Below are positions 1 through 64,000 of a stretch of DNA of 64,000 nt, piece after piece. This DNA comes from Bradyrhizobium sp. B097 (GTDB taxonomy: Bacteria; Pseudomonadota; Alphaproteobacteria; Rhizobiales; Xanthobacteraceae). The stretch spans positions 6,444,501-6,508,500 of the forward strand of contig NZ_CP152412.1 in NCBI RefSeq assembly GCF_038957035.1, read 5' to 3'. Below the pieces are notes generated by a model that was not told where the DNA came from, made no database searches, and saw nothing but the letters and a program-made list of their open reading frames with translations. How positions within the stretch are numbered: the first letter of the stretch is position 1; each line of letters begins with the position of its first letter. Made by a program: the position numbers and the translations under genes.

Positions 1-1
1 G

Positions 2-127
2 GACGCCGATCAGCTCAAGGCCGCCGGCATCGGCGAGGAGTTGGTGCGGCTATCGGTCGGCATCGAAGCCGCTGAGGATATCATCGACGATCTCGGCCAG
101 GCGCTGCGCGCCTCGCAAAGGACTTAA
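2..127 (+). CDS. C-terminus of a Cys/Met-metabolism PLP enzyme, probably O-acetylhomoserine sulfhydrylase
   Basis: Partial gene: only the last 41 codons are in the window, reading in from the left edge and ending in TAA. The tail (LVRLSVGIE, then an acidic helix ending DDLGQALRAS) is the usual C-terminus of cystathionine gamma-synthase-fold, pyridoxal-phosphate enzymes. It is closest in style to O-acetylhomoserine (thiol)-lyases, which make homocysteine from O-acetylhomoserine and sulfide in the cytoplasm. The PLP lysine lies outside the window, so the exact substrate (acetyl or succinyl ester, sulfide or cysteine) is inferred. The next gene starts four bases after the stop, which suggests cotranscription. 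Confidence 0.72.
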   Translation, partial: DADQLKAAGIGEELVRLSVGIEAAEDIIDDLGQALRASQRT

Positions 128-131
128 GACC

Positions 132-911
132 ATGCAGCTTTCCGTCAACGGGGCCGATACCTTCATCGCGACCGGCGGCAAGCCGTTCGATCCGCAGCTC
201 GCCACGGTGGTGATGATCCACGGCGCCGGCTTCGACTCTTCGACCTGGGCGCTGCACAGCCGCTGGTTCGCCCATCACGGCTATTCCGTGCTGGCGCCGG
301 ATCTCCCCGGCCACGGCCGCTCCGCCGGCAAGCCGCTCGCGACCATCGCCGAGATGGCTGACTGGACCGCCGCGCTGATTACTGCGGCCGGCGCGTCGAA
401 GGCGCGGCTGATCGGTCATTCGATGGGCTCGCTAATCGCGATCGAGACCTCGGCACGGCATCCCGACAAGGTCTCCGGCCTCGCGCTGATCGGCACCGCC
501 GCGACCATGACGGTCGGCCCCGATCTGTTGAAGGCGGCCGAGGCCAATGACGTGGCCGCGATCGACATGGTCTCGATCTGGGGACTCGGCTTCAGGGCCG
601 AGCTCGGCGGCAGCCTCGCGCCCGGCCTCTGGATGCACCAGGGCGCGCAGCGGGTGCTGCAGGAGGCCAAGCCCGGCGTGCTCTACAACGACCTCAACGC
701 CTGCAACGCCTACCAGAACGCGCTCACGGCTGCGGCCGCGGTCAAGGTGCCCGCGACGTTCGTGCTCGGCGAGCGCGACATGATGACCCCCGCCAAGGCC
801 GGCAAGGCGCTCGCCGCCGCGACGCCGAATGCCCGCACCGTGGTGTTGCCAGGCGCCGGCCACATGATGATGGTCGAGCAACCCGACGAGCTACTGGCCG
901 CGCTGCGGTAG
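132..911 (+). CDS. alpha/beta hydrolase
   Basis: A 259-residue cytoplasmic alpha/beta-hydrolase of normal family length. The oxyanion HGAGFD motif is near residue 30, the nucleophile elbow GHSMGS places Ser97, and the C-terminal acid and base are probably Asp216 (GERD) and His244 (GAGH). This set fits an esterase, lactonase or C-C hydrolase; the substrate cannot be told. The ATG start lies four bases after the preceding stop, so the gene probably shares that transcript. Its last ~140 bases and ~170 bases of downstream DNA recur as a diverged copy about 5.9 kb away, beyond the giant minus-strand gene. Confidence 0.9.
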   Translation: MQLSVNGADTFIATGGKPFDPQLATVVMIHGAGFDSSTWALHSRWFAHHGYSVLAPDLPGHGRSAGKPLATIAEMADWTAALITAAGASKARLIGHSMGSLIAIETSARHPDKVSGLALIGTAATMTVGPDLLKAAEANDVAAIDMVSIWGLGFRAELGGSLAPGLWMHQGAQRVLQEAKPGVLYNDLNACNAYQNALTAAAAVKVPATFVLGERDMMTPAKAGKALAAATPNARTVVLPGAGHMMMVEQPDELLAALR

Positions 912-1084
912 CGACGCCGCGAAGCCTTCTCCCGCTGTGGGAAAAGATGGCGCGCAACGAGCGCCCAAAAAATATCGAAAACAACCCCATGCAAAGTAGC
1001 AGGGCGGCAGCCGGCACTCGGACAAACAACTTGACGCGTCGGGCAAATCAGCGATATCTTCCATTATTCCGAAATCTCGCGAAC
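768..1084 (+). repeat. left copy of a ~320-base diverged direct repeat flanking the island
   Basis: This covers the last 48 codons of the hydrolase gene and about 170 bases of downstream noncoding DNA. A diverged copy lies at about 6718-7046. Both begin at the same 12 bases (GGCGAGCGCGAC), and both have the same noncoding block (an ATCGAAAACAACCCC tract, then a GATATCTTC tract) before similarity fades. The rest of this 297-base gap up to the giant gene holds no gene that I can support. Confidence 0.75.
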
Positions 1085-1208
1085 GTCTCGCCGCCTGCGC
1101 GCGTCCGGCACGCTTGATCAGACGCCCCCTCCGCACGGGAGGCTCTAAGCGCCTCGCGAAGGAGTGGTACGTTCATTTGTGACATGGTCGAGGGGAAAGC
1201 CCGCCACT

Positions 1209-4200
1209 CTAGGTTCGATCGGCACGCAGAAGCCTCCGGGCGCGCTCCTGTAGCGCAAGGGCCGCAGCTACCTGTCTAGCAACGAGAATATCAATCAAAG
1301 TGAGATACGTTGAACGAGCCGCAGGGCTACCGGCGAGGAGCGAGATATCCTCAGTAAGCATCGCGTCGAGCAGATTTACCAAGCTATCGAGCGCAGAAGA
1401 TCTCGAGGCGATGTAGACCGGATGTTCGCCAACGAGGGCGGAGTGAATCCATTCGAGACCACCCAAGCGCAGTCGTTTCCCTGTCGACGAGCTAAGGAAT
1501 GCGCAAATCGCCGTTATGTTGTCGTCGTCCCTTCTGAGATGCGCGACGGCCCAAGCGTCATACAGCGACTTCAGCTCGAAAACCAGTGTCTGAAAGGCCG
1601 GGTTAGCGTTCAGGGTAGACGTTGCATTGCATCCCAACACCTGAGTGAGAATCCTCTGGCCGTAAAACCAAGGATTCCCGTTGCCCCAAGTCGGAGAGCT
1701 CAATGCATACTCAATCATCCGACCCCAGCGCGCCACAAATTCTTCGGCGTCAGCCGTAGCCGCCTCGTCGAACCAATACTGAAAGAAAGTGCCGATCGCG
1801 TGATGCGCAGGAGCGCCCAACCTGAGAACAGGCTCCCACAGGTCAATCGCAGATTCGATTGGCTCTCGCGAAATACGCTTGGCAAGGTGACTCAGCAGAT
1901 TATAGCCAAGCTGTGTTGGTCCCGGATCGTCGTCGAGTTCATCGTCCGAACGATGCCGAAGCCAGACTTCAAAGGACCAGAGAGACAGGAGGAGCCGCCG
2001 TTCCTCCGCTAGTTCGGCAGCTGTCCCGGTTGGTGATCCGTTCTCACGGTCCGAAAGGGAGAGCCAATAGAAGGCATTTTCTAAGAAAGACCAATCAAGA
2101 CCGTTCGAACGCCGATCATCGGGCGGAAAATCCCGACGCCAACCCGGCTTGCTATGAGAACGCCTCCAACGAGCACGCTCAAGCCGTTCAACGCGATTCG
2201 CGATATTTGCTGCGTCGATCCTCTCCAGAGAAGGTGATGCTCCTTCGATCCGCCAACCCCGAAAGCGACGAAGCCAAGCATCCCAGACGGGAGTTGCGTC
2301 TTCATCACCGTATCCCGGTCGGAGGATAGAAAGACCAGCCCAAAGAAGACCAAGGTCAACCAACCGCGGCCATCGCTCCCCAATCCTGCGACGCTGTAGG
2401 TACGCCAGCGAGAACAACAGTTTCTCGGCGCCGCTATTGCCGCTGGTCATTAGCTTCATGACAGCAGCATCGGTCTCGATAGATGGGCTTTCCAACCAGT
2501 TGTAAAATACTGCGTACGTTAGGAAGGTTAGATTGTCGTGGAGGTCGTACTTGGCGCGCCGAGCCTCTTCGGCAGTTTCAGCGATGCTCGCAAGCTCCCT
2601 ACGGACGATCTCACTCACTTCCTGCTTGATGTCGGCATGCTCCGAAAGCCAATCGCGGGCCTTTGCTGCGAGGGTGCTCGCGACGGCAATCCTTGCACGA
2701 GATTTGAAGTCATCTTCTAGAGAAGATTCGTTATCAATAATCGGCAGGCAAGCGGCGAGTTGTTGGGCCTTGTCGGAATCCAACGGTTCAGTCCGACCTA
2801 GAATTCCCAAGCAATGGTCAGGAAGGGCCAAAACGGTCTGAGGGGCGACTTTCGACTGTTGAAATGCAATTATGTCGGCAGCTAAGTCAGTCGGACACCT
2901 GAACTCGCGTTTCTTCTCGCCATCAGCCCCGGCAGCGGCGACAACATAGTTTGCGCTGTCGAGCCGCGCTTGCAGAATCCTTTGTTCAAGTGCAGCTTTC
3001 TCGTCGCCTGTTGCCGTCCACGTCGCGGCCACTTCTCCGAGGGATTTAGCGAAGCTATCATTTGTGCCAATGAGCTCCACAATGATGCTCGTCATCGTCA
3101 CCCTATGATGAGCGGCGAAGTGCCAATCCCGGGCAATGTTGAATGCAATCTCGCCGAGTGGAGCAAATTGCATTCCAGCAAAATGGACGTGCAAATCCTC
3201 AACAAGGTTCTCGTCAAAGAGATGGAGTGCTTTGTTTGACGCTAGCGGCCTAAGAACATTGAGAAAGAGATCAGGTTTAAGCTTGCCGGCGTTGACCAGC
3301 ACGGCAAGAACCGCCACCGATTGCGTACCTTGAATGAGCTTCTCTGCGAGTGGCGTAATATCTTCGCCAGCTTCCACTAGCAGTGAGAGCCAGCGCTCAA
3401 GCGCGGCCAGACCACTGTTGAGCTGGCCGGCTGAGCTAGCGTTTGACAGGCACCAATCGTAGACACGACTGTTGCCAAAATACTCCTTCTCGCTCCCATC
3501 ATTCATCCGAAGCTTAATGCTCGGGTAACGCCCTTCGGAGTGTCGTTTAACTTCGTTGATCCATCGGTCCGTACAGAAATTGACAAGCTTTACGAACGTT
3601 TCGAGCGCGACGTCGCGGTCAATCTGAAAAAAGGAAAAGAAGGGGCTCTTCCAGTATCCTGTCGGATAGGACAGGCTATCGTATTCAAGTCCTGCGTTCT
3701 CCTTAAAGCGCGACGTCCCATACTCTTCTTCAGGCGCGCTCTCGACGATGACCGCCAACAGCAGTTCCGCGGCTGCAGCCGGTCGAACCCTCATCAAAGG
3801 GAGAAGGGCCGCTCCATGAGCGCACGTGTTTCGAAAATGTGTGTCAAGGCGGCGTCGAGGCCCCATCGGCCACGGCGGTAACTTTCGCCCCGAAGGAATG
3901 TAGGTCGGGAACGACTGCTTTTGCTCATGCCGCGCTCTGTATTGCTCATCTGTGAGCAACCGTTCTTGGTGCTCAGCGGCTTCCCTTTTTCGGTGTTCCG
4001 CGACGGCGGCCGCGAGATACGCATCTAAGGGGCGACGTTGGGCCATTTCGAGCGCCCATTCAGAGACCTTATCTGGCAAGTCAGGCGCGGCAGCAAATGC
4101 CGCTGAGAAGATCTGCTTGACCGATTCATCTGCGAAGATCGTATTTTTTCTCTGTTCCAGCTGGACCGCACGAGCGGTCGCTACGGCAAGTTCGGCGAAC

Positions 4201-6524
4201 TGCTTGCGAAGCGGAAAAGGGGAACCACCGTACTCTGCTGGAAACGCGCTCAACCAGCGTTCGCATACGCTGCCGACGACGGAGGCGCAAAGACCGGCAA
4301 TTGCCGCCTGATGGGCGCTTAAGAACCTCGCGAGGCCTCCCCAACGCCCAGGTATGGGCGTCCGAAACTGAGCCTCCAGATAAAGGGAGAATGAAGGCTC
4401 AGCATAGAGGACGTCAGCAAGGAGTTTAGACTGGCCGCCGGGGACCGTCGCGACATGGAGGAACCGACGAAGCAAACGGTTGAGCTGCCTGCCATGTCCA
4501 CCGAGGAGAAGATCGATGCGTTCAGTGAGGAATACTTCAGCATTCGGGTCTAGACACAGGGCATCCAGCAAGACATCGGCCGCAGATGCATTCCCGCTGT
4601 TGCTAGCCACGGACTCGAATGCGACGTCCCAGGCGGAGCGGCCGTCCGGCGCCCTTTCGCGGAGGAGAAATCCGCCGAGCATGCGAAGAGCGCCCAACCA
4701 AAGCGGATTGCTTGCTAAAGCGGCCCACTGTTCGGTGTCCATCGCAATTGATTTCAGGCTTTGAAATCGAGCCCAGTCAGAGGCCAGGTCATGCTCGAAC
4801 TCGATCCGGTTGTAACGGTTGCGGCGGAGCGGAAGCTGGGGCGGCTTGCTATCAATAGCCTGGGCATCGCCCGGCTCGAGTTTGCTAACTTCGAAGCTGT
4901 GCTCGAAATTGGCTTCGCGAGTGGCAAGGACCATCAAGGTACGCTGGAGGACTACACGGTCGTCCGTCCAGTAGCGCCATAATTGATCCGCAATGGTAAT
5001 GTGCGACGTAAGCGACGAGGCGTCCCCGTTCTCGAATTGAGTGGCCGCTTGCAGGACCCAAGCCAGGGTCCGGAGATTTGTGAGCGTATAGACGATCTCA
5101 TCGTGCGCAACCGCCCATTTCAGTTGTGGTGCCGATAGGAGGCCTTGCCGGACCTCATCTGCTGCGAGGAGTCTCACGTCGTAGTACAGCGGCAAGGTGG
5201 AGTTGCTAATGCGCTGCAGCTTACCCCGCGACCAAGCATCAACTTGGCCGACGATGATCACGCGCCAACTCGATAGCGAGAGCTTGTTATGTTCAATGAG
5301 GGTGCCGACGAGTGACTGCGCCTGAGCTGCAAGCTCGTCGGGGAACCGTTCGGCCGCGTCCAGCACGAGAACGTTTTCGGAAGACGGGCTGTAGCGCAAG
5401 ACATCTGCTAGAGGCCCGTTGAAGCCAACGGATTGGCGTTTCAGAGGCGAAAGAAGAGTCTCCAAATCATCCAGTCTCAACCAAACTTGTTTCCAGGTAG
5501 GATAGCGCTGATCCAGCGTCGATTTTACAAGAGCCGATTTTCCGGTCCCCGATTCACCATACACCACGACAATCGACCCGATCGAGAGGCGGTCGACCAG
5601 CGCGTCTGTCCCGGCCTGCCGTTCAAGCGAAGTGCCTGTTGGAAGTGTGGTTTGGACTTGGGCCCTAACATCACTGGTAATCGCATCGAGCGCAGTCCAC
5701 GGGCGTTCGAAATTGATATGGCCTTTCAGGATGAACGTCTTGGTCAGTTTCGACCAAAGTAGATCTAACTTGATAATGCCGTGAGTTGTGCGCGCCGCTT
5801 CAGCCTCGTCGACTAATGCAACCCACAACTGGACCGCTTCGGCCTGCTCACCGCTCACTAGAAGGCGTCGGCATTGACTAATCGCCGCGGCTCGGTTCTC
5901 TGAATTTGGAAGGTCGAAGTCGGTTGAGAGAACCTCCAATGTGGAAAGCAGCGCGATCACATCCTGGTCTGATACGGTGGGATCAACAGTCTGGATGGCC
6001 GCTTTTGCATTGTCGAAAATCTTGGCGTGAGCCGCTGTCTGCTTTGAACGAGCAAGAGCAAGCGGATTGTCTGGATGAGAAGTCCAGCTTTTGATGTCGG
6101 CCCAGAGCGGTTCGAAGGTTTGGTGCTTGCCGCGCGTTGCAAGCATCAGTTTGTCTTTAGCGCGATTGAAAGAGCCTCCTGGCTGAGCGTTCTTCCACTG
6201 TTGCCAGCTCGAAAGGACGAAGCTGTTGGGTAAGCCTGTTCCGGTTACCTGTGTATTGCTTTTGCACGAAATGGCTAGTTTATCGGCCGAACGACTGACG
6301 GCGATTACATCATCGATCGACCACCCGAGGGCGGCTGTCTGCATGTAAAGTACATCGCCAAGAGCCTCGTCCCCGAGACTGGGGAGTGGCTCACCGGACA
6401 GCATCTTAACAAGCAGATAGGCTGCTACCTGGTCCTCGAAAACGAATCCGGGGCCGGCGGTAGATCGCGTCGTTACCGACGGTTTCCGGTTACGGGGTCC
6501 AGATTGGTCGGATTCGTTCACCAT
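1209..6524 (-). CDS. giant nuclease-STAND NTPase, candidate Avs-like antiviral protein
   Basis: A 1771-residue single gene in an otherwise ordinary neighbourhood. Seen: an N-terminal region (residues ~25-110) with Glu30, an Asp pair in SIDDVIAV (71-72) and Lys88 in ISCKSN, in the order and spacing of a PD-(D/E)xK nuclease core; then a P-loop domain with Walker A GESGTGKS (323-330) and a Walker B-like VLVLDAAE (~385-392); then ~1,200 residues without a motif I recognise, rich in Leu, Ala and Trp and probably mostly helical. Known: this layout (nuclease, STAND NTPase, long C-terminal sensor), at 1,500-1,800 residues and often as a lone gene, is that of Avs (AVAST) proteins, which recognise phage proteins and then cut DNA. 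Inferred: a defence role. Base and codon use is less GC-rich than that of its neighbours. ATG start; the next Met is residue 41, inside the nuclease core. It could instead be a NACHT-like protein of other function. Confidence 0.8.
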   Translation of the reverse strand: MVNESDQSGPRNRKPSVTTRSTAGPGFVFEDQVAAYLLVKMLSGEPLPSLGDEALGDVLYMQTAALGWSIDDVIAVSRSADKLAISCKSNTQVTGTGLPNSFVLSSWQQWKNAQPGGSFNRAKDKLMLATRGKHQTFEPLWADIKSWTSHPDNPLALARSKQTAAHAKIFDNAKAAIQTVDPTVSDQDVIALLSTLEVLSTDFDLPNSENRAAAISQCRRLLVSGEQAEAVQLWVALVDEAEAARTTHGIIKLDLLWSKLTKTFILKGHINFERPWTALDAITSDVRAQVQTTLPTGTSLERQAGTDALVDRLSIGSIVVVYGESGTGKSALVKSTLDQRYPTWKQVWLRLDDLETLLSPLKRQSVGFNGPLADVLRYSPSSENVLVLDAAERFPDELAAQAQSLVGTLIEHNKLSLSSWRVIIVGQVDAWSRGKLQRISNSTLPLYYDVRLLAADEVRQGLLSAPQLKWAVAHDEIVYTLTNLRTLAWVLQAATQFENGDASSLTSHITIADQLWRYWTDDRVVLQRTLMVLATREANFEHSFEVSKLEPGDAQAIDSKPPQLPLRRNRYNRIEFEHDLASDWARFQSLKSIAMDTEQWAALASNPLWLGALRMLGGFLLRERAPDGRSAWDVAFESVASNSGNASAADVLLDALCLDPNAEVFLTERIDLLLGGHGRQLNRLLRRFLHVATVPGGQSKLLADVLYAEPSFSLYLEAQFRTPIPGRWGGLARFLSAHQAAIAGLCASVVGSVCERWLSAFPAEYGGSPFPLRKQFAELAVATARAVQLEQRKNTIFADESVKQIFSAAFAAAPDLPDKVSEWALEMAQRRPLDAYLAAAVAEHRKREAAEHQERLLTDEQYRARHEQKQSFPTYIPSGRKLPPWPMGPRRRLDTHFRNTCAHGAALLPLMRVRPAAAAELLLAVIVESAPEEEYGTSRFKENAGLEYDSLSYPTGYWKSPFFSFFQIDRDVALETFVKLVNFCTDRWINEVKRHSEGRYPSIKLRMNDGSEKEYFGNSRVYDWCLSNASSAGQLNSGLAALERWLSLLVEAGEDITPLAEKLIQGTQSVAVLAVLVNAGKLKPDLFLNVLRPLASNKALHLFDENLVEDLHVHFAGMQFAPLGEIAFNIARDWHFAAHHRVTMTSIIVELIGTNDSFAKSLGEVAATWTATGDEKAALEQRILQARLDSANYVVAAAGADGEKKREFRCPTDLAADIIAFQQSKVAPQTVLALPDHCLGILGRTEPLDSDKAQQLAACLPIIDNESSLEDDFKSRARIAVASTLAAKARDWLSEHADIKQEVSEIVRRELASIAETAEEARRAKYDLHDNLTFLTYAVFYNWLESPSIETDAAVMKLMTSGNSGAEKLLFSLAYLQRRRIGERWPRLVDLGLLWAGLSILRPGYGDEDATPVWDAWLRRFRGWRIEGASPSLERIDAANIANRVERLERARWRRSHSKPGWRRDFPPDDRRSNGLDWSFLENAFYWLSLSDRENGSPTGTAAELAEERRLLLSLWSFEVWLRHRSDDELDDDPGPTQLGYNLLSHLAKRISREPIESAIDLWEPVLRLGAPAHHAIGTFFQYWFDEAATADAEEFVARWGRMIEYALSSPTWGNGNPWFYGQRILTQVLGCNATSTLNANPAFQTLVFELKSLYDAWAVAHLRRDDDNITAICAFLSSSTGKRLRLGGLEWIHSALVGEHPVYIASRSSALDSLVNLLDAMLTEDISLLAGSPAARSTYLTLIDILVARQVAAALALQERARRLLRADRT

Positions 6525-6532
6525 CGTCCAAT

Positions 6533-6561
6533 ATGATATTTACTCTTGCGCGGATTGCCAA
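6533..6561 (-). promoter_or_regulatory. near-consensus sigma-70 promoter of the giant gene
   Basis: Read on the minus strand, TTGGCA (6561-6556) is followed after exactly 17 bases by TATCAT (6538-6533). Each hexamer matches five of six bases of the housekeeping consensus. Only eight bases separate the -10 box from the ATG at 6524, so a start 6-8 bases downstream would give an mRNA with almost no leader. There is no convincing Shine-Dalgarno sequence. Confidence 0.5.
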
Positions 6562-6717
6562 GAAGCGTCGCCCAGAGGTAGTAGGCCGAGCTGCAAGGTA
6601 CGGCGCAAGCTCAATGGAATGTTCGGCGTATAACTGCAAAGGTAGTGTCGGCGACGATAGCGTCGGCGGTATTGCGAGGCTCGATTGCCAGGCTGCTCAA
6701 AATTGGGAGATCGCTGC

Positions 6718-6860
6718 GGCGAGCGCGACAAGATGACCCCGGCCAAGGCCGGCAAGGGCCTCGCTGCGGCGACGCCGAATGCCGAATTGTCGTGCTGCCG
6801 GGTGCGGGTCACATGATGATGGTTGAGCAGCCCGACGAGTTGCTGGCGGCGCTGCGGTAG
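6718..6860 (+). pseudogene. 3' fragment of a second copy of the alpha/beta hydrolase gene
   Basis: It encodes the same C-terminus as the hydrolase at 132-911, ending in GHMMMVEQPDELLAALR and a stop. Similarity starts abruptly at GGCGAGCGCGAC, and one base is missing near 6783 relative to the intact gene, which breaks the frame. There is no 5' part of the gene. The base differences from the intact copy are many and scattered, so this is not a recent exact duplication. Confidence 0.75.
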
Positions 6861-7046
6861 CGGAGCCGCGGGCTCCTCTTCCCTTGTCGGAGAGGGTCGC
6901 GCGGACGCGGGCCCGCGCCGGATGAGCGCCGTCAAAAAATCGAAAACAACCCCATGCAAAGTAGCCGGGGGCCGCCGGCCCTCTGACAAGCAACTTGACA
7001 CGTCGAGCAACTCAGCGATATCTTCTATTATTCCGAAATACCGCAA
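6718..7046 (+). repeat. right copy of the diverged direct repeat flanking the island
   Basis: Counterpart of 768-1084, comprising the hydrolase 3' fragment and the same noncoding tail. The two copies bracket the giant minus-strand gene. No integrase, transposase or tRNA gene lies with them. The stretch 6562-6717 between the promoter and this repeat holds nothing I can assign. Confidence 0.72.
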
Positions 7047-7142
7047 ACGCCCAGTCCGACAGCGTAGGCGTCCGTCGCGAAGAGCGAAATTAGCTTGCGT
7101 TGCGTTGAGTCCTTTTGCACTCTCAGCTCAGGAGGCCGATGC

Positions 7143-7427
7143 ATGAAGATGAAGATAATGACCGTCGCGTGCGCTCTCGGAACGGCCCTGGTGCTGTGTA
7201 ACCTCGGGACCTCCGCTGCTGAGGCCCGGACGCGGAAGGCACAAGTCGTTCATGAACGAACGAGGGTCGTGATCTCGACGCCCGTGATAACGCCGACTCC
7301 GTGGGATTATTATATTGTTCCACGATATCGCTATCGCCCTGAAGACGACCGGGTCGATCCATATGGGCCGCCCCTGGTGTCGTCTTGGCGGCTCTATGAG
7401 GGGTGGCGGTGGCCGTACTGGTGGTGA
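7143..7427 (+). CDS. small exported protein, hypothetical
   Basis: A 94-residue protein with a classical signal peptide: Lys-rich start, hydrophobic stretch TVACALGTALVLC, and a likely cleavage near Ala-Glu-Ala at residues ~25-28. The mature part is short, basic and then rich in Tyr, Pro, Arg and Trp (YYIVPRYRYRP, ending RWPYWW). The start is set by a GGAGG seven bases upstream; an upstream TTG-initiated extension is unlikely because it would precede the signal peptide. I do not recognise a named family. It is probably periplasmic or surface-associated, and stands alone. Confidence 0.7.
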   Translation: MKMKIMTVACALGTALVLCNLGTSAAEARTRKAQVVHERTRVVISTPVITPTPWDYYIVPRYRYRPEDDRVDPYGPPLVSSWRLYEGWRWPYWW

Positions 7428-7914
7428 ACAGCGATCACGCCAAACAGGTCGCATTCCGGGAGAAGTGGTGATCGTTCCCTGACGGACGCGGCGCTGGAGC
7501 GTAACGCCGGGACAAGATCGCGCATCGTGATGCTGCGTAGTGACTACGGACCGCTGTGGGTCAAATGCCGCCGTTGGGGGTCCAACCGGGCGGCGTCCGC
7601 TCTATAGGCGGCTTCGGGCCAGAGGCGGACCTTCGGAGGGTAGAGATCATTCGTGCTTGAGTGGTGCTACGAATGCCGTAGCTAGTCGCGACCCTCGTAG
7701 GTCAGCCAACGTCTTGCCGGCGCTGACGGCTTTGTTAACGACAGCCACTTCCGCACTATGCTGCGCAGCTAAGCTGAAGTGCTGTCTCGAATGTGTGCGT
7801 AGCCATTCAACGAAACTCTCAACACTCCGCCACGTCGGGTCGTCTGAAAATCGCTGTGGTGGCCCAAAGCTTTCGTCCTTGTTGGGCCACTGCGGCGGCG
7901 TTCGCCCGGTTCGG
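7428..7914. other. 487-base stretch without a supportable gene
   Basis: Open frames exist on both strands, but their compositions (Arg/Ser/Pro-rich, with no Shine-Dalgarno-supported start) look like shadows. A minus-strand frame around 7647-7870 has a moderately protein-like end (SVESFVEWLRTHSRQHF) but no clear start, so it may be a decayed gene. No repeat or RNA gene was recognised. Confidence 0.4.
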
Positions 7915-8217
7915 TTACGGGAGCGGCGGGTTCGAAAGGCTGCGCCTGAGCAAGACCGGCTCCCAGAAGAATCGGGCGGCTTCGGACGTCGCCTCGTGCC
8001 GGCAAATTCCGATGTCTTTGAGGTATTCGGCTTTGTGCCTGAGGTCGGCAAGAAGCTCCGCCCTGAAGCGGGCGCGTTGGTACCAGGTGACGAACAGCGC
8101 GAGGGGCGCCAAACCGCGCAGATGAAAATCCCTTGTGGGGAGAATAGTGTCGGAGATGCCCATTTGGGACTTCGCCTGGGGCGCATTCGCCGCCTCAGAA
8201 AATGCCGTGTGCGTCAT
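7915..8217 (-). CDS. DUF1127 (YjiS-like) small protein
   Basis: A 100-residue protein whose second half carries the DUF1127 signature: a helix with RAELLADLRHKAEYL, then KDIGICRHEATSEAARFFW. DUF1127 proteins in alphaproteobacteria are small Arg-rich proteins, some of which affect RNA or phosphate-related metabolism; a specific role here is unknown. The ATG is preceded by a good GGAGGAA. The N-terminal ~40 residues lie outside the domain. The overlapping plus-strand frame is rejected in favour of this recognisable family. Confidence 0.78.
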   Translation of the reverse strand: MTHTAFSEAANAPQAKSQMGISDTILPTRDFHLRGLAPLALFVTWYQRARFRAELLADLRHKAEYLKDIGICRHEATSEAARFFWEPVLLRRSLSNPPLP

Positions 8218-8381
8218 CGCTGACTTCCTCCATCGAGCGGCAAAAGACGAAAGAGATCGCGTGATGACCTCTTGACCTTGTCGTGGGCAGCTTCACCCCA
8301 ATCGAGAACTTGATCGTCCTGTTTGGTCAATGCGATCTCTTGGCTGATGGCCGTCGTGAAGCCGGAATGCAAAGGGATCAG

Positions 8382-8573
8382 TCAGGGAGCGCTGACGCCC
8401 GGCATCGGACCGGTCGGGCGGATCGACACCTTGGCCGGTCGCTGCTGCGCGAAAGCTGCGAAGGCAATCAGAAATGTGCATGCTAGGACGATGAAAGAGA
8501 CGGGACGCCGTCGCCTCTCCGTCTGGTCGCCCCCGGGCTTCTCAAGCCGGCGCGCGCCCGTTGTTGTGCGCAT
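8382..8573 (-). CDS. small protein with signal peptide or membrane anchor, hypothetical
   Basis: A 63-residue protein: an Arg-rich N-terminus (~28 residues), one hydrophobic segment VSFIVLACTFLIAFAAFA followed by Ala-Gln-Gln, and a short tail. It is either a secreted peptide with an unusually long n-region or a single-pass membrane protein. The start was chosen from a GGGAGAA Shine-Dalgarno just upstream; a longer frame reaching 8756 would run into the promoter region of the divergent regulator. Family not recognised. Confidence 0.5.
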   Translation of the reverse strand: MRTTTGARRLEKPGGDQTERRRRPVSFIVLACTFLIAFAAFAQQRPAKVSIRPTGPMPGVSAP

Positions 8574-8733
8574 CGTTGTTCTCCCGATGACGTTACGGGA
8601 GAGGATCTGTCTTCCCAGCACCCGTGCCGAATATGGCGCCACGCGAGGCTTCTGAGAACTACCTAGAAAGGTGGTTCGCTGTGCTTTATGTTTGCCCGCG
8701 CCGGCTCGGCTTCCTGCACAGGTTGGGAATGAC

Positions 8734-9531
8734 ATGCATCTCTCGACCGACCCCACCGATCCGCAAAATCAAGAAGTCTATGCACTCTGGGATCAGCTGG
8801 CCGAGTTCTCTGTCGTCGACGGTGACGCCGCGCTGATACACCTGCTGTCCGCGCTGCGTACTATGTTGTCGGCACGCAATGTGCTATGGGGTGCCGTCGT
8901 GCGATTGCCTTCGCCGAAGCGGGCGGATCCCTTGCTCGGCTGGCGTCCGCGCCTCGTCAGGGTGCTGGACCCGATACCGGCGGTGGCGGCGTCGGTGCAG
9001 AAGCAGTACGACACACTCTGGTCCGACGACGTCGACCTGTCTCAGATCCTTTCTATGTCGGGCGATGAGCCGTTCCGCGTCCGCCTGCTGTTCGAAGCGC
9101 TGCCGCCGGAATGGTTCGAGGGCAAGCACTATCGGCGGCACTATCTGGACGTCGGCTTCGCCGACAGCATTTCCGTGCGCATTGCGCTCAATGACGACGT
9201 GAGGATTCGTCTGTTCGTGTTTCGCGATGCGCAGGCGCCCCGCTTTACGGCGCAGGACGGCCAGCGTCTGGGCTTCGTCATGCGCGCCTTGAGATGGTTT
9301 CACCGAGAACAATTGCTCAGCCACGGGCTGCTCATCGCCAACGCGCCCCTCACACCCGCTGAACGCCGCGTGTTGCTCGCCCTGCTCGACGGGGACACCG
9401 AAAGCCGGATCGCGCAGAAGCTCGACCAAAGTCCGAACACCACGCATTTCCACGTCAAATCGATCTACGCCAAGTTCGGCGTGCGCAACCGCCCGTCGCT
9501 CTCTGCGCTCTGGCTTGGCAAGCTGCGATAA
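8734..9531 (+). CDS. LuxR-family transcriptional regulator
   Basis: A 265-residue cytoplasmic regulator. The C-terminal ~50 residues form a GerE/LuxR helix-turn-helix: LTPAERRVLLALLDG, then RIAQKLDQSPNTTHFHV as the recognition region and SIYAKFGVRNR. The N-terminal ~200 residues match no sensor domain I can name with confidence and may bind a small ligand. The ATG giving MHLSTD is preferred to the upstream in-frame start because the added residues are low-complexity. Divergent from the small gene ending at 8573; the 160-base gap between them may carry both promoters. Targets unknown. Confidence 0.82.
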   Translation: MHLSTDPTDPQNQEVYALWDQLAEFSVVDGDAALIHLLSALRTMLSARNVLWGAVVRLPSPKRADPLLGWRPRLVRVLDPIPAVAASVQKQYDTLWSDDVDLSQILSMSGDEPFRVRLLFEALPPEWFEGKHYRRHYLDVGFADSISVRIALNDDVRIRLFVFRDAQAPRFTAQDGQRLGFVMRALRWFHREQLLSHGLLIANAPLTPAERRVLLALLDGDTESRIAQKLDQSPNTTHFHVKSIYAKFGVRNRPSLSALWLGKLR

Positions 9532-9780
9532 CGAACTGAAGGCGCAGTCCGGCGATGACGCCCTTGAGTTTTAGGATGGCATCCATCGCTGTATACTCAG
9601 CCTCCCGAACGTCAGCTAAGGGTCACAACCGGCGAAGCTCACGATGAGCGCAAGATTTCCGCTTCGCCTCCAAGACCCGACATTTTTGCAAGAGCACGAC
9701 CACTCAGGCGGTCGGAAAGAATTTCCACGCGGCTGCCTGCGGCACGCGTCGGACGGAGTAGCATTGCCGCAGCCCTTCTT

Positions 9781-9942
9781 CCCTCCTCCCCTTGTGGGAG
9801 AAGGTGGCGCGAAGCGCCGGATGAGGGGTTCTCTCCACAGATGAGATCGCGGAGGCAGACCCCTCACCCCGCTTCGCTGCGCGAAGCGACCCTCTCCCAC
9901 ATCCGCCTTCGCCAAGGCTACGGCGGACATGAGGGGAGAGGG
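9781..9942. repeat. CTCCCC-type palindromic repeat, copy 1
   Basis: An imperfect inverted repeat with G/C-rich arms (CCTCCCCTTGTGGGAG at the left, GAGGGGAGAGGG at the right) and internal GCGAAGCG elements. It belongs to the same loose family as repeats near 30.8, 39.6, 48.6 and 52.2 kb. It sits in the 439-base gap between the LuxR-type gene and the minus-strand protease gene. Apart from this repeat I see no gene in that gap. Confidence 0.65.
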
Positions 9943-9970
9943 TGCATCTCGCGCGCGGATGGGCCCAGGA

Positions 9971-10993
9971 TCACTGCTTCGCAGGCTTCCGCTCGATCGG
10001 GTGGATCTCGATCGCGCGGAGGCGGCCGAGGCGGAGTACGTCCAGCGACAGGGTCCGGTCGATCCGGCTGTGATCGAGCGCGCGGATCAGGTCGTCGACG
10101 CCGTGGATCTCGACGCCGTCGAGCCTGATGACGACGTCGCCGGGCAACAGGCTGGCGCGCGCTGCCGGGCTGTCCGGCTCGATCTGCATCAGGAGAGCAC
10201 CCATCTTGTTCTCGACGCCGGCGAGCACCGCATGCCGCCTTGGCACCGGCGCAGTCTGGCCTGCAACGCCGATATAGGCGCGGCGGACATAGCCGTGGCG
10301 GATGATCTCCGACAACACGAACTGCGCGGTGTTGCTGGCGACCGCAAAGCAGATGCCCTGCGCGCCGTTGATGATCGCGGTGTTGATCCCGATCACCTCG
10401 CCCTTCGAGGACACCAGCGGCCCGCCGGAATTGCCGGGATTGAGCGCGGCGTCGGTCTGGATCACGTCCTCGATGGTGCGCCCGCTGACCGAACGGATCG
10501 AGCGGCCGAGCGCCGACACCACGCCGGCGGTTACCGTCGATTCGAAGCCGAGCGGATTGCCGATCGCGACCACCAGCTGGCCGCGCCGCAGTGTCTTCGA
10601 GTTGCCGAGCGAAGCGTAAGGCAGGTCGCGCGCGCCATCCGCCCGCAGCAAGGCAAGGTCGGTGTCGGGATCGACGCCGAGCACATGGGCATCGGTGTCA
10701 AAGCCCTCGGTGTCGCGCAGGCGGATCTCCTTCGACGATCCGACCACATGGCTGTTGGTCAGCACGAAGCCGTCGGGCGAGATCACGATGCCCGAGCCGA
10801 GCCCGCCGCGCTCGCGCGCGTTGCGCACCCTGGGTCCGGTTTCGACGCGGACCACCGCGGGACCGACGCGGTCGGTGACGTCGATCACGGCATTGGAATA
10901 GGCGTCGAGCAACGCCCGGTCATCGGTTTGAGCAGCATCAGCCGCCCGCGATGACGGCGTGTCAGCAGCGACATCTGAGGTAAAATCCAGCAT
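9971..10993 (-). CDS. HtrA/DegP-like trypsin-fold serine protease with one PDZ domain
   Basis: A 340-residue protease. The catalytic triad is complete: His82 (TNSHVV), Asp112 (DTDLALL) and Ser189 (GNSGGPL). One PDZ domain follows (~residues 255-335, including LLPGDVVIRLDGVEI). Known: HtrA proteins degrade or chaperone misfolded envelope proteins. Odd: no signal peptide or N-terminal membrane helix can be seen; the first 30 residues are polar, so this copy may act in the cytoplasm or the start may be misassigned. Monocistronic by spacing. Confidence 0.88.
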   Translation of the reverse strand: MLDFTSDVAADTPSSRAADAAQTDDRALLDAYSNAVIDVTDRVGPAVVRVETGPRVRNARERGGLGSGIVISPDGFVLTNSHVVGSSKEIRLRDTEGFDTDAHVLGVDPDTDLALLRADGARDLPYASLGNSKTLRRGQLVVAIGNPLGFESTVTAGVVSALGRSIRSVSGRTIEDVIQTDAALNPGNSGGPLVSSKGEVIGINTAIINGAQGICFAVASNTAQFVLSEIIRHGYVRRAYIGVAGQTAPVPRRHAVLAGVENKMGALLMQIEPDSPAARASLLPGDVVIRLDGVEIHGVDDLIRALDHSRIDRTLSLDVLRLGRLRAIEIHPIERKPAKQ

Positions 10994-11084
10994 GGCGAGA
11001 GTCCTTTGGTCACCTCAAATGGTGACCGGTTCCCGCCGCTGCAAGTGGTTACGCCCCCGCCCCGCCCTGCACCTGCCCGATCGG

Positions 11085-11534
11085 CTAGGTCGCCCGTCGC
11101 AGCGTGCCGCCGCGCGCCTTGACCGGGTCGAGCAGCGACCAGTCGCCGTCCGGCAGCACGTGGCCCTTCGGGAACGGCGCGCGCAGCTCGAGGCCGAGCG
11201 AGCGCAGCACGCGGTCGTCGCGGTAGTAGCATTGCAGCACGACGCGGACGAGCGTCGCCGCGGCAGCGCCGCCACGGCTACGAAACTCCCGCGCCACCGC
11301 ATCGCGCCTGGCCTCGTCGAGTTCGGCGAGCGGCTTGCCCGCAAGCTGCGCCAGATGATCCAGCGCCTGCGCGACCAGCGCGGTGTCGCGGCCGAGTGTG
11401 GCGAGCATGTCGGCCTGGATCACGGCATCATCAGCCCCCGGTACCTTGTACTCGGCGCTTTCGGGAACGATCATCGCGGCAACGGTGCGCAGATCGGCGC
11501 GCTGGGCTGCGGTCAGTTGTTTTGCATCGGACAT
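11085..11534 (-). CDS. gluconate 2-dehydrogenase subunit 3-like protein
   Basis: A 149-residue protein of the gluconate dehydrogenase gamma-subunit family: N-terminal LTAAQRADLRTVAAMIVPES, a helical middle, and a C-terminal RAPFPKGHVLPDGDWSLLDPV. It follows the GMC oxidoreductase gene after seven bases and is almost certainly its partner subunit. Classical members carry a Tat signal that brings the flavoprotein to the periplasm; none is visible here, so the pair may be cytoplasmic. Confidence 0.8.
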   Translation of the reverse strand: MSDAKQLTAAQRADLRTVAAMIVPESAEYKVPGADDAVIQADMLATLGRDTALVAQALDHLAQLAGKPLAELDEARRDAVAREFRSRGGAAAATLVRVVLQCYYRDDRVLRSLGLELRAPFPKGHVLPDGDWSLLDPVKARGGTLRRAT

Positions 11535-11541
11535 GTCGGTC

Positions 11542-13143
11542 TCAGTCGAACAGATTGGCGAGGCGCTGCTTCATCTGGTCGGCGATGTAGAGCGCGAGGG
11601 CCTGGATGGTGGAGGTCGGGTTCACGCCACCCGAGGTGACGAAGATGCTGCCGTCGACGATGAAGAGGTTCTTCACGTCGTGCGAGCGGCCCCATTCGTT
11701 GACCACCGAGCGCGCGGGATCGGTCCCCATTCGCGCGGTGCCGAGCAGATGCCAACCGCCCCAGGGGATCGGATCGTTGATACAGATGTCGGTGGCGCCG
11801 GCGGCCTCGAGGATCTCCCGGCCCCGCGCCAGGCCGTGATCCATCATCTTCCGGCTGTTCGCGCTGATCGTGTAGTCGATCTTCGGCGCCGGGATGCCGT
11901 GGCTGTCCTTCAGATCAGGATCGAGCGTGACGCGGTTATGCTCCTCCGGCAGATCCTCGCAGATCGCCGACACCGCGAGACGATGACCGTTGAGCTTGCG
12001 GAACACGCGGTGATGATCCCCACCCCAGGGCAGGATGCCCTTCTGCTCGCTCGCGACCGCCTCGAACACCGGCCCGGCGCCGCGGCCGAACTGGATGCCG
12101 TAGCCGCGGACGAAGCCGCGCGACAGATCCGTGTCGTAGAATTCCTTGCTCCACAGGCAGGTCGGCGGCGCATGGTTGCTGTCGGTCGGCTCCTTCACGA
12201 AGCCGTAGACCTGCGCGTAGGGATGGAACATCAGGTTCTTGCCGACCAGGCCCGACGAGTTGGCGAGGCCATTCGGGAATTTTCCCGACACCGAATTGAG
12301 CAGCAGCCGCGGCGTGCCGACGCCGTTGCAAGCGATGATGACGACCTCGGCCGGCTGGAATTGCTCGACGCCGTCCTTGTCGTAATAGACGACGCCCGAG
12401 GCCATGCCGTGCTCGTTGGTCAGGACCTCGCGCACCCGGCAATGGGTCTTGACCTCGACCCCAGCGCGGATCGCGTGCGGCCAGTAGGTGATGTCGGTCG
12501 AGGCCTTGGCACCCTGGGCACAGGCCGGCGTGCAGTGGCCGAGATTGATGCAGCGCGCCCTGCCCTCGTAGTCCATCGTCGCGACCGTGGTGTCCGACGG
12601 CCACCAGTGCCAGCCGAGCTTGTTCATGGCCTTGCCGATCAGCGGGCCTGACAGCCCGAGCGGCTGCTGCGGCATCGGCGGATGGCTGAGCGGCGACAGC
12701 GGATCGCCCGACAGGCCCGAGACGCCCATCATGCGATCGTTCTCCTCGAAAAACGGGGTGAGCGCGTCGTAGTCGATCGGCCAGTCGTCGGCGACGCCGT
12801 CAAGCGTCCTCACCTTGAAGTCGGAGGGATGCAGCCGCGGCCAATGCGCCGTGTACATCACCGTCGAGCCGCCGACGGCGTTGAAGTTGACGACCTTGAT
12901 CGGCGAGTTGTCGTCATTGATCGGGTAGTCCTCGGGCCGGCGGCGAACGTTCGGGCTGGATGACCACTCGCCGTAGAATTTCGCCTCCCAGTCGCGCCCG
13001 GTGCTCGGATATTCGGCAGGGTTCATCCAGCCGCCCTGATCGAGGCAGAGGATATGCATCTTGGTATCGGCGAGGCTCCAGGCTATCGCGGCGCCGGAGG
13101 CGCCGGCGCCGATGATCAGGACGTCAACGGGATCGTTCTTCAT
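11542..13143 (-). CDS. GMC-family FAD oxidoreductase
   Basis: A 533-residue flavoprotein with an N-terminal dinucleotide fold (VLIIGAGASGAAIA, residues ~9-22) and the GMC C-terminal block (HLLGTARMG, then NPTSTIQALAL), where the His and Asn flank the active site. It oxidises an alcohol or sugar; the linked subunit-3-like gene suggests a gluconate- or polyol-dehydrogenase-type enzyme passing electrons to the respiratory chain. No cytochrome subunit is adjacent. It starts the two-gene minus-strand operon. Confidence 0.88.
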   Translation of the reverse strand: MKNDPVDVLIIGAGASGAAIAWSLADTKMHILCLDQGGWMNPAEYPSTGRDWEAKFYGEWSSSPNVRRRPEDYPINDDNSPIKVVNFNAVGGSTVMYTAHWPRLHPSDFKVRTLDGVADDWPIDYDALTPFFEENDRMMGVSGLSGDPLSPLSHPPMPQQPLGLSGPLIGKAMNKLGWHWWPSDTTVATMDYEGRARCINLGHCTPACAQGAKASTDITYWPHAIRAGVEVKTHCRVREVLTNEHGMASGVVYYDKDGVEQFQPAEVVIIACNGVGTPRLLLNSVSGKFPNGLANSSGLVGKNLMFHPYAQVYGFVKEPTDSNHAPPTCLWSKEFYDTDLSRGFVRGYGIQFGRGAGPVFEAVASEQKGILPWGGDHHRVFRKLNGHRLAVSAICEDLPEEHNRVTLDPDLKDSHGIPAPKIDYTISANSRKMMDHGLARGREILEAAGATDICINDPIPWGGWHLLGTARMGTDPARSVVNEWGRSHDVKNLFIVDGSIFVTSGGVNPTSTIQALALYIADQMKQRLANLFD

Positions 13144-13169
13144 TCTTGTTTCCTGGTATGTCCTCTTTC

Positions 13170-13254
13170 GTCATTGCGAGGAGCGGAGCGACGAAGCAAT
13201 CCATGCTTCCGCGCATGACGCACGATGGATTGCTTCGCTTCGCTCGCAATGACG
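13170..13254. repeat. palindromic intergenic repeat of the GCAATGACG type
   Basis: An inverted repeat with outer arms CGTCATTGCGAG and CTCGCAATGACG and inner arms around GAAGCAATCCAT / ATGGATTGCTTC. This is a common dispersed element in Bradyrhizobium-group genomes. It lies between the starts and ends of two minus-strand genes and may form a hairpin in the transcript. Confidence 0.8.
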
Positions 13255-13267
13255 GGGGTGATGCGGC

Positions 13268-14491
13268 TCAATTGACGATTCTCACCGGCAAGCTTCGTAT
13301 ACCGCGGATGAAATTGGAATAGAGCCTTTGCGGCGAGCCCATCAGCTCAAAACGCAGATCGCGCGCCAAAACCTCCTCCCAGAGGATGCGCAATTGCTGC
13401 TCGGCGAGGCGGTCGCCGACGCAGCGGTGGACACCGGCGCCGAAGGCGAGATGCTGGCGCGGCTTGGCGCGGTCGATGATGAATTCGTCGGCGCGCTCGA
13501 TCTTGTCCTCGTCGCGATTGCCGGAGATGTACCACATCACGACCTTGTCGCCCTTCCTGATCCGCTTGCCGGCGAGCTCGACATCGTTGCGCGCGGTGCG
13601 GCGCATATGCAGAACCGGCGTGTGGTAGCGGATGGTCTCCGACACCAGGTTCGGGATCAGCTCCGGCCTCCCGCGGACCAGCTCGAACTGCTCGGGATTC
13701 TCGCACAGCGCCATCAGCCCGGCGGACATCGAATTGCGCGTGGTGTCGTTGCCGCCGACGATCAGGAGCCCGATCGTGCCGATGAACTCGCGCGGCTCCA
13801 GATTCCGCGTCGCTTCAGAATGCGCCAGCATCGAGATCAAATCGAAGGTCGGCGGCGCATCGATCCGCGCGTCCCAAAGCTTGCGGAAATATTCTCCCAT
13901 CTTGACCAGCTCGATGGTGCGTTCAGCCTCCGAATGCACGACCGCGTCGGGGGACTCGACATTGGCGATCGCGACATCCGACCACCAGGTCAACTTGGCG
14001 CGGTCCTCTGCGGGAAAATCGAACAGCGTCGCCAGCATCATGTTGGTGAGGTCGACCGAGACCCGCTCGGCCCAGTCGAAGGTCTCGTTGCGCGGCAGTG
14101 CGTCGAGCACGGCCGAGGTACGCTTACGGATCAGCCCATCGAAATTGGCGAGGTTCGACGGCGCCACGATCGGCGCGACCGTGCGGCGCTGCGCGGTGTG
14201 GCCGGGCGGATCCATGCGGATGAAGCTCGGCCGCTCCTGCCCCTTCGGCTGGTCAGCGACCTGGATACCGCCGAGCTCGGAGGCCGAGGAATAGTTCTGG
14301 TGGTCCAGCTCGACCGCAAAGATGTCGTCGTAGCGCGTCACCGACCAGTACGGGCCGTAGGCGGAGGCCTCGCAATAATGCACGGGATCGTCGCGGCGGA
14401 GCTGCGCGAACAGCGGCCGCCAGGTGTCATCCTGATAAAGTCGGGGGTTGCTGACGTCTGTTGACGTCGGCTTGCGCAGCGCCTCTCCCAT
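13268..14491 (-). CDS. cytochrome P450
   Basis: A 407-residue soluble bacterial P450 with all landmarks: I-helix GGNDT (246-250), ExxR (285-288, ETIR), and heme loop FGAGVHRCVGD with Cys357 as axial ligand. It inserts one oxygen atom into an organic substrate using electrons from a ferredoxin; no ferredoxin or reductase gene is adjacent. The ATG giving MGEALRKP was chosen because it gives normal family length; the frame continues upstream to 14632, but that part is Arg/Ser-rich and runs into the promoter region. Divergent from the Baeyer-Villiger-type gene. Confidence 0.92.
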   Translation of the reverse strand: MGEALRKPTSTDVSNPRLYQDDTWRPLFAQLRRDDPVHYCEASAYGPYWSVTRYDDIFAVELDHQNYSSASELGGIQVADQPKGQERPSFIRMDPPGHTAQRRTVAPIVAPSNLANFDGLIRKRTSAVLDALPRNETFDWAERVSVDLTNMMLATLFDFPAEDRAKLTWWSDVAIANVESPDAVVHSEAERTIELVKMGEYFRKLWDARIDAPPTFDLISMLAHSEATRNLEPREFIGTIGLLIVGGNDTTRNSMSAGLMALCENPEQFELVRGRPELIPNLVSETIRYHTPVLHMRRTARNDVELAGKRIRKGDKVVMWYISGNRDEDKIERADEFIIDRAKPRQHLAFGAGVHRCVGDRLAEQQLRILWEEVLARDLRFELMGSPQRLYSNFIRGIRSLPVRIVN

Positions 14492-14724
14492 CGCTTCACT
14501 CCCACAGGTTCCGTCGCCGCTTGGCGGGCGATCGTCTTGTCGGGTCGACGATAGAGGAAATCCCGCGGCTGAGTAAAGCCGCGGGGGGACAGTCCGCCGC
14601 GCGGAATGCGCGCAGGCCGACGCACCCGGCAAATCGCGATGGCTGCCCCGCTGTTCGATGTTTGTCGGCAGCGGTCAGACCGGTTAGCCTCGCCGGCAAT
14701 CGATCGATCAGGGAGCGACGACAG
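14492..14724. promoter_or_regulatory. divergent promoter region of the P450 and monooxygenase genes
   Basis: A 233-base gap between the P450 start and the monooxygenase start. A shared control region is inferred from geometry; I could not pick out convincing promoter hexamers or an operator. Confidence 0.4.
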
Positions 14725-16359
14725 GTGGCCGCATTGCGCCAGGACAACAGCCCCGAGAGGACTGCGCTGGACTACGACGTCATCATCATCGGCGCCGGCC
14801 TGTCCGGCATGTACCAGCTCTACCGGCTGCGCGAGCTCGGCCTCTCGGCGCGCGTGTTCGAGGCCGGCACCGGCGTCGGCGGCACCTGGTACTGGAACCG
14901 GTATCCCGGCGCGCGGTTCGATTCCGAAAGCTATTCCTACGGCTACTCGTTTTCGAAGGAGCTGCTCGAGGAATGGGAATGGTCGGAGCATTTTGCCGGC
15001 CAGCCCGAGACCCTGCGCTACTGCAACTATGTCGCCGACAAGTTCGATCTGCGCCGCGACATCCAGTTCGAAAGCCGCGTCACGTCGGCGATCTACCAGG
15101 ACGACGCGCGGAGCTGGCAGATCACGCTGCAAAGCGGCGCGCGCCATAGCTGCCGATTCCTGATCACCGCGATCGGCCCGTTGTCGACGCCGACCCTGCC
15201 GCGCATCGAGGGCCGCGACGATTTCAAGGGCCAGTCGTTCCACACCGCTCGCTGGCCGAAAGAGAAGGTGGATTTTGCCGGCAAGCGCGTCGCCGTGATC
15301 GGCACCGGCGCGACCGGCATCCAGACCATCCAGACCATCGCCGGCGAGGTCGGCCACCTCACCGTGTTCCAGCGCACCGCCAACTGGGCGGCACCGTTGC
15401 ACAACGGCAAGATCGATGCGGAGACGCAAGCCAAGATCAAGGCCGGCTATCCCGAGATCTTTGCGCGCTGCAAGGAGACCTTCGCCTGCTTCGTGCATAC
15501 GCCTGACCGGCGCGGCGCGTTCGAGGTCAGCGACGCCGAGCGCGAGGCGTTTTACGAGAAGCTCTATGGCGAGCGCGGCTTCGGCATCTGGCAGGGCAAC
15601 TTCAAGGACATCCTGATCGACCGCAAGGCGAATGCCACCATCAGCGATTTCGTCGCGCGCAAGATCCGCGAGCGCGTGAAGGACCAGGCGGTCGCCGAGA
15701 AGCTGATCCCGACCAACCACGGCTTTGGCACGCGGCGGCTGCCGCTCGAGACCTTCTATTACGAGGTCTACAACCGCGACAATGTCGAGCTGGTCGATCT
15801 GAAGCAGACGCCGATCGAGCGGATCACGCCCGAGGGTATCCGCACCAGCGACAAGGACTACGCCTTCGACATCATCATCTACGCCACCGGCTTCGATGCC
15901 ATCACCGGCAGCTTCGACAAGATCGATTTCCGCGGCGCCCACGGCGCGCGGCTGAAGGAGAAGTGGACGCAGGGCCCGGAAACCTATCTCGGGCTGATGG
16001 TCGACGGCTTCCCGAACATGATGATGCTGATGGGCCCGCACACCGCGCTCGGCAACATCCCGCGCAGCATCGAATACAGCGTCGACTGGGTCACCGGCCT
16101 GCTCCGCTTTGCGAAAGCGAACGGCCTGACCTTCCTCGACGCCACGCCCGAAGGCACGGCCGGCTGGACCGATCACGTCAAGGCGCTCGGCGTCGGGCTT
16201 TTGTCCAACGAGGTCGATTCCTGGATGACCGGCATCAACCGCAACGTCGAAGGCAAGCAGACCCGCATCGTCGCCCGCTACAGCGGCAGCGCGCCGGCCT
16301 ATCGCGCGCGGTGCGATGAGGTCGCGGCACAGGGTTATGCGGAGTTGCGGTTGGGCTAG
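14725..16359 (+). CDS. Baeyer-Villiger-type flavin monooxygenase
   Basis: A 544-residue FAD/NADPH enzyme of the cyclohexanone/phenylacetone monooxygenase group. Two dinucleotide-binding motifs, GAGLSG (23-28) and GTGATG (193-198), bracket the Baeyer-Villiger fingerprint FxGxxxHxxxWP (FKGQSFHTARWP, 167-178). It converts a ketone to an ester or lactone. The GTG at 14725 is preceded by GGGAG and gives the usual length; upstream codons in frame are Arg/Pro-rich and reach into the divergent P450 gene, so they are rejected. With the P450 it may oxidise a terpenoid or alicyclic ketone in two steps (inference). Confidence 0.92.
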   Translation: MAALRQDNSPERTALDYDVIIIGAGLSGMYQLYRLRELGLSARVFEAGTGVGGTWYWNRYPGARFDSESYSYGYSFSKELLEEWEWSEHFAGQPETLRYCNYVADKFDLRRDIQFESRVTSAIYQDDARSWQITLQSGARHSCRFLITAIGPLSTPTLPRIEGRDDFKGQSFHTARWPKEKVDFAGKRVAVIGTGATGIQTIQTIAGEVGHLTVFQRTANWAAPLHNGKIDAETQAKIKAGYPEIFARCKETFACFVHTPDRRGAFEVSDAEREAFYEKLYGERGFGIWQGNFKDILIDRKANATISDFVARKIRERVKDQAVAEKLIPTNHGFGTRRLPLETFYYEVYNRDNVELVDLKQTPIERITPEGIRTSDKDYAFDIIIYATGFDAITGSFDKIDFRGAHGARLKEKWTQGPETYLGLMVDGFPNMMMLMGPHTALGNIPRSIEYSVDWVTGLLRFAKANGLTFLDATPEGTAGWTDHVKALGVGLLSNEVDSWMTGINRNVEGKQTRIVARYSGSAPAYRARCDEVAAQGYAELRLG

Positions 16360-16398
16360 CGTGCGTATTGAGGCGAAGCGCGAGCCACACCCACCGCC

Positions 16399-16520
16399 GT
16401 CGTCCCGGCGCAGGCCGGGACCCATAACCACAGGGTTGGGTTGTTGAAGGAGGCTGTGGCCCCAGCACCGTGCAACAATGACCAGCGGTGGTTATGGGTC
16501 CCGGCTTTCGCCGGGACGAC
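16399..16520. repeat. GTCGTCCCGGC palindromic repeat, copy 1
   Basis: A 122-base element bounded by perfect 11-base inverted arms (GTCGTCCCGGC / GCCGGGACGAC). Each end also forms its own 8-base hairpin (GTCCCGGC-GCAG-GCCGGGAC and GTCCCGGC-TTTC-GCCGGGAC), and the inner arms CCCATAACCAC / GTGGTTATGGG pair as well. Copies 2 and 3 are at 29307-29427 and 40836-40956. Situated between two convergent genes. Confidence 0.9.
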
Positions 16521-16543
16521 ACCGAGTTTGTTGCCCCGTCACC

Positions 16544-19500
16544 CTACCACGCATCAATACACGGCCGCTTGCGGTGCGTGCGCGGCTCGGGCTTCGGCAC
16601 TGAGCGGAGGCCGGCCATGATCCAATGCCGGGTGTCGGCGGGATCGATCACCTCGTCGATCTCGAGCACCGAGGCGATCGAGACCGCCTTGCCGTTGGCG
16701 TAGAGCTCGGCGACCTTGGTCTGGAAATACTTCTCGCGCTCCACCGGGTCCGCGATCGCCTCCATCTCCTTGCGGAAGCCGAGGCGGACATAGCCCTCGA
16801 GGCCCATGCCGCCGAATTCGCCGGTCGGCCACGCCACCGTAAAGAACGAGGCATGGAAGCCGCCGCCGATCATCGATTGCGCCCCCAAGCCATAGCCCTT
16901 GCGCAGCACGACGCCGAACAGCGGCACCGTGATGCTGGCACCGGTGACGAACATCCGCGCGACATGGCGAACGATCGCGGTCTTCTCGGCCTCGGGACCG
17001 ACCATGAAGCCCGGCGTGTCGCACAGCGAGACGATCGGGATGTCGAAGGCATCGCACAGCTGCATGAAGCGCGCGGCCTTGTCGCCGGCCGCGGCGTCGA
17101 TCGCGCCGCCGAGATGCTTCGGATTGTTGGCGATCAGGCCGAACGGTTTTCCCTCGATGCGGATGAAGGCCGTGATCATGCCGACGCCGAAATCGCGCCG
17201 GATCTCCAGCACCGAGCCCTCGTCGGCGATCAGGTCGATCACGTTGCGGATGTCGTAGACCCTCAAGCGATTTTCCGGGATCGCGCGGCGCAGCAGCCGC
17301 TGGTCCGGCGCCGTCCAGTGCTGCACCGTGCCCTGGAAGTAGGACAGATACTTCTGCGCAACCGCCGTCGCCTCTTCCTCGTCCTCGACCAGGATGTCGA
17401 TCACGCCGTTCGGCGACTGGAACGAGACCGGGCCGACCTCGGCGGGATGATAGACGCCGAGCCCGCCGCCCTCGATCATCGCCGGGCCACCCATGCCGAT
17501 CGAGGCATTCTTGGTGGCGATGATGACGTCACAGACGCCGAGCATCGCGGCGTTGCCGGCAAAGCAATAGCCCGAGACCACACCGACCACAGGCACGAGG
17601 CCCGAGAGCTTGGCGAACTGCACGAAGGACGGGCCGTCGAGCCCGGTCATGCCGAGCCGGTCGGTATCGCCGGGCCGGCCGCCGCCGCCCTCGGCATAGA
17701 ACACCAGCGGCATGCGCCACTGCTCGGCAAGGCCGAGCATGCGGTCGATCTTCTTGTGGTTCATATGCCCTTGCGTGCCGGCGAGCACGGTGTAGTCGTA
17801 GGAGATCACCATGCAGCGCGCGCCGTCGGCGCCGAAATCTTTGGCGTTGACGGTGGCGACGCCCGAGATCAACCCGTCGGCCGGCGTGTTCTTGATGAGG
17901 TCTTCGACCTTGCGGCGGCGGCGCTGTGCCGCGATCGCGAGCGAGCCGTATTCGACGAACGAGCCTTCATCGACCAGCTGCGCGATGTTCTCGCGCGCGG
18001 TGCGCTGGTTGGTCTTGCGGCGGCGCTCGACCGAGGCCGGACGGTTCTCGTCCAGCGTGATCGCCTTGCGCGCGATCAGTTCGCCGAGGTCCGGGCGGAT
18101 GTGATCGAGATCGATTGCCGCCGCTTCCTCCGCGGCGTGACCATCGACCTCGGCCGGCTCCAGGAACAGGATCGGCTCGCCATGCATCAGGGTGACGCCG
18201 GGACCGCCCGCGATCTTCGTCACCCGGCCGCCATGCGGCGCCGTGACGAGATGCTCCATCTTCATCGATTCCAGCACCGCGATCTGCTGGCCAGGACGAA
18301 CCAGATCACCTTCCGCGACCTCGATCGCCACGATCGTGCCCTGCAACGGCGCCGGCACCGGGAGCGATCCCTCGGGCGCCGCCTCGGTGGCGACGGCCTT
18401 GGTCGCGGCCGCCTCGTTCACTTCGATCAATGGTGCGGCGAGATCGCTGGCTACGCCGACCAGCGCCGCCACGTGGGTATCGATGAAGTTGGTGCTGATC
18501 TTGTTCCGCCCAAAACTCTGGTGCGCCAGGATCGCGCCGAGGAACGGGATGTTGGTGGCGACGCCGCCGATGCGGAATTCGCGCAAGGTACGCGACGCCT
18601 TGTGGACCACATCGGTCCATTTCGGGCTCGGCGAATGCACGATGACTTTTGCCAGCAGCGAGTCGAACGCGGCGCTGGTCCGATAGCCGGAATAGCCGAA
18701 CGTATCGACGCGGACGCCGGGGCCGGAGGGCAGGTCGAACACGGCCAGCGTGCCGCCGGTCGGCTTCGTCACGCCCTTCTCGTCCATCACCTCCATGTTG
18801 ACGCGCAGCTGCATGGCATAGCCGCGCGGCAACGGCACGGCCGATTGCGCCAGCCCGAGCGAGGCCAGCGGCGCGCCGGCGGCGACCGCGAGTTGCGACC
18901 GCACGAGGTCGATGCCCAGCACCGCCTCGGTGACGGTGTGCTCGACCTGGAGCCGCGGATTGGCCTCGATGAAGGCGAAGGCGCCCTCGCCTTTGCTTTC
19001 CTCTGCCTCGTCATCGACCAGGAATTCGAAGGTGCCGAGATTGTCATAGCGCGCGGCTGAGGCGAGCTGCTTTGCCGCCTCGATGATGCGCGCGCGCAGG
19101 CTCTCACTTAATGACGGGCTCGGCGCCACCTCGATGAGCTTCTGGTTGCGGCGCTGGATGGTGCATTCGCGTTCCCAGAGATGGCTGATCGCACCATGAC
19201 GATCGCCGATGATCTGCACCTCGATATGGCGCGCCTTGCGGATCAGCCGCTCGACATAGACGGCGTCATTGCCGAACGCCGCCTTGGCCTCCGACTGGCA
19301 GCGCGCGTAGGCTTCATCGAGTTTCGCCAAATCCTCGACCACGCGCATGCCGCGCCCGCCGCCGCCGGCGATCGCCTTGACCATCACGGCGGCATTGGCG
19401 CCGAGCGAGGCGAAGAAGGCTTTTGCCTCATCCAGGGTCGTTGCACCGGACGTTCCGGCGATAATCGGCACGCCGCACTTTTTAGCCAGCGCCTTTGCCT

Positions 19501-19852
19501 TGGCCTTGTCGCCGAACAAATCGAGCGCCTCCGGCGACGGACCGACGAAGATGATCTTCTCCTCGGCGCAGCGCCGCGCCAGCTGGGTGTTCTCGCTGAG
19601 GAAACCATAGCCCGGATGCAGCGCGTCGCAGCCCGTGGCCTTCGCTGCCGCGATCACAGCCTCGATGTCGAGATAGGCGCGGGCACCACGGCCGGGGATC
19701 TCATGGCTCGCATCGGCGGATCGGACGTGCAGCGAGGCGGCATCGTCGGCGGGATAGATCGCGACCGTCGCGATGCCACTCTCGGCCGCGGCGCGGGCAA
19801 TGCGGATCGCGATCTCACCGCGGTTGGCAATCAGCAATTTCTTGAACGACAT
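16544..19852 (-). CDS. single-chain acyl-CoA carboxylase (biotin carboxylase, biotin carrier and carboxyltransferase fused)
   Basis: A 1102-residue fusion. Biotin carboxylase with ATP-grasp motifs GGGGRGMR (163-170) and EANPRLQVEHT (~296-306); biotin carrier with ESMKM, placing biotin on Lys531; carboxyltransferase from about residue 600 to the end (including GYCFAGNAA and CDTPGFMVG). It carboxylates an acyl-CoA using ATP and bicarbonate. Known: this order in one chain is that of the single-chain long-chain acyl-CoA carboxylases described in Rhodopseudomonas and mycobacteria, which accept a range of acyl-CoAs; most carboxylases are split. The start is the ATG of MSFKKLL, since upstream codons lie in a repeat; ATG two codons earlier is possible. 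Last in a minus-strand run after a CoA-transferase and importer, so it probably acts on their product. Confidence 0.92.
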   Translation of the reverse strand: MSFKKLLIANRGEIAIRIARAAAESGIATVAIYPADDAASLHVRSADASHEIPGRGARAYLDIEAVIAAAKATGCDALHPGYGFLSENTQLARRCAEEKIIFVGPSPEALDLFGDKAKAKALAKKCGVPIIAGTSGATTLDEAKAFFASLGANAAVMVKAIAGGGGRGMRVVEDLAKLDEAYARCQSEAKAAFGNDAVYVERLIRKARHIEVQIIGDRHGAISHLWERECTIQRRNQKLIEVAPSPSLSESLRARIIEAAKQLASAARYDNLGTFEFLVDDEAEESKGEGAFAFIEANPRLQVEHTVTEAVLGIDLVRSQLAVAAGAPLASLGLAQSAVPLPRGYAMQLRVNMEVMDEKGVTKPTGGTLAVFDLPSGPGVRVDTFGYSGYRTSAAFDSLLAKVIVHSPSPKWTDVVHKASRTLREFRIGGVATNIPFLGAILAHQSFGRNKISTNFIDTHVAALVGVASDLAAPLIEVNEAAATKAVATEAAPEGSLPVPAPLQGTIVAIEVAEGDLVRPGQQIAVLESMKMEHLVTAPHGGRVTKIAGGPGVTLMHGEPILFLEPAEVDGHAAEEAAAIDLDHIRPDLGELIARKAITLDENRPASVERRRKTNQRTARENIAQLVDEGSFVEYGSLAIAAQRRRRKVEDLIKNTPADGLISGVATVNAKDFGADGARCMVISYDYTVLAGTQGHMNHKKIDRMLGLAEQWRMPLVFYAEGGGGRPGDTDRLGMTGLDGPSFVQFAKLSGLVPVVGVVSGYCFAGNAAMLGVCDVIIATKNASIGMGGPAMIEGGGLGVYHPAEVGPVSFQSPNGVIDILVEDEEEATAVAQKYLSYFQGTVQHWTAPDQRLLRRAIPENRLRVYDIRNVIDLIADEGSVLEIRRDFGVGMITAFIRIEGKPFGLIANNPKHLGGAIDAAAGDKAARFMQLCDAFDIPIVSLCDTPGFMVGPEAEKTAIVRHVARMFVTGASITVPLFGVVLRKGYGLGAQSMIGGGFHASFFTVAWPTGEFGGMGLEGYVRLGFRKEMEAIADPVEREKYFQTKVAELYANGKAVSIASVLEIDEVIDPADTRHWIMAGLRSVPKPEPRTHRKRPCIDAW

Positions 19853-19880
19853 GATCATTTCACCAAAGGCTCTTTTGTTT

Positions 19881-19929
19881 GAGCATGATCTGATCGGAAA
19901 ACCGGTACCCACTTTTCCGGATCATGCTC
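19881..19929. repeat. GAGCATGATC palindromic repeat
   Basis: Perfect 10-base outer arms (GAGCATGATC / GATCATGCTC) with an inner GGAAAACCGGTACCC / CTTTTCC portion. A widely dispersed alphaproteobacterial element. It falls between the last permease stop (19929-19931) and the carboxylase start, and could be a processing or termination hairpin that separates their expression. Confidence 0.85.
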
Positions 19930-20813
19930 TAGCGATCCTTCATGGTCGGATCGAGCACGACACGCAAGGATTCCCCGAGCGCATTGAACGCCAGGGAGAC
20001 GACGAGAATGGCAAGGCCCGGCGCATACATCTGCTCCGGGGCGATTTCCATATATTGATAGGCGCGCGCCAGCATGGCGCCCCAGCTCGGGTCCGGCGGC
20101 TGGATGCCGAGGCCGAGGAACGACAGGCTGGCCTCGGCCAGGAGCGCCGCGGCGAGCAGCAGCGTCACCTGCACGATCACCGGCTGCAGCGTGTTCGGCA
20201 GCACGTGCCGCCACAACACGTGCCAGGTCGGCGCACCGAAGCCTCTGGAGGCATCGACATAGAGCTCCTGCCGCACGATCAGCGTGCGGGCTCGCACGAT
20301 GCGCGCCAGCGCCGGAAACATCGTGATGCCGATCGCGATCATGCCGTTGGTCAGCCCAATGCCGAGCGCGCCGGTGACCGCGATCGCCAGCACAATCGCG
20401 GGGAACGACAGGAAAGTGTCGATGATGCGGCTGATGATGTCGTCGATCCAGCCGCCGAAATAGCCGGCGACGAGGCCGACCGGCAGCCCGATCAGAACCG
20501 CGACGCCGACCGCAAGCAGGCTGGCATAAACCGTGGCCGGCGCGCCGTAGATCAGCCGCGAGAAGATGTCGCGGCCGAGGTCGTCGGTGCCGAGCAGATG
20601 CAACGGCCCCGGCGGCGCCAGCATGTTGTTGACGTCCTGCGCGGTCGGCGCATAGGGCGCGATCCAGGGCGCGCCGATCGCGACGACGACCAGCACCGCC
20701 AGCACCAGGATCGACAACGCGGCGCGCAGGTCGCCGGCGAGCCAGCGCATGAAGCGGCCCAGCCGCGTCGGCCTGGCCGGAGCCTTGAGCGGAGCGAGCG
20801 CCGTGTCGGTCAT
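19929..20813 (-). CDS. dipeptide-type ABC importer permease (DppC/OppC family)
   Basis: A 294-residue inner-membrane permease with about six hydrophobic segments. The N-terminal segment is followed by the GTDDLGRD motif typical of DppC proteins, and the ATPase-contact loop is seen near ASRGFGAPTWHVLWRHVLPN. The ATG overlaps the stop of the DppB-like gene by four bases (ATGA), which set the start. It forms the pore with that protein. Substrate unknown; peptides, nickel and various organic compounds use this transporter class. Confidence 0.9.
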   Translation of the reverse strand: MTDTALAPLKAPARPTRLGRFMRWLAGDLRAALSILVLAVLVVVAIGAPWIAPYAPTAQDVNNMLAPPGPLHLLGTDDLGRDIFSRLIYGAPATVYASLLAVGVAVLIGLPVGLVAGYFGGWIDDIISRIIDTFLSFPAIVLAIAVTGALGIGLTNGMIAIGITMFPALARIVRARTLIVRQELYVDASRGFGAPTWHVLWRHVLPNTLQPVIVQVTLLLAAALLAEASLSFLGLGIQPPDPSWGAMLARAYQYMEIAPEQMYAPGLAILVVSLAFNALGESLRVVLDPTMKDR

Positions 20814-21766
20814 TGCTCGATCCTCGGATCGACCGCGGCACACAGCAGGTCGGTGATCAAATTCACCGCGATCACGACCACCACCATGGTGAACACCACG
20901 CCCTGCACGATCGGGAAATCACGCTGGATCGCGCCGCGCACAATCAGGCTGCCGAGGCCCGGAATCGCGAACACCGCCTCGATCACGACGGTCGCCGCCA
21001 GCATGCGGTTGACCAGCAGGCTGATGATGGTCAGCAGATTGACGCCGACGTTCTTCAGGCCGTGCTGCCAGAGAATCCGCGACATCGACAGACCCTTGGC
21101 GTGCAGCGTGCGGACATATTGCGACGACAGCACCTCCAGCAAGGCGCCGCGCAGCTGGCGCGCGACCTCGGCCATGCCGTAGGCCGCGATCGCGATGGCA
21201 GGCAGCAGCGCGTGCCGGATCGCATCGATCGGCGAGGCGCTGAAGGATTTCGCGCCGGTCGCCGGCAGCCAGTTCAGCTTGAGCGAGAACTCCGCCACCA
21301 AAATCATCGCGAGCCAGAAACCGGGCACCGCGACACCGAGGGAGGCGATCATGCTGATCAGCTTGTCGACCCAGCCGTTCGGCTTGATCGCGGCGATCAC
21401 GCCCATCGGAATCCCCGTGACCAGCGCCAGCAGCAGCGCGATCACGACGATCAAGAGCGTGTTCGGAAAGGCGCGACCGATCGAGACCGCGACCCTCTCG
21501 CCGGTCAGCAGCGACTGCGAGAGGTCGCCCTGCGCGACATGGCCGAGCCAGCTGCCATATTGCACCAGGAACGGCCGATCGAGGCCGTAGATCTTTCTGA
21601 TCTCGGTGATCCGTGCGTCGGTCGCGTTGTCGCCCGCCAGGGTCACGGCGATGTCGCCGGGCACCAGCTTGAGCAGCGCAAACACCATGAAGGTCGCGAG
21701 CAGGATCACGGGCAGCGCCTGCACCAGGCGGCTGCCGATGACCTTGACTGGTGACCGTCGTGCCAT
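20810..21766 (-). CDS. dipeptide-type ABC importer permease (DppB/OppB family)
   Basis: A 318-residue inner-membrane protein with six predicted membrane spans. It starts with the family-typical short basic N-terminus and helix, has VPGDIA after the first span, and carries the coupling loop RTLHAKGLSMSRILWQHGLKN. Three bases separate its ATG from the stop of the binding-protein gene, and it overlaps the DppC-like gene by four bases. One operon. Confidence 0.9.
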   Translation of the reverse strand: MARRSPVKVIGSRLVQALPVILLATFMVFALLKLVPGDIAVTLAGDNATDARITEIRKIYGLDRPFLVQYGSWLGHVAQGDLSQSLLTGERVAVSIGRAFPNTLLIVVIALLLALVTGIPMGVIAAIKPNGWVDKLISMIASLGVAVPGFWLAMILVAEFSLKLNWLPATGAKSFSASPIDAIRHALLPAIAIAAYGMAEVARQLRGALLEVLSSQYVRTLHAKGLSMSRILWQHGLKNVGVNLLTIISLLVNRMLAATVVIEAVFAIPGLGSLIVRGAIQRDFPIVQGVVFTMVVVVIAVNLITDLLCAAVDPRIEQ

Positions 21767-21769
21767 GGT

Positions 21770-23317
21770 TCAGCCTTCGAGCCAGACGTCGTCGTATTTC
21801 GGCTTGCCAAGGAGATTGGGCCGATAGCCCTGTACCTTCTTGTTCATGGCGACCAGCTCGAACTGGAACGCCAGCGGCACGACGAGGGCGTTCTCCATCA
21901 CCAGGCGCTGCACGGTGGAGAAGGCCTTGCGCCTGACCTCGATATCCTCGGACGCACGCGATTCCTTGATCGCGGCCTCGAGTTCCGGCGGCACCGGGGC
22001 GCGGCCGCCATTGTAATAGGCGTCTTTGGTGAACATCAGCGAATAGGTCAGGCTCGGGTCGGGCCGCCCGGTCCAGGCCGACAACAACCCCGCCCCCTTC
22101 TTCTCCGGACCGAAGAAGGCAGCAGAGGCTTCCGCGACCGTGCCGTTGACGAAACGCACGTTGATGCCGGCCTTACGCAATTGCTCAATCAGGATCTCCT
22201 CGCGCTGCACCGAATCTTGATCTGTGTAACCGCCGATCTCGATCGGGGTGCCCTCCTTGAAGCCAGCCTCGGCGAGCAGCTTGCGGGCCTTGTCGGGATC
22301 GTAGGGATAGAGCTTGGCCACGTCGGCATCATAAGCCCAGTGCGACTTCGGCAGGTTCATGTAGGCCGGCTCGGCAAGGCCCGCGAGCGCAGCCTTGGCG
22401 AAGGACTCGCGGTCGATCGCAAAGTTCAGCGCCTGGCGGACCTTGACATTGTCGAACGGCGGCCTGGCCCAATTCAGGAAGATCTGGAACACATAGAGCG
22501 TCGGGCCGTTCACCACCTTGACACTCGAGGCGCGCTCGATGATCGCCTTCTGCCGCGGCGGCAATTGATAGATCAGATCGTTCTGCCCGGCGGTGACCGA
22601 GCGCGCGCCGGTGGTGAGCTCGGGAATGATCGAGAACTCGATCGCGTCGGGAAACGGCCGGTCCGGCTTCCAGTATTTCTCGTTGCGCTTGACCACGATC
22701 TTTTCGCCGTCGGCCCAGCTCACGAAGGCGTAGGCGCCAGCGCCGACCGGCTTGCGGGTCACGACGCCGTCCTCGGCCGCCTTCAGCGCCGTCGGCGACA
22801 CCATCATGCCGGCACGATCGGAGAGAATGCCGGGCAGCGCGGTATCCGGCGTCTTCAACTTCAGTGTCACCTGCTGCGGTCCGGTGACCTCGACCGAGGC
22901 GACCGAGAGCAGGTCGGCCTTGATGTTCGACTTCGCATCGCCCCGGTTGCGATCGAGGTTGAACTTGACGGCCTCGGCATCGAGCGGGGTGCCGTCATGG
23001 AAGCTGACACCGGCACGGATATTGAGCACCAGCGTATTGGGATCGGTGAACTTCCAGCTTTCGGCGAGCCCCGGCTTCGGCTTCAGCGTCTCGAAATCCC
23101 ACTCGACCAGCGTGTCGTACATCGTGAACAGGAAGGCGTGGTCGGAGCCGGCGCCGCCGGTCGCCGGATCGAGGCTCGACGGGTTGGCCGGCGCGGAGAT
23201 CCGCAAGGTGCCGCCCTTCTTCGGCGTGCCTTGCGCAAACGCGCGGCCGCCGAGCGTGGTGCTGGCGAGTGCGCCCGAGATCAGCGCCATGGCCTCGCGT
23301 CGTGTCGTCATCGTCAT
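21770..23317 (-). CDS. ABC substrate-binding protein, family 5 (peptide/organic-compound type)
   Basis: A 515-residue periplasmic binding protein. The N-terminus has TTRREAMALIS followed by a hydrophobic stretch and a cleavage near AFAQG, resembling a Tat or Sec signal. The mature part opens with KKGGTLRIS and contains GLAESW and FHDGTPLDAEAVKFN, the family-5 signature region. The ATG overlaps the upstream ATPase stop by four bases. It gives the transporter its specificity; the CoA-transferase and carboxylase neighbours make an organic acid more likely than a peptide (inference). Confidence 0.9.
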   Translation of the reverse strand: MTMTTRREAMALISGALASTTLGGRAFAQGTPKKGGTLRISAPANPSSLDPATGGAGSDHAFLFTMYDTLVEWDFETLKPKPGLAESWKFTDPNTLVLNIRAGVSFHDGTPLDAEAVKFNLDRNRGDAKSNIKADLLSVASVEVTGPQQVTLKLKTPDTALPGILSDRAGMMVSPTALKAAEDGVVTRKPVGAGAYAFVSWADGEKIVVKRNEKYWKPDRPFPDAIEFSIIPELTTGARSVTAGQNDLIYQLPPRQKAIIERASSVKVVNGPTLYVFQIFLNWARPPFDNVKVRQALNFAIDRESFAKAALAGLAEPAYMNLPKSHWAYDADVAKLYPYDPDKARKLLAEAGFKEGTPIEIGGYTDQDSVQREEILIEQLRKAGINVRFVNGTVAEASAAFFGPEKKGAGLLSAWTGRPDPSLTYSLMFTKDAYYNGGRAPVPPELEAAIKESRASEDIEVRRKAFSTVQRLVMENALVVPLAFQFELVAMNKKVQGYRPNLLGKPKYDDVWLEG

Positions 23318-24336
23318 GGCGTCGTCTCCGGTACGTTGGGCAAATAATTCGGGCGGTCGGCGAAATGGCAGGCCACCCAGTGATCGGGTTTCAGCTCGCG
23401 CCACTCCGGTACACGCTCGGTGCAGAGCGGCTGCGCGTGCGGGCACCGGGTGCGGAAGCGGCAGCCCGACGGCGGATCGATCGGGCTCGGCACCTCACCC
23501 TGCAGCACGATCCGCTGCGCCTCGCGCATTAATGATGGCAGCGGCCGCGGTTCGGCCGAGAGCAGCGCGATGGTGTAGGGGTGCAGCGGGCGCTCGGCGA
23601 CCTCTTCGGTCGGCCCGAGCTCGACGAACTGGCCGAGATACATCACCGCGACGCGCTCGCTGATATGCGAGACCACGGCAAGGTCGTGGGTGATGAAGAC
23701 GTAGGTCAGCCCGAGGTCGCGCTGCAGATCGGCAAACAAATTGAGCACGTCGCCGCGGATCGACATGTCGAGCGCGGCCACCACCTCGTCGCAGACGATC
23801 AATTTCGGCTTCAACGTCAGCGCGCGGGCGATCACGACGCGCTGCTTCTGGCCGCCGGAAAGCTGGTGCGGATAGCGCTCGCCGAATTCCTGCGGCAGGC
23901 CGACCCGCTCAAGCGCTTCCCGGGCTAGCCGCTCGCGTTCGGCGCGGTCGCCGACGCGGGCAAGCTCCAGCGGCTCCAGCACCGAGGCCAGAATGGTCAT
24001 GCGCGGGTTCAGCGCGGCGTTCGGATCCTGGAAGATGATCTGGTAGTCGCGGCGATGGCTTTGGAATTTTTGGCGCGACAGCGCCGTCGGATCGATGCCA
24101 TCATGCAGGATGGCACCGGCGCTGGGCTTCAGCAGAAACACCAGCGCGCGGCCGATCGTGGTCTTGCCCGATCCGGATTCGCCGATAATGCCGAACGTCT
24201 CGCCGCGGCGGACGTCGAAATTGACGCCATCGACCGCCTTCACGGTGGCGCGCCGGTCCGAGGTCTGGAAGCGGACCTGGAGGTCGCGCACCGAGACGAT
24301 GGGCTCGCCGCGCTGTTCAGCGGATGCTGCGGTCAT
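23314..24336 (-). CDS. dipeptide-type ABC importer ATPase (DppF/OppF family)
   Basis: A 340-residue cytoplasmic ATPase: Walker A GESGSGKTT, signature LSGGQKQR, Walker B LIVCDEVVAALD, switch His in THDLAV. The extra C-terminal oligopeptide-transporter region holds the Cys-containing CRFRTRCPHAQPLC motif that typically binds an Fe-S cluster in this family. Odd: Walker B reads DEVVAALD where most members have DEPVSALD, a Pro-to-Val change. Four-base overlaps with the genes on both sides. Confidence 0.9.
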   Translation of the reverse strand: MTAASAEQRGEPIVSVRDLQVRFQTSDRRATVKAVDGVNFDVRRGETFGIIGESGSGKTTIGRALVFLLKPSAGAILHDGIDPTALSRQKFQSHRRDYQIIFQDPNAALNPRMTILASVLEPLELARVGDRAERERLAREALERVGLPQEFGERYPHQLSGGQKQRVVIARALTLKPKLIVCDEVVAALDMSIRGDVLNLFADLQRDLGLTYVFITHDLAVVSHISERVAVMYLGQFVELGPTEEVAERPLHPYTIALLSAEPRPLPSLMREAQRIVLQGEVPSPIDPPSGCRFRTRCPHAQPLCTERVPEWRELKPDHWVACHFADRPNYLPNVPETTP

Positions 24337-25409
24337 TGCGTCGCGACCTTCGCACCAGCCGGCGCATCGGGCGGATGCAGCGCGCCCGGCAAATTGAGCT
24401 CGGCAAAGCGCCAGCAGCGCACCTTGCGGCCGCCGCCGGCGTCCTGCAGCTTCTGCTCGGCCTCGCAGCCCTTCGCGGCATGGGCGCAGCGGGCACGGAA
24501 GCGGCAGCCCGCCGGCATCTCCGCGATCGACGGCACCCGGCCCGGGATCGACGGCAGCCGACCATGGCGCGGGCTCAGATGCGGCAGCGAGCGTAACAGC
24601 CCCGACGTATAGGGATGCAGCGGCCGCACCAGCGCCTCGTCGACGGTGGCGTCCTCGATCACCTCGCCGGCATACATCGTGATCATCCGCGTGCAGGTCT
24701 CGGCGACGACGCCGAGATCGTGGGTGATCAGCATCAGCGCGGTCTTCGAGGTCTCGCTGATGTCGCGCAGCAGCTCGAGAATCTGCGCCTGCACGGTGAC
24801 GTCGAGCGCGGTGGTCGGCTCGTCCGCGATCAGCAGCTGCGGCCCGCAGATCAGGCTCGCCGCGATCATCACGCGCTGGCGCATGCCGCCTGAGAGCTGG
24901 TGCGGATAGTCGTCGATCCGCCGCTCCGGCGAGGCGATGCCGACACGGCGGAGCATCTCCAGCGTTTTCGCACGCGCTTCCTCGTAGCTGACATCGGTAT
25001 GGACGCGCAACGTCTCCGCGATCTGGTGGCCGACGGTGAACACCGGATCGAGCGCGCTCATCGGCTCCTGGAAGATCATCGCGATCCGCTTGCCCCGGAT
25101 CGCGCGCATCTGCCGCGCACTGCAGGAGGCGAGATCGGTGCCGTCGAACAGGATCTTGCCATCGAGCCCGGCAAAGTTGCCCGGCAACAGCCGCAGGATC
25201 GAGAGGCCGGTGATGGTCTTGCCGCAGCCGCTTTCGCCGACAATGCCGACCCGCTCGCCGGGCGCGATGTCGAAATCGATCCGGCGCGTCGCCTGCCAGA
25301 TGCCCTGCGCGGTCTTGAAACGGATGCCGAGCCCGCGCACAGACAGCAGCGGCCGCGCGCCGTCGCGCGCACCCTCCGCCTTGCGCTGTGCCGGCTGGCC
25401 TGCCCCCAT
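24333..25409 (-). CDS. dipeptide-type ABC importer ATPase (DppD/OppD family)
   Basis: A 358-residue ATPase: Walker [12 protein letters not shown]-loop [10 protein letters not shown], signature LSGGMRQR, Walker [13 protein letters not shown], His in THDLGV, and the C-terminal Cys motif [14 protein letters not shown]. It pairs with the DppF-like ATPase to drive import. The ATG at 25409 overlaps the CoA-transferase stop by one base (TGATG), so it is translationally coupled; the TTG one codon earlier is less likely. Confidence 0.9.
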
Positions 25410-27841
25410 CAACCCGCCGCCCGCTTCTTCGCTTCCACCAGCTGCTCCTCCATCAGCATCGCGGTGCCGATAATGCCCTCGCGGGTGAGCTCTTCCAGCT
25501 CGGCGTCGGAGAGGCCGAGCATGCCCGACAGGATCTCGCGATTATGCTCGCCGAGCGTCGGCGGCACCGAGCGGATCGCGAATGGCGCATCGCCCTCGCG
25601 GAACGGCATCGACGGCTGCGGATGTCTGCCGATGAAAGCGCGATCGACCTGCTGGATAAAGCCGCGGGCGTCGAGCTGCGGGTCCTCAAGGAGATCGATC
25701 GGCAGCCGCGCGACGCCGGATGCAACACCCGCCGATTGCAGCGCGGCCATCGCCGCGTCCGGATCGCGTGCCGAGGTCCAGGCCGTGATCGCAGCCTCGA
25801 TCGCGGTTTCAATGGTGCGGCGGCCCGCGGCCGACTTGAGCGTCTCGTCCGTCGCCCAGTCCTCGCGGCCGAGCAGCCGTGCGAGCCTTGGCCACATCGC
25901 GTCATCGGATACCGCGACCACGATCCAGTTGTCATCGCCATCGCAGCGAAAGCAGCCATGCGGCACGAAATCCGGATGGCGGTTGCCGTATTTCGCAGGC
26001 TGCTTGCCATCGACCGAATGCGCGACGATCCAGGGCGCGGCGAACGGCATCATGCATTCGATCTGCGCGAGGTCGATGAACTGGCCCTGCCCCGTCATCT
26101 TGGCGTGGATCAGCGCGGTCAGCACCGCGGCAGCGCCGTTGAGGCCGCCGACGGCGTCACCGAACGCGGTATGGCTCATGACTGGCGGACCACCGGGATC
26201 GCCGACCACGCTGGGCAGGCCGGAGCCCTGCTCCAGGGTCGAGCCGTAGGCGCGGCAGTCGCGATGCACGCTGCCGGCGCCGAATGCCGACATCGACATC
26301 ATCACGAGCTTCGGATTGATCTTGCTCAGCACCTCGTAGCCGAGACCGAGCTTGGGCAGCACCTCGACCGAATAATTGTCGACCACGAGGTCGGCATCGG
26401 CCAGCAGGCGCTTCGCCAGTGCAAGCCCCTTCGGCCGGGTCAGGTCGAGCGTGATGCCGCGCTTGTTGCGGTTCATGATGCAGTAGCGCACCGACTTCTC
26501 GTACATCTGCTCCAGCACATAGGCCGGGCGGCGGTCGACGCCGCGCCACCAGTCCGGATACTGGGTCGCCTCGATCTTGATGACGTCGGCGCCGAGATCG
26601 GCGAGCGTGCGGGTGCAGATCGGCCCGGCCCAGCCCATCGAGAAATCGACGACGCGGATGCCCTCGAGCGGCAGGCGATGGGTCGGAGCCGGCTTCGGCG
26701 CTTGTACGCGCGGCGTGGCCTCGGGCCTCGCCTGCTGCTCGCCGAGATCAGGCACCCGGCCACCGCGGAGTGGTGGCGTTCCCGTTAGCCGCTGCATCGT
26801 ACCGGCGGAAAAGCCGGTCTCGTCGCCGACCGCAATCGGGACGATGGCTCCGCGGGCGCGCTTCTCTTCATCGGCGATGAGATCCGCGATCTCCGGCACC
26901 GGCACGATCGGGATCTTGCGCTTGAGACCCTCGGCAAACCATTCCTGCGCGGTGCGCTGCTTCAGCTTCGGCAGGATCTTGCCTTCGATCTCGGCGACGC
27001 GTTGCAGCCGGTCGACGCCCATGACCAATGTCGGATCATCGCGCAGATCGGTGAGATCAAGCATCTCGCAGAACGCGCGCCATTGCGCCGGGGTCACCGT
27101 GGTGACGCCGAGCCAGCCTTGTTTGGTTTGGTAGATGCCGACCGGAAAGGTCGGCCAGAACCGGTTGACGCCGATCCGCCGCATGATGTCGCCGCGCTGG
27201 AACGCCTCGAACATGATGTATTCGGTGACGGCGATAGAGGCCTCGAACAGGCTGAGATGGTTTTCGCGCCCGCGCCCATCCTGCATGCGGCCGAGCACCG
27301 ACGAGGCGGCCGCAATGAAGCCCCACAGCCCGCCGAGAATCCCGATCTGGAAATCCGGCGCGTGCATCGGCGGCCCCTGCGCAGGTCCGACCAGCTTCAC
27401 AAGCCCGGTCAGCGCGCGGATCGTGGAATCGGTCGCGGCGAAATTGGCATAGGGACCGCGGTCGCCGAACCAGGCGAGGTCGAGATGGATCAGGCCGGGA
27501 TTGTTCCGCTTGATCGCATCGAGATCGAGGCCGGGACAATTGGCCGCATCGATGCCGCGCCCGTCGAGCAGGATGTCGCAGCCGGCAATCAGCTCGCGCA
27601 GGCGCAACGTGGCGCCCGCGTCGCTCTCGTCGAGCACGACACTCGACTTGTTGAAATTGAGAAACGCAAACCATGCGCTGTGCCCCTGCGGCGTCAGCGG
27701 CGCAGTGCGGCGAAGCGGATCGCCCGCGGGCGGCTCGACTTTCTGCACATCGGCGCCGAAATCAGCGAACAGCCGCGCGCAATAGCTCGTCGCCGCTGCA
27801 CTTCCGATCTCGACTATCCGCAGATGCGACAACGCACCCAT
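25409..27841 (-). CDS. two-domain CaiB/BaiF-type (class III) CoA-transferase
   Basis: An 810-residue protein made of two full class III CoA-transferase domains. The first begins LRIVEIGSAAATSYCARLFADFGADV (split here: LRIVEIG near residue 7) and the second near residue 395 with GIRVVDFSMGWAGP. Known: single-domain members are ~400 residues, dimerise, and use an active-site Asp to move CoA between carboxylic acids; a tandem chain would make the dimer within one polypeptide. First gene of the operon with the ABC importer, so it probably activates the imported acid to its CoA thioester. ATG chosen over upstream GTG/TTG; moderate certainty on the exact start. Confidence 0.88.
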   Translation of the reverse strand: MGALSHLRIVEIGSAAATSYCARLFADFGADVQKVEPPAGDPLRRTAPLTPQGHSAWFAFLNFNKSSVVLDESDAGATLRLRELIAGCDILLDGRGIDAANCPGLDLDAIKRNNPGLIHLDLAWFGDRGPYANFAATDSTIRALTGLVKLVGPAQGPPMHAPDFQIGILGGLWGFIAAASSVLGRMQDGRGRENHLSLFEASIAVTEYIMFEAFQRGDIMRRIGVNRFWPTFPVGIYQTKQGWLGVTTVTPAQWRAFCEMLDLTDLRDDPTLVMGVDRLQRVAEIEGKILPKLKQRTAQEWFAEGLKRKIPIVPVPEIADLIADEEKRARGAIVPIAVGDETGFSAGTMQRLTGTPPLRGGRVPDLGEQQARPEATPRVQAPKPAPTHRLPLEGIRVVDFSMGWAGPICTRTLADLGADVIKIEATQYPDWWRGVDRRPAYVLEQMYEKSVRYCIMNRNKRGITLDLTRPKGLALAKRLLADADLVVDNYSVEVLPKLGLGYEVLSKINPKLVMMSMSAFGAGSVHRDCRAYGSTLEQGSGLPSVVGDPGGPPVMSHTAFGDAVGGLNGAAAVLTALIHAKMTGQGQFIDLAQIECMMPFAAPWIVAHSVDGKQPAKYGNRHPDFVPHGCFRCDGDDNWIVVAVSDDAMWPRLARLLGREDWATDETLKSAAGRRTIETAIEAAITAWTSARDPDAAMAALQSAGVASGVARLPIDLLEDPQLDARGFIQQVDRAFIGRHPQPSMPFREGDAPFAIRSVPPTLGEHNREILSGMLGLSDAELEELTREGIIGTAMLMEEQLVEAKKRAAG

Positions 27842-28085
27842 CACGCTTCCTCGCGACAAAATGACCAGCCGATGCCATCGGCTGATTCAGTTTCTTGTTG
27901 CGTGAACTTGAAGCCGCGCCGACTGTGTGATGCAAGTGGAATTTTCTTCCGCTTGACGGAATTCACTGGATTGCCGCAGCACTTTGCAACAAGCGTGCGC
28001 TGACGGTCTGCCGCCGTGCGGTTGACGCATTGCTCGATCCGCTACTGTGCTCTCTTCAACACCAACAAACGCCGGGCAGGAAACC

Positions 28086-29300
28086 ATGAGCAAATCCACC
28101 ACCATCAGAAGCGTCGAGACGCTCGCCTGCGATGCCGGCTGGCGGAATTATCATTTCGTCAAGGTGACGACGTCAGACGGGCTGGTCGGCTGGAGCGAAT
28201 ATGACGAGGGCTTTGGCGCGCCCGGTGTGACTGCGGCGATCGAGCGGCTGTCGGCGCGGGTGGTCGGCAAGAACGCGTTCGAGCACGAGCGGATCTACGT
28301 CGAGCTGTTCGCCGCGACGCGCCCCGCCGCAGGCGGCGTGGTGGCGCTGGCGCTCGGGGCCATCGAGAACGCGCTGCTCGACGTCAAGGCCAAGGCGCTC
28401 GGCGTGCCCTGCTACGATCTGCTCGGCGGCAAGATCCGCGACCGCGTGCGGGTCTATTGGTCGCATTGCGCGACCTGGCGCATCAATCATCCGGATTGGT
28501 ACAAGCCCGCAATCACCGATCTCGACGGCGTCAAGGCGATCGGGGCCGAGGTGCGCGAGAAGAAATTCTCGGCGATGAAGACCAACATCTTCGTCTATAG
28601 CGACGGCAAGCCGCAGGGCTGGCGGCCCGGCTTCGGCTCGCCGTTCCAGCCCGAGATCAATATCGACCGCACTGTGCTGCGCAATCTCTGCATGCATCTG
28701 GAGGCGATCCGCGACGGCGCGGGTCCGGATGTCGATCTCCTGCTCGACCTCAACTTCAACGCCAAGACCGAGGGTTATCTGAAGATCCTGCGCGCCATCG
28801 AGAAGCTGGACATGTTCTGGGTCGAGATCGATACCTTCAACCCGCAGGCGCTCGGCTACATCCGCCGCCAGAGCCCGCACCCGATCTCGTCCTGCGAGAC
28901 GCTTTTGGGCCTGCGCGAATTCCTGCCCTATTTCACCGAGCAGGCGATGGATGTCGCGATCATCGACACACCGTGGAACGGGGTCTGGCAGTCGATGAAG
29001 ATCGCCGCGGCCGCCGAGCATTTCGAGGTCAACGTCGCGCCGCATAATTTCTACGGCCATCTCTGCACCATGATGAACGCGCATTTCTGCGCCGCGGTGC
29101 CGAATTTGCGCATCATGGAGACCGACATCGATCGGCTGGCCTGGGACCACGAGTTGTTCACCCACGTGCCGGAGTTCGTCGACGGCCATCTCGTAATCCC
29201 CGATCGCCCGGGTTGGGGCACCGAGCCGAACGAGGAAGGCCTGCGCGCCCATCCGCCGAAGAACAAGGGCGGGCTCTTGAATTACGGGCTGAAGAAGTAG
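28086..29300 (+). CDS. mandelate racemase/muconate lactonising enzyme family protein
   Basis: A 404-residue enolase-superfamily enzyme. The barrel carries the expected metal ligands: Asp/Asn in LLDLNFN, Glu in FWVEID, Glu in SSCETLLG, and a catalytic His in VAPHNFYGHL; a Lys in SAMKTN is a candidate base. Members abstract a proton next to a carboxylate to dehydrate or isomerise sugar acids or related acids; the substrate here is unknown. ATG supported by AGGA upstream. Divergent from the CoA-transferase/importer operon across ~245 bases, so possibly part of the same catabolic unit. Confidence 0.87.
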   Translation: MSKSTTIRSVETLACDAGWRNYHFVKVTTSDGLVGWSEYDEGFGAPGVTAAIERLSARVVGKNAFEHERIYVELFAATRPAAGGVVALALGAIENALLDVKAKALGVPCYDLLGGKIRDRVRVYWSHCATWRINHPDWYKPAITDLDGVKAIGAEVREKKFSAMKTNIFVYSDGKPQGWRPGFGSPFQPEINIDRTVLRNLCMHLEAIRDGAGPDVDLLLDLNFNAKTEGYLKILRAIEKLDMFWVEIDTFNPQALGYIRRQSPHPISSCETLLGLREFLPYFTEQAMDVAIIDTPWNGVWQSMKIAAAAEHFEVNVAPHNFYGHLCTMMNAHFCAAVPNLRIMETDIDRLAWDHELFTHVPEFVDGHLVIPDRPGWGTEPNEEGLRAHPPKNKGGLLNYGLKK

Positions 29301-29306
29301 CTTTTC

Positions 29307-29427
29307 GTCGTCCCGGCGAAGGCCGGGACCCATAACCACCGCTGCGTGGTGTAAGAGGGATTATCGCCCCAGCGGAGCAAAACAATTCGCAGTTGGGGTA
29401 ATGGGTCCCGGCTTTCGCCGGGACGAC
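29307..29427. repeat. GTCGTCCCGGC palindromic repeat, copy 2
   Basis: A 121-base copy of the element at 16399-16520, with identical 11-base outer arms and terminal hairpins. Its inner left arm reads CCATAACC like copy 1, while its inner right arm reads GGTAATGG like copy 3, so that inner stem has one mismatch. It lies between the convergent enolase-superfamily and binding-protein genes. Confidence 0.9.
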
Positions 29428-29449
29428 GAATAACCCAACGATCGCGAGC

Positions 29450-30682
29450 TCAATTATCCTCCCGCACCGGCGTGAACGCGCTCTCGATCACGTCGCCGAT
29501 CGGCTGCCAGGCGTTGCCGTCGAACTGCACCAGCCGCATCTGCTTGATCGGGCGGAAATCCTTCGGCCCGGTGTTGATCACGATCCCGGGCAGCGCGATC
29601 GGGCTCTGGTAGTCCTTCAGCGAGGCGGCCTGCCGCATGATGTTCTCGCGCGACAGGTCGTCGCCGCATTGGCGCAGCACCTGCATCAGCGTGTCGGCGG
29701 CGGCATAGCCGAACACGGCGTAGATGTCGTCCTTGTCGCCGTCGGGATAGTACTTGTCCATGAAGGCGTCCCACGCCTTGATCTGCGGATCGTTCTTCCA
29801 GGAGGCATCGCCGGCGTCCTTCAGGAACGAGGTCGAGATCACGCCGAGCGAGTTCTGCAGGCCCGCCGGCCGCAACGCGCTGGCGATCGAGGCCGACGCG
29901 TTGTCGAGGATGAACACCGGGTGCCAGTCGAGGTCCGCCGCCACGCGGATCGCGCGCGCCGCGATCGCCGGCGCGCCGTCGAACACCAGGATATCGGCGC
30001 CGGAGCCTTTCAGGATTCCGATCTGGTTCTGGATCGCGGTCTCCGAGGCGTCGAAGGCGAGATCGGCGACGATCATGCCCGCGGTGTCGCCGAGCCCTTC
30101 CTGCAACCCCTTGAACAGATCGCGGCCGAACTGGTCGTTCTGCCACAGCACCGCGATCTTGCGCGAGGGATAGGCGGCCTGGATGTAATTGGCGTAGATC
30201 CGCCCCTCGGCGCGAAAGGTCGGCTGCCAGCCCATCGTCCAAGGAAAGGTTTTCGGATGGGCCCACTCCTCGTCGCCGGAGGCGACGAACAGCTGCGGGA
30301 TATTCTTCTCGTTGAGGTACTTCCGGACGGCGAGATTGCTCGGCGTGCCGAACGAGCCGAACATCAACAGCACGTCCTGCTTCTCGACGAGATCGCGGGT
30401 CTGCTCCATCGCGGCCTTCGGATTGGAGCTGTCATCGACCGAGACGAACCTGACCTTGCGGCCGTTGATGCCGCCATGCTCGTTGATCATGTCGAAATAG
30501 GCCGCTTCCGCCCGCCCGATGGTGGCGAACGCCGCGAGCGGCCCGGTGTAGGGCATGACGTTGCCGACACGGATCTCGCTGCCGCTTGCTTCCGGCGCCT
30601 GCTGCGCACGCAGCGGCGCCGCCGCGAGCATCGCTGCGAAGGCCAGGGATATCGAAAGCACGGTTTGTCTTTTTGTTTGCAT
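29450..30682 (-). CDS. ABC substrate-binding protein of branched-chain amino acid (LivJ) type
   Basis: A 410-residue periplasmic protein with a Sec signal (MQTKRQ, hydrophobic core, cleavage near LRAQQ) and the periplasmic-binding fold: VGNVMPYTGPLAAF, then INGRKVRFVSVDD and ALLWQNDQFGRD-like elements. The family binds branched-chain amino acids, amides or aromatic acids. No permease or ATPase gene of this class is adjacent, so it is an orphan that must use a transporter encoded elsewhere. ATG at 30688 (MLM) is an alternative start; no strong Shine-Dalgarno decides. Confidence 0.88.
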   Translation of the reverse strand: MQTKRQTVLSISLAFAAMLAAAPLRAQQAPEASGSEIRVGNVMPYTGPLAAFATIGRAEAAYFDMINEHGGINGRKVRFVSVDDSSNPKAAMEQTRDLVEKQDVLLMFGSFGTPSNLAVRKYLNEKNIPQLFVASGDEEWAHPKTFPWTMGWQPTFRAEGRIYANYIQAAYPSRKIAVLWQNDQFGRDLFKGLQEGLGDTAGMIVADLAFDASETAIQNQIGILKGSGADILVFDGAPAIAARAIRVAADLDWHPVFILDNASASIASALRPAGLQNSLGVISTSFLKDAGDASWKNDPQIKAWDAFMDKYYPDGDKDDIYAVFGYAAADTLMQVLRQCGDDLSRENIMRQAASLKDYQSPIALPGIVINTGPKDFRPIKQMRLVQFDGNAWQPIGDVIESAFTPVREDN

Positions 30683-30796
30683 CAACATCGCCACAAACGC
30701 CGGCAGCAGCCGGCGCTCCCTCCCAAGGATGGACCTTATCGCCCAAGCCAATGCCGGGAAAATGAAATGTTGATGGCGGAGGCGAACCTCTCTTCA

Positions 30797-30925
30797 CCTC
30801 TCCCGTTTGCGGGGGAGGTCGGATTGCATCGAGGATGCAATCCGGGTGGGGGCTCCTTCCACATAATGGTGGTCCGACTCGTGGCGAGACCCCCACCCCA
30901 ACCCTCCCCCGCAAGCGGGAGAGGG
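30797..30925. repeat. CTCCCC-type palindromic repeat, copy 2
   Basis: Left arm CCTCTCCCGTTTGCGGGGGAGG and right arm with CCTCCCCCGCAAGCGGGAGAGG are each hairpins and pair with one another (arms given in pieces: CTCTCCCG / CGGGAGAG). Inner GATTGCATC / GATGCAATC forms a further stem. Located between the binding-protein and hydantoinase A genes. Confidence 0.8.
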
Positions 30926-30946
30926 AGCGCAGTTCCCGGATGCCGA

Positions 30947-32986
30947 TTAGCGCAATGTTATGTCGAGCCAGCCCAGCGGGTTGACGGCAACGCGGTCGCC
31001 GCTATCGACCAGAACCGTGGTGGTTTCTGCCTCAATGATCGCGGGACCGGCCAGCGTATGCCCGGGCTTGAGATCGTCGAGCGCGTAGACCGGCACCTCG
31101 CGCCAGGCGCCGAACCAGGCCTGCCGCTTGCCGCGCGGCGTGCAAGGTGCGGCTGAGGCGGCCTCGCCGACATCGCCGCCGCCGCGCGCGACCTTGCCTA
31201 CCGCGGCGACACGGGCGTTGACGAACACCACCTCCTGCCCGCGCGAGGCATAGGTGTAGAGTTCCTCGTGGCGGCGATGGAAGCGCTCCTCGATCTGTGC
31301 CACGAGGTCCGCGGCGCCGAGATCGAGGTCTCCGAGCGGCACGTCGATCTCGAACACCTGCTCGCCATAACGCATCTCGGCGGAGCGCTCGATCGCGACG
31401 TCGCCCTTGAACCAGTCGCGCAAACGGCCGGCGGCCTGCTCCTCCAGCCCGGCGAACAGCGCCCTCACCTCATCGGCGGCGATCCGTCCGGTGCCGTAAT
31501 GGGTGCGGCTGACCTCGTAGCGCAGATCGCTGGTCAGCATGCCCCAGGCCGACAGCACGGAAGCGACCGTCGGCACGATGATGCGCTTGATCTCGAGCTC
31601 GCGGGCGACTTCGGCGGCATGCATGCCGGCGGCGCCGCCGAAGCTGAGCAGCGCGAATTTGCGGGGATCGACACCGCGGCGCAGCGTCATCAGGCGGATG
31701 CCGTCGGCCATCTTCAGATTGATCATCTTGTAGATGCCGGCGGCCGCCTCGATCCGCGACAAATCGAGCGCTTCGGCGATCCGGTCGACCGCGGCTTCCG
31801 ACGCCGCACGATCGAGCGGCCGCGCGCCGCCCATGAAGGCGGCGGCATCGAGATAGCCGAGCACGACATTGGCATCGGTGACGGTGGCAGCCAGGCCGCC
31901 ATTGCCGTAGCACGCCGGGCCCGGCACCGAGCCCGCGCTCTCCGGCCCGACCCGCAGCGTGCGGCCGCCGTCGACACCGGCAATCGAGCCGCCGCCCGCC
32001 GCAATGCTGGCGATGTCGAGGCTGCGCAGCGCGATACGCTGTCCGGCCAGCATGCCGTCGGCGGACAGCGAGGCCTCGCCGTCAGCAATCAGCGAGATGT
32101 CGGTCGAGGTGCCGCCCATGTCGAACGGCACGAGATCGGGAATCCCGAGCATCTCGGCGCAGCGACGGCTGCCGGAGATGCCGCCGGCCGGGCCCGACAG
32201 CACGGTGCCCGCGGCGAGCCGCGAGGCTTCCTCCACCGGCGCCATGCCGCCATGCGACAGCACGACGAACAGCGAGCCTTTGAAGCCGGCCTCATGCAGG
32301 CTGCGCTCCAGATTGGTGAGATAGCGCCGCACCGTCGGCGCGACATAGGCGTTCACGATCGTGGTCGAGACGCGCTCGTATTCCTTGATCTGCGGCAGCA
32401 CGTCGCTCGAGCGCGACACGCTGACATCGGGCAGCTCCTTCGCCAGCCGCTCGACCGCGGCGAGCTCATGCGCGGGGTTGAGATAGGCGTGCAGGAAGCA
32501 GACCGCAATCGAGTTCGCACCGGACCGCTTCACCTCGGCGATGACGTCGCCGAGCGCTGCGGCATCGAGCGCAATCGCTGTGCTGCCGTCGGCCTTCAGC
32601 CGTTCGCGCACGCCAAACCGTCGCTCGCGCGGCACCAGCGGCTCGGGCGGCGGCGTGCGCAGATCGTAGCGATCCGGCTTCAGCCCCTCGCGCATCTCGA
32701 CGACGTCGCGGTGGCCCTCGGTGGTCAGCAGCGCGACCTTGGCGCCCTTGCGTTCCAGCAGCGCATTGGTCGCAACCGTCGTGCCGTGCACCAGACGATC
32801 GGTTGCCGCAAGCATCGCCGCGCGCGTGACGCCGAGGCGGCGCGCAAGTTCTTCAAGTCCCGCCATGACGCCGATCGACTGATCGGCCGGCGTGGATGGC
32901 GATTTCGCGAAAACGGTGCGCCCGGTTTGATCCGTCGCAACCAGGTCGGTGTAGGTGCCGCCGACGTCAACCCCAATCGTGTACAT
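30947..32986 (-). CDS. hydantoinase/oxoprolinase family protein, subunit A
   Basis: A 679-residue HyuA-type ATPase subunit. The N-terminus YTIGVDVGGTYTDLV is the phosphate-binding loop of the sugar-kinase/Hsp70 fold; FDMGGTSTDISL near residue 290 is the second nucleotide motif. With HyuB it forms an ATP-dependent enzyme that opens hydantoins or 5-oxoproline, or carboxylates ketones such as acetone or acetophenone; sequence alone does not separate these. The ATG at 32986 gives the invariant N-terminus; earlier in-frame codons would overlap subunit B. Seven bases after hyuB. Confidence 0.9.
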   Translation of the reverse strand: MYTIGVDVGGTYTDLVATDQTGRTVFAKSPSTPADQSIGVMAGLEELARRLGVTRAAMLAATDRLVHGTTVATNALLERKGAKVALLTTEGHRDVVEMREGLKPDRYDLRTPPPEPLVPRERRFGVRERLKADGSTAIALDAAALGDVIAEVKRSGANSIAVCFLHAYLNPAHELAAVERLAKELPDVSVSRSSDVLPQIKEYERVSTTIVNAYVAPTVRRYLTNLERSLHEAGFKGSLFVVLSHGGMAPVEEASRLAAGTVLSGPAGGISGSRRCAEMLGIPDLVPFDMGGTSTDISLIADGEASLSADGMLAGQRIALRSLDIASIAAGGGSIAGVDGGRTLRVGPESAGSVPGPACYGNGGLAATVTDANVVLGYLDAAAFMGGARPLDRAASEAAVDRIAEALDLSRIEAAAGIYKMINLKMADGIRLMTLRRGVDPRKFALLSFGGAAGMHAAEVARELEIKRIIVPTVASVLSAWGMLTSDLRYEVSRTHYGTGRIAADEVRALFAGLEEQAAGRLRDWFKGDVAIERSAEMRYGEQVFEIDVPLGDLDLGAADLVAQIEERFHRRHEELYTYASRGQEVVFVNARVAAVGKVARGGGDVGEAASAAPCTPRGKRQAWFGAWREVPVYALDDLKPGHTLAGPAIIEAETTTVLVDSGDRVAVNPLGWLDITLR

Positions 32987-32993
32987 CGCTGCC

Positions 32994-34646
32994 CTATACC
33001 GCCTTCGAAACCAGACCCTGCGCGACGTCGCGCGCCCGCGCCTCCGCCGTTCGCTTCTCGGATGGACCCCAGCCACCGCCGCCGGAGGAGCGGATCTCCA
33101 GGCAATCGCCGGGACGCAACTCGATGCCGACCTCCTTGGTCTTCAACACGCGCGGCGCGCGGCCTTCCGACAAGAGGCGGTAGTGATGCGGCTCGCCGTC
33201 CTTGCCGCCGAGCATGCCGCAGGGACCGTGCCGCGCGCCGTCGCCGGCGGTGTTGCCCTTGGCGGGCTTTGCCGTCTCCAGCACCATGTCGAGCGCCACG
33301 CCGAGCCCGCCGCGATGCTGGCCATCGCCGCCGGAATCCGGCCGGAACTCGTGCTGGCGGAAATGCAGGGGAAAGCGCACCTCGGCGACTTCGATGCTGC
33401 CGAATTTGAGTCCGCCGACCGAATGCCACTCGCCGATCGAGGAATAGCCGTCGCCGCCCGGCGATGCGCCGCCGCCGGGCCGCGCCTGGAACATGTGCCA
33501 GATGAAATTGCGTCCGTTGCGCGGATCCTCGCCCTGGATCGCGATGCGAAACCGGCGGCCCCATCCGCCCATCACGCGATCCGGACAGGAAGCCGACATC
33601 GCCTTGATGATCGCCTCGACGATCTCATTGGAAGGATGGCTGGTGCACAGCGTCACGGGACGGCCAGGATCGGCCCACACGATGGTGCCCTGCTTCGCCA
33701 CCACCTTCAGCGGCCGCAGCGCACCGGTGTTCTTCGGAATATCGGCGTCGATCAGATAGGCAAAGGCCATCGCGACCGCGGCCTGCATGTTGGCATGCGA
33801 CGAATTGACGAAACTCGTCGATTGCGGATCGGAGCCGGTAAGGTCGACCTCGATGTCGCTGCCGGTCTTGGTCACCTTGGCGGCGATCTTGATGTCGGTG
33901 CGGCCGTGGCCGTCATCGTCGAGCAGCGCTTCGCCGTAGAACACGCCGTCCTTCCAGGTCGACACCACGGCGCGGGTCTGCTGCTCGGTGGCGTCGAGGA
34001 TCGCCTCGATCGCGGCCTCGACCGTCTCCGCGCCGAACTCGCTGAACAGTTTTGAGACGCGGCGCTCACCGAGATGCGCGGCACCCAGCATCGCCGCGAG
34101 GTCGCCGCGAAATTCCCTGGGGTTGCGGATGTTCAAAGCCAGCAGGTCGAGCAGATCCTCGCGCGGCTTGCCGGCCTCATAAAGCTTGATCGGCGGAATG
34201 CGAATGCCTTCCTGATAGATCTCGGTGGCGGCCGGATTGTAGGCGCCATGGGTGGCGCCGCCGATGTCGCTCTGATGCGCGCGCACGATGGTCCAGAGCA
34301 ATCGCTTGCCGCCGTCGAACACCGGCACGAAGGCGGTCAAGTCAGGCAGATGGCTGCCGCCCTGATAGGGATCGTTGAGCAGGATGACGTCGCCGGGCGC
34401 GACATCCTTGAAGCGTTCCTCGACCGCGAGCGTCGCCCAGGGCAAGGCGCCGACATGGACCGGGATGTGATCGGCCTGCGCGATCAGCCGCCCGCTGGTG
34501 TCGCAGATCGCCAGCGAAAAATCGCGGCTGGAATTGAGGATCTGCGAATAGGAGGTGCGAAGCATGGCTTCGCCCATCTCCTTCACGATCGACGACAGGC
34601 GGTGCTGGACCACGGAGCGGGTGATTGGATCGATCTTGGCGGACAT
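32994..34646 (-). CDS. hydantoinase/oxoprolinase family protein, subunit B
   Basis: A 550-residue HyuB-type catalytic subunit with the diagnostic blocks ILNSSRDFSLAI, LNDPYQGGSHLPD, VRAHQSDIGG and the glycine-rich HRGGLGV and RSSGGGGWG near the C-terminus. It partners the A subunit encoded just downstream. No acetone-carboxylase gamma subunit is seen, which slightly favours amidohydrolase chemistry. The operon begins here, divergent from the DUF305 operon. Confidence 0.9.
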   Translation of the reverse strand: MSAKIDPITRSVVQHRLSSIVKEMGEAMLRTSYSQILNSSRDFSLAICDTSGRLIAQADHIPVHVGALPWATLAVEERFKDVAPGDVILLNDPYQGGSHLPDLTAFVPVFDGGKRLLWTIVRAHQSDIGGATHGAYNPAATEIYQEGIRIPPIKLYEAGKPREDLLDLLALNIRNPREFRGDLAAMLGAAHLGERRVSKLFSEFGAETVEAAIEAILDATEQQTRAVVSTWKDGVFYGEALLDDDGHGRTDIKIAAKVTKTGSDIEVDLTGSDPQSTSFVNSSHANMQAAVAMAFAYLIDADIPKNTGALRPLKVVAKQGTIVWADPGRPVTLCTSHPSNEIVEAIIKAMSASCPDRVMGGWGRRFRIAIQGEDPRNGRNFIWHMFQARPGGGASPGGDGYSSIGEWHSVGGLKFGSIEVAEVRFPLHFRQHEFRPDSGGDGQHRGGLGVALDMVLETAKPAKGNTAGDGARHGPCGMLGGKDGEPHHYRLLSEGRAPRVLKTKEVGIELRPGDCLEIRSSGGGGWGPSEKRTAEARARDVAQGLVSKAV

Positions 34647-34745
34647 CTTGGCCTTGTTGGCGCGTGGGATTGCGCAGCGAGGATCGAGGAACCGGCCGAA
34701 CGGAACCGGAATTCCCTCTTATAGCCAGTGGCTTGCCGATCGCAA

Positions 34746-34782
34746 ATCGGCCGGTTCGGCCGGAACGGACCATTCGGCCGAT
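34746..34782. promoter_or_regulatory. nested inverted repeat in a divergent promoter region
   Basis: Outer arms ATCGGCCG (34746-34753) and CGGCCGAT (34775-34782) enclose inner arms GTTC and GAAC around GGCCG (34754-34766). It sits in the 255-base gap between hydantoinase B and the DUF305/sigma-factor operon and could bind a dimeric regulator. GGAAC occurs at 34688, 34702 and 34762; such motifs form the -35 element of many ECF promoters, but no paired -10 was certain. Confidence 0.45.
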
Positions 34783-34865
34783 CAGCAAGTCGTGATCGAG
34801 AAGAGACCACCCTGCGACGGAATAGAACTCACACTGCTGCGTCCCACCCATGCAAGCCACTGGAT

Positions 34866-34882
34866 CGCGGAGGCCCTCCGCG
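34866..34882 (+). promoter_or_regulatory. leader hairpin before the DUF305 gene
   Basis: A perfect 7-base stem (CGCGGAG / CTCCGCG) with a GCC loop. It ends 20 bases before the ATG and just ahead of the AGGG Shine-Dalgarno, so it could modulate translation or mRNA stability. There is no T-run, so it is not an intrinsic terminator. Confidence 0.45.
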
Positions 34883-34901
34883 ACAACCTTCAGGGTGAAA
34901 C

Positions 34902-35405
34902 ATGATGATCCTGCGATTCCTCAGACCCGGCTTCAGTGCCGCGGTGTTCGGCATGCGTGTCCTGTTCACCGTCGCCGTTTCCCCGGTGGTCCTCGCCCAG
35001 GAAGCGCATCACCCGGCCGACACTGCGCAGACGGCCGAGGAGAGCGCCTTCCTCGCGGAAAACGATGCCGCGATGACCAAGATGATGAACGACATGGCCG
35101 CCAAGCCGAGCGGCGATATCGACCGCGACTTCGTCGCGATGATGACGCCGCATCATCAGGGCGCGATCGACATGGCCGTGATCGAGCTCCGCTACGGCAA
35201 GAACGAGCGCCTGCGCCGGATCGCGCAGGAGATCATCGTCGAGCAACGCCAGGAGATCGACGCCATGAAGCTCGCACTCGGCGAACAGGTCACGGACACG
35301 ACGCCGGCCCCGACACAACAACCCGGCGCGAAACCCGGCCCGGCGGCGACCACCCACGATCACATGAACATGCACCACGACATGATGAAGCAGGAGACCA
35401 AGTAA
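34902..35405 (+). CDS. DUF305-domain exported protein
   Basis: A 167-residue protein with a signal peptide or anchor (residues ~1-32, ending VVLAQ) and a four-helix DUF305 domain with the signature FVAMMTPHHQGAIDMA. The C-terminal tail is Pro-rich, then His/Met-rich (THDHMNMHHDMM), which suggests binding of copper or another soft metal. DUF305 proteins often occur in copper-related loci; function is not settled. AGGG Shine-Dalgarno seven bases upstream. Its TAA overlaps the next gene's ATG by one base: first gene of a four-gene operon. Confidence 0.88.
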   Translation: MMILRFLRPGFSAAVFGMRVLFTVAVSPVVLAQEAHHPADTAQTAEESAFLAENDAAMTKMMNDMAAKPSGDIDRDFVAMMTPHHQGAIDMAVIELRYGKNERLRRIAQEIIVEQRQEIDAMKLALGEQVTDTTPAPTQQPGAKPGPAATTHDHMNMHHDMMKQETK

Positions 35406-36862
35406 TGACGAGCCAATTCATGAAGGGCCTGTTGGCGACCAGCATGATCGCGCTGTCGACGTCGGCGTTTGCGGGACAGGCGCCGGGCGCTGTGTCCGCG
35501 CCCGACATTCCGATCAGCCATCACGACCGCGTCTACGCCGCCGAGCAGTTCTCGAACACGGTGTCGGTCACCGATCCCGTCGACAACAAGCTGCTCGGCG
35601 TGATCCGGCTCGGCGACCCGCAGCCCGGTAATTTCAGCCCGCTCTACAAGGGGCAGGTGCTGGTCCACGGCATGGGCTATTCGCCCGACCACCACACCCT
35701 CGCCATCGTCTCGATCGGCTCGAATTCGGTGACCTTCATTGACACGGCAACGAACGCGGTCAAGCATGTTACCTATGTCGGGCGGTCTCCGCACGAGGCG
35801 TTCTTCACGCCGGACGGCAAGGAGGTCTGGGTCACCGTGCGCGGCGAGAACTACATTTCGGTGATCGACGCGCAGAGCTTCAAGGAAACGATGCGGATCG
35901 AGGTGCCGGCGGGACCGGGAATGCAGATCTTCTCGCCCGACGGCAAGTACGGCTACATCTGCTCGTCGTTCAATCCGGAGACCGACGTGGTCTCGGTGGC
36001 CGACCATCAGATCGTGGCGAAGGTGAAGCAGGAAAGCCCGTTCTGCCCGAACATCGCAGCTACGCCGGACGGCGAGCAGGTGTGGTTCACGCTGAAGGAT
36101 GTCGGCAGGACGCAGGTCTTCAACGCCAAGCCGCCGTTCAACCTGATCAAGACCATCGACACCGGCCCGATTACCAACCATGTCAATTTCGCGAAGACGG
36201 CCAAGGGGACCTTCGCCTATGTGACCATCGGCGGCACCAACGAGGTCAAGGTGTTTCGCACCGACGACTTCTCGCAAGTCGCGACCATTCCCGTCGGCAA
36301 CCTCCCGCACGGCATCTGGCCGTCCGGCGACGGCACGCGGGTCTATGTCGGCCTGGAAAATGCCGATGCGCTGGCCGCGATCGACACCGCGACCAACAAG
36401 GTGATCGCCAACATCCCGATCGGCCAGGCGCCGCAGGCCATCGCCTACGTGCCGAACGCCGCGCCGAATCCCGATGATCGCCAGAACCTGCAGGCGCTTG
36501 GCGCTGCCGGCCAAGTCGCCCACCTCGCGCTCGCGCCGAAGAAGCAGGCCAAGGGCGACAAGCCGCCGACCGGCGTCTCGCTGTTCGATCAGGGGCTGAT
36601 CCAAGTGCTGCAGGCATCGGTCACCGGGCTCGAACCCAAGCAGCACTATGTGCTAGGATTGGCCGAACGTGCCGACGGAACAGGCTCCGTGGAGCCTCTG
36701 GCAGCCTTCATGACCAATCCCGCCGGCTCCGCCATCGTCAACACCACCGGGCCGATCCGGCAGATCGTGCAGAGCGCGGCCAAGGCCGAACGACGCTATC
36801 TCGTCATCACGTCAGGCGACCCGGCCAAACTCGGTGCGGTCATTCAGGTGCAAACGCCATGA
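35405..36862 (+). CDS. exported YVTN-type beta-propeller protein
   Basis: A 485-residue protein with a signal peptide cleaved near TSAFAG and repeated ~42-residue blades of the YVTN/surface-layer type, each with a strand-turn such as NSVTFIDTATNAV, YISVIDAQSF, KVFRTDDF and ALAAIDTATNKV. After residue ~360 a separate C-terminal domain follows, with TGVSLFDQGLIQVLQASVTGLEP. The propeller probably offers a protein- or ligand-binding face in the periplasm. Coupled to the genes on both sides (1-base and 4-base overlaps). Ligand unknown; related proteins sit with cytochromes or metal-response genes. Confidence 0.88.
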   Translation: MTSQFMKGLLATSMIALSTSAFAGQAPGAVSAPDIPISHHDRVYAAEQFSNTVSVTDPVDNKLLGVIRLGDPQPGNFSPLYKGQVLVHGMGYSPDHHTLAIVSIGSNSVTFIDTATNAVKHVTYVGRSPHEAFFTPDGKEVWVTVRGENYISVIDAQSFKETMRIEVPAGPGMQIFSPDGKYGYICSSFNPETDVVSVADHQIVAKVKQESPFCPNIAATPDGEQVWFTLKDVGRTQVFNAKPPFNLIKTIDTGPITNHVNFAKTAKGTFAYVTIGGTNEVKVFRTDDFSQVATIPVGNLPHGIWPSGDGTRVYVGLENADALAAIDTATNKVIANIPIGQAPQAIAYVPNAAPNPDDRQNLQALGAAGQVAHLALAPKKQAKGDKPPTGVSLFDQGLIQVLQASVTGLEPKQHYVLGLAERADGTGSVEPLAAFMTNPAGSAIVNTTGPIRQIVQSAAKAERRYLVITSGDPAKLGAVIQVQTP

Positions 36863-37386
36863 ACGACATGCTGCGCCTCGTCGAACCGCTGATACCCGCC
36901 TTGCGGCGGTACGCGCGGGCCCTGGTCCGCGACCACGCGGCCGCCGACGATTTGGTGCAGGACTGCCTGGAGCGCGCCGTGATTCATTGGGAGCAGCGGC
37001 GGTCGGACAATCCGCGGCCGTGGCTGTTCGCTATCCTTCATAATCTCGCCATCAACCAGTTTCGTCGCGCAACGACGCGCGGCGTCCATGTCGCGATCGA
37101 CGAAACCAACGAGGATGCATTCGGCCAGGACGCAGAGCAGGAGCACAAGGTGATGTATCGCGACGTCATGGCGAAGCTCGCAAGGCTTCCGCATGACCAG
37201 CGTGCGGTCCTCCTGCTCGTCGGCGTCGAGGACTTGTCCTATGCCGACGCCGCGAAGGTGCTCGGCGTGCCCATTGGCACGGTGATGTCGCGCCTGGCGC
37301 GCGCCCGCGAGCGGCTCCATCAAGAGTTGGAGGGCACTGCCGGCCAACTGGATAACAATGTCGTGCAATTGCGGAACAAGACATGA
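36859..37386 (+). CDS. ECF-type RNA polymerase sigma factor
   Basis: A 175-residue sigma factor of extracytoplasmic-function type. Region 2 includes RYARALVRDHAAADDLVQDCLERA and NPRPWLFAILHN (given in parts); region 4 includes LPHDQRAVLLLV and the helix-turn-helix SYADAAKVLGVPIGTVMSRLARAR. It directs RNA polymerase to a small regulon, probably including its own operon. Its ATGA overlaps the propeller gene, and its end overlaps the anti-sigma gene by four bases. Confidence 0.92.
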   Translation: MNDMLRLVEPLIPALRRYARALVRDHAAADDLVQDCLERAVIHWEQRRSDNPRPWLFAILHNLAINQFRRATTRGVHVAIDETNEDAFGQDAEQEHKVMYRDVMAKLARLPHDQRAVLLLVGVEDLSYADAAKVLGVPIGTVMSRLARARERLHQELEGTAGQLDNNVVQLRNKT

Positions 37387-38147
37387 GCAATCGACCCATT
37401 ACCGAAGACGATCTGCATGCCTATGTGGATCGCGCGCTGGAGCCGGAGCGCGAAGCGGAAATCACCGCCTATCTGGGAAAGCATCCGGACGTGGCCAAAC
37501 GCATCGCCGCCTATTCCGATGAGCGTAACTTGCTGCGATCGGCATTGCTGCCGATTGCCGAGGAACCGCTGCCGCCGCAGCTCAACCTCGCCCGGATGAT
37601 CGAGCGCCCGCGCCGCCGCCCCTCGTCTTTCCGCTGGGCGATCGCAGCGATGCTGATGCTCTCGATCGGCGGCCTCGGCGGATGGATGATCCGCGGCGCG
37701 GCACTGGCGCCGGCCGGCGGGATTGCGGCGCTGGCCGAGGAAGCAAGCGATTCCTACAAGGTCTACGCCTCGGATCACACCCGGCCGGTCGAGCTGCGCG
37801 ACAGCACCGAGCTTGTGCAATGGGTCTCGAACCGGCTGCGTCAGCCGGTCAAGCTGCCGGATCTGAGCAAGTCGGGATATCGCTTGATGGGCGGACGGGT
37901 GGTGCCGACGCCGCACGGTCCCGCGGCCATGTTCATGTACGACGATGATCACGGCGAGCGGCTCGTGGTCCTCACCCGTCCGATGACGTCGGATCAGAAC
38001 GCGCCGATGGCCGCGCATTCGGGCGGCGACGTCGCCGGCTTCTCCTGGGCGGACGGCGGCACGGGCTATAGCCTCGTCGGGCCGCGCGGGGTCGATTCCT
38101 TGCGGCCGCTTGCCAACGAAATCCGCAAGCAGGCGCAGGCGATCTAG
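37383..38147 (+). CDS. transmembrane anti-sigma factor
   Basis: A 254-residue single-pass membrane protein. The cytoplasmic N-terminal ~70 residues (ITEDDLHAYVDRALEPERE, then HPDVAKRIAAY) match anti-sigma domains that clamp ECF sigma factors; one hydrophobic helix follows (~residues 85-105, AIAAMLMLSIGGLGGWMI), then a periplasmic domain of ~150 residues. The zinc-binding HxxxCxxC motif is absent. Overlap with the sigma gene fits the usual stoichiometric control. Release is presumably triggered by an envelope signal, perhaps read by the DUF305 or propeller partners (inference). Its stop shares CTAG with the convergent MFS gene. Confidence 0.9.
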   Translation: MSNRPITEDDLHAYVDRALEPEREAEITAYLGKHPDVAKRIAAYSDERNLLRSALLPIAEEPLPPQLNLARMIERPRRRPSSFRWAIAAMLMLSIGGLGGWMIRGAALAPAGGIAALAEEASDSYKVYASDHTRPVELRDSTELVQWVSNRLRQPVKLPDLSKSGYRLMGGRVVPTPHGPAAMFMYDDDHGERLVVLTRPMTSDQNAPMAAHSGGDVAGFSWADGGTGYSLVGPRGVDSLRPLANEIRKQAQAI

Positions 38148-39397
38148 GCGGCGAAAGGCCTGGTATAGATCAGGAACAGCACGATCCCGATCACCAGGGC
38201 GCCGGCGATGAACAGCAGCACCGCGGGCAGCCCGAACAGCGCCGCAACGCCGGCGGTGCTGAATTGCAGCAGCGCCGCGCCGAGGAAGAACGCGAGATTG
38301 ACCGACGACAGCGCCTTGCCGGTGTTCTGGGCGTCGACGAGCTGCCGCGTCATGCCGTAGATCAGCGGTTGCGCCGAGGTCGCAAACCCGATCAGGATCA
38401 GCAGCACCAGATCATACTGCACCGGCATCACGGCGGCGCCGAGCAGGTTCGAGACCGCCAAATGCGGCGCGCCGGCCGCCATCAGCACCAGCAGCAGCGC
38501 GGCGACGGCATGGGTCGACGCCACCATGGTGCGGCGATGCCCGAACTTGCGATCGATCGCGCCGATACAGGCCGGGCCGATGATCATCGCCAGCGTGAAC
38601 AGGCCGAGCACATTGCCGGCCTCGATGCGGCTCAGACCCTTCACATCCATCAGCCACGGCCCGCCCCACAGGCCGCGCAGCACCAGCGAGGCGCCGAGCG
38701 ACACCAGCGACAGCGCGATCAATCCACGCAGGCCGCGCGACAGGCCGAGCCGCAGCACCTCGGCCATCTGCTGCAACGGCGAGGAATCGTCCGCATGCGC
38801 CGCCGGTTGCCGCGGCACCAGCGCGAACACCGCGATCAGGACGACAACACCGAAGCCGGCCGAGCCCCAGAAGCCGGCGCGCCAGCCGAACTGATCGACC
38901 ACGAAGGCCAGCGGGCTTGCCGACAGCAACATGCCGATATTGCCGATCGAGAGGATCAGGCCGGACCACAGGCCGAACTTCGCCGCCGACATCTGCTTGG
39001 CCGCCAGCGTCATCGGGCACATCAGCATGCCCGAGGTGGCGATGCCGAGCATCAGTTGCCCGAGCACGAAGCTCGCGGGACCCGTGGCGAGCGCCGAGAC
39101 CAGCGTCCCGACCACGGTACCTCCGAGCAGGCTCAGCGACACCGGCCGCACGCCGAAACGGTCCATCGCGGCGCCGACCGGGATTTGCGAGGCGGCAAAG
39201 GAGAAGTGATAGATCGAGGTGAGGCTCGCCAGCGCCTGCGGCGAGGTGCCGAAATCGCGCGCCATCAGATCGAGGCTGATCGCCGGGATCGTGCGCAGCA
39301 GCGTCGACAGCATGTGACCAGAGGCCAATGCCAGAAGCGCAAGAACCAGGGCGCGGAACCCGATCCCCGCTGCTTCCTTCGTCACCACGCCGTCCAT
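38144..39397 (-). CDS. MFS transporter
   Basis: A 417-residue inner-membrane protein with about 12 hydrophobic spans and the MFS loop motif between spans 2 and 3 (GAAMDRFGVRPV) with its echo between 8 and 9 (GAIDRKFGHRRT). Substrate unknown; the overall pattern resembles nitrate/organic-acid or drug-proton antiport members. The ATG giving MDGVVTKE was chosen because earlier codons lie outside the conserved N-terminus. Convergent with the anti-sigma gene, the two overlapping by four bases with no room for a terminator. Confidence 0.87.
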   Translation of the reverse strand: MDGVVTKEAAGIGFRALVLALLALASGHMLSTLLRTIPAISLDLMARDFGTSPQALASLTSIYHFSFAASQIPVGAAMDRFGVRPVSLSLLGGTVVGTLVSALATGPASFVLGQLMLGIATSGMLMCPMTLAAKQMSAAKFGLWSGLILSIGNIGMLLSASPLAFVVDQFGWRAGFWGSAGFGVVVLIAVFALVPRQPAAHADDSSPLQQMAEVLRLGLSRGLRGLIALSLVSLGASLVLRGLWGGPWLMDVKGLSRIEAGNVLGLFTLAMIIGPACIGAIDRKFGHRRTMVASTHAVAALLLVLMAAGAPHLAVSNLLGAAVMPVQYDLVLLILIGFATSAQPLIYGMTRQLVDAQNTGKALSSVNLAFFLGAALLQFSTAGVAALFGLPAVLLFIAGALVIGIVLFLIYTRPFAA

Positions 39398-39506
39398 GAA
39401 TCGCCCTTTCCCCGAGCAGTTGGGGAACGGGCGTAACATTATTGAGCTGACGGTGCCAAGTTTGAGGGCAGAGCCGATGGTTCAGCCTATCCGCGGGCTC
39501 ACCTTA

Positions 39507-39681
39507 CCTCTCCCGCTTGCGGGGGAGGTCGGATCGCATCGAAGATACGATCCGGGTGGGGGCTCTCTCCACGATACGATTCGCGGAGAGAGCCCCCACC
39601 CGTAGCCGATGCGTTGCATCGGCGTGTTCTCAAGAACGGCGGCCGAGGGCCGCCTATGCCTCCCCCGCAAGCGGGAGAGGG
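39507..39681. repeat. CTCCCC-type palindromic repeat, copy 3
   Basis: Left arm ending GCGGGGGAGG and right arm starting CCTCCCCCGC, both capable of local hairpins; the centre holds GGAGAGAGCCCCCACC and GGGTGGGGGCTCTCTCC in opposite sense. The longest copy of the family. It occupies the gap between the MFS gene and the CmcJ-like gene. Confidence 0.8.
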
Positions 39682-39714
39682 AGCGCACCTACGACGCAGG
39701 AACGTTCTTCACCC

Positions 39715-40560
39715 TTACTGCTTGTGGAACACCAGCGTGCGCAGCTCGATGCTCTCGCGCGGCGCGGCATCCGCCGGCGTGGTCGGATCGATGAAGGCGG
39801 TATGCGGTCCAAAGCGGGTCCGGCCGTCGGTCGCCGAGTCGTAGCATTTCAGCAGGATCGCCTCGTCCGGCGTCATCTCGGGAATGTAGAACCAGCGATG
39901 GTTCGGATTGTACTTCACCGAATAGGTCTCGCCGCTGCGGTTCGGGTAGATCAGGTCGGAGGCGATCAGATCCTCAGGCGCAACCGTGGTGCCGTCGGCC
40001 ATCGCAAGCGGCGAATCGCGCAGTGGACCGCGGATCGGGCGCCACAGATTGATCACCTGGACGCGGCCCTTGACGAGTTGCTCGGCTTCGTTTGGCAAGT
40101 GCTCGAACACCCGGTTGTGGCCGGAGACGGCGGTCTGGTCGACATGGACGCGAGTCGCGGGCTGGCGCGGACCGCCGCCGCGAATGTCCGCCGCACCCTC
40201 GACACGCTTGCGCACGGTGTGGTCGAAGATGAAAACGCGATCCGCCTTCAGCGTCGCCTTGAGGAAGGCTTCGACGGCCGGGTAGTAAACGTTGCGGACT
40301 TCGTTGTCGTCGTAATAGTCCTTCACGAAAGTCGGATGCTTGACCAGCGCAAAGCCCTCGCGGTCGAGCGAGAAGCTGTCGGCGATCAGACGCCCGTCAA
40401 AGATCGGGACATTGTGAGCTTCGGGCAGTGCGGTGGATTTGGGTTCGCCGGGCGGCGGATCGAAAGCGTAAGTCCGGGGCTTGCCCGGCGTCGGCGCGAG
40501 ATAATTCAGTTCAGCGGTCACAAACGGCAGCGACTCGATGCGAGTTTCTTGAAGGCCCAC
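39715..40560 (-). CDS. CmcJ/NvfI-family oxidoreductase
   Basis: A 281-residue protein resembling the CmcJ/NvfI family: DHTVRKR, then RVHVDQTAVSG with the His-x-Asp pair of a likely iron site, INLWRPIRGPLRDSPLA, and a C-terminal TPADAAPRESIELRTLVF. Known: family members are non-haem iron/2-oxoglutarate-type enzymes or work in cephamycin methoxylation and fungal meroterpenoid pathways. The bacterial substrate is unknown. GTG start with GGGAGA upstream. It stands alone between two repeat elements, so there is no operon context. Confidence 0.78.
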   Translation of the reverse strand: MGLQETRIESLPFVTAELNYLAPTPGKPRTYAFDPPPGEPKSTALPEAHNVPIFDGRLIADSFSLDREGFALVKHPTFVKDYYDDNEVRNVYYPAVEAFLKATLKADRVFIFDHTVRKRVEGAADIRGGGPRQPATRVHVDQTAVSGHNRVFEHLPNEAEQLVKGRVQVINLWRPIRGPLRDSPLAMADGTTVAPEDLIASDLIYPNRSGETYSVKYNPNHRWFYIPEMTPDEAILLKCYDSATDGRTRFGPHTAFIDPTTPADAAPRESIELRTLVFHKQ

Positions 40561-40986
40561 GGTGATCTCCCGGACTCGATTGTTGGTGTGTTTGATCTTG
40601 GCAGCGCCCTTGGGTGCGGCAAGGCCGCGGCGAAAATAGCAACGTTGTGGTTTTGGAATGCGCGGAACGGGGAAAATCCTTGCCGCGCGGCAGCCTGCGG
40701 ACGAATGGATGTTTTCGAGATCACGGGTTCGTTAGCGATGCAATCGCGCGACGTTGAACCGCTTCCGCGCAGATGGTCCACATCTCCCGCTTGCAGCGGT
40801 CGCCTCTTCAGAAGTTGTGTAAGCCCTCGACGCCCGTCGTCCTGGCGAAAGCCAGGACCCATTACCACCGAATTTGATGGTGAGCAGGATCGCGGCCCAA
40901 GCGTCGTACAACAACTGCCATCCGGGGTAATGGGTCCTGGCTTTCGCCAGGACGACGCTGAATGCTTGGCGTCGTTTGCAAATTGC
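40561..40986. other. 426-base intergenic stretch with repeat copy
   Basis: It holds the CmcJ-like gene's upstream region and, at its far end, a 121-base palindromic repeat (40836-40956). Nothing else that I can support; open frames here are short and lack Shine-Dalgarno sequences. Confidence 0.6.
40836..40956. repeat. GTCGTCCTGGC palindromic repeat, copy 3
   Basis: A variant copy of the elements at 16399 and 29307. All four arm segments carry the change CCCGG to CCTGG on one side and CCGGG to CCAGG on the other, so every stem stays perfectly paired. The inner arms are CCATTACC / GGTAATGG instead of CCATAACC / GGTTATGG, again compensated. Confidence 0.9.
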
Positions 40987-41928
40987 CTACAGCCCCGCGC
41001 CCTTCTCCACCGCCGCGCCAAACGATCGGTCGACGATCTCGGCGGCGTTGATCTTCTGCCGGATCAGGCCCCAGCGGTCGTAGAGATCGATGGTCTTCTG
41101 CTCGTCGGCCACCACGCTGTCGTCGATCGGTGCGATGCGGATCCTGGCCCGCGTCAGCCAGTTCAGCGGCACCGCGGGCGGGACGTTCATCAGCCTGCCC
41201 CAGGTCGCAGCGTAGCCTTCGACATTGTTCTGCGACCAGGCGCGCGCGGCCGCGAGGCGACGCACGAAATCCTCGAGCTCGGCACGCTTGTCCTTGATCG
41301 CGTCGGGCGTCGCGACCTGGAAGCCGAGGCCGGGCGTGATGCCGTCGGCCGTGATGACGCGACGCGACTTGAACAGCACCTCCTCCTGGCTGACATAGGG
41401 CTCCCAGGTCGACCAGGCATCGACCGCGCCTTGCGTGTAGGCGACCTTGGCATCCGACGGCGCGAGGAACACGATCTGGACGTCGCTCGCCTGCCAGCCT
41501 TTCGATTCCAGCGCCGCCAGGATCAGCTGATGGCCGATCGAGCCGCGGCCGGTTGCGATCTTCTTGCCGCGCAGATCGTCAAAGCTCTTGATGGCGGAAT
41601 TCTCCGGCACGACGATCGCGAGCCCGTCGCGCGACCGCCGCACGGCCGCGATCGCCTTCACCGGAATTTTGGCGGCGGCCGCGAACGTGAATGGCGCATC
41701 GCCGACCAGGCCGGTGTCGATAGCACCCGCGCCCAAGGCCTCCAGCAGCGGCGCTGCGGCGGCGAATTCCTTCCATTCGATCTTGTAGGGAACGTCCTTG
41801 AGCACGCCCGCCGCTTCCATCACGGCCTGCGAATTGCCCTTCTGGTCGCCGACGCGCAGCGTGGTCTGCGCGACGGCCGCGTCGATGGCGGCGAGCGCAA
41901 GCGCCGCCGCAACAATGAGACGGATCAT
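40987..41928 (-). CDS. SsuA-like sulfonate ABC binding protein
   Basis: A 313-residue periplasmic protein with a short Sec signal (cleaved near AVAQ) and the SsuA/TauA fold: LRVGDQKGN, PYKIEWKEF, AAPLLEALGAGAIDTGLVGD, AWSTWEPYV. It binds aliphatic sulfonates or related anions. Last gene of the organosulfur operon, overlapping the SsuD-like gene by four bases. Clearly paralogous to the divergent gene at 47567-48559, sharing long stretches such as LRVGDQKG and PYKIEW. Confidence 0.88.
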   Translation of the reverse strand: MIRLIVAAALALAAIDAAVAQTTLRVGDQKGNSQAVMEAAGVLKDVPYKIEWKEFAAAAPLLEALGAGAIDTGLVGDAPFTFAAAAKIPVKAIAAVRRSRDGLAIVVPENSAIKSFDDLRGKKIATGRGSIGHQLILAALESKGWQASDVQIVFLAPSDAKVAYTQGAVDAWSTWEPYVSQEEVLFKSRRVITADGITPGLGFQVATPDAIKDKRAELEDFVRRLAAARAWSQNNVEGYAATWGRLMNVPPAVPLNWLTRARIRIAPIDDSVVADEQKTIDLYDRWGLIRQKINAAEIVDRSFGAAVEKGAGL

Positions 41929-43019
41929 TCGGCAGCGATCCCCCGCTGCTGGTCGCGTGCTTCGATCAGCTTGCGGGTCAGCGGGATCAGCTCACGGCCA
42001 TAGTCGATGGCATCGACCAGCGGATCGAAGCCGCGGATCAGGAAATGGCTGACGCCGAGATCGTAGTAATCGGCGAACACTTCGGCGACCTGCTCGGGCG
42101 TGCCGACCAGCGCGGTGGTGTTGCTGTTGGCGCCGGTGAGCTTTGCGATCTCGGTCCACAGCCGCTTGTCGATGCGCGTGCCCTGATCGGCTAGCGCCAA
42201 CAGCCGCTTGGCGCCGTCGGTCGCGTGATTGGGCCGCCGGTACCCGGTCTGGTCCTGCAACGCGGTGGCACGCGCGAGGATATGCTCCGCCTTCGCCCAC
42301 GCCTTCTCCTCGGTGTCGGCCAGGATCGGCCGCACCGAGAGGCTGAAACGCGGCGTCGGCCGGCCGTGCTTCGCCGCTGCCGCGCGCACCCGCGCGGTGA
42401 CGTCGCGCACCTGGGTATAGGATTCACCCCACAGCGCGAAGGTATCGGCGTGCTTGCCGGCGACCTCGACCGCGGCATCCGAGCCGCCGCCGACAAAGGT
42501 GTAGATGCCGCCCTTCTGCAACGGCTTCACCTGCGAGAAGCCGTTCTCGACGTTGTAATACTTGCCGCTGTAGTTGAACGGCTTCTCACTGGTCCATTCC
42601 AGCCGCACCACGTCGAGGAATTCGCTGGTACGGGCGTAGCGCTCGTCCTTGTCGTCGAGCGTGTTGCCGTCCTGGCGCAGCTCGATGGCGTTGCCGCCGG
42701 TGATGACATGCAGCGAGACCCGCCCGCCATAGAACTGGTCGAGCGTCGCAAGCTGGCGCGCCAGCAGCGTCGGCGCGGTGAAGCCCGGCCGCTGCGCGAT
42801 CATCACCTTGAGCTGCTTGGTAATGGTCAGGACATGCTGCGCGACCTGCAGCGCGTCCGGCGTGGTCGAGTGGAACGCCAGCAGCGCGCGATCGAAGCCG
42901 GCCAGCTCATGGGCCTTGGCGACGGTCTCGATATAGGGCGGATCGAGCACCGGGCCTGAGCGGACGATGGTCTCGGAGGCATTGTTGTTGGTGATGAAGC
43001 CGATGAACTCGACCGGCAT
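41925..43019 (-). CDS. ssuD: SsuD-like FMNH2-dependent alkanesulfonate monooxygenase
   Basis: A 364-residue bacterial-luciferase-like (LLM) flavin monooxygenase: EFIGFITNNN start, RPGFTAPTLLARQLATLDQ, the phosphate loop RVSLHVITGGN, and SEFLDVVRLEWTSEKPFNYSG (given in part). It cleaves C-S bonds of sulfonates to release sulfite using reduced FMN from a separate reductase, which is not encoded here. The ATG with GGAG nine bases upstream is preferred to a TTG three codons earlier that would sit on the Shine-Dalgarno. Operon position between the acyl-CoA-dehydrogenase-like gene and the binding protein. Gene symbol moderately sure; it could act on sulfones or sulfinates. Confidence 0.85.
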   Translation of the reverse strand: MPVEFIGFITNNNASETIVRSGPVLDPPYIETVAKAHELAGFDRALLAFHSTTPDALQVAQHVLTITKQLKVMIAQRPGFTAPTLLARQLATLDQFYGGRVSLHVITGGNAIELRQDGNTLDDKDERYARTSEFLDVVRLEWTSEKPFNYSGKYYNVENGFSQVKPLQKGGIYTFVGGGSDAAVEVAGKHADTFALWGESYTQVRDVTARVRAAAAKHGRPTPRFSLSVRPILADTEEKAWAKAEHILARATALQDQTGYRRPNHATDGAKRLLALADQGTRIDKRLWTEIAKLTGANSNTTALVGTPEQVAEVFADYYDLGVSHFLIRGFDPLVDAIDYGRELIPLTRKLIEARDQQRGIAAE

Positions 43020-43052
43020 GACTGACAACTCCGTTGTTGTTGGCTGTTGTTT

Positions 43053-44225
43053 TCAGACGCCCAGCGCGGAGCGTCCGGCGGAGACACGGGTGGCATCGTC
43101 TTGCGGGGTATGGACGCGGCCGCACAGAACGTCGCGATAATGCCGCTCCAGGGGATTGGTTCGCGACAGGCCGTGGTTGCTGGTCAGCGACAAGGCATCC
43201 TCCACCACTGCTGCGGCGTTATTGGTCACCGTCAGCTTGATGATGTTAGACTCGATCGCGGACAGCGGGAAGCCGTTATCGAAATCGGCGGCGAAGCTGT
43301 CGATCAGGCGGGCATTGACCGCAAGCCGGGCCTCGATGCCGCCGACGACCTCCTGCATGCGCGGCAGCGTCGCCAGTGGCGCGCCGAGATTGGCGGGCAC
43401 CCGCTCCTTCAGGAACTTGATCAGCCAGTCGCGCGCAGCGCGGGCGATGCCGTCGTAAATCGCGGCGACGAAGATCGCGTGCACGGTCGCCTGGGTGACG
43501 TCAGGAACCTTCCAGTCGTCGGGCCTGCGGACGTCGATCTCATAGTCCAGCGGAAACACCACGTCGTCGAAGATCACGGTGTGGCTGCCGCTGGCGCGCA
43601 GGCCGAGATGATCCCAGGTCTCCTCGATCCGCGTTCCCGGCAGACCGGCGGGAACCAGAAACAAACCGACACGGGTCTCCGGCTCGTCGGTTTTCGCCCA
43701 GACCGAATACCATCTCAGGATCGGCGCACCGGTCGAATAGATCTTGCGGCCGGTCAGCCGCCAGCCGGTTTCGGTGCGCCGCGCCGTGGTCGCCGGCAGG
43801 CCGCCGCGCGCGGGCGAGCCGAGCTCGGGTTCGACACGCAACGCGTTGATCAGCGCCACGCCCTCGACCGTCTCCTTCGCGAGCTTGCGCGCCAGACGGC
43901 CGGGCCAGCGCGTGCTGCGCGCCATCACCAGATGCTGGATGTAATGCATCGACAGCACCAGCGCGGTCGATGGATCGGCCTTGCCGATGATGCCGAGCAC
44001 GCGCGTGGCATCGCGGGCGCCGGCGCCGCCACCGCCAAGCGCCACGGGCACGGTCAGCGCCAGCAGGCCTTCGCGCGACAGGTCAGCGAAATTCTCGAAG
44101 GGAAAGCTGGCGTCGCGATCATGCGCGGGCGCACGCGCGGCAAACACCTCGGCAAGCCGCAACGCGCGCGCGATGTGCTCGGGCCCGTTCGCTTGCGGCA
44201 GCTCCCTCGCCGCGGTCGTCACCAT
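43053..44225 (-). CDS. acyl-CoA-dehydrogenase-fold flavin monooxygenase (SfnB/DszC-like)
   Basis: A 390-residue protein with the acyl-CoA dehydrogenase fold: ALTVPVALGGGGAG near residue 58, GRKIYSTGAP, DHLGLRASGSHTVIFDDVVFP, and a C-terminal NHGLSRTNPLERHYRD. The last block is typical of the sulfur-compound monooxygenase branch (SfnB, DszC) and not of fatty-acid dehydrogenases; the catalytic Glu position of the latter is not evident. Its place between the SsuB-like ATPase (7-base overlap) and the SsuD-like gene supports oxidation of a sulfide, sulfoxide or sulfone before C-S cleavage. Confidence 0.82.
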   Translation of the reverse strand: MVTTAARELPQANGPEHIARALRLAEVFAARAPAHDRDASFPFENFADLSREGLLALTVPVALGGGGAGARDATRVLGIIGKADPSTALVLSMHYIQHLVMARSTRWPGRLARKLAKETVEGVALINALRVEPELGSPARGGLPATTARRTETGWRLTGRKIYSTGAPILRWYSVWAKTDEPETRVGLFLVPAGLPGTRIEETWDHLGLRASGSHTVIFDDVVFPLDYEIDVRRPDDWKVPDVTQATVHAIFVAAIYDGIARAARDWLIKFLKERVPANLGAPLATLPRMQEVVGGIEARLAVNARLIDSFAADFDNGFPLSAIESNIIKLTVTNNAAAVVEDALSLTSNHGLSRTNPLERHYRDVLCGRVHTPQDDATRVSAGRSALGV

Positions 44226-45016
44226 GTCGCCTCCAGTCCGAGCAGGCCGAGGATCTGCTTGCGCAGCTCGGCCAAATAAGGATCGCCGCGATGCCGCGGG
44301 TATGGCCGCCCGACTGCGATATCGGCCGTGATCCGCGCCGGCCGGTCGGAGAGCACGATGACGCGGTTGGCCAGCACCAGCGCCTCCTCGACGTCATGGG
44401 TGACGAGCAGCGTGGTGAAGCCTTTGCGCTGCCACAGCGCCACGAGCTCGGCCTGCATCGCGATCCGCGTCAGCGAGTCGAGCTTGCCGAGCGGCTCGTC
44501 GAGCACCAGGATCTTCGGATCGTTGACCAGCGCGCGCGCCAGCGCCACGCGCTGCGCCATTCCGCCGGAGAGCTGGTGCGGATAGGCATTGCGGAACGAG
44601 GACAGGCCGACCAGCTCGATCACCGCATCGACCCGGTGCCGCTGCGCCTTCAGGACGCCCTGCGCTTCCAGCCCGAGCGCGACATTGTCCCACACCGAGC
44701 GCCAGGGAAACAGCGTCGGGTCCTGGAACACGACGACACGCGACGGATGTGGGCCACTGATGCGGACTTCATCCTCGCGCAGTGCGCCGGTGCGCGGCTT
44801 CTCCAGCCCAGCGACCAGCCGCAGCAGGGTCGACTTGCCGCAGCCGGACGGGCCGAGCAGCGCGACGAACTCGCCGGGTGCGATCGAAAGGTTGACATTG
44901 TCGAGCACCGGAAGCACCGCGCCGTCGATATCGAAGGCGTGGCTGACGCCTTCGATGTCGAGCTCGGCGCCGACGGCGGGATAGGTGATCGCCTCGGCGG
45001 CGGACTGCACTACCAT
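44219..45016 (-). CDS. SsuB/TauB-type ABC importer ATPase
   Basis: A 265-residue ATPase: Walker A GPSGCGKST, Q-loop FQDPTLFPWRSVWDN, signature LSGGMAQR, Walker B ILVLDEPLGKLD, switch THDVEEAL. The W-R motif after the Q-loop and the total length are typical of the nitrate/sulfonate/taurine class. It powers the adjacent permease; overlaps of seven bases on both sides show tight coupling. Confidence 0.92.
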   Translation of the reverse strand: MVVQSAAEAITYPAVGAELDIEGVSHAFDIDGAVLPVLDNVNLSIAPGEFVALLGPSGCGKSTLLRLVAGLEKPRTGALREDEVRISGPHPSRVVVFQDPTLFPWRSVWDNVALGLEAQGVLKAQRHRVDAVIELVGLSSFRNAYPHQLSGGMAQRVALARALVNDPKILVLDEPLGKLDSLTRIAMQAELVALWQRKGFTTLLVTHDVEEALVLANRVIVLSDRPARITADIAVGRPYPRHRGDPYLAELRKQILGLLGLEATW

Positions 45017-46026
45017 TTGACGACACCCTTCTGCCAGACCAGCAGGCGGTCACGGGTCCGGAACAGCAGCGTGATCGCGCCGGAGCAGAGCAGCGACATC
45101 ACGATCAGCGCCGCATACATGTTGGCATAGGCTGCCCAGCCCTGCGCCCATTGCAGATACCAGCCGAGCCCCGCCTTGACGCCGATCATCTCGGCGACCA
45201 CGAGCACCGCAAAAGACGAACCAAGCCCCATGAACAGGCCGACGAACACGTGCGGCAGCGCGGCGGGAATCGCGACCTTCAGCACCAGGAATGACGGCTT
45301 GGCGCCGAGCGTGCGCGCGACGTCGTAATAGGCGGTGCTGACGCTCGCCACGCCCGACCAGGTCAAGACCGTCACCGGGAAGCCGGTGGCAAGCGCGATC
45401 AGGAAGGTCGAGGCGCTCCAGCTCGAGGGAAAGGTGAAGAACGCGATCGGCAGCCAGGCCGTGGCCGGCAGCGGGCCGATGAAGCGCAGCACCGGGTGCA
45501 CCCAGTAGCCGATCTTCTGCGACCAGCCGATCGAGACGCCGGTGATGAAGCCGATCGTCGCGCCGATGATGTAGCCGCCGAGTTGCAGCTTGATCGAGGC
45601 GAACACGCTGTCGAGCAGTTTTGGCAGGTCGTCGGTATAGACCTCCAGGATCGACTGCGGCGGCGGGAAGAACGGCAGCGGCAGCCAGGCGAATTTCGCG
45701 GTGGCGACCTCCCACAGCGTGACGAAGGCGCCGAACGCCACCAGCCAAGGCGCACGCTTGCGCAACGCCTGCCCGGCACTGCCGAGATAATCCGCGCTGA
45801 ACGTACCGAACAGGATGAAGGCCGCGATGACGATCGCGCCGATGCCGAGCGATTCCGTCCGCGACCAGTCGCCGACATCGGGCCAATAGAGGCATGACAG
45901 CCCGAACGCGAGCCAGGCAAAGGTTGCCGCGAGGCCAACGCCATAGCTGCCGGAGAGGTTCGAGAACGTGACCGCGGCGCGCGGCGCAGCCGCGGCCGTC
46001 GTATCAGACACTGAATACGTCGACAT
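45010..46026 (-). CDS. SsuC/TauC-type ABC permease with extra N-terminal spans
   Basis: A 338-residue inner-membrane permease. The C-terminal ~230 residues are a normal SsuC-like core with six spans and the coupling loop DVARTLGAKPSFLVLKVAIPAALPHV. The N-terminal ~100 residues add two or three further hydrophobic segments (ATFAWLAFGLSCLYW; AIVIAAFILFGTF), so it is longer than the ~260-residue norm. The start overlaps the binding-protein gene by 23 bases, more than its neighbours do. Confidence 0.88.
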   Translation of the reverse strand: MSTYSVSDTTAAAAPRAAVTFSNLSGSYGVGLAATFAWLAFGLSCLYWPDVGDWSRTESLGIGAIVIAAFILFGTFSADYLGSAGQALRKRAPWLVAFGAFVTLWEVATAKFAWLPLPFFPPPQSILEVYTDDLPKLLDSVFASIKLQLGGYIIGATIGFITGVSIGWSQKIGYWVHPVLRFIGPLPATAWLPIAFFTFPSSWSASTFLIALATGFPVTVLTWSGVASVSTAYYDVARTLGAKPSFLVLKVAIPAALPHVFVGLFMGLGSSFAVLVVAEMIGVKAGLGWYLQWAQGWAAYANMYAALIVMSLLCSGAITLLFRTRDRLLVWQKGVVKW

Positions 46027-47098
46027 AGATCCGCTCCGCGAATTTGGCCGTGTCGGTGCTCTGCTTGAACACCTGCACCGATTTCAGGTCGTCGGCGTAG
46101 CCCTTGAGCTCGCGCTTCAGCGCTTCGCCGGTGGGGTGATGGTGATGGGTGTGGTACCGCGCCATCGCCTCGAGATCGGCGAGGCTCGCCGCCTTCGGCG
46201 CGTAGGGCTGGAACGACTTCGCCGCCTTGTCCGGATTCTGCGAGGTGAACATCGCGGCATCGAGCAGCGCCTGGGTGATGGCGCGCGCGACGTGAGGCTC
46301 TTCCCGTACCAAACTGCCGCGCAGGCCGACGATGCAGCAGCTCTTGTCGCGGTATTCGCCGTCGAGATTGGAGGCGACCTCCTTGTACTGCGCATCCTTC
46401 AGCCAGAGATAGGCCAGCGGATCCGACGACAGGAAGGCCTGCACCTCGCCCTTCTCGACCGCAACGTTCAGGAGATTGCCGGGATAGGCGCGCCAGTCGA
46501 CGTCCTTGACTGGGTCGATGCCGAGCTTGGAGAGCTGGATCGAGAAGAAGTTCTTGTCGGGACCTGCGAGATCGCCGACCGCGACGATCTTGCCCTTGAG
46601 ATCGGCGAGCTTGCCGACGCCGGAATTGGTGCGGGTCAAGACGCGCATGCAGCCGCCATGGGTGCCGGCGGCGATCTTGACGTCGAACCCCTGCTCCAAG
46701 GGCTTGAGCCAGCGCAGCGCCATGCCGAGCCCGGCGTCGCTCTTGCCGGTGGCAATCGCCTCCAGCAGCTGGTCGGTCGAACCTGAATAGTTGACAAGCT
46801 CGACGTCGAGATTCTGCTTCTGGAAGAAACCGTGGTCGATGGCGACCGGCAGCGGCGCGAGGCAGACCGCGCCGGCGTTCCAGGACAGTTTCAGCTTGCG
46901 CGGGCTGCCTGCCAGCGGCGGCGCATCGGAGGCGGTCTTGCAGATCGGGAACTCAGAGAAGTCGATCGCCGATGCGACCGGGCGCGGCGCGAAGGCCTGC
47001 GCGCTATAGCCGCCGATCGGCGCGGCAAAGGCTGCGGCGGCGCCCGCGCGCAGCAAGGTGCGGCGATCCATCACCGTCTTCTTGTTATCCGTCGACAT
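46004..47098 (-). CDS. ABC binding protein, nitrate/sulfonate/taurine class, Tat-type signal
   Basis: A 364-residue protein with a twin-arginine-like signal (MDRRTLLRAGAAAAFAAP). The mature part begins with LKLSWNAGAVCLAPLPVAIDHGFF and has the class-typical GSTDQLLEAIATGKSDAGLGM. Unusual: a His cluster YHTHHHHPTG near residue 320 that may bind a metal. First gene of the six-gene organosulfur operon. Of three adjacent candidate starts (GTG, ATG, ATG) the last has the best spacing, five bases, from AGGAG. Confidence 0.87.
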   Translation of the reverse strand: MSTDNKKTVMDRRTLLRAGAAAAFAAPIGGYSAQAFAPRPVASAIDFSEFPICKTASDAPPLAGSPRKLKLSWNAGAVCLAPLPVAIDHGFFQKQNLDVELVNYSGSTDQLLEAIATGKSDAGLGMALRWLKPLEQGFDVKIAAGTHGGCMRVLTRTNSGVGKLADLKGKIVAVGDLAGPDKNFFSIQLSKLGIDPVKDVDWRAYPGNLLNVAVEKGEVQAFLSSDPLAYLWLKDAQYKEVASNLDGEYRDKSCCIVGLRGSLVREEPHVARAITQALLDAAMFTSQNPDKAAKSFQPYAPKAASLADLEAMARYHTHHHHPTGEALKRELKGYADDLKSVQVFKQSTDTAKFAERIYVDVFSV

Positions 47099-47230
47099 CA
47101 TCACTCCTGCATTTCGGCAAGGCTCCGCCCCGCGCGCAAAACGTCTCCGTCTGCACGCCCCGTCGTTCGAAGCTCATGGTTTAGAAAAAGCGGATTTCTC
47201 CGGCGCTATTGCCCTCAAAGCAACGCGCAA

Positions 47231-47281
47231 ATGATGCGGCGCGACAAGTTCACCGTCAATGAAATGGAATTTCGAATGTAG
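47231..47281 (+). other. possible 16-codon leader peptide ORF
   Basis: ATG to TAG, reading MMRRDKFTVNEMEFRM. It points toward the SsuA-like gene at 47567. Its core FxVNExE recurs in a mirrored 12-codon ORF on the other strand. There is no strong Shine-Dalgarno. Equally well explained as one arm of a DNA-level inverted repeat. Confidence 0.3.
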
Positions 47282-47470
47282 TCGGCGCCGCAGCTGAACT
47301 CTCCACGATCGCAGCGCGCGACGATGAAAGGATTTTCGCTGCCGTCGCGGCGCAGACGTGCGACAGCACGGCATCGATTGCACCAAATTTGAGCGAAACA
47401 TCGCCGCTTGCGCGATGTCTTCTACGCACAGGGGCTCGGTGAGATCATCCTTGCTGCGCGCGGGCTGATT

Positions 47471-47509
47471 TCAGTTTTCCGTTTCGTTGACGGCGAACGG
47501 CTTGCTCAT
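47471..47509 (-). other. possible 12-codon leader peptide ORF
   Basis: ATG to TGA, reading MSKPFAVNETEN, oriented toward the binding-protein gene that starts at 47098. It shares FxVNExE with the plus-strand mini-ORF. No strong Shine-Dalgarno. It may instead be a regulator site copied in inverted orientation. Confidence 0.3.
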
Positions 47510-47566
47510 AGACTTGGTCGAACGCTGCCGCGCTTCCCGACGAGCAGCGAATGAATCAGAAAGAAA

Positions 47567-48559
47567 ATGCATATGCGCAAACTGACCCGCTCGGGTTCTC
47601 CCTATACCTTCACGCGTCGCACCGCGGCCGTGCTGATCACGGCCGTGATCACGCTGTCGACATCGGCAGCGGCTTTCGCCGCCGATGCGATCGTGCTGCG
47701 CGTCGGCGACCAGAAGGGCGGCAACCGCTCGCTGCTCGAGATCTCCGGCCTCGCCAAGGACCTGCCCTACAAGATCGAATGGTCGGAATTTCCGGCCGCA
47801 GCGCCGATCCTGGAGGCGATCAATGCCGGCGCGCTCGATGTCGGCTACACCGGCGACCTGTCCTTCCTCACGGTCTATGCGTCGGGCGCGCCGATCAAGG
47901 CGATCGGCGGCACACGTTCCGACGCGCGGACCCAGGCAATCCTGGTGCGCGGGGATTCGCCGATCAAGACGGCGGCCGATCTGAAGGGCAAGCGCCTCGC
48001 CGGCACGCGGGGCGGCTGGGGCCAGTTCCTGATCAATGCGACATTGGAAAAAGCCGGCAGCAGGATCGAGGACGCGACCTTCGCCCCGCTCGGCCCGGTC
48101 GACGCCAAGATCGCGCTGCTCGCCGGCTCGATCGACGCCTGGGCGGTGTGGGAGCCGTACATCTCCTACGCCAAGCTGAAGGACAATGCGCGCGTCGTCG
48201 CCGATGGCGAGGGCTTGACGCCGACCATCACCTTCATCGTCGCCTCCGACAACGCGATCGCGACCAAGCGCGCCGCGGTGCAGGATCTGGTGCAGCGGTT
48301 GAACAAGGCGCGGCTGTGGTCGCTCGACCATCTCGCGGAGTATGCCAAGAACACGGCCGAGCTGACCAAGCTGCCGGAAGACGTGCTGCTCGCCGCCTAC
48401 ACCGCGCAGAAGACGAGCCCGATCGCGATCGACGAGGCCGTGGTGAAGGAGGTGCAGGCCGCCTCCGACCGCGCCACGCGCTACGGCATCCTCGGCAAGA
48501 CGCTGGACGTCGGCAAGGCCGTCGACCGCAGTTTTACGGCGAGCGCGAGCTTGAACTAG
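47567..48559 (+). CDS. SsuA-like sulfonate ABC binding protein (divergent paralogue)
   Basis: A 330-residue periplasmic protein with a long basic n-region and Sec-type core (cleavage near AAAFAAD), then LRVGDQKGGN, PYKIEWSEF, AAPILEAINAGALDVGYTGD and AWAVWEPYI. Paralogue of the protein at 40987-41928. It stands alone on the plus strand with no permease or ATPase after it, so it probably uses the divergent operon's SsuB/SsuC pair. ATG at 47567 or 47573; not resolved. Confidence 0.88.
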   Translation: MHMRKLTRSGSPYTFTRRTAAVLITAVITLSTSAAAFAADAIVLRVGDQKGGNRSLLEISGLAKDLPYKIEWSEFPAAAPILEAINAGALDVGYTGDLSFLTVYASGAPIKAIGGTRSDARTQAILVRGDSPIKTAADLKGKRLAGTRGGWGQFLINATLEKAGSRIEDATFAPLGPVDAKIALLAGSIDAWAVWEPYISYAKLKDNARVVADGEGLTPTITFIVASDNAIATKRAAVQDLVQRLNKARLWSLDHLAEYAKNTAELTKLPEDVLLAAYTAQKTSPIAIDEAVVKEVQAASDRATRYGILGKTLDVGKAVDRSFTASASLN

Positions 48560-48571
48560 CAGTGCTCTTCC

Positions 48572-48692
48572 ACCTCCCCTTGAAAAGGGGAGGTCGGTTT
48601 GCGCGCAAGCGCAAATCGGGTGGGGATCCTGCCTCCGCAGACGCCGGCGTCCGCGGAGAGCAACCCCCGCCCTCCCCCTTTCAGGGGGAGGG
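48572..48692. repeat. CTCCCC-type palindromic repeat, copy 4
   Basis: Left hairpin CACCTCCCCTTGAAAAGGGGAGG (CCTCCCC / GGGGAGG), right hairpin CCTCCCCC / GGGGGAGG, with GCGGAGG-type sequence between. Directly after the binding-protein gene, where it could act as a 3' hairpin. Confidence 0.78.
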
Positions 48693-48870
48693 CGACAGAC
48701 GGCGGTGCTCGCCTCACGGGATGCGTGCCGCGCACCACAATGGAGACATCCGATGTCCGGCCCGCTCCATCTAGCACTGATTGTCACAGCACACCTGCTC
48801 TGCATGACCTTGTTGGTCGCGCTGTCGGTTTGATAGCGTTCTCTCAGGGCGAGCCCCAGGGAGAACAACA

Positions 48871-49650
48871 ATGAACCTATCCATGAAAGACCGCGTCGCG
48901 GTGGTCACCGGCGGCAGCAAGGGCATCGGGATCGCGGTGGCGCGGCGGTTTGCGGAATCCGGCGCCAAGGTCGCGATCCTCGCCCGCGGCGCGGCCGACC
49001 TCGCGGCGGCGCGCGAGGCGCTCGCCAGGGACGGCCTCGTGGTGCGCGACTACGTCTGCGACGTCGCGAAGGCCGCCGACATCGCCAAGGCCCACGACCA
49101 GATCGTCGCGGATCTCGGCAAGATCGACGTGCTGGTCAACAACGCGGGCACCGCGCGCACGCTGGCCTTCGAGAACATCAGCGACGAGGCCTGGCAGGAG
49201 GACCTCGACCTGAAACTGTTCGCCGCGATCCGCTTCAGCCGGCTGGTGTGGCCGGGCATGAAGCAGCGCAAATGGGGCCGCATTATCAACGTGCTCAACA
49301 CCTTTGCGAAGGCGCCGGCCGGCAATTCCGCGCCGACCTCGGTGTCGCGCGCCGCCGGCATGGCGCTGACCAAGGTGATGGCCAATGAAGGCGGCGAGCA
49401 CAACATCCTGGTGAATGCGCTCCTGGTCGGCCTGATCATGAGCGATCAATGGGTCAAGCGGCACGCGGCCCAGGCGCCGAACACGGATTTCGGGGAATTC
49501 GCCAAAGGCCTTGCCAAGGGCACGCCGCTCGGCCGCATCGGCACGGCGGAGGAGTTCGCGAACCTCGCCTGCTTCCTGGCCTCGGAGCAAGGCTCCTACA
49601 TCACCGGGACCGCCATCAATGTCGATGGTGGCCGGTCGCCGGTGGTCTAG
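48871..49650 (+). CDS. SDR-fold protein lacking the catalytic tetrad
   Basis: A 259-residue short-chain dehydrogenase/reductase-fold protein. The NAD(P)-binding motif TGGSKGIG (13-20) and NNAG (90-93) are intact, and the C-terminal GTAINVDGG is normal. An ungapped comparison with FabG-type enzymes shows all four catalytic residues replaced: Asn to Lys115, Ser to Asn143, Tyr to Thr156, Lys to Arg160. It therefore probably binds a nucleotide but does not do standard SDR chemistry, or uses other residues. GGGAG Shine-Dalgarno; monocistronic. Confidence 0.85.
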   Translation: MNLSMKDRVAVVTGGSKGIGIAVARRFAESGAKVAILARGAADLAAAREALARDGLVVRDYVCDVAKAADIAKAHDQIVADLGKIDVLVNNAGTARTLAFENISDEAWQEDLDLKLFAAIRFSRLVWPGMKQRKWGRIINVLNTFAKAPAGNSAPTSVSRAAGMALTKVMANEGGEHNILVNALLVGLIMSDQWVKRHAAQAPNTDFGEFAKGLAKGTPLGRIGTAEEFANLACFLASEQGSYITGTAINVDGGRSPVV

Positions 49651-49702
49651 AGCCCCGGTCCCGGTTCAACCGGGCCGGAGCTCGAGACTTTGCATTGGCG
49701 CG

Positions 49703-49748
49703 TTTTCTTCACGCGAACCGGTGTCCACTGCGCTCGAAAACGCTCAAG
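49703..49748. repeat. ACCGGTGTCCACT dispersed element, copy 1
   Basis: It carries CGCGAACCGGTGTCCACT followed by CGAAAACGCT; a shorter copy lies at 52331-52360. A common dispersed intergenic element in Bradyrhizobium-like genomes, related in its ACCGGT core to the element at 19881. Confidence 0.65.
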
Positions 49749-49778
49749 CGGGCAACCAACGGCAGGAAGCGACGGCTC

Positions 49779-49810
49779 AAAAGCAAAAGGCCTCCGTCAC
49801 CGGAGGCCTT
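49779..49810 (-). terminator. intrinsic terminator of the HU gene
   Basis: A perfect 10-base stem, AAGGCCTCCG / CGGAGGCCTT, with a 4-base loop begins seven bases after the HU stop. On the minus strand it is followed by TTTTGCTTTT. The clearest intrinsic terminator in the window. The plus-strand T-run (TTCTATTCTT) is weaker, so use by the SDR transcript is less certain. Confidence 0.8.
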
Positions 49811-49816
49811 CTATTC

Positions 49817-50116
49817 TTAAACCGCGTCCTTGGCGGCCTTCACCGGCCGTGCGCGGACGATCTTCCGGGCCGGCTTGGCCTTGAACATCATCTCTTCGCC
49901 GGTGAAGGGGTTGGTGCCCTTGCGCGCCTTGGTCGCCGGCTTCTTGACCACAACGAACTTGGCGAAGCCGGGGACGAGGAACACCCCGGCCTTCTTCAGC
50001 TCCTTGTGGCCGACATCGACGAGCGAGTCCAAAACGTTCTTGACGTCGCGCTTGGAGAGTTCGGTGGTGGTCGCGATCTTCTCGATCACTTGCGACTTCG
50101 ACAGTTGGGTAGCCAT
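49817..50116 (-). CDS. HU/IHF-family DNA-binding protein
   Basis: A 99-residue nucleoid protein: an N-terminal helical body (SKSQVIEKIATTTELSKRDVKNVLDSL, here in one HU-like block split at Lys21), the DNA-binding arm KPATKARKGTNPFTGEEMMFKAKPA with the conserved GxNPxTG turn, and a basic Ala-rich tail. It bends DNA as a dimer. Own promoter region and terminator, so monocistronic. Confidence 0.93.
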   Translation of the reverse strand: MATQLSKSQVIEKIATTTELSKRDVKNVLDSLVDVGHKELKKAGVFLVPGFAKFVVVKKPATKARKGTNPFTGEEMMFKAKPARKIVRARPVKAAKDAV

Positions 50117-50549
50117 GGTTGCTCCATTGATTCTGGAGTGGGCACGATATGGCGGAAAACGCCGAGAAAAACAGTGTTTTCTGCACTCACCACAGCAATA
50201 TCGCTGTGGACAGCCCCCGAATCAGGGTTTTTTCCAGTGTTTTTTCCGGTCAAGTCGCTTCCGACCCCTAAAATTACAGCGTTTGCGCGGCTTCGGGGCT
50301 CCCGAAGCCGGCCAGAAAGAGAATCACTCGACGCATCGCGCGCCGCCTGTGTGCGACAATGTTGCCCGCAATTCGGGTTGCGATGCGCTGCGGCGCGCCA
50401 CTTCAGGTTTCGGAAACGATCCTCCAAAAGGCCGAGGCATTAGAAAATGACTCGGGTTCCCATTCCATCGTAACATCGCAAACGGGCGCCACGGCCGATC
50501 GGCTGGCCGCCCGATGCAAGCCTTTATGTATGTTCCGGAGACCCCGCGT
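50117..50549. other. 433-base divergent intergenic stretch
   Basis: Between the HU gene and the second peptide-type ABC operon. It contains an inverted repeat (CCACAGC / GCTGTGG, 50190-50209), T-rich direct repeats GTTTTTTCC-AGT-GTTTTTTCC near 50228-50248, and no supportable gene. Confidence 0.55.
50190..50209. promoter_or_regulatory. 7-base inverted repeat upstream of the HU gene
   Basis: CCACAGC-AATATC-GCTGTGG, a perfect dyad about 75-95 bases upstream of the HU start codon. It is placed where a dimeric regulator or a -35 region might lie; no regulator is identified. Confidence 0.4.
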
Positions 50550-52163
50550 ATGGATTTGTCCCGCCTTGAGATCAACCGCCGCACGGCCCTTCTGACCTCG
50601 GCCGCGATTGCGGCCAACGTCATCAATCCGATGCGGGCATTCGCGCAGGAAACCCCGCGCAAGGGCGGCGTGTTCAACGTCCATTACGGCGCCGAGCAGC
50701 GCCAGCTCAACCCGAGCATCCAGGCCTCGACCGGCGTCTACATCATCGGCGGCAAAATCCAGGAGAATCTGGTCGACCTCGACGCCCAGGGACAGCCGGT
50801 CGGCGTGCTCGCCGAGAGTTGGGAAGCGACGCCGGACGGCAAGACCGTCACCTTCAAGCTGCGCAAGGGCGTCACCTGGCACGACGGCAAGCCGTTCACC
50901 TCGGAGGACGTCGCCTTCACCGCGATGAACATGTGGAAGAAGATCCTCAACTACGGATCGACGCTGCAGCTGTTCCTGACATCGGTCGATACGCCCGATC
51001 CGCAGACCGCGATCTTCCGCTACGAGCGGCCGATGCCGCTGAACCTGTTGCTCCGCGCCCTGCCCGACCTCGGCTACGTCTCCGCCAAGCATCTCTATGA
51101 GAGCGGCGACATCAGGCAGAACCCAACCAATCTGGCGCCGGTCGGCACTGGCCCGTTCAAATTCGTCAAATACGAGCGCGGGCAATACATCATCGCCGAC
51201 CGCAATCCGGATTACTGGCGGCCGAACGCGCCCTATCTCGACCGCATCGTCTGGAAGGTGATCACCGACCGCGCCGCCGCGGCCGCCCAGATGGAGGCCG
51301 GCGAGCTGCACTACAGCCCGTTCTCGGGGCTGACAATCTCGGACATGGCGCGGCTCGGCAAGGACAAGCGCTTCATCGTCCAGACCAAAGGCAATGAAGG
51401 CAACGCCCGCACCAACACCATCGAGTTCAACTTCCGCCGCAAGGAATTGTCCGACATCCGAGTCCGCCGCGCCATCGCGCATGCGATCAACGTGCCGTTC
51501 TTCATCGACAACTTTTTGGGCGATTTCGCCAAGCTCGGCACCGGCCCGATCCCCTCAACCTCGACCGACTTCTATCCCGGGCCGAACACGCCGCAATACG
51601 CTTACGACAAGGCCAAGGCGATCGCACTGCTCGACGAGGCCGGCTTCAAGGCCTCCGGCGGCAACCGCTTCTCGCTGAAACTGCTGCCGGCGCCGTGGGG
51701 CGAGGACATCTCGCTGTGGTCGACCTTCATCCAGCAGTCGCTGGGAGAGGTCGGCATCCAGGTCGACATCGTGCGCAACGATGGCGGCGGCTTCCTCAAG
51801 CAGGTCTATGACGACCACGCCTTCGATCTCGCCACCGGCTGGCACCAGTATCGCAACGACCCCGCGGTCTCGACCACGGTGTGGTACCGCTCCGGCCAGC
51901 CCAAGGGCGCGCCGTGGACCAACCAGTGGGGCTGGGAGGACAAGACCGTCGACAAGACCATCGACGATGCCGCGACCGAGGTCGATCCCGCCAAGCGGAA
52001 GGCGCTCTATGCCGATTTCGTCAAGGAGGTGAACACCGAGCTGCCGGTCTGGATGCCGATCGAGCAGATCTTCGTCACCGTGATCACGGCCAAGGCGCGC
52101 AACCACTCCAACACGCCGCGCTGGGGCTCGGCGAGCTGGCACGATCTTTGGCTTTCGGCTTGA
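50550..52163 (+). CDS. ABC substrate-binding protein, family 5
   Basis: A 537-residue periplasmic binding protein. Twin-arginine-like signal (EINRRTALLTSAAIAA, cleavage near AFAQE), then KGGVFNV, VLAESWEATPDGKTVTFKLR and WHDGKPFTSEDVAF, the family-5 hallmark. The ATG at 50550 has GGAG nine bases upstream and puts the RR motif at the usual place; two earlier ATGs are possible. It begins an importer operon with two permeases and a fused ATPase, but a ~200-base repeat-bearing gap separates it from the permeases. Confidence 0.9.
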   Translation: MDLSRLEINRRTALLTSAAIAANVINPMRAFAQETPRKGGVFNVHYGAEQRQLNPSIQASTGVYIIGGKIQENLVDLDAQGQPVGVLAESWEATPDGKTVTFKLRKGVTWHDGKPFTSEDVAFTAMNMWKKILNYGSTLQLFLTSVDTPDPQTAIFRYERPMPLNLLLRALPDLGYVSAKHLYESGDIRQNPTNLAPVGTGPFKFVKYERGQYIIADRNPDYWRPNAPYLDRIVWKVITDRAAAAAQMEAGELHYSPFSGLTISDMARLGKDKRFIVQTKGNEGNARTNTIEFNFRRKELSDIRVRRAIAHAINVPFFIDNFLGDFAKLGTGPIPSTSTDFYPGPNTPQYAYDKAKAIALLDEAGFKASGGNRFSLKLLPAPWGEDISLWSTFIQQSLGEVGIQVDIVRNDGGGFLKQVYDDHAFDLATGWHQYRNDPAVSTTVWYRSGQPKGAPWTNQWGWEDKTVDKTIDDAATEVDPAKRKALYADFVKEVNTELPVWMPIEQIFVTVITAKARNHSNTPRWGSASWHDLWLSA

Positions 52164-52180
52164 GGCGGCGCGCCTTGCTT

Positions 52181-52320
52181 CTCCCTCGCCCCGCTCTTGC
52201 GGGGAGAGGGCTGGGGTGAGGGGCTCTCTCCGCCGGATTAATCTGTCGATGGACCCGTCCCCCCTCCCCCGGATCGCATCTCGCGATGCGATCCGACCTC
52301 TCCCCGCAAGCGGGGCGAGG
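52181..52320. repeat. CTCCCC-type palindromic repeat, copy 5
   Basis: Left hairpin CCCCGCTCTTGCGGGG and right hairpin CCCCGCAAGCGGGG pair with each other as well; the inner GATCGCATC-TCGC-GATGCGATC is a perfect 9-base stem. It sits inside the ABC operon between binding-protein and permease genes, where such hairpins may tune relative expression. Confidence 0.8.
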
Positions 52321-52330
52321 TAAGAAGAGG

Positions 52331-52360
52331 CCGGTGTCCACTTCGTTCGAAAACGCTATA
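52331..52360. repeat. ACCGGTGTCCACT-type dispersed element, copy 2 (partial)
   Basis: It reads CCGGTGTCCACTTCG, then TCGAAAACGCT, matching 49716-49745 in 26 or more positions. It lies immediately before the permease start at 52369, with no obvious Shine-Dalgarno of its own. Confidence 0.6.
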
Positions 52361-52368
52361 GATAACCG

Positions 52369-53346
52369 ATGCGTATCCTGAGCCTTGCGGGGCGGCGGCT
52401 GGCCGCCTCGATCCCGACCCTGTTCCTGATCCTGATCGGCGTGTTCCTGCTGTTGCAGCTCGCGCCGGGCGACACCGTCGATGCGCTGATGGCGCAGATG
52501 GGCGGCGGCGATGCCGCGACCGCCCAACAGCTGCGCAAGTTCTACGGGCTCGACCTCTCGGTTCCGGCGCAACTCGGCAACTATCTGTGGCACCTGGTGC
52601 GGCTCGATCTCGGCTTCTCCTCGATCTACGGCAAGCCGGTGGCGACCGTGATCCTGGAACGGCTGCCGCCGACCATCCTGCTGATGACCGCGTCGCTGTC
52701 GTTCGCATTCTTCTTCGGCCTCGTGTTCGGCGTGATCGCCGCGCGCGGCGTCAACCGCTGGCCGGACACGTTGATCTCGACGCTTGGCCTGATCTTCTAC
52801 GCCACCCCTTCGTTCTGGTTCGGGCTGATGGCGATCGTGGTGTTCTCGGTCTATCTGCAATGGCTGCCATCCGGCGGTTTCCAGGACATCGGAACGGTGC
52901 AGACCGGCATCCGGGGCGTGCTCGATATCGCGGCCCACCTCGTGCTGCCGACGCTGACGCTTGGGCTGATCTTCCTTGCGATCTATCTGCGCATCATGCG
53001 CGCCTCGATGCTCGAGGTCTTGAACCTCGATTTCGTCCGCACCGCCCGCGCCAAGGGGCTGGACGAGACCCGTGTCATCACCCGCCACGTGCTGCGCAAC
53101 GCGCTGCTGCCGATGGTGACGCTGATCGGCTTGCAGGCCGGCACCATGCTCGGCGGCTCGGTGGTGGTCGAGAGCGTGTTCTCGCTGCCCGGCCTCGGCC
53201 GCCTCGCCTATGAATCGGTGGTGCAGCGCGACCTCAACACCCTGCTCGGCATCGTGTTCGTGTCCGCCCTGCTCGTCATTGTCGTGAACTTCGTCGTCGA
53301 CCTGCTCTACGCACGGCTCGATCCGCGCATCGCGGCGGAGGGCTGA
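52369..53346 (+). CDS. dipeptide-type ABC permease (DppB/OppB family)
   Basis: A 325-residue inner-membrane protein with six spans and LAPGDTVDALM after the first. Coupling loop RTARAKGLDETRVITRHVLRN and the downstream LGGSVVVESVFSLPGLGRL are family hallmarks. Two bases separate its stop from the next ATG. It forms the pore with the following permease. Confidence 0.9.
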   Translation: MRILSLAGRRLAASIPTLFLILIGVFLLLQLAPGDTVDALMAQMGGGDAATAQQLRKFYGLDLSVPAQLGNYLWHLVRLDLGFSSIYGKPVATVILERLPPTILLMTASLSFAFFFGLVFGVIAARGVNRWPDTLISTLGLIFYATPSFWFGLMAIVVFSVYLQWLPSGGFQDIGTVQTGIRGVLDIAAHLVLPTLTLGLIFLAIYLRIMRASMLEVLNLDFVRTARAKGLDETRVITRHVLRNALLPMVTLIGLQAGTMLGGSVVVESVFSLPGLGRLAYESVVQRDLNTLLGIVFVSALLVIVVNFVVDLLYARLDPRIAAEG

Positions 53347-53348
53347 CC

Positions 53349-54179
53349 ATGGACGCGGTGAAACGCTATTTCCGCAGCCCGGCGGCGGTGATCGGCCTGA
53401 TCCTGCTGCTGCTGGTGATCGCGATGGCTGTTAGCGCCGGCTTCCTCTATCCGCGCGATCCGCTGGCGCTGGCCGGACGGCCGCTGGTCTGGCCGTTCTC
53501 CAATCCGCGCTTCCTGCTCGGCACCGACAATTCCGGCCGCGACATCGCCGCCCAGATCTTCTACGGCGCGCGGATCTCGCTTCTGATCGGCGGCGTCGCC
53601 ACCGTGATCGCGATCCTGATCGGCATCCTGGTCGGTGCCTTCGCCGGCTATTACGGCGGCTGGGTCGACAATGTGCTGATGCGGATCACCGAGGCGTTCC
53701 AGACGCTGCCGAACTTCGTGCTGCTGCTGGTTTTGGTCGCGGTGTTCGGCTCGACCCTGACCACGGTGACGATTGCGGTCGGCGTGGTGTCATGGCCCGC
53801 GCCGGCGCGGCTGACCCGCGCCGAGTTCCTGTCGCTGCGCAACCGCGAATTCGTGCAAGCCGGCAAGACGCTCGGCATGAAGGACGTCCAGCTGATCCTC
53901 GGCGAGATCCTGCCCAACGCGCTGCCGCCGGTGATCGTCTATGCCAGCGTGGTGATGGCGGTCGCGATCCTCTTGGAAAGCGCGCTCGCATTCCTGCGGC
54001 TGTCCGATCCCAACGTCGCCTCCTGGGGCAATCTGATCGGGCTCGGCCGCGATGTGCTCCGGGTGCAATGGTACGTCTCGGCAATCCCCGGCATTGCGAT
54101 CCTCGTCACCGTGCTCGCGGTGTCGCTGGTCGGCCAGGGCCTCAACGATGCGCTCAATCCGAGGCTGAAGAGCCGATGA
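53349..54179 (+). CDS. dipeptide-type ABC permease (DppC/OppC family)
   Basis: A 276-residue inner-membrane protein: the first span is followed by LLGTDNSGRDIAAQIFYGAR, the DppC signature (in two parts), and the coupling loop AGKTLGMKDVQLILGEILPN. Six spans. It overlaps the ATPase gene by four bases (ATGA). Confidence 0.9.
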   Translation: MDAVKRYFRSPAAVIGLILLLLVIAMAVSAGFLYPRDPLALAGRPLVWPFSNPRFLLGTDNSGRDIAAQIFYGARISLLIGGVATVIAILIGILVGAFAGYYGGWVDNVLMRITEAFQTLPNFVLLLVLVAVFGSTLTTVTIAVGVVSWPAPARLTRAEFLSLRNREFVQAGKTLGMKDVQLILGEILPNALPPVIVYASVVMAVAILLESALAFLRLSDPNVASWGNLIGLGRDVLRVQWYVSAIPGIAILVTVLAVSLVGQGLNDALNPRLKSR

Positions 54180-55801
54180 GCGACACCGTCCTTTCGCTCG
54201 ACGCCCTGACGGTGCGCCTGCCCAAGGGCGCCGACCGGCCGCATGCGCTGTCCGATGTCTCCCTGTCAGTCGCCTCGAACGAGATCCTCTGCGTGGTCGG
54301 CGAATCCGGCTCCGGCAAGTCGATGATGGCGAACGCCATCATGCGGCTGCTGCCGAACGAGGTGACCATCGAACAGGGCCGCATGATGTTCGACGGCCGC
54401 GACCTCTGCGCCGCCGATCCGGCCGAAATGCGCGAGGTGCGCGGCGCCGGGATCGCGATGATCTTCCAGGAGCCGATGACCGCGCTCAATCCGCTGCGCA
54501 CCATCGGCGACCAGATCGGCGAGATGTTTGCGATCCACACCTCGCTCTCGAAGGTCGAGATCGACGCACGGGTGCTCGCGCTGCTCGAGGACGTCCGCAT
54601 CCCCGATCCGAAGGCCGCCGCAAAAGCCTATCCGCACGAACTCTCCGGCGGCCAGCGCCAGCGCGCCATGATCGCGATGGCGCTCGCGCTCGACCCGAAG
54701 CTTTTGATCGCGGACGAGCCGACCACCGCGCTCGACGTCACGACGCAGGCGCAGATCCTGAAGCTGATCCGCGATCTGCAGCAGCGCAAGAAGACCGCAG
54801 TGCTGTTCATCACCCATGATTTCGGCGTGGTCGCCGAGATCGCCGACCGCGTCGTGGTGATGCAGCACGGCACGATCGTCGAACAAGGCGCGGCCGACAA
54901 GGTGCTGAACGACCCGCAGCATGCCTACACCAGGCAGCTGATCGCGGCGGTCCCGCCGCTGAAGGCACCGCCGCCGCGCATCCTCTCCGGCAAGGACATT
55001 CTGACCATCGACGGCGTGTCCAAGACCTACCGCACCGGCGGCTTCCTCGGACGCGGCGCGCGAGTGACCGAGGCGGTCAAGAACGTCTCGCTGCGGCTGC
55101 CGCGCGGCGCGACGCTCGGCATCGTCGGCGAATCCGGCTCAGGCAAATCGACGCTCGCGCGCTGCATTGTCCGGCTGATCGATCCCGACAGCGGATCGAT
55201 CGTGCTCGACGGCAAGGACTGGGCGAAGCTCGGCCGCGAGGAGATCAGGCGCGAGACCCGCCACATCCAGATGGTGTTCCAGGATCCCTTCGCCTCGCTC
55301 AACCCGCGCCGCAAGGCGGCCGAGTTGGTGGCGCAGGGACCGATCGTGCACGGCACCGACCGCGCCACCGCGATTGCGGAAGCGCGAAAACTGTTCGAGC
55401 TGGTCGGCCTCGATCCGTCCGCCGGCGACCGCTTTCCGCATGAATTCTCCGGCGGCCAGCGCCAGCGCATTGGGCTGGCGCGCGCACTGGCGCTGAAGCC
55501 GGATGTGCTGGTCGCCGACGAGCCGGTCTCGGCGCTCGACGTCTCGGTGCAGGCCCAAGTGCTGAAGCTGCTCGCTGCCTTACGTCAACAACTCGGCCTC
55601 TCCATCATCTTCATCACCCACGATCTGCGCGTCGCCGCCCAGATCTGCGACCTCGTCGCCGTGATGAAGGATGGCGCCGTGGTCGAGCAAGGGCTGACCG
55701 CCGAGGTGTTCGGCAGGCCGCAGCATCCCTATACACAGGCGCTGCTCGCAGCGATCCCCGGCGGCGCATTCGCGCGCGAGCACGACACCGCAACCGTGTA
55801 G
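54176..55801 (+). CDS. fused double ATPase of a dipeptide-type ABC importer (DppD-DppF)
   Basis: A 541-residue protein with two complete ABC domains in tandem: Walker A GESGSGKS at 42-49 and again at about 317-324, two LSGGQRQR or FSGGQRQR signatures, and Walker [13 protein letters not shown] and VLVADEPVSALD. It replaces the two separate ATPases of the 23.3-25.4 kb system in one chain. The Cys-rich C-terminal motif of the separate ATPases is absent from both halves. Last gene of the importer operon; convergent with the aldolase/phosphatase gene 16 bases on. Confidence 0.92.
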   Translation: MSDTVLSLDALTVRLPKGADRPHALSDVSLSVASNEILCVVGESGSGKSMMANAIMRLLPNEVTIEQGRMMFDGRDLCAADPAEMREVRGAGIAMIFQEPMTALNPLRTIGDQIGEMFAIHTSLSKVEIDARVLALLEDVRIPDPKAAAKAYPHELSGGQRQRAMIAMALALDPKLLIADEPTTALDVTTQAQILKLIRDLQQRKKTAVLFITHDFGVVAEIADRVVVMQHGTIVEQGAADKVLNDPQHAYTRQLIAAVPPLKAPPPRILSGKDILTIDGVSKTYRTGGFLGRGARVTEAVKNVSLRLPRGATLGIVGESGSGKSTLARCIVRLIDPDSGSIVLDGKDWAKLGREEIRRETRHIQMVFQDPFASLNPRRKAAELVAQGPIVHGTDRATAIAEARKLFELVGLDPSAGDRFPHEFSGGQRQRIGLARALALKPDVLVADEPVSALDVSVQAQVLKLLAALRQQLGLSIIFITHDLRVAAQICDLVAVMKDGAVVEQGLTAEVFGRPQHPYTQALLAAIPGGAFAREHDTATV

Positions 55802-55817
55802 CCGGGCACGCGCGGCT

Positions 55818-56963
55818 CTACTCCGCCGCTTGTGGCTTGGATTCCTCGCGCAGCCGGAAGCGCTTCAGCAATCCGGATACCGTGTCGCGGAAGCCGCCAT
55901 ATTCCAGCTCGGAATAGGGTAGCATCGCAGCGCCGGACCAACCCTGGCTGCGCATCTCGATCGCCTTGCGCTGGGCGCGCTGGCGGACCTCGTCCCACGC
56001 AAGGTTGTCAAAGAAATCGGTGTAGGACTCCGAAAACTTCCCGTCCCGGTCGATCGAGAAGCCGACGCAGGAAACGATCGGCAGGCAGTACATCCCCGTC
56101 ACCGGGGTGTTGAGCGGCACCGGCATGAGCGGCATCACATGCGAGCCGCGCGCATCGCCGCCCACGAAGTGCGCCTTGACGAAGGGCGAGATGATTTCTT
56201 CGGGCGCCGCGAAAATGCCCTGGTTCCTGACGATCGCGACCGGATCATCCTTGCCGGTGTACTTGCCTGCGATGGAGTGAAGGCGCTGCGCCGAAACGGC
56301 GACGGCGACCTCGCCATAGGTTTTCGAGACGATGCGATCAATGCCGAAGCGCTCGTTGTCGCGAAGCAGCGCCGCAATGTGGTAGCCGTCCGCGGGCGCA
56401 TCGAGTTCGATCACGCTGTCGCCGGCCGTGTTGTCCATATCGATGATATGGAAACGGAAGCCCTTGATCATCGGGGGCAGCATCAGCCCGGCGCAATACA
56501 TGGGATCGGCAAAGGCCAGATAGAGCGGCAGATTGTAGGCGCCGGGACCGCATTTGTCGGCGGCGAACACCATGAAGGACTCCGCGGGTCTCGCGCCCGA
56601 GAGGCTGTGGTCAAAGCTGAGTTCGGCGACGGCCGGACCCGCGCCGCGAACGTTTCCGGAGGGGGCGTCGACGAGAAGATCCTGGCCGGCGCCGTAGAGC
56701 CCGCAGGTCTTCGCAACCGCGGTGGCCGCCAGAAACGTCTTCCAGGCGAATTGGTGGACCTCGAAGCTCCCTTCGCCCCGCGTGTGCGTCATGATGATCG
56801 CAATATCGTCGCCCGTATGGCGGACGAAACCGTCGATCAGGAGACCGTTGTCGATCGCTTTCGCGACCTCCCCTTCGACAGCCGCCATCATGCGCGCAGA
56901 TGGCTTCGTATGGCCCCCAACGGAGCCAATGTCAGCCTTGATGACCGAAATGGTGAGTTTCAT
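55818..56963 (-). CDS. fructose-1,6-bisphosphate aldolase/phosphatase (archaeal type, bifunctional)
   Basis: A 381-residue protein matching the archaeal-type FBP aldolase/phosphatase over its length: MKLTISVIKADIGSVGGHT start with the metal-site DIGSVGGHTKPS (11-22), FAADKCGPGAYN, LPPMIKGFRF, IDMDNTAGDSVIELDAP and GSHVMPLMPVPLNTPV. It condenses DHAP and glyceraldehyde-3-phosphate to FBP and dephosphorylates it to fructose-6-phosphate, a one-way gluconeogenic step. Common in archaea and deep-branching bacteria, unusual in alphaproteobacteria. ATG at 56963 has GGAGG seven bases upstream and was preferred over the ATG two codons earlier. Downstream of the phosphofructokinase gene. Confidence 0.92.
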   Translation of the reverse strand: MKLTISVIKADIGSVGGHTKPSARMMAAVEGEVAKAIDNGLLIDGFVRHTGDDIAIIMTHTRGEGSFEVHQFAWKTFLAATAVAKTCGLYGAGQDLLVDAPSGNVRGAGPAVAELSFDHSLSGARPAESFMVFAADKCGPGAYNLPLYLAFADPMYCAGLMLPPMIKGFRFHIIDMDNTAGDSVIELDAPADGYHIAALLRDNERFGIDRIVSKTYGEVAVAVSAQRLHSIAGKYTGKDDPVAIVRNQGIFAAPEEIISPFVKAHFVGGDARGSHVMPLMPVPLNTPVTGMYCLPIVSCVGFSIDRDGKFSESYTDFFDNLAWDEVRQRAQRKAIEMRSQGWSGAAMLPYSELEYGGFRDTVSGLLKRFRLREESKPQAAE

Positions 56964-57181
56964 AAGCATCCCTCCGACCCACAGCTCAGCACCTTCGCCT
57001 CGGCGCTCGCTGCGCCAGGGGCGACGGCGCGCTCATTCTCGAAAAGAACGTTGTGTGATACGATGGGTTCCCTGTGTAGGATCCACGCGGAATTATGGCC
57101 CCGCTACCGGCTCGTGTCGATACGCGCCAACGACACATTCGGAATGGCCAGCCAGGCTCGATGGGGTTACCACCTCCCGCG

Positions 57182-58369
57182 CTAGAAGGCGCGGTTGAGA
57201 AAGATCGGCAAGCCCCGCTTGTTGGAATAGAGAGGACGGTAGCGCTCCTTGTTGTACGCGCTTGCGACGTCCAACTTGCGCGGCCCGAGCTTGGCGTCGG
57301 GGATCGGCACGAGGTCGTAGCGACCCTCGACCAGCGCCGACATTAGCCCGGTTTTGCCTTCCAGGATTGCATCGTAGGCCAAGTTGCCGAACGTCAACGC
57401 CACAAGCTTGTCGATGAAGTCCGGATCGCCTGACCGCAGGTCGTAGGTGAGGTCAGAGACGATGGTCTCCTCGCCGGTGCGCCGCTTGATCTCGTCCGCG
57501 AACGCTTCGGCCACGCTCGCCTTCCTGCGGTGACCGTAGGCGTCAGGCTCGCCGAATTCCTGCACCTTGTAGCCCTCCCACTCGGCGCCCTCGCTGAGCA
57601 CGATCAGCGCGTAGTTGCTTGGGTTGCCGTGCTTATCATCGAGGAGAAGCTGGATCAGCTTGTCGAGATTGACCTTGTGCTCCGGTATGGCGCATCGGAT
57701 CGAGGTTGCGTATGCGGTATAGAGTGCCGTAAAGCCGGCATCGCGACCAAAGACGCGGAAAATGCCAATTCGCTCGTGCGAGCCGACGGTGGTGCGCTGG
57801 CGCTGGATGGCATCGCTGGCACGGGTGATCGCGGTCGAGAAGCCGATGCAGTATTCGGTGTTGCGAACGTCGTTGTCCATCGTCTTCGGGATGGCAATGA
57901 TCTTGACGCCTCGCCTGTTGAGCTTGTCCGCGTAGCTGAGAGTATCGTCACCGCCGATGGCGATCAGATGTTCGATACCGAGCCCTGCGAGGTTCGCCAT
58001 CACCTCGCTGGTGAGGTCCCACGTCGTGGTTGCGATGCCCCCCTTGGTGCTCTGGGAAACCGGAAAGTCGTGGCCGGCGAGATGATCAGGCAACTTCTTC
58101 ATTTTGGAGGGATTGGTGCGGCTCGAGTGCAGCACGGTGCCGCCGCGCCGATCGATGACGCGCGTGTTTTCGCGGTTCAGCGGGATGATGTAATGGGACT
58201 TGCTGGCCGGATCGTCGAGGTTCAGGTGTGTGAGGGCCTCCCAGCCGCGGCGGAGACCGACAACCTCGATGTCATCCTCGCTGCCGCGATAAGTCACGCT
58301 CTTGATCACCGCGTTGAGGCCGGGGACGTCGCCGCCGCCCGTGAGAATACCAATGCGCTTCCTCGCCAT
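57182..58369 (-). CDS. 6-phosphofructokinase, probably pyrophosphate-dependent
   Basis: A 395-residue phosphofructokinase: GILTGGGDVPGLN at 7-19, GGDDTLSYA from 139, and PKTMDND (161-167). Known: Asp in the second position of GGDD and Lys in PKTxDND mark PPi-using enzymes, while ATP enzymes have GGDG and PGTxDND. It thus reversibly converts fructose-6-phosphate and PPi to FBP and Pi. The start follows GGGAGG by five bases. 218 bases upstream of the FBP aldolase/phosphatase gene on the same strand, a coherent glycolysis/gluconeogenesis pair. Rhizobia usually lack phosphofructokinase. Confidence 0.92.
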   Translation of the reverse strand: MARKRIGILTGGGDVPGLNAVIKSVTYRGSEDDIEVVGLRRGWEALTHLNLDDPASKSHYIIPLNRENTRVIDRRGGTVLHSSRTNPSKMKKLPDHLAGHDFPVSQSTKGGIATTTWDLTSEVMANLAGLGIEHLIAIGGDDTLSYADKLNRRGVKIIAIPKTMDNDVRNTEYCIGFSTAITRASDAIQRQRTTVGSHERIGIFRVFGRDAGFTALYTAYATSIRCAIPEHKVNLDKLIQLLLDDKHGNPSNYALIVLSEGAEWEGYKVQEFGEPDAYGHRRKASVAEAFADEIKRRTGEETIVSDLTYDLRSGDPDFIDKLVALTFGNLAYDAILEGKTGLMSALVEGRYDLVPIPDAKLGPRKLDVASAYNKERYRPLYSNKRGLPIFLNRAF

Positions 58370-58594
58370 GCCCACCTCCCAGGATTGCTATGTGGCAATA
58401 ACGCCTGCGTCCCGTCGGGGTTTCCTCGACAACACTATCCGCCAACGGCGGCATCCTCGTGACCGCGGCGCTCCACCGGACCAGTTTGGGCTCCCACTCT
58501 TCGGAGCACGACGTTGCCTGACCAGTCCTCATCTCGGGCGGCTGGCCCCTCCACGCTCTATATCTCGCGTGCGCGGCGCGAGGTTGCGCCGCGT

Positions 58595-59962
58595 TCACCG
58601 TGAGCGGCGCGACGCGAGCAAATGCTCCGCCCAGCGCAGCAACTCGAAGCGATCGCCCTTGACCAGCTCCTGTGCATCGCGGCGGCGATAGAGCACCAGC
58701 ATCCAGGGCGCGAGCTTGCGCAGCAATCCATGCGCCATGTACTGCACCGGCTCGGTGAACGGCAGCGCCAGCTCGCTTTCCGGCACGCCCTGCACTGCCT
58801 TTGCCAATTCGCCGCCGAGCGGGATGGTCAGCGCGACGGCGCGGCCGTTGCAGCCGGTCCAGCCGTAGGCGTTCGGTCCGAGGCGATGCATGCGCGGCAG
58901 GAAATCCGCGGTCATCCCGACATAACCGTTCCAGACATAGTCGAAGGAGACGTCGCCGATCTGCGGCCATATCAGCTGCAACCGCTCGGTCACCCGCGCC
59001 TTCAGCCGCGCGGTCTTGTCGCCCGGGCCGAGCACGGCGCCGCCGGTGACGAGGCGATTGCGGGCGTCATAGCGCGCGAAATACAGCTCGCCATGGGTGT
59101 CCGACATCGCCTGCCGGCCGGGAATGATGGTCTTGCGGACATTGTCCGACAGCGGCTGCGTCGCCATCTGCCACGACAGCACCGGCATCACCTCGGTCGC
59201 GATCTCTGGCACCAGCGATTTCGCGAACTCGCCGCTATAGGCATTGGTCGCGACCACCAGCGCGCGGCCGGAGATCTCGCCCTTCTCGGTCTTCACCACC
59301 CAGCGATCGCCGCGGCGCTCGAAGCACAGCGCGGGGGAACGGGCATAGATCCGCGCGCCGAGGCCGAGCACGGTCCGCGCCAGGCCTCGCGCCAGCGCCA
59401 GCGGATTGACGTGGCCGCCGGTCCTGTTCCAGAAGCCGCCGTACCACGCGTCCGAGCCGAGCATGTCCCGGGTCTGGTCGCGCGACAGCAATTCGACCGA
59501 CGCGCCGAATTTCGACCATTGCTGCACCCGCCGCTCCGCGATCTTGATCCGGCCGGGCGAATGCACCGGCTGCACCCAGCCGGCCTGCTCCTGCTCGGCC
59601 TCGATGTTGTAGCGCTTGACGACGTCGAACAGCATTGCCGCGCTGTCGCGCAGCATCGCGACGAAGCGCTCGCCGGCCGCGCCGTGCCTCTTGATGATGT
59701 CCTCGGGATCGGGGCGCGACAGCGTCGGGATCACCTGGCCGTTGTTGCGGCCCGAGGCGCCCCAGCCCGGCTCGGCGGCCTCGACGATCGCGACGTCGAC
59801 ATCGGCCTCGCGCAGATGCAGCGCGGTCGACAGACCGGTGAAGCCGCCGCCGATGATGACGACATCGGCCTGCTGCGCGCCCGTCAATTCGGGACAATCG
59901 GGGCCGGGTGGCGTCACTGCTGCCCAGAGCGAATCGGGCCAGCGCACGGCATTGCTGCTCAT
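58595..59962 (-). CDS. DAO-family FAD-dependent oxidase (glutamylputrescine-oxidase-like)
   Basis: A 455-residue flavoprotein: ADVVIIGGGFTGLSTALHL (near residue 34) is the FAD-binding motif, ASGRNNGQVIP is the next conserved block of the D-amino-acid-oxidase family, and YVGMTADFLPRMHRLG plus GWTGCNGRAVALT close the FAD site. It oxidises an amine or N-substituted amino acid, releasing H2O2 or passing electrons on. ATG at 59962 has AAGGA at better spacing than the ATG one codon earlier. Divergent from the VOC gene; 78 bases between. Confidence 0.87.
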   Translation of the reverse strand: MSSNAVRWPDSLWAAVTPPGPDCPELTGAQQADVVIIGGGFTGLSTALHLREADVDVAIVEAAEPGWGASGRNNGQVIPTLSRPDPEDIIKRHGAAGERFVAMLRDSAAMLFDVVKRYNIEAEQEQAGWVQPVHSPGRIKIAERRVQQWSKFGASVELLSRDQTRDMLGSDAWYGGFWNRTGGHVNPLALARGLARTVLGLGARIYARSPALCFERRGDRWVVKTEKGEISGRALVVATNAYSGEFAKSLVPEIATEVMPVLSWQMATQPLSDNVRKTIIPGRQAMSDTHGELYFARYDARNRLVTGGAVLGPGDKTARLKARVTERLQLIWPQIGDVSFDYVWNGYVGMTADFLPRMHRLGPNAYGWTGCNGRAVALTIPLGGELAKAVQGVPESELALPFTEPVQYMAHGLLRKLAPWMLVLYRRRDAQELVKGDRFELLRWAEHLLASRRSR

Positions 59963-60040
59963 CATGATCCTTTCTTGCGGGGGCCTGCGCGTTCTGGTTA
60001 GCTTTACTCTACTCTCTCATTCCAGCCGGGAAGACAAGAA

Positions 60041-60895
60041 GTGGCACTCAAGAACGTCATCGGAATCGATCACGCCGTGGTCATGGTGAAAGACCTCGAC
60101 AAGGCGGCCGAGAATTACAAGCGGCTCGGCTTCACCGTGTCGCCGCGCGGCACCCACAGCGCGCATATGGGATCGGGCAATTACACCATCATGTTCGACC
60201 CCGACTACATGGAATTGCTCGGCGTGCTGACGCCGACCGAACACAATGCGCCGGCGCGCGCCTTCCTCGAGAAGCGCGGCGAAGGCATCGAACGGATCGC
60301 GTTCACCGCCGTCGATTCCACCGCCGGCGCAGAGGAGATCCGCGCGCGCGGCTATCCGCCGATCGGGCCGACCGATTTCGAACGCCCGGTGACCTTGCCG
60401 AACGGCACGGTCTCCGCCGCAAAATTCCGCACCTTCCAGTGGCCAACCGCTGAGGCGCCCGGCGGCGTCCGCATCTTCGCCTGCCAACACAAGACCCGCG
60501 AGACGGTGTGGATCCCTGAATTGATGACGCACGCCAATGGGGCAAAACGTCTCAAGCAGGTGCTGATCGTCTCGCCCGATCCCGCGATCGATGCCGCGCA
60601 TCTCTCCAGGATGATCGATATCGCCATTAGAAACGATCCCGACGGTGCGGTTGCTGTGCCGTCCGGCGGCGATCGCGCCGACTTCGTGTTCTTGACCAGG
60701 GATCAGCTCGGCAAGCGTTATCCCGGCGTATCGCTGGATGGCCTGTCCGATCGCGGTGGCGCCGGCCTCGTGATCGCGGCCGACCTCGCCGCAACCGAGA
60801 AGGTGCTCGGCACGACCGGCGTCAAGAGCGGCAGCGGAATCACCGTGCCGCCGGCTGCTGCGAACGGCACCCTGCTCGCCTTCGTCAAGGCATAA
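60041..60895 (+). CDS. VOC (glyoxalase-like) family protein
   Basis: A 284-residue protein of the vicinal-oxygen-chelate fold, probably of two modules: IDHAVVMVKDLDKAAENYKRLGFTV at the start (in parts) and a second region from ~residue 150 (RETVWIPELMTHANGAKRLKQVLIV). His10 and Glu58/Glu-type ligands suggest a metal site. The family includes dioxygenases, epimerases and glyoxalases; substrate unknown. GTG start; Shine-Dalgarno weak. Followed by a 10-base-stem hairpin. Confidence 0.8.
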   Translation: MALKNVIGIDHAVVMVKDLDKAAENYKRLGFTVSPRGTHSAHMGSGNYTIMFDPDYMELLGVLTPTEHNAPARAFLEKRGEGIERIAFTAVDSTAGAEEIRARGYPPIGPTDFERPVTLPNGTVSAAKFRTFQWPTAEAPGGVRIFACQHKTRETVWIPELMTHANGAKRLKQVLIVSPDPAIDAAHLSRMIDIAIRNDPDGAVAVPSGGDRADFVFLTRDQLGKRYPGVSLDGLSDRGGAGLVIAADLAATEKVLGTTGVKSGSGITVPPAAANGTLLAFVKA

Positions 60896-60904
60896 CTGCC
60901 ATAC

Positions 60905-60942
60905 CATGCGCGGCGCGGCGTTATGTGGCGGTGCCGCGCATG
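60905..60942 (+). terminator. hairpin after the VOC gene, possible terminator
   Basis: A perfect 10-base inverted repeat, CATGCGCGGC / GCCGCGCATG, with an 18-base loop, nine bases after the stop. No T-run follows, so it may be a 3'-stabilising hairpin or factor-dependent terminator, not a classical intrinsic one. Confidence 0.45.
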
Positions 60943-61011
60943 TGGGACTAGGCAGATCGAGTTGAGACGCTAGTATCTCTCCCAAACAAGAACCGTCCCA
61001 GGGAGAGAAAC

Positions 61012-62334
61012 ATGTCGCATCACCTGATCTCGCGCCGGCAGATGCTGGCCGGCACCGCTGCCGCCGGCGCGGTTGGATTGATCGGATTTCCGGCCCGCGC
61101 CGAGGTCAACTGGAAGAAATACTCCGGCACCACGCTCGAGGTGATCCTCGCCAAGGGGCCGCGCGGCGACAATCTGCAGAAGTACATCAAGGAATTCACC
61201 GAGCTCTCCGGCATCAAGGTCGAATCGGAGCAGATTCCCGAGCAGCAGCAGCGCCAGAAATGCGTGATCGAGCTGTCGTCGGGCAAGCCGAGCTTCGACG
61301 TCGTGCATCTCAGCTATCACGTGCAAAAGCGGCAATTCGAGAAGGCCGGCTGGCTCGCCGACATGTCGGGCTTCCTCAAGGACCCGAGCCTGACGCCGCC
61401 CGACCTCGTCGAGAGCGATTTTTCGGCCGCCGGTCTGCAATATGCGCGCAACGACAAGGGCCAGATGCTGTCGCTCCCGTGGTCGGTCGACTATTTCATC
61501 CTCTACTACAACAAGGAGTTGTTCCAGAAGAAGGGCGTCGAGGTCCCGAAGACGCTAGAGGAGATGGCGGTCGCCGCCGAGAAGCTGACCGATCCGAAGG
61601 AAGGCATCTACGGCTTCGTCGGCCGTGGCCTGCGCAACGCCAACATGGCGATGTGGACCAACTTCTATCTGAACTATGGCGGCGAATTCCTCGATGCCAA
61701 GGGCAACATCCTGACCGACGGCCCTGAGGCGATCGAGGCCACCAAGCTCTATCAGCGGCTGCTGACGAAATGCGCGCCTCCCGGCGTCGCCGGCTTCAAC
61801 TGGATGGAGTCGATGGCCTCGTTCACGCAAGGCCGCGCCGCGATGTGGATCGACGCCGACGGCTGGGCGCCGCCGCTGGAGGATCCCGCCGCCTCGCGCG
61901 TGGTCGGCAAGGTCGGCTACACGCTGGTGCCGGCCGGACCCAAGGGCAAATTCTCGTCGACCTATGGCGACGGCGTCGGCATTCCCGCCGCGAGCAAGAA
62001 CAAGGAAGCCGCCTACCTGCTCTGCCAATGGGTGGTCTCGCGGGGACAGGGCGCCCGCCTGCTGCAGGCCGGCGGCGGCGTGCCGTTCCGCAACTCCATC
62101 GTCGACGACCCCGAGGTCGCCAAGGGCGTGAAGACCAAGGAATGGCTGCAATCGGTGGTCGACTCCGCCAAGATCTCGAAGCTCGGCCTGCCGGTCATCA
62201 TCCCGGTCGCCGAATTCCGCGACATCGTCGGTGCGGCGCTGACCGCGACGCTGTCGGGCGCCGATCCCGCCACCGAATTGAAGAAGGCGCACGAGCAATT
62301 CCGCCCCATCCTGGAGCGTAGTGAAAAAGCGTGA
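61012..62334 (+). CDS. ABC substrate-binding protein, family 1 (sugar type), Tat-type signal
   Basis: A 440-residue periplasmic protein. Twin-arginine-like signal (ISRRQMLAGTAAAGAVG, cleavage near ARAEV), then the family-1 pattern: AKGPRGDNLQKYIKEF, SFDVVHLSYH, LPWSVDYFILYYNKELFQKKGVEVPKT (in parts), GRAAMWIDADG. It binds a carbohydrate or polyol. AGGGAGAG Shine-Dalgarno. Its stop overlaps the GTG start of the next permease by four bases. Confidence 0.9.
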   Translation: MSHHLISRRQMLAGTAAAGAVGLIGFPARAEVNWKKYSGTTLEVILAKGPRGDNLQKYIKEFTELSGIKVESEQIPEQQQRQKCVIELSSGKPSFDVVHLSYHVQKRQFEKAGWLADMSGFLKDPSLTPPDLVESDFSAAGLQYARNDKGQMLSLPWSVDYFILYYNKELFQKKGVEVPKTLEEMAVAAEKLTDPKEGIYGFVGRGLRNANMAMWTNFYLNYGGEFLDAKGNILTDGPEAIEATKLYQRLLTKCAPPGVAGFNWMESMASFTQGRAAMWIDADGWAPPLEDPAASRVVGKVGYTLVPAGPKGKFSSTYGDGVGIPAASKNKEAAYLLCQWVVSRGQGARLLQAGGGVPFRNSIVDDPEVAKGVKTKEWLQSVVDSAKISKLGLPVIIPVAEFRDIVGAALTATLSGADPATELKKAHEQFRPILERSEKA

Positions 62335-63272
62335 GCGTGGTGACACAGGCTTCGCCGGCGGCGGCCGAGAACAACGCCGCGCCGGCGCGTGAATGGCGGC
62401 CGCCGTCCTACTGGCCGTTCGTGATCCCGGCGCTCGTCGTGGTGCTGGCGGTGATCGTCTTTCCATGGGTGTTCACGATCTGGATGAGCATGCAGGAATG
62501 GAAGGTCGGCTCGCCGACCGTCTTCGTCGGGCTCGCCAACTATCTGCGGCTGCCGACCGATCCGCGCTTCGTCGAGGCGGTCGGGCACACGCTGTCCTAC
62601 ACCGCGCTGTCGGTGGTGCTGCCGCTGGTGTTCGGCACGCTGGCGGCGGTGGTGTTTCACCAGAAATTCGCCGCACGCGGTTTTCTGCGCGGCATCTTCA
62701 TCATGCCGATGATGGCGACGCCGGTGGCGATCGCGCTGGTGTGGACCATGATGTTCCACCCGCAGCTTGGCGTGCTGAACTATCTGCTGTCGCTGGTCGG
62801 CCTGCCGCCGCAGCTCTGGGTGTTCAACCCGACCACGGTGATCCCGTCGCTGGTGCTGGTCGAGACCTGGCAATGGACGCCGCTGGTGATGCTGATCGTG
62901 CTCGGCGGCCTCGCCGCGATCCCGACCGAGCCCTATGAGAGCGCGCAGATCGACGGCGCCAATTTCTGGCAGGTGTTCCGCTTCATCACGCTCCCCCTGA
63001 TCATGCCGTTCCTGTTCATCGCCGGAATGATCCGCATGATCGACGCGGTGAAGAGCTTCGACATCATCTTCGCGATCACGCAAGGCGGGCCGGGCTCGGC
63101 GTCGGAGACCATCAACGTCTATCTCTACAGCGTCGCCTTCGTCTATTACGACCTCGGCTACGGCTCGGCGATCGCGGTGGTGTTCTTCCTCTTGATCGTG
63201 GCGCTGGCGGCGCTGTTGCTTTACTTGCGCAAGCGCCTGCTGTGGACGTCTCAGCTTGGGAGCGAGGCATGA
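62331..63272 (+). CDS. sugar-type ABC permease (MalF/UgpA family)
   Basis: A 313-residue inner-membrane permease with six spans, a cytoplasmic N-terminal extension of ~30 residues, and the coupling (EAA) loop PYESAQIDGANFWQVFRFITLPLI. The GTG start overlaps the binding-protein stop (GTGA). Pairs with the next gene's product. Confidence 0.9.
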   Translation: MSVVTQASPAAAENNAAPAREWRPPSYWPFVIPALVVVLAVIVFPWVFTIWMSMQEWKVGSPTVFVGLANYLRLPTDPRFVEAVGHTLSYTALSVVLPLVFGTLAAVVFHQKFAARGFLRGIFIMPMMATPVAIALVWTMMFHPQLGVLNYLLSLVGLPPQLWVFNPTTVIPSLVLVETWQWTPLVMLIVLGGLAAIPTEPYESAQIDGANFWQVFRFITLPLIMPFLFIAGMIRMIDAVKSFDIIFAITQGGPGSASETINVYLYSVAFVYYDLGYGSAIAVVFFLLIVALAALLLYLRKRLLWTSQLGSEA

Positions 63273-64000
63273 GCCCGCGTCAGATTCTGGGCCGGATCGG
63301 GCTGTGGCTGTCGGTGTTCGTCATCGTCTCGCCGGCGATCCTGTTCTTCCTCTGGATGGCCTCGCTGTCGCTGAAGTTCGAGATCGACAACGCCTCCTAT
63401 CCGCCGGTGTTCATCCCGGAGCATTTCGCCTGGAAGAACTATGCCGACGTGTTCGCCTCCAACCGCTTCCTGACCTATTTCAGCAACAGCCTTGTCGTCA
63501 CCGGCTGCGCAACGGGGCTTGCGATGCTGGTCGGCGTGCCCGCCGGCTACGGCATTGCGCGGATGGCCGCGCATAAATCGGCGATCGTGATCCTGATCGC
63601 GCGCATCACGCCGGGCCTGTCGTATCTGATCCCGCTGTTCCTGCTGTTCCAGTGGCTCGGCCTGCTCGGCACGCTGGTGCCGCAGATCATCATCCACCTC
63701 GTGGTCACAGTGCCGATCGTGATCTGGATCATGATCGGCTATTTCGAGACCACGCCGCTGGAGCTCGAGGAAGCCGCGCTGATCGACGGCGCCACCCGCT
63801 GGCAGGTATTCCGCCATGTCGCGCTGCCGATCGCGAGGCCCGGGCTCGCGGTCGCCTTCATCCTCGCGGTGATCTTCTCCTGGAACAACTTCGTGTTCGG
63901 CATCGTGCTGGCCGGGCGCGAGACGCGCACGCTGCCGGTCGCGGTCTACAACATGATCTCGTTCGACCAGCTGAGCTGGGGCCCGCTCGCCGCCGCCGCG
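63269..64000 (+). CDS. sugar-type ABC permease (MalG/UgpE family), 3' end beyond the window
   Basis: 244 codons are present with no stop before the right edge. Starts MSPRQILGRIGLWL at an ATGA overlap with the previous gene. The spans and coupling loop EEAALIDGATRWQVFRHVALP are MalG-like; typical members have ~275 residues, so about 30 residues are missing. The ATPase of this importer, if in the operon, lies outside the window. Confidence 0.9.
   Translation, partial: MSPRQILGRIGLWLSVFVIVSPAILFFLWMASLSLKFEIDNASYPPVFIPEHFAWKNYADVFASNRFLTYFSNSLVVTGCATGLAMLVGVPAGYGIARMAAHKSAIVILIARITPGLSYLIPLFLLFQWLGLLGTLVPQIIIHLVVTVPIVIWIMIGYFETTPLELEEAALIDGATRWQVFRHVALPIARPGLAVAFILAVIFSWNNFVFGIVLAGRETRTLPVAVYNMISFDQLSWGPLAAAA

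Follow-up and report, generated by a model that had tools for sequence, protein, structure and literature searches.

According to two reports on Avs proteins (PMC12724215, PMC12931631), Avs1 to Avs3 recognize the large terminase and Avs4 recognizes the portal. Sensing by the C-terminus is described there as leading to ATP-dependent oligomerisation and activity of the N-terminal effector, and the nucleases of Avs1 to Avs4 as cutting both phage and host DNA. An interchangeable pool of effector genes feeds defence systems, as stated in a third report (PMC12799240). The window analyzed here, a stretch of 64,000 nucleotides from Bradyrhizobium sp. B097, contains a gene whose product has the layout of the Avs superfamily, with an N-terminal effector, a central STAND NTPase and a large C-terminal sensor in one protein. 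This protein is very probably an anti-phage receptor. The nuclease-STAND architecture and Avs-like identity put forward in the original prediction are supported by both folds and profile matches.

Gene organization and predicted N-terminal nuclease

The receptor gene is an open reading frame of 1771 codons on the minus strand (1209-6524), with an ATG start and no internal stop. The protein-database entry for the same protein (P0002) starts at Met61 and comprises 1711 residues, and thus loses Glu30. A conserved block around residues 18 to 31 supports the longer start. The GC content of the gene is 0.56 and its GC3 is 0.60, compared with a GC3 of 0.76-0.91 for four nearby genes. The gene is thus compositionally foreign, and its composition had been noted before as unlike that of its neighbours. 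The features of the gene and its flanks are as follows, in window coordinates.

132..911, plus strand: alpha/beta hydrolase adjoining the insertion (database match)
767..1085, plus strand: left duplication copy, 3' end of the intact hydrolase gene and dispersed repeat
1209..6524, minus strand: whole gene, nuclease - STAND NTPase - alpha-solenoid sensor (intact ORF, 1771 aa)
1212..4724, minus strand: alpha-solenoid sensor with Avs4 fold, residues 601-1771 (model and fold comparison)
2025..3194, minus strand: fastest-changing part, residues 1111-1500, candidate ligand-specificity region
3192..3719, minus strand: sensor segment closest to Avs4 in sequence, residues 936-1111 (8dgf residues 762-938)
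4725..5669, minus strand: STAND NTPase region, residues 286-600, limits approximate (profile match to EcAvs4)
5349..5372, minus strand: Walker B-like VLVLDAAE, residues 385-392 (position and 59-protein alignment)
5535..5558, minus strand: Walker A GESGTGKS, residues 323-330 (position and 59-protein alignment)
5670..6524, minus strand: PD-(D/E)xK nuclease of Cap4/LmuA/Avs3 fold with helical part, residues 1-285 (AlphaFold2, Foldseek)
6261..6263, minus strand: Lys88, predicted catalytic, last part of strand 82-88 (59/59 rows, AlphaFold2 model)
6309..6314, minus strand: Asp71-Asp72, predicted catalytic, immediately before strand 73-77 (59/59 rows, AlphaFold2 model)
6435..6437, minus strand: Glu30, predicted catalytic, in helix 25-42 (53/59 rows, 6 gapped; AlphaFold2 model)
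6717..7049, plus strand: right duplication copy, frameshifted hydrolase 3' end and dispersed repeat

The motifs originally read from the sequence (E30, D71, D72, K88, GESGTGKS at 323-330 and VLVLDAAE at 385-392) are all found at those residues. Their conservation was assessed in an alignment of 59 proteins, in which the query is joined by 58 of the 65 matches from a protein search; P0002, which is the window's own protein with the later start, five short proteins and the distant P0066 were left out. Residues D71, D72, K88, K329, S330, D389 and E392 are invariant in all 59 proteins. E30 is present in 53, the remaining 6 rows being gapped at that position. Together with the modelled nuclease fold, this conservation rules out a chance assembly of motifs. 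Broken relatives do occur, one IS-interrupted (A. aromaticum plasmid 2) and one split (genome G158), and the window gene might likewise be a decaying, inactive copy. We consider this highly improbable, since its open reading frame is full and intact, all motifs are kept, and it shows a purifying pattern.

An AlphaFold2 model of residues 1-290, built from 65 homologues, has a mean pLDDT of 92.2. Its predicted core comprises helix 25-42, strand 55-61, strands 73-77 and 82-88, helix 100-111 and strand 125-131, in that order. Using Foldseek, the model matched LmuA (5.8e-7), Avs3 (5.5e-5) and Cap4 (3.3e-4). Ten PDB chains, all of them from anti-phage systems, were matched at E <= 0.001: four of Cap4, four of Lamassu LmuA, one of Hachiman and one of Avs3. 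A second structural aligner gave Z-scores of 14.9 for Cap4, 14.7 for LmuA, 14.2 for Avs3 and 13.2 for the HerA-DUF assembly, and just 6.4 for the DUF4297-HerA entry. The N-terminus is thus predicted to adopt a nuclease fold, as was first proposed from the order of its acidic and lysine residues. Three homologues (P0035, P0036 and P0078) carry an additional XRE-type helix-turn-helix ahead of the nuclease.

NTPase and sensor related to Avs4

Residues 286-435 gave a profile match to residues 188-331 of EcAvs4 (PDB 8dgf). Against four canonical Avs4-type proteins, the profile match extends over 1322 columns, from residue 276 to near the end (E 4.1e-28). With the parts cut apart, the NTPase and sensor matched canonical Avs4 at 4e-27 over 834 columns, and the sensor alone at 1.6e-16 over 493 columns; reversed controls gave 0.5 (NTPase and sensor) and 0.07 (nuclease part). 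The match of these separate parts ends near residue 1222, and the homology of the last third of the protein thus rests on the full-length profile match and the fold. The model of residues 580-1771 (pLDDT 88.6) matches Avs4 (8dgf) across about 1000 residues. This structure clearly ranks first for the sensor model, and Avs3 (8dgc) is absent among the best 50 structure matches listed. A search with an Avs3 model of 238 positions returned one match. Homology to Avs4 over the NTPase and sensor is thus established by sequence comparison, and the predicted sensor takes the Avs4 fold. This rules out a new sensor fold, so that the suggestion that the C-terminal sensor may be new did not hold. No housekeeping NTPase family scored above its cut-off for the window protein, and such an identity is ruled out.

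The nuclease of EcAvs4 is called Mrr-like. Compared with the N-terminus of EcAvs4, the N-terminal part of the window protein gave a profile E of 0.82 over 23 columns; because the EcAvs4 profile consists of two sequences, this excludes a likeness in sequence and leaves room for a remote common fold. The same part matches the P0066 group at 1e-23. That group and the window family match over 1610 columns (E 8.9e-63), with the NTPase and sensor at 1.6e-37 and the sensor alone at 2.2e-26. P0066 and four relatives score 482-621 bits with the PADLOC Avs4 model in matches that begin only at residues 271-291, and the Cap4-like N-terminus is thus also found on closer kin of Avs4. The window protein scores 25 bits with the same model. 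Its score with the NCBI equivalog for Avs4 (NF041815) is 33.6 bits against a cut-off of 1500 bits, and its identity to EcAvs4 is about 13%. The original remark that the protein could not be assigned to any of Avs1 to Avs5 thus stands as far as the NCBI threshold goes, and falls short in that Avs4 is the nearest type.

The genus also contains a second subfamily that is 28-30% identical to the first and matches it along the whole length (E 2e-195, 1706 columns). A quick tree search, made on 46 rows of our choosing that include 22 of the window family and three of subfamily 2, yielded a branch with support 100 that separates these two subfamilies from Avs4 and the P0066 group; the tree has long branches, odd composition flagged by the program and one wandering row (Azospirillum, L093), and serves for the clade split only. 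We thus file the family as a sister lineage of Avs4, and not as Avs4.

This split raises the possibility of a distinct Avs type, formed by the window clade and its sister subfamily 2. Such a type would keep the Avs4 scaffold and read a phage ligand other than the portal, possibly another virion protein or an early phage protein, through the fast-changing part at about residues 1111-1500, and it would fire a Cap4-fold nuclease in place of that of EcAvs4. Residues 1111-1500 are 58% identical to the G233 relative, compared with 67-74% for the other five parts, and most of the lowest-information 50-residue blocks of the alignment fall within them, which makes them a candidate for ligand specificity. 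Along with this rapid change and the support-100 branch, the 13% identity to EcAvs4 fits a distinct type, as does the fact that related receptors differ in their ligand: Avs5 senses the early jumbo-phage protein JADA, according to one report (PMC12931631). The Avs4 sensor fold over about 1000 residues and the profile matches of the sensor alone fit a retained binding mode instead. We regard this alternative as a real possibility that falls somewhat short of an even chance.

Calothrix plasmid5 (L091:706-5841) encodes an Avs4-type NTPase-sensor protein with only 56 residues ahead of the NTPase. The effector may be encoded by a small gene of its own, which is located immediately upstream.

Insertion site, neighbourhood and distribution

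The diverged duplication noticed around the gene is real. Its copies at 767-1085 and 6717-7049 align in four ungapped blocks of 76-91% identity. Each copy includes an intergenic repeat of about 115 bases (969-1085 and 6933-7049) that has many further matches, both in this genome and elsewhere in the genus. The receptor gene is absent, and the hydrolase end and repeat are present, at all five sites that were fetched (G147, G116, G043, G048 and G009), taken from the best DNA matches and not drawn at random. Four of the five continue into sequence matching the right flank of the window beyond 7049; in G116 the match stops at 7048, with no right flank after it. Downstream in G048, the hydrolase end is partially matched a second time (114 bases, 77%). 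The hydrolase part of the right copy is less like all five strains than that of the left copy, and its repeat part is closer to G147 and G009 than that of the left copy; window positions 6933-7497 are 96% identical to G147. This pattern fits an acquisition that may have brought or duplicated the hydrolase end. In the first 22 kb of the window, no ORF besides the receptor gene has a counterpart (E <= 1e-6) among the 185 ORFs of eleven relatives' loci, and the family is thus not tied to one site. With the gene-free sites, this rules out a single conserved chromosomal site, which would have spoken against the original prediction.

Four neighbours in the window encode a hydrolase, a LuxR-type regulator, an HtrA-like protease and a GMC oxidoreductase. 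Of four large genes further left, two match an aldehyde dehydrogenase, one an O-acetylhomoserine sulfhydrylase and one an ABC transporter. The neighbourhood is thus ordinary and metabolic, and not a recognised defence island. The receptor gene was described as oriented against its neighbours, which is correct for two plus-strand genes, that of the hydrolase (132-911) and that of the LuxR-type regulator (8671-9531), and incorrect for the genes at 9971-10993 and 11542-13143, which share its minus strand.

At seven related loci of Bradyrhizobium type, 18 larger neighbouring genes were compared with PADLOC. Clear matches were obtained at one locus, for the DISARM proteins DrmA and DrmB near the subfamily-2 copy of G281; two neighbours matched weakly and 14 had no match. 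One relative lies on a Paraburkholderia caledonica plasmid adjoining an HNH endonuclease gene, and the IS-interrupted relative lies among integrases on a conjugative Aromatoleum plasmid. The relatives' context is thus mobile and in part defence-like, which is not proof of defence.

Several further gene associations were seen. A protein of 1228-1233 residues directly adjoins the receptor gene in G233 and G030 (L058:3517-7203 and L008:12314-16015; 62% identical); it has no Pfam or PADLOC match and is possibly a recurrent partner or a second defence gene. A YaaC-domain protein lies directly downstream of the subfamily-2 receptor at L009:5379-6917 and L062:7227-8951 (92% identical), and its L009 copy matches PF14175. 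A receptor gene at L056:9986-15253, on a contig from a viral collection, is 85% identical to that of the P. caledonica plasmid. The same contig encodes a CII-like regulator, a phage-type primase and an RHS-repeat protein, and may represent a prophage or a phage satellite.

When 5.8 billion proteins were searched, 65 matches were obtained, 60 of which span at least 93% of the query. With a profile, 243 clusters were matched at E <= 1e-5, and the best 120 of these 243 each cover at least 93% of the query. Named members include Bradyrhizobium, Paraburkholderia, Burkholderia, Aeromonas, an Acidobacteriaceae and a deltaproteobacterial MAG, and the family is mostly labelled hypothetical protein, ATP-binding protein or with transporter-like names. 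Transfer between classes is suggested by the 84% identity of one Paraburkholderia member to one from Aeromonas. Of 265 genomes of the genus, 9 match at E <= 0.001, and five, the window's own included, have a near-full-length member of at least 43% identity. Subfamily 2 is found in three of the 265 (G030, G281 and G158); the first two also carry a first-subfamily gene, and the copy of G158 is the split one. A class-wide Avs4 search matched 21 of 190 genomes at E <= 0.001, mostly in short NTPase stretches and none above the cut-off. In a phylum-wide search, a single genome among the 397 others matched at E <= 1e-20, with the match split in two within one open frame, and the family is thus rare in such a sample. 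No relative was confirmed in a scan of genome contigs with the single protein as query, and phage records gave no match to the protein. The distribution is thus sporadic and mobile.

A lone gene among metabolic genes could encode a regulator or stress-response STAND ATPase and not a defence protein, and the helix-turn-helix of P0035, P0036 and P0078 points in the same direction. The predicted catalytic Asp and Lys residues, which do not vary among the 59 proteins, the sporadic and mobile distribution, and the exclusively anti-phage origin of the ten PDB chains argue against this reading, which we hold to be highly improbable.

Proposed function and relation to known systems

We consider it highly probable that this is a single-gene receptor against phage, acquired horizontally and belonging to the Avs4 lineage. 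We propose that it works as follows. The C-terminal alpha-solenoid (about residues 600-1771) would bind a phage protein that is conserved, with the portal as the likeliest candidate. The STAND domain would then act and the protein would oligomerise, bringing together the N-terminal PD-(D/E)xK domains of Cap4/Avs3 fold. The assembled nucleases would cut double-stranded DNA and thereby abort the infection. From homology to Avs proteins we infer this defence activity, the oligomerisation, the DNA cutting and, above all, the ligand. The portal is a first guess with roughly an even chance of being right; at 13% identity to EcAvs4 the ligand may have changed, which is nearly as likely. Since the sensor is Avs4-like, the ligand is directly testable, with portal proteins first. 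The family offers a natural experiment, in which a similar sensor scaffold is combined with a different nuclease at a large sequence distance, and would reveal the extent of drift that an NLR-like sensor tolerates before it ceases to recognise a viral fold.

Among the papers listed by searches of the open PMC literature, no title or opening of an abstract describes the family; other Avs surveys may do so. Cap4 of CBASS, Lamassu LmuA and the HerA-DUF assembly differ from the window protein, whose nuclease shares one chain with a STAND NTPase and a solenoid. Cap4 has a SAVED domain after its nuclease, whereas no SAVED family was detected at E <= 1 in the window protein, where the STAND and solenoid parts make up residues 286 onwards. 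Lamassu has a separate LmuA and an adjoining SMC partner, LmuB; none of the eight window neighbours examined is an SMC protein. Avs3 (8dgc) shares the Cap4-type nuclease fold, whereas the sensor best matches Avs4 among the matches listed. The P0066 group, Avs4-type proteins with a Cap4-like N-terminus, has the same three-part architecture but is 17% identical to the window protein and forms a separate clade. Avs4 itself (EcAvs4, 8dgf) is likewise a single large gene and shares the STAND NTPase and the whole alpha-solenoid sensor from residue 276 on. It differs in having 188 residues ahead of the NTPase, compared with 285 in the window protein, and an unlike N-terminus, and the window protein falls below the NF041815 cut-off and into a separate clade. 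As far as these searches show, both the clade and the combination are thus new, and the kind is known.
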